Origin: a virus
IMG/VR virus record: IMGVR_UViG_3300023223_000538
Location: 1 to 23,770 of that record
DNA: 23,770 nt
Reading direction: 5' to 3' (one strand)
Below, one piece after another: positions 1 through 23,770 of this stretch; positions within the stretch are counted from its first letter, which is position 1; every line of letters begins with the position of its first letter. The translations under genes were made by a program, and so were the position numbers. The notes under the pieces were generated by a model. That model made no database searches and had not been told where the DNA came from. It saw only the letters and a list, made by a program, of their open reading frames with translations.

Positions 1-42
1 GGTCGAGGTTATCTTGTGGTGCATAGTCGGGGGGTATTCATC
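1..42. repeat. Left arm of a 42-base perfect inverted repeat (partner 1573-1614)
   Basis: The first 42 bases of the window are the exact reverse complement of 1573-1614, inside the terminase large subunit gene. The match begins at base 1 and stops abruptly after base 42. On the partner side this segment is ordinary in-frame terminase coding sequence, so the copy here is the displaced one. A perfect match flush with the sequence edge is typical of a fold-back chimera or assembly end artefact, although a real inverted duplication cannot be excluded. Confidence 0.9.
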
Positions 43-100
43 TCGCCAAAATCGTAAAGAACCAGCGAATCGTGGACGATACGAGGGAAAACGGGAGTGA
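2..100 (+). CDS. Possible 3' end of an upstream gene (partial, doubtful)
   Basis: One frame is open from the left edge to TGA at 98-100. Only the part after base 42 can be native if the first 42 bases are an artefact. That part encodes a short polar, arginine-rich tail ending in YEGKRE, which looks like a protein C-terminus. The gene just before a terminase large subunit is often the small subunit, but nothing here identifies it. The frame could be open by chance. Confidence 0.2.
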   Translation, partial: VEVILWCIVGGYSSRQNRKEPANRGRYEGKRE

Positions 101-111
101 TCCGCGCGGAT
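100..111. other. 12-base perfect palindrome
   Basis: The bases read ATCCGCGCGGAT, a perfect palindrome just after the doubtful stop at 98-100. It could be a protein-binding site or a small hairpin. There is no T-run directly after it, so it is a poor terminator. It may be chance. Confidence 0.3.
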
Positions 112-149
112 GAGGCAGAGTGGCACACTAAAAACTTTTTTTATGTTTG

Positions 150-266
150 ATGGAGGGGGGGGGTAGAGTGAACATGACTCAGATAACGCTGATTTCTGGT
201 TTCCCCCAACCCCACCAAACGACAGTCATCGTCCTCTTCACTACATTCGGTGTGAAAGCGATCTAA
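150..266 (+). CDS. Candidate 38-residue peptide after a G9 tract (doubtful)
   Basis: The stretch 43-293 has no convincing gene. The best candidate runs from ATG at 150 (or ATG at 174) to TAA at 264-266. Its 3' half uses C-ending codons such as GTC, ATC, CTC and TTC, as the neighbouring genes do. A run of nine G at 155-163 lies just inside the longer version and could act as a crude ribosome binding site for ATG 174, ten bases away. The product would be a short, largely hydrophobic peptide with no motif I recognise. The homopolymer also makes sequencing error likely. Confidence 0.18.
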   Translation: MEGGGRVNMTQITLISGFPQPHQTTVIVLFTTFGVKAI

Positions 267-293
267 GTGGTTATAAACAAAGGAGTTAGAATC

Positions 294-485
294 ATGGAAA
301 CGAAACAAAATGTGTACCAATGTGGGAATTGCAGGCTCAAGGGTACAGCAAAAGTGTTCGACACAAAGATTTTGTCGATCATGTACAGGCCCAAATACGA
401 CAATATTCAAGCTTTCGAGCATATTACGTGTCCCGTATGTAAAAATTTTGTTACAATCGTTTTTCACACACTGAGGTGGAAATGA
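294..485 (+). CDS. Small CxxC/CxxC zinc-ribbon-like protein, 63 aa
   Basis: I chose ATG 294 because AAAGGAG at 279-285 lies eight bases upstream; the frame is open to a GTG at 267 but that has no such site. The protein has two CxxC pairs, C10/C13 and C46/C49, the layout of a four-cysteine zinc ribbon with a 32-residue loop. The tail is basic and aromatic. No specific family is recognised. The stop overlaps the next start as ATGA at 482-485, so the two are translationally coupled. Small zinc-binding proteins beside terminase genes are common in phages, and a nucleic-acid or protein-binding accessory role is an inference. The gene uses more A/T-ending codons than the terminase. Confidence 0.75.
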   Translation: METKQNVYQCGNCRLKGTAKVFDTKILSIMYRPKYDNIQAFEHITCPVCKNFVTIVFHTLRWK

Positions 486-685
486 GCTTCAAGCGAGAAG
501 AGCTCAAATTCAAGGATCAGCCCGACGGGGACTGCTTTCGGTGCAAATGGAACCAGAGCGCAGGCAAGAATTTGTCTTGTACCGTCCCCGATACTCATGT
601 CTCAAACCCGATTTGTATCCAAAAGCGAACGATGATCACTTTGATGAACCTTGAGTGGATCGCCGAGCAGGGAGGTTTGTTGTGA
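482..685 (+). CDS. Small four-cysteine protein of unknown function, 67 aa
   Basis: ATG 482 is preferred over an in-frame GTG at 476 because the GAGG at 473-476 is then correctly spaced, and because it makes an ATGA overlap with the gene before. Cysteines at 18, 21, 33 and 45 (CFRC, then two single cysteines) could bind one metal ion. The C-terminal third is hydrophobic and ends in GGLL. I recognise no family. Its stop overlaps the terminase start as GTGA, so the order is 63-aa ribbon, this protein, terminase. A terminase small subunit is usually larger and carries a helix-turn-helix, which I do not see here. Confidence 0.7.
   Translation: MSFKREELKFKDQPDGDCFRCKWNQSAGKNLSCTVPDTHVSNPICIQKRTMITLMNLEWIAEQGGLL
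671..675 (+). promoter_or_regulatory. Ribosome binding site deciding the terminase start
   Basis: GGAGG ends six bases before GTG 682, which favours that start over the GTG at 655 lying deeper inside the previous gene. Confidence 0.7.
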
Positions 686-2070
686 ATCCTGAAACCATTG
701 CAGCAATCAACGAGTACAATCGACTCAAGATCGAGGACAAGCTCGTTCTTTTCGAGCCATACGACGAAAATCAGCGCCGCGCGCTCACTTCCACAAAAGA
801 CCGAATCGCTGTCATCGGCCCGAATCGTCAAGGAAAGACCACGATCGGTGCAATTCGGGCGGGCTATCACTTCACCGGCCACTATCCCTCGTACTTCCCA
901 CGCTCCATGCGCTTCCACCCTCCGACCAAAGGCCGCATCATTATCGCAGAATACAAAGAACACGGCGCCGTCTTGGTCGATAAGATCAAAGAATGGTTCC
1001 CTCGAGGCTCAATCCGTAAGTTTTTCAAGAATCCCCAAGGCTACGTCGTTGGTATCGAGGGCACAAACGACTCAAGAATCTCGATTCTTACCCACGAACA
1101 AACCACAGCTTCCCACGAAGGCTGGGACGGCCATTGGGCGTGGTTTGACGAACCAGCTCCCAAGGATAAGTTCATTGCAACCCTGCGTGGTCTCGTTGAT
1201 CGAAACGGCCAGGTCATGTTTACGCTTACTCCTCTCCGTGAACCTTGGGTCTCAGACGAGATATATGAAGAAAACCCCCTCCTCTGGGATGTGATCGAAC
1301 TCACACCCTACGCCAATCCCTACGTCTCCCGCGCCGCACTCGACAAATTTTACGCCTCAGTCGACCCAATCGAGCTCCAAGCACGCAAATTCGGAAAGTT
1401 CATCCATCTCTCTGGCCGCGTTTACTCCACTTTCAATCACAATGTCCACGTCGTTCCCCAGAAAACTCTCCCACCCGAGTGGCCTCGCTTCTGTGTGGTC
1501 GATCCTCACGACCGCCGTCCCTTCGCCATTGGTTGGTACGCTGTCGATCCCACCGACCGTATCTGGATTTATGATGAATACCCCCCGACTATGCACCACA
1601 AGATAACCTCGACCACTTTGAAGACCCACGACTTCGCCGTCATCATCCGAGACAAAGAAGGCACCGACCAGATCGCCAATCGGATCATCGATGCCCGTTA
1701 CGGTCCGCGTCGCCACTCAACCTCTGGCCTCTCGATTCAAGAAGAACTCGCACACCACGCACTCTACTTCGAACCCAGTTATGGTGGTGAAACTGGTGGA
1801 GATATCGAAACTGGCCACCTCGCAGTCAAAGAATATTTAGGAAGGCCAGACCAATCCGCTCAAACCTTTGTCATGGACAACTGCATCAACCACATCTACG
1901 GTTTTGCTCACTATGTTTTCGACGAAAAAACAGGCAAACCGCGAGAGATGGGTAAAGACTTCATGGATCTGGTACGATATATTTGCATGTACAAACCGAA
2001 ATATCACATGTGGGTAGGATCCAGAAAGAGAGAAGATGTTAGTCACGGAATCACCGGTTATGGAGAGTGA
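682..2070 (+). CDS. terL: Terminase large subunit (packaging ATPase and nuclease), 462 aa
   Basis: This is the motor that pumps DNA through the portal into the empty head and cuts the concatemer. The N-terminal ATPase carries a Walker A motif GPNRQGKT at residues 46-53 and a Walker B motif WFDE at 154-157, whose last Glu is the expected catalytic base. The C-terminal half looks like the RNase H-fold nuclease: FCVVDPHD gives Asp 274, IIDAR gives Asp 338, and DFMDLVRY gives Asp 426 and Asp 429 as candidate metal ligands. The length of 462 residues is normal. GTG 682 is chosen for its GGAGG site and its GTGA overlap with the gene before. The small subunit is not recognised in the window. Bases 1573-1614 recur inverted at the window edge. 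Confidence 0.93.
   Translation: MNPETIAAINEYNRLKIEDKLVLFEPYDENQRRALTSTKDRIAVIGPNRQGKTTIGAIRAGYHFTGHYPSYFPRSMRFHPPTKGRIIIAEYKEHGAVLVDKIKEWFPRGSIRKFFKNPQGYVVGIEGTNDSRISILTHEQTTASHEGWDGHWAWFDEPAPKDKFIATLRGLVDRNGQVMFTLTPLREPWVSDEIYEENPLLWDVIELTPYANPYVSRAALDKFYASVDPIELQARKFGKFIHLSGRVYSTFNHNVHVVPQKTLPPEWPRFCVVDPHDRRPFAIGWYAVDPTDRIWIYDEYPPTMHHKITSTTLKTHDFAVIIRDKEGTDQIANRIIDARYGPRRHSTSGLSIQEELAHHALYFEPSYGGETGGDIETGHLAVKEYLGRPDQSAQTFVMDNCINHIYGFAHYVFDEKTGKPREMGKDFMDLVRYICMYKPKYHMWVGSRKREDVSHGITGYGE
1573..1614. repeat. Right arm of the 42-base inverted repeat, inside the terminase gene
   Basis: This is the partner of bases 1-42. It includes a run of six C residues and codes in frame for part of the terminase nuclease domain, so this copy is the native one. 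The arms are about 1.5 kb apart. Confidence 0.9.
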
Positions 2071-2164
2071 ACAAAATAGTATCTGTTGCACCAAATGTGG
2101 CGGATATCATTGGGTAAAAAACGAGAAGGGTGAGGTTTTTTGTGCAGGTTGTGATGGAGAGTAA
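2060..2164 (+). CDS. Tiny zinc-ribbon protein, 34 aa
   Basis: This short frame starts at ATG 2060, overlapping the last 11 bases of the terminase gene, and ends with TAA at 2162-2164. It has the classic spacing CTKC at 10-13 and CAGC at 28-31, with an extra Cys 9 and aromatic residues between the pairs, as in a minimal zinc ribbon. The ribosome binding site is weak, so it may depend on coupling to the terminase. It overlaps the next gene by 11 bases. Function is unknown. The regular motif argues against chance, although its small size leaves doubt. Confidence 0.6.
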   Translation: MESEQNSICCTKCGGYHWVKNEKGEVFCAGCDGE

Positions 2165-2345
2165 AACTTCTCACGAATATTGGTGTGGCATTCGCCGCAA
2201 CGGTCCCATTTGCACCTGTCAACTCGAAGAACGTCTCGCTTGTTCGTGCTGCCCGACTCACACCACCTTCCGTTGCGACAAAAAAGTTGACGTCCGTTGC
2301 AATAAGTGCAATCATCTCTTGGGAGTAAAAGATGCCACAAATTAA
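2154..2345 (+). CDS. Cysteine-rich small protein, 63 aa
   Basis: ATG 2154 is chosen because AGG at 2146-2148 lies five bases before it; an upstream GTG at 2130 has no clear site. Nine of 63 residues are cysteine (11, 20, 22, 30, 32, 33, 41, 49, 52), enough for two metal sites, and CNKC at 49-52 resembles half a zinc knuckle. It overlaps the previous gene by 11 bases and the portal by 14. With the two genes upstream of terL and the 34-aa ribbon it makes four tiny cysteine-rich products around the terminase. No family is recognised. Confidence 0.65.
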   Translation: MESKTSHEYWCGIRRNGPICTCQLEERLACSCCPTHTTFRCDKKVDVRCNKCNHLLGVKDATN

Positions 2346-4590
2346 AACGCCTGAGAATCTCGAATCGCAAAAAGAAATTAAACCCGTTGATAGTCCAGAC
2401 CCTCTCAAAAAAATAGATCCAGGCGCCATCGCCAACTCCCTCTGGCGTGAAGTTCAGAAAGCCCAAACCAATCGTCAGCCTCAAATCGAAAACCACCAAC
2501 GCTGGTACGAAAAGCGCATGGGAATCCGTCCTCCAAAGAGTTTCCCATTTCCCGATTGCTCAAACATCCACATTCCTGTGACGGACAAAGGTATCAAGAA
2601 GATTGTTCCTCTTTACACTTCCCTGGTTGACACCCCAGGTAAGACTGCCATCTTTCGTCCCGCACCAAACAATCCACAATTGATCAAGTCAGTCGGTCGA
2701 GCTGAGAAGTTCTTCACTCATCTCGTTCAAGACGTGATGAATTCACATCCCGAGGCTCTCGGCATCTCGGAACAATTTGCTCTCGGTGCTGACAAGATGT
2801 GTGAGAAGGGCTACTTCATCGCAAAAACGGTTTGGTCCACCGTCTACCGACGCCGGTCTCGTATGCTCGACATCGACGCTCTCATTCAACAGTTCGCCGC
2901 TCAGAGACAAAACGGACGTCTCGCTCAACCCCAACAACAAATCACTCGTGACCAGATCACAGACGAACAGATCACCCAACAACTTGTTCTCTCATTCCGT
3001 CTCTCGGCCAACGACGCCGTCGATAAACGCGAAATCGACCGCTTCTTGAAAGCTTTCCGCGCCGGTAAGAACCCGATCGAAATCAAATTCTTTGAAACAC
3101 ATTACAACGCCCCGATGGTCATTGCCCGTGACCCTAAAGTCATCACTACACCACCCGACACAAACAACTTAGCCTCTTCTCGCTGGATCGACGACCAGTC
3201 CTCCGCTTCCTCAAACGATCTTCGGCTCGCTGCGAACTCCGGCAAGTACGATTCCATCGCCGTCGAGGAATATCTCGCTTTCGTCCGCGAGACTCAAAAG
3301 AAAGAACAGGGTGTTCAACAACCTCAGTCCACTCAAGCTCAGGCCACCGACGTCATCGACACCCTGAAACGCCAGCGCGAAGGCATCATGGACGTCACGA
3401 TCCAAGAAGACATCCACATCATTCACGAAACCGGCTTTTACTTTGATATCAACGATGACATGATTGAAGAGAAGTGCATCATCACGTACCCAGAAGATCG
3501 ACCCGATCTCGTTTTTCGTTTCATTCAACTCCCATACGACCATGGTGAATGGCCTTGGGTAGACTTTCCCTTCGAGTTGGCTGACGAACGCTACACCGCT
3601 CCGCGTGGAATCCCCGAGTTGCTTGACCATTTGCAAACTGTAATCACCTCTCGTCACAATTTCAAACTTGATTCCATGACGATTATGAACGCTCCCATGC
3701 TCACTGCGATCATCGGTGCTGCAAACCCAGGCAACATCCGTTATCGTCCAGGCGACACCATCCCAGTCACACGCCACGATGCAATCCAAGCTGTCACATG
3801 GGAACGAGGCGGAGTCGTGTTTGAGGAGCGTGAGGAAACCATCCTCCGCTCGATGGCAGACGAATACATCGGTCTAATCGATCAACAATTGCAGAGTCCG
3901 TTGAATCCTACACAGGAGGCTCGAACCAAAACCGAGATCCAAGCAATCCAATTTGAACGATCTCGCATTTTCTCTCACTCCGCCAAGATTTTTCTCAAAC
4001 GTCTTCGCAAAGTTTACGAGCAAATCTGGTCTCTCTGGATTCAATACGGTCCACCTGAGCTCGAAGTCTTCGCAACAGGCGAGCTCCTCCGAATCACCAA
4101 GCAAGAATTCGGTGGAAAATTCTACATCTTTCCCGCTGGCTCCCCCGAAACCGCTTCACAAGGCGGAGAACTCCAGGCTGCGATGGGCGATCTCCAGCTC
4201 TTTGGGAACGATCCCTCAATTAATCAAACCGAACTCCGCAACCGTTACTGGAGAATCCGTGATCCGCTCGCTTTTGATCTGATGGTGATCGAACCCGCCC
4301 AGCTCCAATCAAGTCAGGTCGAACGCCAAGTTCTCGAACTCACTCAAATGGAACTCGGTTTCGATGTTCCTCTCAAATCAGACGACGATGACGCTACTCA
4401 TCTTAAGGTCATTCAAAAGTGGCTCCAAGATATCCAGAGCGGAAAACGTCGAGTAAGTGAGGAAACTCTTCGTATGGGCTCGAGTCACGGAAAATTCCAC
4501 CAGGCTCGAATTCTCCAGCGCCAAGGCCAGAGTGGACAAGCAGAAAAAGCACGCACCGAAGGAAACCAGGCACGAGGACTTCCTGAATAA
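2332..4590 (+). CDS. Portal protein, 752 aa
   Basis: The portal is the dodecameric ring at one head vertex through which DNA enters and leaves; it binds the terminase during packaging and the adaptor afterwards. Evidence is its place directly after terL and ahead of scaffold and capsid genes, its size (about that of large P22-type portals), and the N-terminal stretch FPFPDCSNIHIPVTDKGIKK at 71-90, which reads like podovirus-type portals. Residues about 188-216 are glutamine-rich, and the C-terminus is a charged helix rich in Q, R and E, as in portal barrels. GGAG at 2322-2325 sits six bases before ATG 2332. I assign it by position and resemblance, not by a catalytic motif. Confidence 0.8.
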   Translation: MPQIKTPENLESQKEIKPVDSPDPLKKIDPGAIANSLWREVQKAQTNRQPQIENHQRWYEKRMGIRPPKSFPFPDCSNIHIPVTDKGIKKIVPLYTSLVDTPGKTAIFRPAPNNPQLIKSVGRAEKFFTHLVQDVMNSHPEALGISEQFALGADKMCEKGYFIAKTVWSTVYRRRSRMLDIDALIQQFAAQRQNGRLAQPQQQITRDQITDEQITQQLVLSFRLSANDAVDKREIDRFLKAFRAGKNPIEIKFFETHYNAPMVIARDPKVITTPPDTNNLASSRWIDDQSSASSNDLRLAANSGKYDSIAVEEYLAFVRETQKKEQGVQQPQSTQAQATDVIDTLKRQREGIMDVTIQEDIHIIHETGFYFDINDDMIEEKCIITYPEDRPDLVFRFIQLPYDHGEWPWVDFPFELADERYTAPRGIPELLDHLQTVITSRHNFKLDSMTIMNAPMLTAIIGAANPGNIRYRPGDTIPVTRHDAIQAVTWERGGVVFEEREETILRSMADEYIGLIDQQLQSPLNPTQEARTKTEIQAIQFERSRIFSHSAKIFLKRLRKVYEQIWSLWIQYGPPELEVFATGELLRITKQEFGGKFYIFPAGSPETASQGGELQAAMGDLQLFGNDPSINQTELRNRYWRIRDPLAFDLMVIEPAQLQSSQVERQVLELTQMELGFDVPLKSDDDDATHLKVIQKWLQDIQSGKRRVSEETLRMGSSHGKFHQARILQRQGQSGQAEKARTEGNQARGLPE

Positions 4591-4605
4591 AACAAGGAGA
4601 ATAAA

Positions 4606-4821
4606 ATGGATGCTGAAACAGGTGAAATGAAAGCGTTTAACACGTACGATTTAATGGCAAAAAGATTTACTCCGCTTCCAAGTGTCAATGAGGTGTTGGA
4701 AATATATGGCTGTAATTTTTTGGTTGAAAGTTACGATGTGGACAATCGCAAGATGGTTTTGCGTGGTATTTCAAAGAGTGAAGCAAAAATAGTTCTTATG
4801 GGCGGTAAGTTGTCAGATTAG
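4606..4821 (+). CDS. Unknown small protein, 71 aa
   Basis: AAGGAG at 4594-4599 is six bases before ATG 4606, so translation is likely independent. The product is a soluble mixed alpha/beta protein with no transmembrane segment, cysteine motif or family I recognise. Its codons (TTT, GTT, ATA, TTA, GAT) are more A/T-ending than the C-ending usage of the portal, and it has its own ribosome binding site with small gaps on both sides. Such a gene between two tightly coupled blocks could be a later insertion (a moron), but this is only a suggestion. Confidence 0.65.
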   Translation: MDAETGEMKAFNTYDLMAKRFTPLPSVNEVLEIYGCNFLVESYDVDNRKMVLRGISKSEAKIVLMGGKLSD

Positions 4822-4836
4822 ATAAAAGAGGAGTAA

Positions 4837-4983
4837 ATGCCGAAACCGCTAGACGGAAGCTACAAAGTTCGCTTCGAACTCTTGGAGGAGATCATCCTCA
4901 AAATCCTCGAGAGTCGAGTCGTTAAATCAAAACAAACTAAAATGTACATTGCAGCAATTAAAACGATGAGAGGTCTCCAATGA
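4837..4983 (+). CDS. Unknown small helical protein, 48 aa
   Basis: The frame runs from ATG 4837, preceded by AGAGGAG at 4827-4833, to TGA at 4981-4983, which overlaps the next start as ATGA. It is short, basic and predicted helical (for example LLEEIILKILESRVVK). No family is recognised. The good ribosome binding site and coupling to the following gene support it as real. Confidence 0.65.
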   Translation: MPKPLDGSYKVRFELLEEIILKILESRVVKSKQTKMYIAAIKTMRGLQ

Positions 4984-5327
4984 GCCAATTCAAACAACTC
5001 CTAGAAAATGTCCAAGATCCCAAATGTCTGGCCGAACTCGCTGGCGTCGTCGAAAGTGCTCGCTCTTCCCGACTCTACGAACTTCTCCTCGCTGTGAAAG
5101 ACCACATGATTGCTCAGCAGCTCCGTGCTGGTGGAAACGATCTCATTGCTTATGGCCGTATTCAAGGAACCAATGGTGTGATCGACTTCCTTGACTGGAT
5201 GGTTATTCAAGACCAACGAAACGCAGAAGCTGAAAAACAGAGATTAAAGGATGAAAAAGCTGGAAATCTCGGTCCCCAACAACCACCCCAATCCAAACAA
5301 GCCCCCGCTGGCTATGGAGCAATCTAA
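4980..5327 (+). CDS. Unknown helical protein, 115 aa
   Basis: The first 90 residues look helical and end in a charged stretch (QRNAEAEKQRLKDEKAG), followed by a Q/P-rich tail that is probably flexible. It is coupled by ATGA to the gene before and by TAATG to the gene after, in a run of small proteins between portal and scaffold. Genes in this slot often encode minor head or connector accessory proteins, but nothing in the sequence fixes its role. Confidence 0.7.
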   Translation: MSQFKQLLENVQDPKCLAELAGVVESARSSRLYELLLAVKDHMIAQQLRAGGNDLIAYGRIQGTNGVIDFLDWMVIQDQRNAEAEKQRLKDEKAGNLGPQQPPQSKQAPAGYGAI

Positions 5328-5560
5328 TGGCGACCGTTAAACCACTCGTAGACAAAGATCGAGTTCTTGATATCCTTGAACGACTCGAAGGAGTCAGTAA
5401 CCCAAGCGGACGTCTCGAGATTGTACTTATAGCAATTCTTGATGAACTCCGTTTGGCGAACAACGATCGTCGTCCGGTCAACGAGAAAGAACTCGCCCTC
5501 CGCGCAGAAGCTAAAAAAGCCCAGGAAGCCCTGACTGGTCTCCGAGGAGGCGCCAAGTAA
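5327..5560 (+). CDS. Unknown small helical protein, 77 aa
   Basis: Starts in a TAATG overlap with the preceding gene, with GGAG about ten bases upstream. The protein is charged and helical, with a hydrophobic stretch LEIVLIAILDELRLA near the middle that looks like an amphipathic helix, not a membrane span. It ends in GLRGGAK one base before the next start. No family is recognised. Confidence 0.7.
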   Translation: MATVKPLVDKDRVLDILERLEGVSNPSGRLEIVLIAILDELRLANNDRRPVNEKELALRAEAKKAQEALTGLRGGAK

Positions 5561-5561
5561 C

Positions 5562-5732
5562 ATGCCCGCGAAAACACGCAAACAACAACGGTTCTTTGGT
5601 CTCGTTCGTGCACTCCAAAAGGGAGAAGTATCCGCTCGCTCTGTTGGTGAAGAAGTCAGGCGTGCCGCACGCGACGTCTCTCCTGATGAAGTCCGTGAAT
5701 TCACCCGTTTGACCAAGAAAAAGAAGAGGTGA
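5562..5732 (+). CDS. DUF3008-like small basic protein, 56 aa
   Basis: The opening MPAKTRKQQRFFGLVRALQK matches the pattern of the DUF3008 family of small phage and bacterial proteins, which begin MPAK, have a QQRF/M core and a following Q-K-G turn. The family role is not known. After this comes a helical stretch with SPDEVREFTR and a lysine/arginine-only tail. GAGG in TCCGAGGAGG at 5541-5550 lies in the end of the previous gene, about 11 bases from ATG 5562. The stop is three bases before the next start. Confidence 0.7.
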   Translation: MPAKTRKQQRFFGLVRALQKGEVSARSVGEEVRRAARDVSPDEVREFTRLTKKKKR

Positions 5733-5735
5733 TCC

Positions 5736-6557
5736 ATGCCTGACGAATCCGCTTTAATCGAAGACAAACAAAACCACAACTACTTCTTTGCCGTTTGTCC
5801 CGAGTGCCGCAAGCGCGGAGTGAAGAACCGATCTGAAATCCGCAAATATGCCGATGGCATCGCCTCCTGTGAATCCTGTGCCCGTTCTCGGAAAGGCGAA
5901 CTCACCAAAGACATCCCATCTCTTAAACTCTACGTCGATCCCGATCTCGCTCCATCCCATGAGTCCCACAGACAAGTAAACGGTGTAACACCAGTGATAC
6001 CCCGAAAGCCACAACCTCTCTCTCAACCACTCATCGACAGCGAAACTCTGGAATACGTCGATCTCCTCTCGCGCATCATGGACAAAGATCTCCAAGACGA
6101 AATTCTCGATTGCATTCTCGTAGACCGCGAATTGGTTAAGAGCATCCTCTCAAACCCTAGACTCTTCTCTCTCAAAGAGCTCAAAAAACACGCAAGACGC
6201 TTGAACGTCATCGACCCAATCTTAGAGAAGCCTGGACAAACGTTTGAAGACGTGTTAAGTAAAACAAGCAAGCCGTCGAAAAAGACAAAGAGAAAGGCAA
6301 TCAAAAAATGGCGATCGAAAAAATTACAGCAAAAGGTCTCACAGTCGAACAAGCTTCCAGACACCTCAAAATCTCAGACTTCGTCACCATCAAAGCAGGA
6401 GTCGGGGGAAACACTCCCCAACGTGGGGGGAACAACGTCCCCTTCCTCGCAGCACCATCGGGAGACGGAACACGCCCAGGCCAATTCGTCCCAGGCAAAT
6501 TCCGCGAAAGATTCAAAGGTAAACCAGGAAGCTAAAACAGTTGAACACAAAATTTAA
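5736..6557 (+). CDS. Zinc-ribbon protein with a long low-complexity tail, 273 aa
   Basis: The N-terminus has CPEC at 21-24 and CESC at 45-48, a four-cysteine zinc ribbon. The middle (about 95-165) is helical and acidic. From about residue 170 the protein becomes a lysine/serine linker, and from 191 onwards a S/Q/T/N-rich tail that is probably disordered. That tail is encoded by the same bases as the gene at 6308-6535 read in another frame, and here the codons change: TCG and CAG become common, unlike the rest of the gene. The original stop may have lain near 6300 and been lost, giving an overprinted extension. GAGG at 5726-5729 precedes ATG 5736. Function unknown. Confidence 0.7.
   Translation: MPDESALIEDKQNHNYFFAVCPECRKRGVKNRSEIRKYADGIASCESCARSRKGELTKDIPSLKLYVDPDLAPSHESHRQVNGVTPVIPRKPQPLSQPLIDSETLEYVDLLSRIMDKDLQDEILDCILVDRELVKSILSNPRLFSLKELKKHARRLNVIDPILEKPGQTFEDVLSKTSKPSKKTKRKAIKKWRSKKLQQKVSQSNKLPDTSKSQTSSPSKQESGETLPNVGGTTSPSSQHHRETEHAQANSSQANSAKDSKVNQEAKTVEHKI
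6308..6535 (+). CDS. Unknown 75-aa protein overlapping the previous gene in another frame
   Basis: This frame lies wholly inside the 3' part of 5736-6557. I keep it because its codons (ATC, CTC, GTC, TTC, AAC, GAC ending in C) follow the habit of the well-supported genes, while the other frame here does not. The product starts with a helical stretch (LTVEQASRHLKISDF) and continues as a glycine- and proline-containing basic tail. AAAGG at 6293-6297 is about ten bases before ATG 6308, a modest site. The alternative is that the longer gene suffered a frameshift and these residues once continued it. Confidence 0.5.
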   Translation: MAIEKITAKGLTVEQASRHLKISDFVTIKAGVGGNTPQRGGNNVPFLAAPSGDGTRPGQFVPGKFRERFKGKPGS

Positions 6558-6595
6558 TAGGTTCTTCGTCACCCTAAAACGTTGGAGGTAATTTT

Positions 6596-7483
6596 ATGCC
6601 GACACAAGAAGATTTAGAACAGGCAAAAGAAGCAGTTCGCGCGATCGAAGCTGGTAAGGAAGCCGGTGGAGGCAGCGAACTTGGTAAGGGTACTCAGGCA
6701 CCCGTAATTTCAAAGCCCGTGGACAGCCCAACTAGCCCAGCTCAAGTCCCACCTGCAACAGTTCCACCCGCAGGAGACGAGCCGCGGATCCCCCAGTCCC
6801 GTTTAGACAAGGAAGTATCGAAGTCGAAAGCTCTCGAAGATGAGAACGCTCGATTGAAAGCTCAGGCAGCTCAAACGCAACACGCCCAAGCTCAGGTACC
6901 ACCTCCTGTTCAAGACGCAAACCCTCTAGCAAAATTCTCCACCGATGAACTTCTCCTTCACAAGCAACAGAATCCAGATGCTGCGCTTGCGATCGACAAA
7001 GAACTTCATCAGAGAACGAAAGCAGAGGCAATTGCCGAAATCAGGAAAGAGACAGGTGCCACGCGCGCCACAGACCAGTACAACACTTCGATGCTCACGA
7101 AATATCCTGATCTAAACGATCCGAATTCTCGACACTCTCAGTTGACCAAACAGCTCATGGACTCAAATCCGGAATACTCGAAACACCCAGCCGGAAAGTT
7201 TCTTGCAGCCCAGCAAGCTAAGCTTCACATGTTCGAGACGGGGGAATCCACAGCCCAAGCTCAGGCTACCCAGGCAACAGTTGCCCAGAGACAAGCAGAG
7301 ATTGATAAAGAGAAGGCTCAAGCTGCTCAACAGCTCGACACCGGAGGACGACACACAGCACCCGTCGCCATCCAAGACGATCTGGCGAAAAGCGAAGAAT
7401 CCCTTCCCTCTGTACGTCCTGGATCTCCCGAGATGAATGCACACATGCGTTTACTCGAGACGAAGAAAACAAAAACTTCCTAA
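6596..7483 (+). CDS. Scaffold-like protein, 295 aa
   Basis: It lies between the portal block and the major capsid gene, the usual place for the internal scaffold that guides capsid assembly and is later removed. The sequence fits: a helical acidic start, a P-rich linker at about 40-65, a coiled coil at about 67-97 (LDKEVSKSKALEDENARLKA), and a second A/Q-rich helix near 220-265, with no cysteine or enzyme motif. A short charged C-terminal helix (SPEMNAHMRLLETKK) could bind the coat protein. GGAGG at 6584-6588 is seven bases before ATG 6596. Scaffolds vary greatly, so the call rests on position and composition. Confidence 0.65.
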   Translation: MPTQEDLEQAKEAVRAIEAGKEAGGGSELGKGTQAPVISKPVDSPTSPAQVPPATVPPAGDEPRIPQSRLDKEVSKSKALEDENARLKAQAAQTQHAQAQVPPPVQDANPLAKFSTDELLLHKQQNPDAALAIDKELHQRTKAEAIAEIRKETGATRATDQYNTSMLTKYPDLNDPNSRHSQLTKQLMDSNPEYSKHPAGKFLAAQQAKLHMFETGESTAQAQATQATVAQRQAEIDKEKAQAAQQLDTGGRHTAPVAIQDDLAKSEESLPSVRPGSPEMNAHMRLLETKKTKTS

Positions 7484-7527
7484 TTCCTCCGACCTAGCGT
7501 CCGAGAGAAAGGGTAGGAAATAAACGA

Positions 7528-8442
7528 ATGGCTGGTTTTAACGGAATAACGACCACATTCGACGATGGCAATATGTTGGAAGATGTGATGCGGACAGTGA
7601 TCCTGCTCACACCGACCGACAAACCATACACGACTGGTATGCCAAAAAATCGCGCAACCAACGTGATCCATCAATGGCCTGAAGACACCGCCACGGTTCG
7701 TCAAGATAACGCACAGCAAGAAGGTGCGGCGTTCTCGTTTGCTACGAAGACTCCTCCGAGTCGTCTAGTAAACTTGACACAAATCTTCGACAAGACCTGG
7801 GCTGTCTCCTCAACCGAGAGATGGGTACAGTCAGCGGGTATCAGTGACCGATTCCTTTACGAAAAGGGCAAAGCTCTTCTCGAAATTGGGACCGACATTG
7901 AACACGCTTATCTGCGCGGTTCACTTGCCAGTGGTAACAACACCACAGCACGTCGAATGGCCGGAGCGCTCAATTTCGTCACAACGAATGCAACTGCAGT
8001 CGTAACAGGAACTCGTCTCACCGAATCATTCTTTGTAGGGTTAGCAGAACTTACATTTGATGACGGTGGCCGACCCACTGAAGTGTACTGTGGTGCTTTC
8101 GTGAAGAGGATCATCACGGCTTTCACAGCCGGATCCACGAAGAACATCGCCTCTGAAGACAAACGTCTCGTAAACGCAGTAGATGTCTACGAGTCAGACT
8201 TCGGACTGATGAAAATCTTCATCTCACGTGACATGTTGACCGGCGCGAACGCGGGCTCCGTTCTAATGATTGACCCCTTGAAAACCAAGATGTCGATCGG
8301 TGAACAGCTCAACGAGGTTCCTGATGTTGCTCAAGATTCACACGCCACTAAGGGTGTGTATCGTTTTGAGGGCACGCAAGAGTTCCTCGGCGAACGCCAC
8401 AACTCCTTGGCCACAGGTCTAAGCGAGAAATTCCCTGCCTAA
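7528..8442 (+). CDS. Major capsid protein, SU10/DUF5309-like, 304 aa
   Basis: This is the coat protein forming the icosahedral shell, expected to have the HK97 fold. The N-terminal pattern (TTTFDDGNMLEDV, then LLTPTDKPY at 27-34, then NVIHQWPEDT at 45-54) is that of the SU10-type major capsid family formerly DUF5309, in which the phrase 'sPtdTPf...' is followed by 'H.W..DtL'. The length matches that family. There is no sign of a fused protease or cleavable delta domain, which agrees with a separate scaffold upstream. TAGGA at 7514-7518 precedes ATG 7528. A likely terminator follows at 8471-8502, as often seen after a highly expressed coat gene. Confidence 0.87.
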   Translation: MAGFNGITTTFDDGNMLEDVMRTVILLTPTDKPYTTGMPKNRATNVIHQWPEDTATVRQDNAQQEGAAFSFATKTPPSRLVNLTQIFDKTWAVSSTERWVQSAGISDRFLYEKGKALLEIGTDIEHAYLRGSLASGNNTTARRMAGALNFVTTNATAVVTGTRLTESFFVGLAELTFDDGGRPTEVYCGAFVKRIITAFTAGSTKNIASEDKRLVNAVDVYESDFGLMKIFISRDMLTGANAGSVLMIDPLKTKMSIGEQLNEVPDVAQDSHATKGVYRFEGTQEFLGERHNSLATGLSEKFPA

Positions 8443-8470
8443 CATTGCGGATAGGCCGGAAGTTGAGTTT

Positions 8471-8502
8471 GGGGGCACTCATAGGGAAAAAGCCCCTCTT
8501 TT
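8471..8502 (+). terminator. Probable rho-independent terminator after the capsid gene
   Basis: GGGGGC at 8471-8476 can pair with GCCCCT at 8492-8497 (five G-C pairs and one G-T) around a 15-base loop, followed by CTTTT. The stem is short and the loop long, so it is of medium strength and may reduce rather than stop transcription into the next genes. Confidence 0.45.
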
Positions 8503-8525
8503 AAATTCTAAAGGAGGTAACTCAA

Positions 8526-8717
8526 ATGCCAGAAGAAGTTGGATATGGAGCAGGGCAGAGCGTAACAGACGCAGCCACCTCAGTAGCCCGAACTCGTGAG
8601 GGTGATAAGACAAGCACGTTCAACCCTACCACACGTTCCGGCGCACAAAAGGGAGATGGTTCCAGTGGCGCGAGTGTCAAACAATCGGCAACGTCGGTTG
8701 AGAAGAAAGATAGCTAA
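8526..8717 (+). CDS. Unknown small low-complexity protein, 63 aa
   Basis: AAAGGAGGT at 8510-8518, seven bases before ATG 8526, is the best Shine-Dalgarno sequence in the window and suggests high expression. The product is rich in S, T, G, A and D/K with almost no large hydrophobic residues, so it is probably disordered. A strongly translated small protein directly after the coat gene could be a minor head or decoration component, but it lacks the compact fold of known decoration proteins. No family is recognised. Confidence 0.65.
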   Translation: MPEEVGYGAGQSVTDAATSVARTREGDKTSTFNPTTRSGAQKGDGSSGASVKQSATSVEKKDS

Positions 8718-8756
8718 CCCTTACCGATAACTAAAATAAAGAGGAGACTCCTACTT

Positions 8757-9284
8757 ATGGACGATCAAACTCTTGACTCTCCCATTAAATCCGAGAAAGA
8801 ACAAATCGCCGAATTCAACAAGGCTAAGCGTGCGTCCCCTTCCGCCTTCTCTAACCGTCCTTGCCTCAATCAAAACGAGTTCACTTACCGAATTTTCTGC
8901 GTCGAGAAACCTGCAATCGATGCCATGATCAAAAAAGGCTACCCTATCGCAGAAATCATGTACTATTGGTCTGAATCCACCGGAGAAGCTCATGCATTCC
9001 CTGTTTTCTACACCGACGCAATCAAAGACGTCGTCAATCGCTACTGTGACCTCTTCCCACGCGAAGTCGCTGAATTCGCTTCTTCTCTAGCCGAATACAA
9101 CAAGGTTCTCGACAATTCCAAGGGTTTCGGCAAAACCGGAGACATCATGCACAAAATGAGCATGCCACTCGGACTTTATCGTGCTCTGATGACCCTTGAT
9201 CAAGATTTCTGGCACGACAAGAAGAACGAGCGCACTGTTATGCGTTTAATCCCCAAACTCACAAAAGTAGGGAGACCCAAATGA
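8757..9284 (+). CDS. Unknown protein, 175 aa
   Basis: A soluble, mostly helical protein with aromatic-rich segments (IMYYWSESTGEAHAFPVFYT near 67-86) and a basic C-terminus. No membrane segment, nucleotide-binding motif or family is recognised. GAGGAG at 8741-8746 lies about ten bases before ATG 8757. The stop overlaps the next start as ATGA. It stands between the capsid gene and the glycosyltransferase cassette and seems to begin the transcription-coupled block that runs into it. Confidence 0.75.
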   Translation: MDDQTLDSPIKSEKEQIAEFNKAKRASPSAFSNRPCLNQNEFTYRIFCVEKPAIDAMIKKGYPIAEIMYYWSESTGEAHAFPVFYTDAIKDVVNRYCDLFPREVAEFASSLAEYNKVLDNSKGFGKTGDIMHKMSMPLGLYRALMTLDQDFWHDKKNERTVMRLIPKLTKVGRPK

Positions 9285-9487
9285 AGAAAGCCTCGTGGCC
9301 TTCAGTCGAGATATATGCTCAAGAGATGGAACTCGCCAAAAAAGAGATGGAGAAGCTCATCTCTGGCGCTGTGGAGAACAAGGCAATGAACTTGTCATCA
9401 TACTTGCCCTACAACTTGGAATTTATCCGCGAATTTGAAACTGACCACGGAACATTTAATCTATACGCAAAGGTGTCGCCGAAATGA
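9281..9487 (+). CDS. Unknown small protein, 68 aa
   Basis: Coupled by ATGA overlaps to both neighbours, with AGGGAG at 9270-9275 just upstream. The first half is an amphipathic charged helix (QEMELAKKEMEKLISGA) and the rest is short and aromatic. It could be an accessory to the glycosyltransferase that follows, but only the coupling suggests this. Confidence 0.65.
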   Translation: MKKASWPSVEIYAQEMELAKKEMEKLISGAVENKAMNLSSYLPYNLEFIREFETDHGTFNLYAKVSPK

Positions 9488-11916
9488 CCCAAAAACTCAC
9501 TCTTGCCTTCATTTGCAAAGACGAAGAAAATCTCCTCGACCAAATGCTCACCTCGATCTCCCCCCACGTCGACGAAATCGTCTGTGGCTGGACGGGCACA
9601 AATCCGAAGACAGAAGAGATCCTGAAGAAGCATGGTGTCATCTACAAAGACATCTCCCAGCAAAAAGATTGCTGGATCACGATTGACCCAGCTCTGCGCG
9701 TGAAAATGAAACAAATCGATCCTGATTTCGACCTCTCTAAAATCCCAGACCGCCTTCCTCATTTCTCCCTCCTCCGAAAAGAGTCCTTCGCTCTCGCGAC
9801 CAACGAACTCGTGATGTGGCTCGACTCAGACGACACGATCGTTCATGGCAAGAAAATTAAAGCTCTCCTCACTCACTTCGACAACCCAAAATGCGGCGCG
9901 CTTTGGATCCCCTACTTGTACGATTTCGACGAAGAAGGACGCTGCACACTTCGCCTGTGGAGAGAGCGCATAGTTAAAAAGTCATACAGCAACTGGGTCG
10001 GTGCCATCCATGAATCTCTCCTTGCTAAGACCGAATTCTCAACAATCATCTCAGACGACTGTTTTGTTAAGCATCATCCTTTGAAAGACCGGATAATAGA
10101 TTCTTCTTTCCGAAATCTTTCAATCTCACTTGCCCAATACGCTCGAGAAGTCATCCTGGCCGCCATTGACGCCAAAACCGTATACGATCTCGCCCGCTCC
10201 TATGAAGCCGTCGGGCGTTTCGAGAAAGCCCTCGACTTTTTTGATAAATACCTCGAACTCTCCGGCTGGAACGACGAGATGTACAACGCTCTTCTCCGCC
10301 AAGCCGAAATCTATCTCAAATTCTCGCAGTACGAGGTCGCAACCGACAAACTCTTCCGCTGCTTGAAAATAGACCCATTCCGCAAAGAAGCCTATTTCAA
10401 ACTCTCTCTTGTCTACTTCAAACAGGAACAATGGGAACACGTCATTTACTACACCAATCTTGCATTCAAGCTCCGAGGTAAGGCCACGATTATGCCGCAG
10501 AATCCGGAGGAGTTGACTGGTAAACCTCTCCTCCCTCTCGCCTCTGCTCTCTTCAACATCGGCAAATTCAAAGAAGCCTCCGTGATCGCCATGAAAGCCC
10601 ATGAATTCTACCCCGAGAACGAGTGGCTCAAACACGCTCTCGAAACCTGGCCTGACATCGCCAAACGATTTGATAAGCGTCAGAACTTAATTGATGCTTG
10701 CAAGGAAATAAAGAACAAACACGGCGAAGACTCCAAACAAATGAAGAAATTCGCCAAAAAACTTCCCGAATCCTTCCACAAAGACCCGTTCTTCATCAGC
10801 ATGATCCACAAGTACGTCAAGAAACCATCTTACTCCTCCGACCCAACCATTATTTTCTACTGCGGCTCCGCTTACGAATATTGGGATCCGCGCTCGATCG
10901 AGAAAGGCGTCGGTGGTTCTGAGGAAGCCACAATTCACCTAGCTAAGCGCTTGGTTGGCCTGGGTTGGAAAGTCCGGATTTACAACAACTGCATGTTTGA
11001 ACAAGACTACGAAGGTGTCCTCTACCGTCCCTTTGACCAATATAACCGAGAAACCGAACGCTGCGACATCTTCGTTGCTTGGCGCCATAACCAGTACGCC
11101 ACCTTTGCCCCAAAAGGCGCAAAAAAGATCGTCTGGCTCCACGACGTCCAACGTCCTGAACACTGGGACGCTAACCGAACCAAAACCATCGACTTGATCA
11201 TTCCTCTCAGTCGCTGGCACCGCACAAATCTAAAGGAGATCCCTGATGAGTTATTCTACATTTCCAGAAATGGTATCGACCCTTCGCAGTTTATCGGAAG
11301 ACATTCGAGGGATGCAAAACGTCTCATATATGCTTCAAGCCCTGATCGAGGCCTTGACACACTGCTCGAAATGTGGCCGGCGATTAGAAAGCGTGATCCT
11401 GATGCCGAACTGCATGTGTTCTACGGGTTCACGAAAACATTTGATGAAGTCCACAAAAATAACCAAAGGATGCGTGACTGGAAAGACTACGTCCTCGGGC
11501 TTCTTAAACAGACTAATGTCTATTACCACGGTCGGGTCGACCACCAAACTCTCGCGCAAGAGTTCCAAAAGTCGGCGATCTGGATCTACCCGACGAACTT
11601 CACGGAGATATCATGCATCACGGCGATGAAGGCTCAAGCTGCCGGTACGATCCCAATATGTACCACCGTTGCAGCTCTCAACGAGACCGTTCAACACGGA
11701 TTCAAAATCTCTGGTCCAGGTGGCGCTGAAGACGAACGTACCCAAAAAACCTTTGTCAACGTCGTCTGTAGACTCATGGTAGACGTTAAGAGCCAAGAAA
11801 AAATACGCAAGGACATGGTCCCTTGGGCACTTCATTACTTCTCCTGGGACACCGTCGCCCAAGAATGGTCCGTTAGATTCAAGGAACTCTTGAATGGCTC
11901 CTCTCGAACAACTTAG
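9484..11916 (+). CDS. Fused glycosyltransferase: GT2 domain, TPR repeats, GT4-like domain, 810 aa
   Basis: Three parts can be seen. Residues about 1-215 form a GT2 (GT-A fold) domain: opening LAFICKDEENLLDQML, the metal/nucleotide motif WLDSDD at 112-117, and GAIHES at 173-178, typical of GT2 enzymes linked to TPRs. Residues about 231-385 hold roughly four TPR-like helical pairs (for example DLARSYEAVGRFEKALDFFD). Residues about 453-805 form a GT-B, GT4-like domain: glycine loop VGGSEEAT at 476-483, SPDRGLD at 619-625, and the sugar-nucleotide segment FTEISCITAMKAQAAG at 706-721. GT2 plus TPR is the layout of SunS, which glycosylates a peptide, so a protein acceptor is plausible. The acceptor here is unknown. 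Two catalytic domains could add two sugars in succession. Confidence 0.87.
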   Translation: MTQKLTLAFICKDEENLLDQMLTSISPHVDEIVCGWTGTNPKTEEILKKHGVIYKDISQQKDCWITIDPALRVKMKQIDPDFDLSKIPDRLPHFSLLRKESFALATNELVMWLDSDDTIVHGKKIKALLTHFDNPKCGALWIPYLYDFDEEGRCTLRLWRERIVKKSYSNWVGAIHESLLAKTEFSTIISDDCFVKHHPLKDRIIDSSFRNLSISLAQYAREVILAAIDAKTVYDLARSYEAVGRFEKALDFFDKYLELSGWNDEMYNALLRQAEIYLKFSQYEVATDKLFRCLKIDPFRKEAYFKLSLVYFKQEQWEHVIYYTNLAFKLRGKATIMPQNPEELTGKPLLPLASALFNIGKFKEASVIAMKAHEFYPENEWLKHALETWPDIAKRFDKRQNLIDACKEIKNKHGEDSKQMKKFAKKLPESFHKDPFFISMIHKYVKKPSYSSDPTIIFYCGSAYEYWDPRSIEKGVGGSEEATIHLAKRLVGLGWKVRIYNNCMFEQDYEGVLYRPFDQYNRETERCDIFVAWRHNQYATFAPKGAKKIVWLHDVQRPEHWDANRTKTIDLIIPLSRWHRTNLKEIPDELFYISRNGIDPSQFIGRHSRDAKRLIYASSPDRGLDTLLEMWPAIRKRDPDAELHVFYGFTKTFDEVHKNNQRMRDWKDYVLGLLKQTNVYYHGRVDHQTLAQEFQKSAIWIYPTNFTEISCITAMKAQAAGTIPICTTVAALNETVQHGFKISGPGGAEDERTQKTFVNVVCRLMVDVKSQEKIRKDMVPWALHYFSWDTVAQEWSVRFKELLNGSSRTT

Positions 11917-12280
11917 ACTTATCCATCGCCTCGAACAGCGTTGGCGTAAACACTACGACGAGAGAGTCCGTGAACAGCTCGAACGCCGCGTTGACTCTTT
12001 TCTCGGAAACATCTGCGTCCCCATTATGTACAAGTGGGTCAAATATACCAAGAAGCGACACCCCGAAGATAAGTTGAACGACCTCCTCCAAGATATCCTA
12101 AACGACTGCGTCAAGGCAGATACACTCTCAGATAAGATCATCACCATCGAACGCTGTATCAACGCTCACCACAACACCAATTTCTTCCCTGCTATTATTA
12201 AAGACATCGGGGAATCCAAACGTGTACCTATGACCAAATACTACGACGGAGACTCCAACTATGAAAACACCGACTATTGA
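11894..12280 (+). CDS. Unknown charged protein in the glycosyltransferase cassette, 128 aa
   Basis: AAGGAA at 11881-11886 is seven bases before ATG 11894, and the gene overlaps the end of the 810-aa enzyme by 23 bases and the next enzyme by 20. The N-terminus is a strongly charged helix (LIHRLEQRWRKHYDERVREQ); the rest is mixed, with scattered cysteines and histidines (INAHHNTNFF) but no motif I recognise. Its position among glycosyltransferases suggests an accessory or partner protein. It does not look like a glycosyltransferase itself. Confidence 0.7.
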   Translation: MAPLEQLRLIHRLEQRWRKHYDERVREQLERRVDSFLGNICVPIMYKWVKYTKKRHPEDKLNDLLQDILNDCVKADTLSDKIITIERCINAHHNTNFFPAIIKDIGESKRVPMTKYYDGDSNYENTDY

Positions 12281-13109
12281 ACCTCGTCTCACTGTCATCA
12301 CCCCTACCGTCCGTCCTGGGGGCATCGACATCATGTGGAAAGGGCTCAAAAACCAGACCTTCACCGACTTCCGCTGGTTGATCGTAGACGAGATACGCCG
12401 GCAAGCTGAGATTCTTGATTACACCAAAGACGATCGTGTGATGTGGCTCCTCTCGCCCCCTAAGAAGCCAGGCATGTTCTGGAACCTTGACCAATCGAAC
12501 AACTACGCGATCAAGCACACCAAGTCAGAACTCGTTGTGATTCTTCAAGACTACATCTACCTTCTCCCAAATGCGCTTGAGAAAATGATCGCAAATTACG
12601 ACCGTCTTAAACAGTTCTCCGGAGACCTCTCGATTACTGGCGTCGGCCATAAATACCGAATTCCTAGCATCAAGGTAATTAGTAAAACTCATCCAATTAC
12701 TTGTTATGATAGGGATATTTCAAGACTCAACTTTTCCGATTTTGAAATTTTCGACAAAGATCCCCGCATGCAAAATCGAGGTCTTCACGTCTGCAACCCA
12801 ATCGAGTGGGAAGAGAGCTTTTGCTTGTTCTCTCGAAATCTCGCCTACGAACTCGGCGGTTTCGACGAAGACTTCGACGCTGGCTGGGGTTACGACAACG
12901 TCAACTTTGCCGAACGAATTTCTGCTCTCGGCTACTTTCTCTGGTTAGACGAAACGAACGAATACTTCTGTATCTCTCACGAAGACATTTTCAAAGAACT
13001 GGACATCAAAGAATGCGCCCCAAACAACGAAGACTTATGGAAAAAGAAATTAGACAGCATAAGAGACAGGAAAGAAGTAAGGCTGGATTACCTCAAACAG
13101 CTATCTTAA
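12261..13109 (+). CDS. GT-A glycosyltransferase (GT2/galactosyltransferase-like), 282 aa
   Basis: The N-terminus has the GT-A start RLTVITPTVRPGG. The usual DxD position reads ILQDYIYL at 94-101, with Gln-Asp-Tyr in place of Asp-x-Asp, so metal handling may differ or catalysis may be weak. The C-terminal GGFDEDFDAGWGYDNVNFAE at 199-218 closely fits the Glyco_transf_7C-type motif (GGFDE..., WG.eD.) of galactosyltransferase-like enzymes, where it binds donor and acceptor. GGAG at 12248-12251 is nine bases before ATG 12261. A stretch around 12661-12720, between the two motifs, is clearly more A/T-rich than the rest. Donor and acceptor sugars are unknown. Confidence 0.82.
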   Translation: MKTPTIEPRLTVITPTVRPGGIDIMWKGLKNQTFTDFRWLIVDEIRRQAEILDYTKDDRVMWLLSPPKKPGMFWNLDQSNNYAIKHTKSELVVILQDYIYLLPNALEKMIANYDRLKQFSGDLSITGVGHKYRIPSIKVISKTHPITCYDRDISRLNFSDFEIFDKDPRMQNRGLHVCNPIEWEESFCLFSRNLAYELGGFDEDFDAGWGYDNVNFAERISALGYFLWLDETNEYFCISHEDIFKELDIKECAPNNEDLWKKKLDSIRDRKEVRLDYLKQLS

Positions 13110-13771
13110 TACCAACTCTGTGGCGGCACGATCGTCTCGCTGGTATTGTTCAGAACATCAAAGACGCAACTCCGGAACCTTATACTCTCTACTTTCTCGC
13201 TGAAAATCACGATACTGATACTATCCGTGTCGTTGAACAATTCTCCGATTGCAAGTTGATCGTGGGAGATTTTGGGTGTGTAGCACTTGCTGATCAAGCT
13301 GGATACGAACAGACCACCGAACCATACTTCTATTTCGCCAATGACGACATGGTCTTCTGTAAAGACTGGCTGATTGAATGTTTCATAAACATGGAAGAAA
13401 CTGTCCAAGTCGTAAGCTCCCAAAACGGAATCTATGGTGACAGTTGTTCTGGCTATCTGATTGACCGAAAGTACATCGATGAAAAGTCTGGTTGTGTCGA
13501 CGTTCCAAAACGCCTTTTCCATCCTGATTACAGACATTACTATGCCGACAAAGAATTTTTAGAAACCGCAAAAAAGAGAGGAATCTATAAACACTGTCGA
13601 CAAAGTGTCGTTCAACACCATCACGCCTCCAAAAAAGGCCAGACTCACATCCCTTTCAAAATCATTTGGGGTAAAGATAAGACCTATTACCATAATCACG
13701 AGGTAGCCAAGAACGATAAGAAAGTCTATAACACCAGATGTCACTTATTCGGAGGAAAACCTGAACGATGA
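13037..13771 (+). CDS. GT-A glycosyltransferase (GT2-like), 244 aa
   Basis: The frame is open much further upstream, but that part reads as arginine-rich nonsense over the previous gene. ATG 13037, 18 residues before the core begins at QTAILIPTLWRHDRL, is the best start even though its ribosome binding site is weak and it overlaps the previous gene by 73 bases. The GT-A core is clear: PTLWR at 27-31, then YFANDDM at 99-105 in the DxD position, then a histidine cluster VVQHHHAS at 191-198, which may belong to the acceptor or metal site. The ATGA overlap with the next enzyme shows coupling. Substrate unknown. Confidence 0.8.
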   Translation: MEKEIRQHKRQERSKAGLPQTAILIPTLWRHDRLAGIVQNIKDATPEPYTLYFLAENHDTDTIRVVEQFSDCKLIVGDFGCVALADQAGYEQTTEPYFYFANDDMVFCKDWLIECFINMEETVQVVSSQNGIYGDSCSGYLIDRKYIDEKSGCVDVPKRLFHPDYRHYYADKEFLETAKKRGIYKHCRQSVVQHHHASKKGQTHIPFKIIWGKDKTYYHNHEVAKNDKKVYNTRCHLFGGKPER

Positions 13772-14628
13772 AAATCGCGATTGTCTGGGATTGGCACATC
13801 ACACCAGCCGAGTTCCTTGACGACAAACAAGAGAAACTTCAGGCTTGGAGACTTCTCGCCCAGAAACATCAAGTTCATTTTCACGCGATGGGGGAGTTCT
13901 ATACACTTGAGTACAGAGGAGACTATCGATTATTTATTCACTCAAGTTATAGAACCTTGCACGATACCCTTTGTGGCGCTGGCTACGACGTCATCCTCTC
14001 TTGGGGCTCGATCGACCGACCCATCCACAATCTCCTGAAAAATAAAAAACCCTGTCCCGTCGCTTACCAATTCGCCGGTGGTGTCCACAACGGAGACGAA
14101 CTCGAACTCTTCGATCTCGTATTCACCCAAAACCTCTGCGACAAAATAGAATTCGAGAAACTAGACAAACGAACCGTCCAGCTCTTTGGCGTCGACAAGT
14201 CTTTCTGGACTCCTGACTTGCTTCAAGAAGTACGATTCCATGCCATATACCCTGCCTCGTTCTGCTCCCACAAGCGAAATGAGGTTGTCGCCGAAAAATA
14301 TGGAAGAGACGCTTGTCTCCCTGGTAAATGGATAATTCCAGGAATCGTTGACTGTTGCAAGTCTTTTGGATCCCTTGTCTTGCCAAACACCTCTCACAAA
14401 GTTCTTCGCCAACTTTACCGCGCCTCCGAGCGTTGTGTGATCCCCGCGATTGCAGGAAGTCAGAGAACAATCGCTGAAGCTCTCTCTTGTGGACTAAAAG
14501 TTGACTTGCTCTATGCCGATAACGTAAAATGCCGAGAGATACTCGAAAACAAAATCACTCTCCTTGATACACCTGAGATGAGTGAAATCTATGAAAGGGA
14601 ACTCTTGCGACTAGTCAATGAGCGGTAA
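13768..14628 (+). CDS. GT-B glycosyltransferase-like protein (GT4-like), 286 aa
   Basis: The protein begins like a GT-B enzyme (MKIAIVWDWHITP). An FAGG turn at 102-105 is followed by FGVD at 140-143, which usually marks the interdomain hinge. CSHKRNE at 166-172 and SQRTIAEALSCGL at 231-243 correspond to the donor-binding region, where the Glu of the last motif contacts the nucleotide sugar. At 286 residues it is shorter than typical GT4 enzymes (about 350-400), so one Rossmann lobe is trimmed. It ends the cassette, overlaps the enzyme before by ATGA and the structural gene after by 11 bases. The cassette is therefore part of the virion operon. Confidence 0.75.
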   Translation: MKIAIVWDWHITPAEFLDDKQEKLQAWRLLAQKHQVHFHAMGEFYTLEYRGDYRLFIHSSYRTLHDTLCGAGYDVILSWGSIDRPIHNLLKNKKPCPVAYQFAGGVHNGDELELFDLVFTQNLCDKIEFEKLDKRTVQLFGVDKSFWTPDLLQEVRFHAIYPASFCSHKRNEVVAEKYGRDACLPGKWIIPGIVDCCKSFGSLVLPNTSHKVLRQLYRASERCVIPAIAGSQRTIAEALSCGLKVDLLYADNVKCREILENKITLLDTPEMSEIYERELLRLVNER

Positions 14629-14923
14629 TATACAGCGCACTCAACTCACGCCTCTCACTCAAATCTTGACTGGCAAGAAAACTCTCCTCTCCGCTGATCC
14701 AGCCGCTGCCATTGGTGGAAATATCCCGATCCGTTCAATCGTCGTCCGCGCACTTTCAGGCAACACCAACGACGTCTTGGTTGGCAGCTCCGTCGCCCAA
14801 GATTACGAACTCTCTCCTGGTGAATCCGTCGCCGTCGACATAGACAACGTAAACAAAGTCTTCATTAATACTTCCTTCAATGGAGATGGCGTATCCTGGC
14901 TCATTCTAAGAATCGCAGGATAA
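14618..14923 (+). CDS. Small beta-rich virion-type protein, 101 aa
   Basis: ATG 14618 lies inside the end of the last glycosyltransferase gene. The sequence alternates polar and hydrophobic residues, with VLVGSSVAQDYELSPGESVA and DIDNVNKVFINTS followed by GDGVSWLILR. This resembles small beta-sandwich proteins that recur in phage structural modules ('...VGdS.v....y.L.PGEsv..dIdN...v'). It opens the run of beta-rich genes to 18105. A decoration, head-fibre or fibre-accessory role is likely but not proven. Confidence 0.65.
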   Translation: MSGNIQRTQLTPLTQILTGKKTLLSADPAAAIGGNIPIRSIVVRALSGNTNDVLVGSSVAQDYELSPGESVAVDIDNVNKVFINTSFNGDGVSWLILRIAG

Positions 14924-14924
14924 C

Positions 14925-16319
14925 ATGCCACGCATCTGGTCTGGTGGAGGGGCAGAACTCACTGAAAAAGAAGCAGACGAACTCTACATTCGTCAAGATG
15001 GAACCACTCCACTCACTGCTGATTGGGACGCAGGTGCTTTTGATATTACGATGGAGAGGCTTAACCTCACCGAAGCTACAAATGAGATCGTTTTCAATTC
15101 TGATAATGCCTCTGGTTCACGGACAACTTTTAACGTAAATGTTCCACCGGATACTGGAGATGTTATCTTGACCTTTCCAGCTATTACATCTACGGTTGGA
15201 ACTCTTGCAAGCAATCAAACCTGGACAGGCAATAATATCTGGACGCCCTCCATTGCAGTTACACCAGTCAACGACGAATTCTCTCAGTTTGGCCCTGATG
15301 TCACACATCTTTCTCCATCCGACGCAAATGACAGATTCGTTTCTGTTAAGTCTAGTGGTGCGGGTGGGGCCAAGCGGGCAGGATTGTTCGTATTTGAGTT
15401 TACCGGTTCGACCAACCGGAGCGGGCAGAAGGGCGGCCTAAATGCATTTGGCTATACAGTTGAGGATTCCTCGGGCAATATTACTACTACAGCTGGTTCT
15501 GGCGGATTGTTTGGAGGGAGATACGCTGCTCGTCATAGAGGCGCCGGAACAGTAGCGCTTGGTGGAGGTGTCGCGTCAACAGCATCTATACAGGGTGCAG
15601 ATGAAGACGGAACCTTTACTACTGCCTATGCCTACTTAGTTGAGTCCTTAGATGGTGGTGCAGGAACAGGTGGAATCACTACAGGCTATGGTCTTCTTGT
15701 AAGAGACACTGTCGGCAACGTCACAAATTTTAGTGGTATCAAGATCGATACACTTTCCAATGCGACTACGAATCTTGAAATTGAGACTGATAGTATTCAA
15801 GTTTTCAACGGTAATTTAGATCTAGCAGATGACCTACGCCACTTGGGTGATACGGATACCCTTTTGAGTTTTACAACGGATCGAATCACTGCTCAAGCCG
15901 GCGGCCTCGAATTCCTAGACGCCACCGAAGCTGCCACCGATGTTCTCGACTTTGGAAACGCAAACTGGTCTGAAATTAACATTGGAAACGGCGCAAATGA
16001 GATCCGAATCGACGGTGGTATTTTCACTCCTATCAGAGAAGTATCTGACAACACTACTGCGCTCGTTACAGATTTTACGATTATTGTTAGAGCAGGTCTT
16101 TCGAACATCACCGTCACGCTTCCGACCGCCGCCGCGGCCCATGAAGCAACACGCGGTGTTGGTCTAATCCTTGTTATTAAAAGAGTTGATGCCGGCGGTG
16201 CTACCGTTACAGTCGACGGGAATGGAGCCGAAACAATAGATGGTGCAGCAACAGTCACTCTCGCTCAACACGAAGCAATTATGATACAATCCGACGGAAC
16301 AGAATGGTGGATCATCTAA
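14925..16319 (+). CDS. Fibre-like structural protein, 464 aa
   Basis: Starts one base after the previous stop. The protein is rich in G, T, S, N and D with short beta repeats and no cysteine, like a trimeric fibre or surface protein. The N-terminus (LTEKEADELYIRQDGTTPLT) resembles the attachment end of tail-fibre-like proteins. The last 37 residues contain the common phage ending 'DGNGAETIDGAATVTLAQHE... SDGTEWWII', which caps many tail fibres. The middle has glycine-rich beta stretches (about 150-270). I cannot tell whether it sits on head or tail. It could be a target of the glycosyltransferases because it is Ser/Thr-rich. Confidence 0.72.
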   Translation: MPRIWSGGGAELTEKEADELYIRQDGTTPLTADWDAGAFDITMERLNLTEATNEIVFNSDNASGSRTTFNVNVPPDTGDVILTFPAITSTVGTLASNQTWTGNNIWTPSIAVTPVNDEFSQFGPDVTHLSPSDANDRFVSVKSSGAGGAKRAGLFVFEFTGSTNRSGQKGGLNAFGYTVEDSSGNITTTAGSGGLFGGRYAARHRGAGTVALGGGVASTASIQGADEDGTFTTAYAYLVESLDGGAGTGGITTGYGLLVRDTVGNVTNFSGIKIDTLSNATTNLEIETDSIQVFNGNLDLADDLRHLGDTDTLLSFTTDRITAQAGGLEFLDATEAATDVLDFGNANWSEINIGNGANEIRIDGGIFTPIREVSDNTTALVTDFTIIVRAGLSNITVTLPTAAAAHEATRGVGLILVIKRVDAGGATVTVDGNGAETIDGAATVTLAQHEAIMIQSDGTEWWII

Positions 16320-16320
16320 G

Positions 16321-17094
16321 ATGACAGAACTCAGGAAGACAAACTTTCTGCTTGAAGTTTCGAAAGGAAATATTACAGACGAGAACACTATTTCCTTTGT
16401 TGGCTCAAACCCGAGTGTGAATCAGAGTTTTGAGACTTGTTGGGATGTGGGTGGCGTATTTGTTTTTCCTACTGTTGGAGAAACCTGGGAAGTCGTTAGC
16501 GACAATGCGAATGATGACGGAAGCCCTGCTGGTACAGGCGCTCAAACCGTTCTCGTTATCGGTTTGGATACAAGTTATAACACCCAGTCTGAAACAGTCA
16601 CGCTTAACGGGACAACTCCGGTTCCAACAGTTCGAACAGACTGGTTTCGTCCGCGTTTGGCTATAGTAACTCTTTCGGGTTCGACTAGATCCAACGTTGG
16701 TACGATCACTTTACGAGTTTCAGGAGGAGGCGCTGTTCGGTCGACTATTCTTCCCACTAACGGACAATCTTTCAACGGATTTTTTACGATTCCAGCGGGA
16801 TTCACAGGTTTCTTACTTCGAACTCTCCCTATCATTCCGAAGAACGAAGATGTCACCATTCGAAACAAGGTTACTCTTTTTGGCTCGAACACAGATATTT
16901 CTGCCGGAGACGCCCAGATTTATCAAAATGCTGTCTCGTCGCCGACTCTTTCGTACCCATCGCTTGCAGAAAAGACTGATATACACTTACTTGCTAAATC
17001 TACGAACACACAAGTTTTCTTAAGTGTCTCCGTCGAGCTTCTTTTACTCAACAAGGTAATTGCTCAAGACTTAAACGAGATCATGATGCTCTAA
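16321..17094 (+). CDS. Beta-rich structural protein with an 'NGTTPV' domain, 257 aa
   Basis: ATG 16321 follows the previous stop by one base. Residues about 35-135 contain a recurring phage pattern: FETCWDVGGVFVFP, then WEVVSDNANDD, GTGAQTVLVIGLD, ETVTLNGTTPV at 91-101, and NVGTITLRV. The family is known from phage structural gene clusters without a firm function. The core (EVVSDNA ... NGTTPV) also occurs in the adaptor-like protein at 19721. The C-terminal half is another beta domain. Codons are more A/T-ending than in the head genes. A decoration or fibre component is likely. Confidence 0.7.
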   Translation: MTELRKTNFLLEVSKGNITDENTISFVGSNPSVNQSFETCWDVGGVFVFPTVGETWEVVSDNANDDGSPAGTGAQTVLVIGLDTSYNTQSETVTLNGTTPVPTVRTDWFRPRLAIVTLSGSTRSNVGTITLRVSGGGAVRSTILPTNGQSFNGFFTIPAGFTGFLLRTLPIIPKNEDVTIRNKVTLFGSNTDISAGDAQIYQNAVSSPTLSYPSLAEKTDIHLLAKSTNTQVFLSVSVELLLLNKVIAQDLNEIMML

Positions 17095-17095
17095 T

Positions 17096-17407
17096 ATGGC
17101 TAAAACAATAGGACGAAATACAAATACGACAGACGTAGCGACACTCTCGAGTGCCATCGCTCTGAATTCAACCACCTCAGTCAAGGTAGCAGATGCTCTT
17201 CCCGATCGCATCAACTTCACCATCTCAAATCCAGAAAATAAGGATGTCTGGCTTAAATTTCAAGCCGCCTCGGTCGATAACGACAAAAAGGGGATATTCG
17301 TGCCTAAGAATGCTTTCTACGAGATGCCGACTGATAACATCTACACCGGCGAAATAAGCGCAATCGCAGTCAGTGGAACGCCAAGTGTATACGTGACGGA
17401 GTATTAA
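17096..17407 (+). CDS. Small beta-rich structural protein, 103 aa
   Basis: ATG 17096 is one base after the previous stop. The pattern 'IALNSTTSVKVADALPDRINF ... NPENKDVWLKF ... GIFVPKNAFYEMPTDNIYTG ... SGTPSVYVTEY' is a compact beta-sandwich form that I have seen repeatedly in phage virion gene clusters. No catalytic residues or cysteines are present. The C-terminal VYVTEY looks like a closing strand. Probably a small decoration or fibre-associated subunit. Confidence 0.68.
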   Translation: MAKTIGRNTNTTDVATLSSAIALNSTTSVKVADALPDRINFTISNPENKDVWLKFQAASVDNDKKGIFVPKNAFYEMPTDNIYTGEISAIAVSGTPSVYVTEY

Positions 17408-17773
17408 GTGCCAAGAGACTCAGGACCAATAACAAGCACAGATGAAGTAAAAATCCTCGCTCAACTTCAACCGTCTACTACTTTAGCCCAAACCCTTTAC
17501 ACTCCTCCGGCTGGAAAAAAAGCTATTCTTACACACTTGTGGATTTCCGTGTACGACAACGATGTGATCGTGAATGTTTTTCATGACGAGGACGGCACAA
17601 CTTTTGATGATACAACTGCTTGGATACGCGATACTAAGATCGAAAAAGAGAAGAACATTGTCTCATTACCTCTGGGAAATATCCGAGTAGAAAATGGTGG
17701 CGCTGTTGGTGTACAGATCGACAATGCTAGTAACGCCACATTTAGTTTGTACGGTAAAGAGGAAGACACCTAA
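17408..17773 (+). CDS. Small beta-rich structural protein, 121 aa
   Basis: Begins with GTG 17408 immediately after the TAA of the gene before; GGAG at 17399-17402 lies five bases upstream. The motif TLYTPPAGKKAILTHLWISV followed by VNVFHDEDG and VGVQIDN is typical of small phage beta-sandwich proteins that begin with a 'lytvPag..a.i..i.i.N' strand pair. No cysteine or membrane segment. It ends in a TAATG overlap with the next gene. Role probably structural; location in the particle unknown. Confidence 0.68.
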   Translation: MPRDSGPITSTDEVKILAQLQPSTTLAQTLYTPPAGKKAILTHLWISVYDNDVIVNVFHDEDGTTFDDTTAWIRDTKIEKEKNIVSLPLGNIRVENGGAVGVQIDNASNATFSLYGKEEDT

Positions 17774-18105
17774 TGAGTTTAACAGGTTACACGTACAAGG
17801 AACAAGTAACGATTGGCCTTGACGCGAATGACTTAAGTTCGGTTACGCCAGCTTTGGATATTAAGAATAATTTAAACATTTCTTTTAGTGTATTAGAAAA
17901 AACCGGAAGTCACAGCAATCATGTTTTTACGTTTCAAAGATCCACCGATAACGTGAATTGGGACGATACATCAGGCACAATAACAGCAGGTACTACATAC
18001 ACCGTAAAGGCTGGTATAACTGCAACAGTCAGATATATGAGAATCAAATGTACAACGGTGGAAGGATCGGCTTCAACTGTCGATATTGTAATTAACGCAA
18101 AATGA
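17773..18105 (+). CDS. Small beta-rich structural protein, 110 aa
   Basis: TAATG overlap with the gene before. The body (SFSVLEKTGSHSNHVFTF, then RSTDNVNWDDTSGTIT, then RYMRIKCTTVEGSASTVDI) reads as a beta-sandwich like those used for surface or carbohydrate binding in viral proteins. This line of DNA is among the most A/T-rich in the window (about 35% GC by hand count over 17821-17880). It ends the run of beta-rich genes. Function unknown. Confidence 0.66.
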   Translation: MSLTGYTYKEQVTIGLDANDLSSVTPALDIKNNLNISFSVLEKTGSHSNHVFTFQRSTDNVNWDDTSGTITAGTTYTVKAGITATVRYMRIKCTTVEGSASTVDIVINAK

Positions 18106-18118
18106 AATAGGAGACTGA

Positions 18119-18310
18119 ATGGACAAAAACTTCATGGACAAGTTTAACTTCATCTTTGGTGTGATCCAGACATGTATGCTCATGGTGGGGATTACCATCA
18201 TGTTGATTTTTATAGCTCATTTCTCATATTCCCTGGGAGTAATTGAATCTAAGATCAGTGTACTAGAAGAACAAAACCCAATAACAATCAAAGGAGATAA
18301 TCATGGCTAG
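18119..18310 (+). CDS. Single-span membrane protein, possible holin, 63 aa
   Basis: AGGAG at 18109-18113 is five bases before ATG 18119. After a short basic start (MDKNFMDKFN), residues about 11-41 are hydrophobic with no charge, enough for one membrane span, followed by a 22-residue mostly acidic tail. Lysines before the span predict an N-in, C-out orientation. Size and shape fit a small holin or holin-like protein, but similar single-span proteins have other roles, and no endolysin is visible in the window. The tiny basic peptide at 18303 overlaps its last eight bases. Confidence 0.65.
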   Translation: MDKNFMDKFNFIFGVIQTCMLMVGITIMLIFIAHFSYSLGVIESKISVLEEQNPITIKGDNHG

Positions 18311-18374
18311 AAGAAGAAAGAAACTTGTTCGAAGGGGTAGGAAGAAGTTGGTTAAGAGAGGTCGGAAGAAATAA
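18303..18374 (+). CDS. Tiny arginine/lysine-rich peptide, 23 aa
   Basis: AAAGGAG at 18290-18296 is six bases before ATG 18303, one of the strongest sites in the window. The 23-residue product is almost wholly Arg and Lys with two near-copies of RRGRKKLV: RRRKKLV, RRGRKKLV, KRGRKK. No acidic residue is present and net charge is about +16. TAA at 18372-18374 abuts the next start. A 27-residue counterpart lies at 19184 after a second membrane protein. It could condense DNA like a protamine, disrupt membranes during lysis, or bind RNA. Function unknown. Confidence 0.6.
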   Translation: MARRRKKLVRRGRKKLVKRGRKK

Positions 18375-18602
18375 GTGCCTCAACTAACCTACACCATCGA
18401 CAACGCCAAGTTTCAGGCGTTTAAAGATGCTTTCCTCCGCGCTGATCCTGTCCCAACAGACGACGATGGCAATCCCGAAATGTCTGAGAACGACTGGATC
18501 AAGGCGGAAGGAAAGAAGTTCTTTCTCGAGAAGTACAAGAACGGTCTTTTACTTCTCGCAAAGGATACAGCTTCCGTTCCTGATAACAATATCATCACAT
18601 AA
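18375..18602 (+). CDS. Unknown small protein, 75 aa
   Basis: Starts with GTG 18375 immediately after the stop of the basic peptide. The product is soluble and partly acidic (VPTDDDGNPEMSENDW) with a helical C-terminal half (KKFFLEKYKNGLLLLAKD). No signal, motif or recognised family. Its codons return to the C-ending habit of the head genes. The upstream GGAAG is a modest ribosome site, so translation may depend on the gene before. Confidence 0.65.
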   Translation: MPQLTYTIDNAKFQAFKDAFLRADPVPTDDDGNPEMSENDWIKAEGKKFFLEKYKNGLLLLAKDTASVPDNNIIT

Positions 18603-18619
18603 ACTTGGATAGGTGAATC

Positions 18620-18946
18620 ATGAAGAGCTTTAAGTGGAAAATTGGTCTTGAGTTTGTCAAAGATGAGAAAGTCGACGTTGTCCAAATCGTAACCGATCAC
18701 ATCACAGCCGCCATGCGTTATGCTTACAAAGATGGCCTATCTTGGGACTGCCAAAGACGTTTGGTCAAAATCTTAGATAAGATCGAGACCGATAAGACTG
18801 GCACTGTCAAACTCGAAGATGCAGAATTCGACCTTTTGAAAGAATCATTCAAGCGTGCCAAGTTTCCACCCGCAACCACACGTGTCTTAAACAAAATTTA
18901 CGACGCCATTGAAGAAGCAGACACCAAGGCGAAGAAAGATGGATGA
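18620..18946 (+). CDS. Unknown helical protein, 108 aa
   Basis: AGGTGA at 18611-18616 is just before ATG 18620. The protein is highly charged and helical (for example TDHITAAMRYAYKDGLSWDC, then QRRLVKILDKIETDKTGTVK) and has one Cys. It looks like a compact helical domain. No family is recognised. Its stop lies inside the start region of the next gene (8-base overlap). It lies between the two membrane-protein/basic-peptide pairs, but nothing shows a lysis role. Confidence 0.65.
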   Translation: MKSFKWKIGLEFVKDEKVDVVQIVTDHITAAMRYAYKDGLSWDCQRRLVKILDKIETDKTGTVKLEDAEFDLLKESFKRAKFPPATTRVLNKIYDAIEEADTKAKKDG

Positions 18947-19181
18947 AGATTTCCGGTTGGAAAAGCTAAAGGTTCACGAGAGACTTGGCAAAGTCGAACA
19001 GTGGATGGAGACTGTTAACGATAGCATTGTAGGACTGACCACTAAAATCAACACCCAAAATGGCCGTATCGGTGATAACGAAAAGACAATCGCAGCGTTG
19101 AAAGGTGGTGCTATTACTCTTGCTTCAGTAGCAGGTATCATCTCGGTTGTGATAACTGTCTTATTTTTAGGAAGGGGGTAA
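18939..19181 (+). CDS. XhlA-like coiled-coil membrane protein, 80 aa
   Basis: The frame is open to an upstream ATG at 18909, but ATG 18939 gives the minimal overlap (8 bases) and a sensible N-terminus, MDEDFRLEKLKVHERL. Residues 5-55 form a coiled coil and 57-77 a hydrophobic span (GAITLASVAGIISVVITVLF) ending in GRG. About 80 residues with an N-terminal coiled coil and a C-terminal anchor is the layout of XhlA-type proteins, which act with a holin in some phages and prophages. The span faces a short C-terminus, unlike the first membrane protein. A second basic peptide follows two bases downstream. Confidence 0.68.
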   Translation: MDEDFRLEKLKVHERLGKVEQWMETVNDSIVGLTTKINTQNGRIGDNEKTIAALKGGAITLASVAGIISVVITVLFLGRG

Positions 19182-19183
19182 TT

Positions 19184-19267
19184 ATGCCGAGACACCCAGG
19201 AAAAACCAGCCACAAAAGCAGCCATAAAGGCAAACGCAAAAAAGGTCGAAAAGGGAAACGTCGATAG
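19184..19267 (+). CDS. Tiny basic peptide, 27 aa
   Basis: AGGGGG at 19173-19178, in the end of the XhlA-like gene, is five bases before ATG 19184. The product begins MPRHPGKTSHKSSHKG and ends in KRKKGRKGKRR, with no acidic residue. It is of the same type as the peptide at 18303 but not an obvious copy: it has histidine and serine and no LV. TAG is at 19265-19267. Its direct position after a single-span membrane gene repeats the arrangement of the first pair. Function unknown. Confidence 0.55.
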   Translation: MPRHPGKTSHKSSHKGKRKKGRKGKRR

Positions 19268-19284
19268 CTTAACAAGGAGATTCG

Positions 19285-19740
19285 ATGAGTTCATTCACTA
19301 AACCTCTCGATGTACGAAAGGTTATCACAAAAGTTCCCAAAAAATTTTTGTGGGTGGTATCATACAAACGCACCAAACAAAGATGGGTAACACTGCGAGA
19401 ATTCCGTTACTACGTTGGTAAGGAGAACAGTAATGATTACGTGGATGTACCAAAAGGCTTTGAAACTGATTTTGCATCTATTCCACGCGTTCTTTGGTCA
19501 ATAGCGCCGCCAGACGGTGTTTACACTCAAGCAGCCGTCTTGCACGACTATTTGTATCAGACTGGAAAATATCCTCGAAAGAAAGCTGATCGAATTTTTT
19601 TGGAGGCTATGGCAGTCTTAGGAGTAGCTCTCTGGAAACGTAGAGTGATCTATCGCGCAGTTCGGCTCTTTGGTTGGATGTTTTTTGAGCAGGAAAAACG
19701 AAGAAAGGGGCGTGCTCGATGTGGCAAAGATTTTCTCTGA
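19285..19740 (+). CDS. DUF1353 family protein, 151 aa
   Basis: The family motifs are all present: VPKGFETDFASIPR at 55-68, AVLHDYLY at 84-91, RKKADRIFLEAM at 98-109, and YRAVRLFGW at 123-131. DUF1353 proteins are common in phages, near tail or lysis genes, and their function is not established; the invariant Asp/His residues suggest a possible metal or hydrolytic site. AAGGAG at 19274-19279 is five bases before ATG 19285. The C-terminus is very basic. Its last 20 bases overlap the next gene. Confidence 0.87.
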   Translation: MSSFTKPLDVRKVITKVPKKFLWVVSYKRTKQRWVTLREFRYYVGKENSNDYVDVPKGFETDFASIPRVLWSIAPPDGVYTQAAVLHDYLYQTGKYPRKKADRIFLEAMAVLGVALWKRRVIYRAVRLFGWMFFEQEKRRKGRARCGKDFL

Positions 19741-20710
19741 GATAGTTACCGAAGTCGGACGAAAGATTCAGAAGACAGACACTGCCTACAAAACCAAGAT
19801 CAAAGACTTTTGTAACACTCGCTATGAACAACTCTACGAACGCAAATTTTGGGATGATCTCTTCCGTGAAGTCTCCGTCGTTTCTGTCAGCGGTCAAAAC
19901 TTCCTCGTCCTCCCGAAGAACGTCGAGCACGTTCTCTACATTTCAGACCTTGCCAATGATATTCTCGTTCGTCGGGTTGGTGTCCAGAACTTCCAGAAAA
20001 AATATCTCAGTACTTTAGACAGCCAGGGCAACATTTTTAACTACACCGACTTTGGTTACTCTCCCGTCCTGGTTCGAGTCAATGCCGCAGACACAATTGA
20101 GGTTGTCTCAGACAACGCTGCGGACATCACTCAGAAGGTCTACATCCGTGGCTTTGACACAAACGAGATCGAGCTCGACGAATCAATTGCTTTGAATGGT
20201 ACCACTCCAGTCCCAGGCAACAATACCATCACAGTATTTTCGATCACCAATCCACGGACCGGCTTGATCATGGTCTCCAAAGATGCAGACACCACCGGCG
20301 TGATCTCTGTTCGCGAGACCACCTCAAATCTTGTTCTTGTCCGTCTCGGCCCGCGTGAACGAGCTTCTCGCCACAAAGTTGTTCGCTTTCAGTTCACCCC
20401 AAACTCAGCCCAGACTATGTTTGTCGGCTACAAAGAACCTCTCCGTAAATTGATCAATGATGGAGATGTTACCCAGTGGAGCTGTGATGACTTAGTTGTC
20501 CAAGGCGCCTACATCGACACCCTGATCGAACAACGCCAATTCCAGCGCGCACAGCTTGAAGAAAATCGCTGGGAGAAACGAATCAATGCAAAAGTAAATC
20601 AAGAAGAACGAGACTCCGAAGCTAACGATCAAACCATGCCAGACATTCGTCTCACTCACATCGACCGACCTCGTACCTTCTCTGGTACTCAAAGGACAGG
20701 TACCTGCTAA
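19721..20710 (+). CDS. Head-tail adaptor-like protein, 329 aa
   Basis: I take GTG 19721 as start because AAAGGGG at 19704-19710 lies about ten bases before it and the protein then begins MAKIFSEIVTEVG; a GTG at 19712 or a TTG at 19670 are alternatives. The N-terminal helices followed by YERKFWDDLFREVSV and GQNFLVLPKNVEHVL are the pattern of podovirus adaptor (connector) proteins that dock under the portal. Residues about 124-199 carry an inserted beta domain with EVVSDNA and NGTTPV, also seen in the gene at 16321. A helical C-terminus returns (IDTLIEQRQFQRAQLEENRW). Its place directly before the nozzle-like gene supports the call. Confidence 0.68.
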   Translation: MAKIFSEIVTEVGRKIQKTDTAYKTKIKDFCNTRYEQLYERKFWDDLFREVSVVSVSGQNFLVLPKNVEHVLYISDLANDILVRRVGVQNFQKKYLSTLDSQGNIFNYTDFGYSPVLVRVNAADTIEVVSDNAADITQKVYIRGFDTNEIELDESIALNGTTPVPGNNTITVFSITNPRTGLIMVSKDADTTGVISVRETTSNLVLVRLGPRERASRHKVVRFQFTPNSAQTMFVGYKEPLRKLINDGDVTQWSCDDLVVQGAYIDTLIEQRQFQRAQLEENRWEKRINAKVNQEERDSEANDQTMPDIRLTHIDRPRTFSGTQRTGTC

Positions 20711-23700
20711 TGCCTGAACCACCTCTTCAACTCGATGAACAACCAAGCGTCATTGGTTCTCGCGGTCTCGAAGGTGGAGCAAATCAGTACCTCCCGATCA
20801 CCGATCTCCCAAACAATCAAGCACGCGAACTCGTCAACTGCGACGTCTCAGAACCAGGACTCACCAAGAAACGCTTAGGCTACGAACGTCAAGGCTCAGT
20901 CCCAACTGAGACCATCGACGCGAACACTATTTTGTTGATGCACTTCGACGGTTTTGAAGGAGATCGAACTTTCATAGACTCTTCTCCCTCTCGTCACTCA
21001 ATGGAAGGCGTCGGGGACGTAGAAACAAACGCAACACAATCCCAGTTTGGTGGACGCTCTGTTAAGCTCCCAGGAAACTCCTTCGACGTGGTCCGTTCAA
21101 CCACAGACTATGATACTTGGCAACTTGGTGGAGGATCGGGTGGTTCTGCCGCTTTCGACGGAACAGGCGATTATCTAACAATTCCAGATTCAGCGGACTG
21201 GCAATTAGGAGGGGGCACAGGAAATTTTACGATTGATTTTTGGGTGAGATTCACTTCACTACCATCTACTGTTAGACTTATATCACAATATCCAGTACCT
21301 ACCCTAGAAAATTGGAGTATTCATAGATCAGGTACAAATCTTACATTTATTGTACAAGATGGCAGTACTCTGATAGCTTTAGATGCACCATTTACTCCTA
21401 CTTTAGGTGTTTGGAATCATATAGCACTAATAAGAGGTTGGAATGGAAATGCCGATGATTTTGCTTTTACGCTTAATGGTACACAAATAGGATCAACCGT
21501 AACAAATTCACTTACCATACCAGATTTTGCAGCACGATTAGCTATAGGTGCCCGATTTATTGAATCAACAAGTGCTGTTGCCCACGAACATGACGGCTTT
21601 ATGGACGAAATACGAATATCTGATACCGCAAGATGGACAAGCAATTTTACACCACCAACGTCTGAGCATACTAACGATGCAAACACAGAATTACTCTTAC
21701 ACTTGAACACCGATTTTGTAGATAGTAGTGGAAGCACTCATATTGTAACAGCAAACGGAGACGCAGCAATTACTAACCTTGTCTTTTTCACATTTGACGA
21801 AAGTTCCACAACCGACTTTTCAGTTGATCTCTGGGTGAGGTTCGCAGATATTTCAGCAGACAGAACTTTTCTTTCTCAAGGGATCTCGGGAAATTTTTGG
21901 AGACTTTATTGGGATCAGGGAACTACTGAACTAGTTTTTGAGGTCATTGCTGGAAGTTCTACGATTATCGATATTAGAGAGACTTGGTCTCCAACTATCG
22001 ATACATGGTTTCACGTGGAACTCACCAGATCCTCAGATCAATATTTCATGTTTATCGACGGTACGCAGCTCGGCACAGAAGACACCAATGTCGACGCAGT
22101 CCCAAATTTCAACGCTCGCTTGTTCATCGGCGGTCTCTCTCTCGGCACGACAAACGAACTCACAAATTCGATGCTTCTTCTCCACGGAGACGGAGCAGAC
22201 GCCTCGACTGACATCATCGATTCTTCTACTGACGGAGACGCTTCACCACACGAAATGACCGCAGTTGGAAACGCCCAGATCGATACAGAACAATCCCGTT
22301 TCGGTGGTGCTGCAGTCCTCTTCGATGGCACAGGCGATTACGTCCGCGCAAATGACTCAGACGATTGGAATCTTACAGCAAATTTAACGATCGATTTCTG
22401 GGTACGCTTTGACTCAGTCGCAGCCGACCGCGCTTTCATCTCCCAGTTCGTCGATGCAAACAATCAATGGTTCCTGCGCTGGGATCAAACAACGAACCAA
22501 CTTGAATATGTCGTAACCGATGCCAGTACCATCACAATTGATATCAAGAATCCTTGGTCTCCAGAAGTCAACGTGTGGTTCCATGTAGCATTCACACGAT
22601 CAACTGATGATTACCGGATGTTTATAAGCGGCAAACAAATTGGCACAACTCAGACAGATTCCTCAACTCCACCAAACTTGGGAGCCCAGCTCCACGTTGG
22701 GATCATAAACGGCACCGACGACCCAATGTCTGGTTGGTTAGACGAGTTCCGCGTTCTCAAAGGAACTGCAGCCTTCACCGCAAACTTTGAGCCAAACGAT
22801 AGAGCTTATTCTACCGAGGCCGATGCTGGAAGCTCAGACAATATGAACGGTTTCTTTGACGAGCTTCGGATCTCAGACACTGCGCGCCATGTCGCAAACT
22901 TCACCGTACCAACCGATCCATACTCATACACTGGAGCCTTGAGCGGTGGCGCCGAGTACCGTCCATTCGGTCAAAGCCCAATCCTCTACCGTGAGATCGG
23001 AGAGAACGGCGCAATCGAAAAATTGAATGCCGGAGACGCTGCTTGGTCACTCTCTAAGACCTCAATGATCCACCCAACTCAGAACGTAACCTTCAACCAG
23101 ATCCGAGAAGAACTCTATCGTTTAACCAAAGTAGACCCTGCATGGGTCAACAATGGTAAGACTTGGGTTGAGCAAGGGATCCAGAACACTTCGATCCCTC
23201 AAGGAGATATTTCTCTCTGGTTTATCCAAAGACACTTCATTGCCGGTAACATCAACAATCCGGATTTTCTTTTCTTCTCGAACGCAGGTCAACCGAAAAT
23301 ATTTGATCGAAGAGTCAATGCTTTCAAAGTGAGCGAAGGAGACAATTCCAAAATAACTGGTTTGGCATCATTTAGGGGATCTCGTGTTATCATCTTCAAA
23401 GAGAGATCAATCCATGAGTTGATTGTTACGTTAGGAATAGATCCTTTGAAAGATTGGTCACTACGACCTATTGATTTCAACATTGGAAGTGTCTGCCCGC
23501 CAGCTTTTACCTCTTCAAACCGAATCTTTTTTCTGTCTCGCGATGGTGTCCGTGAACTAATCGTCTCTCAGCAAGACACTTCCATTGCACGCCCTGAACC
23601 TCTCTCTAGAAATATCCCAGACTGGATCGACAATATCAACTGGGGAGACGTCCGCGCTGTCGCCAAGTCTCGCATGGCTGTCTTTGAGAACCGTCTCTGG

Positions 23701-23770
23701 ATTGCTGTCCCTTATCGTAACACTCAGAAACCAAGCTCAGTCTTCATCCTTGATCTCTTAACAGGTGCTT
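20710..23770 (+). CDS. Tail nozzle-like beta-propeller protein with LamG-like modules (partial, open at right edge)
   Basis: The gene starts in a TAATG overlap with the adaptor-like gene and stays open for 1,020 codons to the window end. Residues 1-70 (SRGLEGGANQYLPITDLPNN, then RELVNCDVSEPGLTKKRLGY) and 740-1020 (ITGLASFRGSRVIIFKERSI, then FFLSRDGVREL) look like a phage tail nozzle/stopper beta-propeller. Between them, about 74-737, lie three LamG-like (concanavalin A-type) beta-sandwich modules. Each has a TIDFWVRF or VDLWVRF strand, a W(F/N)H strand, and a closing DE(I/F/L)R(I/V) motif. The middle module is interrupted by the other two. LamG domains often bind glycans or proteins, so this may aid adsorption. 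The C-terminus is missing. Confidence 0.75.
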   Translation, partial: MPEPPLQLDEQPSVIGSRGLEGGANQYLPITDLPNNQARELVNCDVSEPGLTKKRLGYERQGSVPTETIDANTILLMHFDGFEGDRTFIDSSPSRHSMEGVGDVETNATQSQFGGRSVKLPGNSFDVVRSTTDYDTWQLGGGSGGSAAFDGTGDYLTIPDSADWQLGGGTGNFTIDFWVRFTSLPSTVRLISQYPVPTLENWSIHRSGTNLTFIVQDGSTLIALDAPFTPTLGVWNHIALIRGWNGNADDFAFTLNGTQIGSTVTNSLTIPDFAARLAIGARFIESTSAVAHEHDGFMDEIRISDTARWTSNFTPPTSEHTNDANTELLLHLNTDFVDSSGSTHIVTANGDAAITNLVFFTFDESSTTDFSVDLWVRFADISADRTFLSQGISGNFWRLYWDQGTTELVFEVIAGSSTIIDIRETWSPTIDTWFHVELTRSSDQYFMFIDGTQLGTEDTNVDAVPNFNARLFIGGLSLGTTNELTNSMLLLHGDGADASTDIIDSSTDGDASPHEMTAVGNAQIDTEQSRFGGAAVLFDGTGDYVRANDSDDWNLTANLTIDFWVRFDSVAADRAFISQFVDANNQWFLRWDQTTNQLEYVVTDASTITIDIKNPWSPEVNVWFHVAFTRSTDDYRMFISGKQIGTTQTDSSTPPNLGAQLHVGIINGTDDPMSGWLDEFRVLKGTAAFTANFEPNDRAYSTEADAGSSDNMNGFFDELRISDTARHVANFTVPTDPYSYTGALSGGAEYRPFGQSPILYREIGENGAIEKLNAGDAAWSLSKTSMIHPTQNVTFNQIREELYRLTKVDPAWVNNGKTWVEQGIQNTSIPQGDISLWFIQRHFIAGNINNPDFLFFSNAGQPKIFDRRVNAFKVSEGDNSKITGLASFRGSRVIIFKERSIHELIVTLGIDPLKDWSLRPIDFNIGSVCPPAFTSSNRIFFLSRDGVRELIVSQQDTSIARPEPLSRNIPDWIDNINWGDVRAVAKSRMAVFENRLWIAVPYRNTQKPSSVFILDLLTGA
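21118..21786 (+). repeat. Low-GC LamG module lying inside another LamG module
   Basis: The segment starts at the first TWQLGGG (21115-21138) and repeats as DWQLGGG at 21196-21216, then holds a complete LamG core through MDEIRISDTARW at 21601-21636 and a further domain start (TELLLHLN). Hand counts give 38% GC for 21241-21300 and 37% for 21421-21480, against 53% for 22141-22200 in the same gene. The codons ATA, AGA, CTA and GTA are frequent here and rare around it. Confidence 0.6.
22171..22839 (+). repeat. LamG module inserted before the last strand of the middle LamG module
   Basis: After ARLFIGGLSLGTTNELTNS a complete LamG unit begins at MLLLHGDG (residue 488) and ends with LDEFRVLKGTAAFTANFEPN. 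Only then does a second closing motif appear, GFFDELRISDTARHVANF, at residues about 714-731, which fits as the missing last strand of the interrupted module. Its codon use is like that of the rest of the phage. Confidence 0.6.

Follow-up and report, generated by a model that had tools for sequence, protein, structure and literature searches.

The small-gene cluster and its cationic peptides

The window considered here, that is, the whole stretch of DNA that was analysed, is an entire IMG/VR record, namely a linear podovirus fragment with a length of 23,770 bp. Two very short open reading frames for strongly cationic peptides, each immediately behind a frame for a small membrane protein, are located in a cluster of small late genes between the glycosyltransferases and the tail genes. 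The features of the window are as follows:

655-2070, TerL (Pfam Terminase_6N)
2332-4590, portal
7528-8442, major capsid protein (PHROG 1328)
from 9484 on, glycosyltransferases
17.1-19.7 kb, block of small genes ahead of the tail protein
18119-18310, plus strand, 63-aa single-span membrane protein, holin- or i-spanin-like (TM residues 15-33, mean KD 2.42)
18290-18296, plus strand, Shine-Dalgarno (SD) of peptide 1, AAAGGAG, strong, 6-nt spacing before ATG
18303-18374, plus strand, peptide 1, MARRRKKLVRRGRKKLVKRGRKK, 23 aa, charge +15, overlapping the 63-aa gene by 8 nt
18375-18602, plus strand, 75-aa soluble protein whose GTG start directly adjoins the peptide 1 stop, no Pfam or PHROG match
18620-18946, plus strand, 108-aa helical soluble protein, no Pfam match and only a weak PHROG match (E 0.09)
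18939-19181, plus strand, 80-aa protein with a coiled coil and a C-terminal TM (59-77), XhlA-like layout
19169-19178, plus strand, SD-like purine-rich stretch AGGAAGGGGG of peptide 2, moderate only, 5-nt spacing
19184-19267, plus strand, peptide 2, MPRHPGKTSHKSSHKGKRKKGRKGKRR, 27 aa, charge +13, starting 2 nt past the stop of the 80-aa gene
19285-19740, plus strand, DUF1353 protein, predicted phospholipase A2-type (Pfam PF07087, 4.8e-31; H87/D88/D102)
19718-20710, plus strand, tail protein after the cluster of small genes, homologous to MW202743 17101-18036 (29% identity, 1e-35)
20710-23770, long open gp10-like protein, running to the window end

Peptide 1 consists of three basic repeats of 8 residues (ARRRKKLV/RRGRKKLV/KRGRKK), while peptide 2 is Lys/Ser/Gly-rich; hydrophobic residues make up 26% and 4% of them, respectively, and D or E residues number 0 in both, as the sequence-only reading had maintained. 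Its coordinates, frames and sequences, together with the 8-nt overlap and the 2-nt spacing, all proved correct on recheck; of the ribosome binding sites, which it had called good in both cases, that of peptide 1 is strong and that of peptide 2 moderate only. The 63-aa protein, probably N-in with a short C-terminal helix, had no Pfam or PHROG match. The peptides, like their membrane partners, are unrelated to each other in sequence, and an origin of one pair by duplication of the other was rejected accordingly. An antisense ORF at 18974-19294 was set aside as being antisense to two coding frames. Elsewhere in the window, at 8665-8730, a possible GTG-started basic ORF of 21 aa, VARVSNNRQRRLRRKIANPYR, comes after the capsid gene and overlaps the end of a 63-aa ORF there.

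Among annotated genomes the nearest is MW202743, a Manatee Spring podovirus (61% for the capsid, 32% for TerL and 29% for the tail protein), and the relatives in IMG/VR were gathered by capsid and labelled L043-L138. The glycosyltransferase region opens with an 810-aa protein (9484-11916) of GT2, TPR and GT1 domains, and comparable big glycosyltransferases also come after the capsid genes of relatives. The gp10-like protein contains three repeated, putatively LamG-like segments, each matching one segment of a protein of the locus L005, and its C-terminal part is homologous to the stabilisation protein of MW202743. The small-gene region gave no nucleotide match in the phage collection, no relative was found for the 80-aa protein in IMG/VR or phages nor for the 108-aa protein in phages, and the cluster is absent before the tail gene in the capsid relatives L042/L133, L134 and L137. 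The 80-aa protein does align at 38% over 42 aa with a protein of L005 that is encoded two small genes ahead of a DUF1353 gene. The scan of bacterial genomes by capsid alignment recovered no provirus relative and no host.

To assess the two frames against chance, a strict scan was applied (ATG start, SD of at least 4, 20-45 aa, K+R of at least 45%, no D/E), which returned from the window peptides 1 and 2 only, with 0 on the minus strand, while dinucleotide shuffles returned 0 in 150 for the whole window and 0 in 3000 for the region; over the 1.37 Mb of collected sequence, 12/12 matches lay on the coding strand, outside genes. With the peptides counted as genes, the intergenic distances at 16.3-23.8 kb are 1, 0, -1, 13, -8, 0, 17, -8, 2, 17, -23 and -1 nt, whereas leaving the peptides out opens two gaps, of 64 and 103 nt, much bigger than all the others there. 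The peptides thus occupy the only two sizeable gaps of a tightly packed late operon, and the claim that the arrangement is not due to chance is upheld by this packing and by the shuffles. Among the conserved residues of the peptide 1 repeats, synonymous codon differences occur at 4/6 between repeats 1 and 2 and at 3/5 between repeats 2 and 3, the pattern that selection on the protein would produce, provided that the repeats arose by duplication. The probability that these are fortuitous frames in purine-rich intergenic DNA, rather than genes, is accordingly judged very slight: the purine content of 71-77% and the want of an orthologue for either peptide in our searches would agree with it, as would the own-base shuffles in the case of peptide 2, the composition of which was attained by 0.8% of them (0/20000 for peptide 1), so that peptide 2 is the weaker on composition alone, but the SD sites, the exact packing and the synonymous differences, with no such ORF in any window shuffle, speak against it. 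The evidence that the peptide ORFs are genuine genes is strong for peptide 1 and good for peptide 2.

Cationic mini-ORFs in pelagiphages and capsid relatives

Ten pelagiphage endolysin regions were fetched, with the M15 endolysin of HTVC106P as bait, and searched for SD-preceded ORFs of 20-45 aa with K+R of at least 35% and no acidic residue. Such polycationic mini-ORFs were present in 9/10 regions, amounting to 19 on the coding strand and 0 antisense, at 0.17 expected from shuffles of the same AT-rich sequences. Five of the phages carry mini-genes behind the lysis genes that are unannotated in GenBank:

L160 3861-3965, mini-gene of HTVC010P
L158 3853-3969, mini-gene of HTVC204P
L159 3848-3961, mini-gene of HTVC100P
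L161 3501-3569, mini-gene of HTVC202P
L162 3493-3668, mini-genes of HTVC026P

In HTVC010P, HTVC204P and HTVC100P the mini-ORF abuts, at -4, +1 and -1 nt, the gene of a 122-125-aa TM protein behind the endolysin, which by its position and TM segment appears to be holin-like; in HTVC202P it begins +11 nt after the endolysin gene itself, and in HTVC026P two consecutive mini-ORFs follow the endolysin from +9 nt. The peptides of HTVC010P, HTVC204P, HTVC100P and Greip differ pairwise with dN of 0.04-0.33 and dS of 0.4-2.1, and the resulting dN/dS of about 0.05-0.24 clearly shows purifying selection. The Greip homologue of the HTVC010P-type peptide, gp51, is labelled HNH endonuclease-like. As most of the pelagiphage mini-ORFs are unannotated, the earlier suspicion that such peptides are too small for most gene callers is supported. 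HTVC010P and several others also have, upstream of the endolysin, a protein of XhlA layout, the Pfam XhlA match of the HTVC010P protein being weak.

The window peptides share with the pelagiphage peptides a length of 20-45 aa, a K+R content of at least 35%, the lack of acidic residues, an SD site and an intergenic space of their own. As to position, the pelagiphage ones follow holin-like or endolysin genes and the window peptides sit behind membrane proteins whose holin status is putative. The pelagiphage peptides are rich mostly in Lys, not Arg, and their host is known (Pelagibacter). Beyond an MPxHxG start, common to peptide 2 and the HTVC202P and HTVC026P peptides, they are unalignable with the window peptides, and peptide 1 shares no motif with them. 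The combination of H4 and G6 was found in 5/1758 MP-starting ORFs, 3 of the 5 being these same peptides; the sharing is suggestive only, since the motif was picked out post hoc. The peptide 1 repeat, searched as an exact pattern, was not present in IMG/VR, and tblastn with peptide 1 and with an HTVC-type peptide gave no matches, for which low-complexity masking is probably responsible. In the literature search, which covered few subscription journals, polycationic micro-peptides in pelagiphage lysis regions were not described.

The trait is lineage-restricted, because the M15-endolysin cassettes taken as a negative control, those of Caulobacter phage GB2A, of DSL-LC04, of MW202701 and of Stenotrophomonas phage BUCT548, contain no such ORFs (0/4), by which a general association with M15 endolysins is ruled out. 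Cationic mini-ORFs are also met at other places of the late region in the relatives:

L043 2899-2994, MGRRIKARPKKRLSIGAHIRRIKKLKRKRII, between TerL and portal
L131 1641-1700, MAKKKRKKKKSKGKSGYKA, between portal and scaffold, in TAATG overlap with the preceding gene
L044 8110-8157, MKKRKPKKGQKPRGY, between portal and scaffold, packed stop-to-start
L146 9275-9337, minus strand, MYMKKKKKKKAKKKSKKKKY, 20 aa, HTVC106P, unannotated, strong SD

The last of these lies within a series of small basic genes, gp26 and gp28-gp30, that come after the M15 endolysin. In the HTVC106P-type group two to three cationic mini-ORFs come after the capsid gene, some of them belonging to PHROG 33179 or 17967; like the window peptides, these families are tiny, lysine-rich, encoded by late genes and found in podoviruses sharing the capsid family, whereas their genes either follow that of the capsid or belong to the small-gene cluster, and the window peptides give no match to them. 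Among these HTVC106P-type podoviruses, L088-L117 show after the capsid gene the conserved basic peptides MPMVGKKKFxYTKKG... and MxGKxxLTAKQRTLPKKLQAKIVKxKMKKKRK. A 17-aa match in L022 was rejected as lying out of frame inside another ORF. Thus, the idea of the membrane protein and peptide as a fixed unit is sustained in part, in that the holin-peptide abutment recurs in HTVC010P, HTVC204P and HTVC100P, but it does not extend to the capsid relatives with mini-ORFs by TerL, portal and capsid genes, nor to the four M15-endolysin cassettes without any.

The DUF1353 neighbour and the lysis reading

The gene next to peptide 2 encodes a DUF1353 protein, which is predicted from its sequence to be phospholipase A2-type. 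The DUF1353 protein TtaP was experimentally shown in 2024 to possess phospholipase A2 activity, with the dyad H70/D85, plus D71 (PMC11525133). In the window protein these positions correspond to H87, D88 and D102, which show no variation across 26 phage DUF1353 sequences. A profile of the 26 sequences gave five weak matches against PDB, the first and fifth of which were phospholipases A2 (8k1w, E 0.22; 1faz/1lwb, E 0.82) and the remaining ones a sulfotransferase, and Foldseek on the DUF1353 model (pLDDT 86, good) recovered no PLA2 fold. The label of the family in PHROGs is tail assembly chaperone; the genes so named in MW202701 and MW202710 were discarded from the comparison, being Phage_tail_APC and not DUF1353. 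Of the 119 DUF1353 neighbours from 29 IMG/VR loci, about a dozen match peptidoglycan hydrolases (M15, GH108, amidase, NlpC/P60, SLT, lysozyme and hydrolase_2), and DUF1353 is therefore often near lysis genes. No comparable mini-ORF was found in 36 DUF1353 loci, which rules out a general association of the mini-ORFs with DUF1353, and in L005, where an XhlA-like protein and DUF1353 are arranged likewise, a strongly cationic peptide is missing.

The reading preferred here, to which we give a probability of about 0.4, is that the peptides are genuine genes of a lysis-type module and, together with the phospholipase, would breach the outer membrane without a spanin. The module would comprise the TM protein, peptide 1, the two small soluble proteins, the XhlA-like protein, peptide 2 and the DUF1353 phospholipase A2. 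The peptides and membrane proteins would be produced in the cytoplasm; upon permeabilisation of the inner membrane by the membrane proteins, the peptides and phospholipase could enter the periplasm, where the polycations would bind anionic lipids or LPS and displace divalent cations and the phospholipase would cleave phospholipids, so that the outer membrane, if the host has one, would yield without a spanin. We infer in this scheme that the peptides take part in lysis, that they are released when the holin triggers, that a membrane is their target and that they cooperate with the phospholipase. Outer membranes of Gram-negative bacteria are made permeable by polycations that are not amphipathic, such as protamine and polylysine. 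The link with lysis that the sequence-only reading had proposed is favoured by the pelagiphage mini-ORFs behind endolysin and holin-like genes, with one family under purifying selection, and by the position of the window pair beside DUF1353. Against the preferred reading stand the hydrophilicity of the peptides, too great for lone bilayer insertion, the want of a recognised endolysin in the window, the mini-ORFs beside TerL, portal and capsid genes of relatives, the four M15-endolysin cassettes and L005 without such peptides, the Foldseek result and the PHROGs label of DUF1353. It is rather doubtful, and proposed as a tentative generalisation, that a spanin-independent module exists in which a DUF1353 phospholipase A2 acts with non-amphipathic polycationic micro-peptides, one or two in number, encoded directly behind holin-type genes; the pelagiphages would then use a parallel peptide solution.

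The same polycation composition, with hydrophobic residues almost absent, would suit protamine-like DNA-binding peptides that neutralise or condense the genome in packaging or inside the capsid. This function is rather unlikely, yet it is kept as the main rival because the relatives have cationic mini-ORFs beside packaging and capsid genes: in L043 between TerL and portal, in L044 and L131 between portal and scaffold, and in L088-L117 and HTVC106P after the capsid gene. Against it, the window peptides belong to a cluster of small genes that precedes the tail genes and is some 10 kb away from the capsid gene, one conserved pelagiphage family lies directly on a holin-like gene, and the literature search yielded no phage precedent. 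The overlap or 2-nt spacing with the membrane-protein genes, repeated with holin-like genes in three pelagiphages, would also be expected of peptides that assist or regulate the neighbouring membrane proteins (antiholin-like, governing topology or timing) and that would operate by charge and translational coupling and not at the outer membrane; such a role seems improbable, considering that two unrelated membrane proteins are accompanied by two unrelated peptides and that the HTVC202P and HTVC026P mini-ORFs come after the endolysin instead. The resemblance of peptide 1 to an arginine-rich motif and the downstream GTG start abutting its stop bring to mind a role in RNA binding, as arginine-rich-motif antiterminators or as peptides associated with the ribosome, or else as translated leaders that control the gene behind, but the genes belong to the late structural region, not to an early operon, and peptide 2 has its Lys/Ser/Gly-rich composition, which makes this function decidedly improbable.

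Returning to the lysis reading, polycationic peptides are probably a little-noticed part of the host envelope breakage in these phages. A recognisable spanin is missing from about 13% of the tailed phages that infect Gram-negative hosts (Kongari et al. 2018, as quoted in PMC12819732), and predicting disruptins from sequence is difficult. If the reading is true, polycationic micro-peptides, recognisable by position and composition, would be a testable candidate for the missing outer-membrane step, and the phage DUF1353 proteins, which PHROGs lists as tail assembly chaperones, would gain a lysis role. The class of micro-peptides includes at least one family under purifying selection and is mostly unannotated in the pelagiphages, which are among the most abundant phage groups.

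Comparison with known envelope-breaking systems

The phage DUF1353 and TtaP proteins have in common the Pfam family, the His/Asp dyad 15 residues apart and the adjacent Asp; they differ in that TtaP is part of a Salmonella toxin islet (PMC11525133), while the activity of the phage protein is predicted from sequence. No lipobox (o-spanin) ORF was found on the coding strand of the window, a fragment, and hence the spanin criterion of a lipobox outer-membrane lipoprotein has no counterpart there. The XhlA layout attributed to the 80-aa protein holds for the architecture, i.e., a coiled coil and then a C-terminal TM, encoded, as with XhlA/XhlB-type proteins, in a late small-gene cluster, but does not extend to a match with the Pfam XhlA model (PF10779), against which the XhlA of pCB2047-C scores 9.5e-12.

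The likeness of the peptides to the disruptin gp28 of Escherichia phage phiKT (JN882298, Holt et al. 2022), suggested by the sequence-only reading, was not borne out at sequence level. Both are small and positively charged. The gp28 gene has endolysin and holin genes for neighbours; the window peptides have membrane proteins and DUF1353, with no endolysin recognised in the 23.8-kb fragment. The gp28 protein, as retrieved and translated, has 56 aa, a charge of +7, 45% hydrophobic residues and acidic residues, and is amphipathic, its hydrophobic moment being significant against permutations (0.007), unlike the moments of the window peptides (0.13 and 0.07, not significant). Since gp28 is amphipathic with acidic residues and the window peptides are extremely hydrophilic, the latter are not classed as disruptins; they most likely act, however, at the same step as disruptins, namely at the outer membrane.
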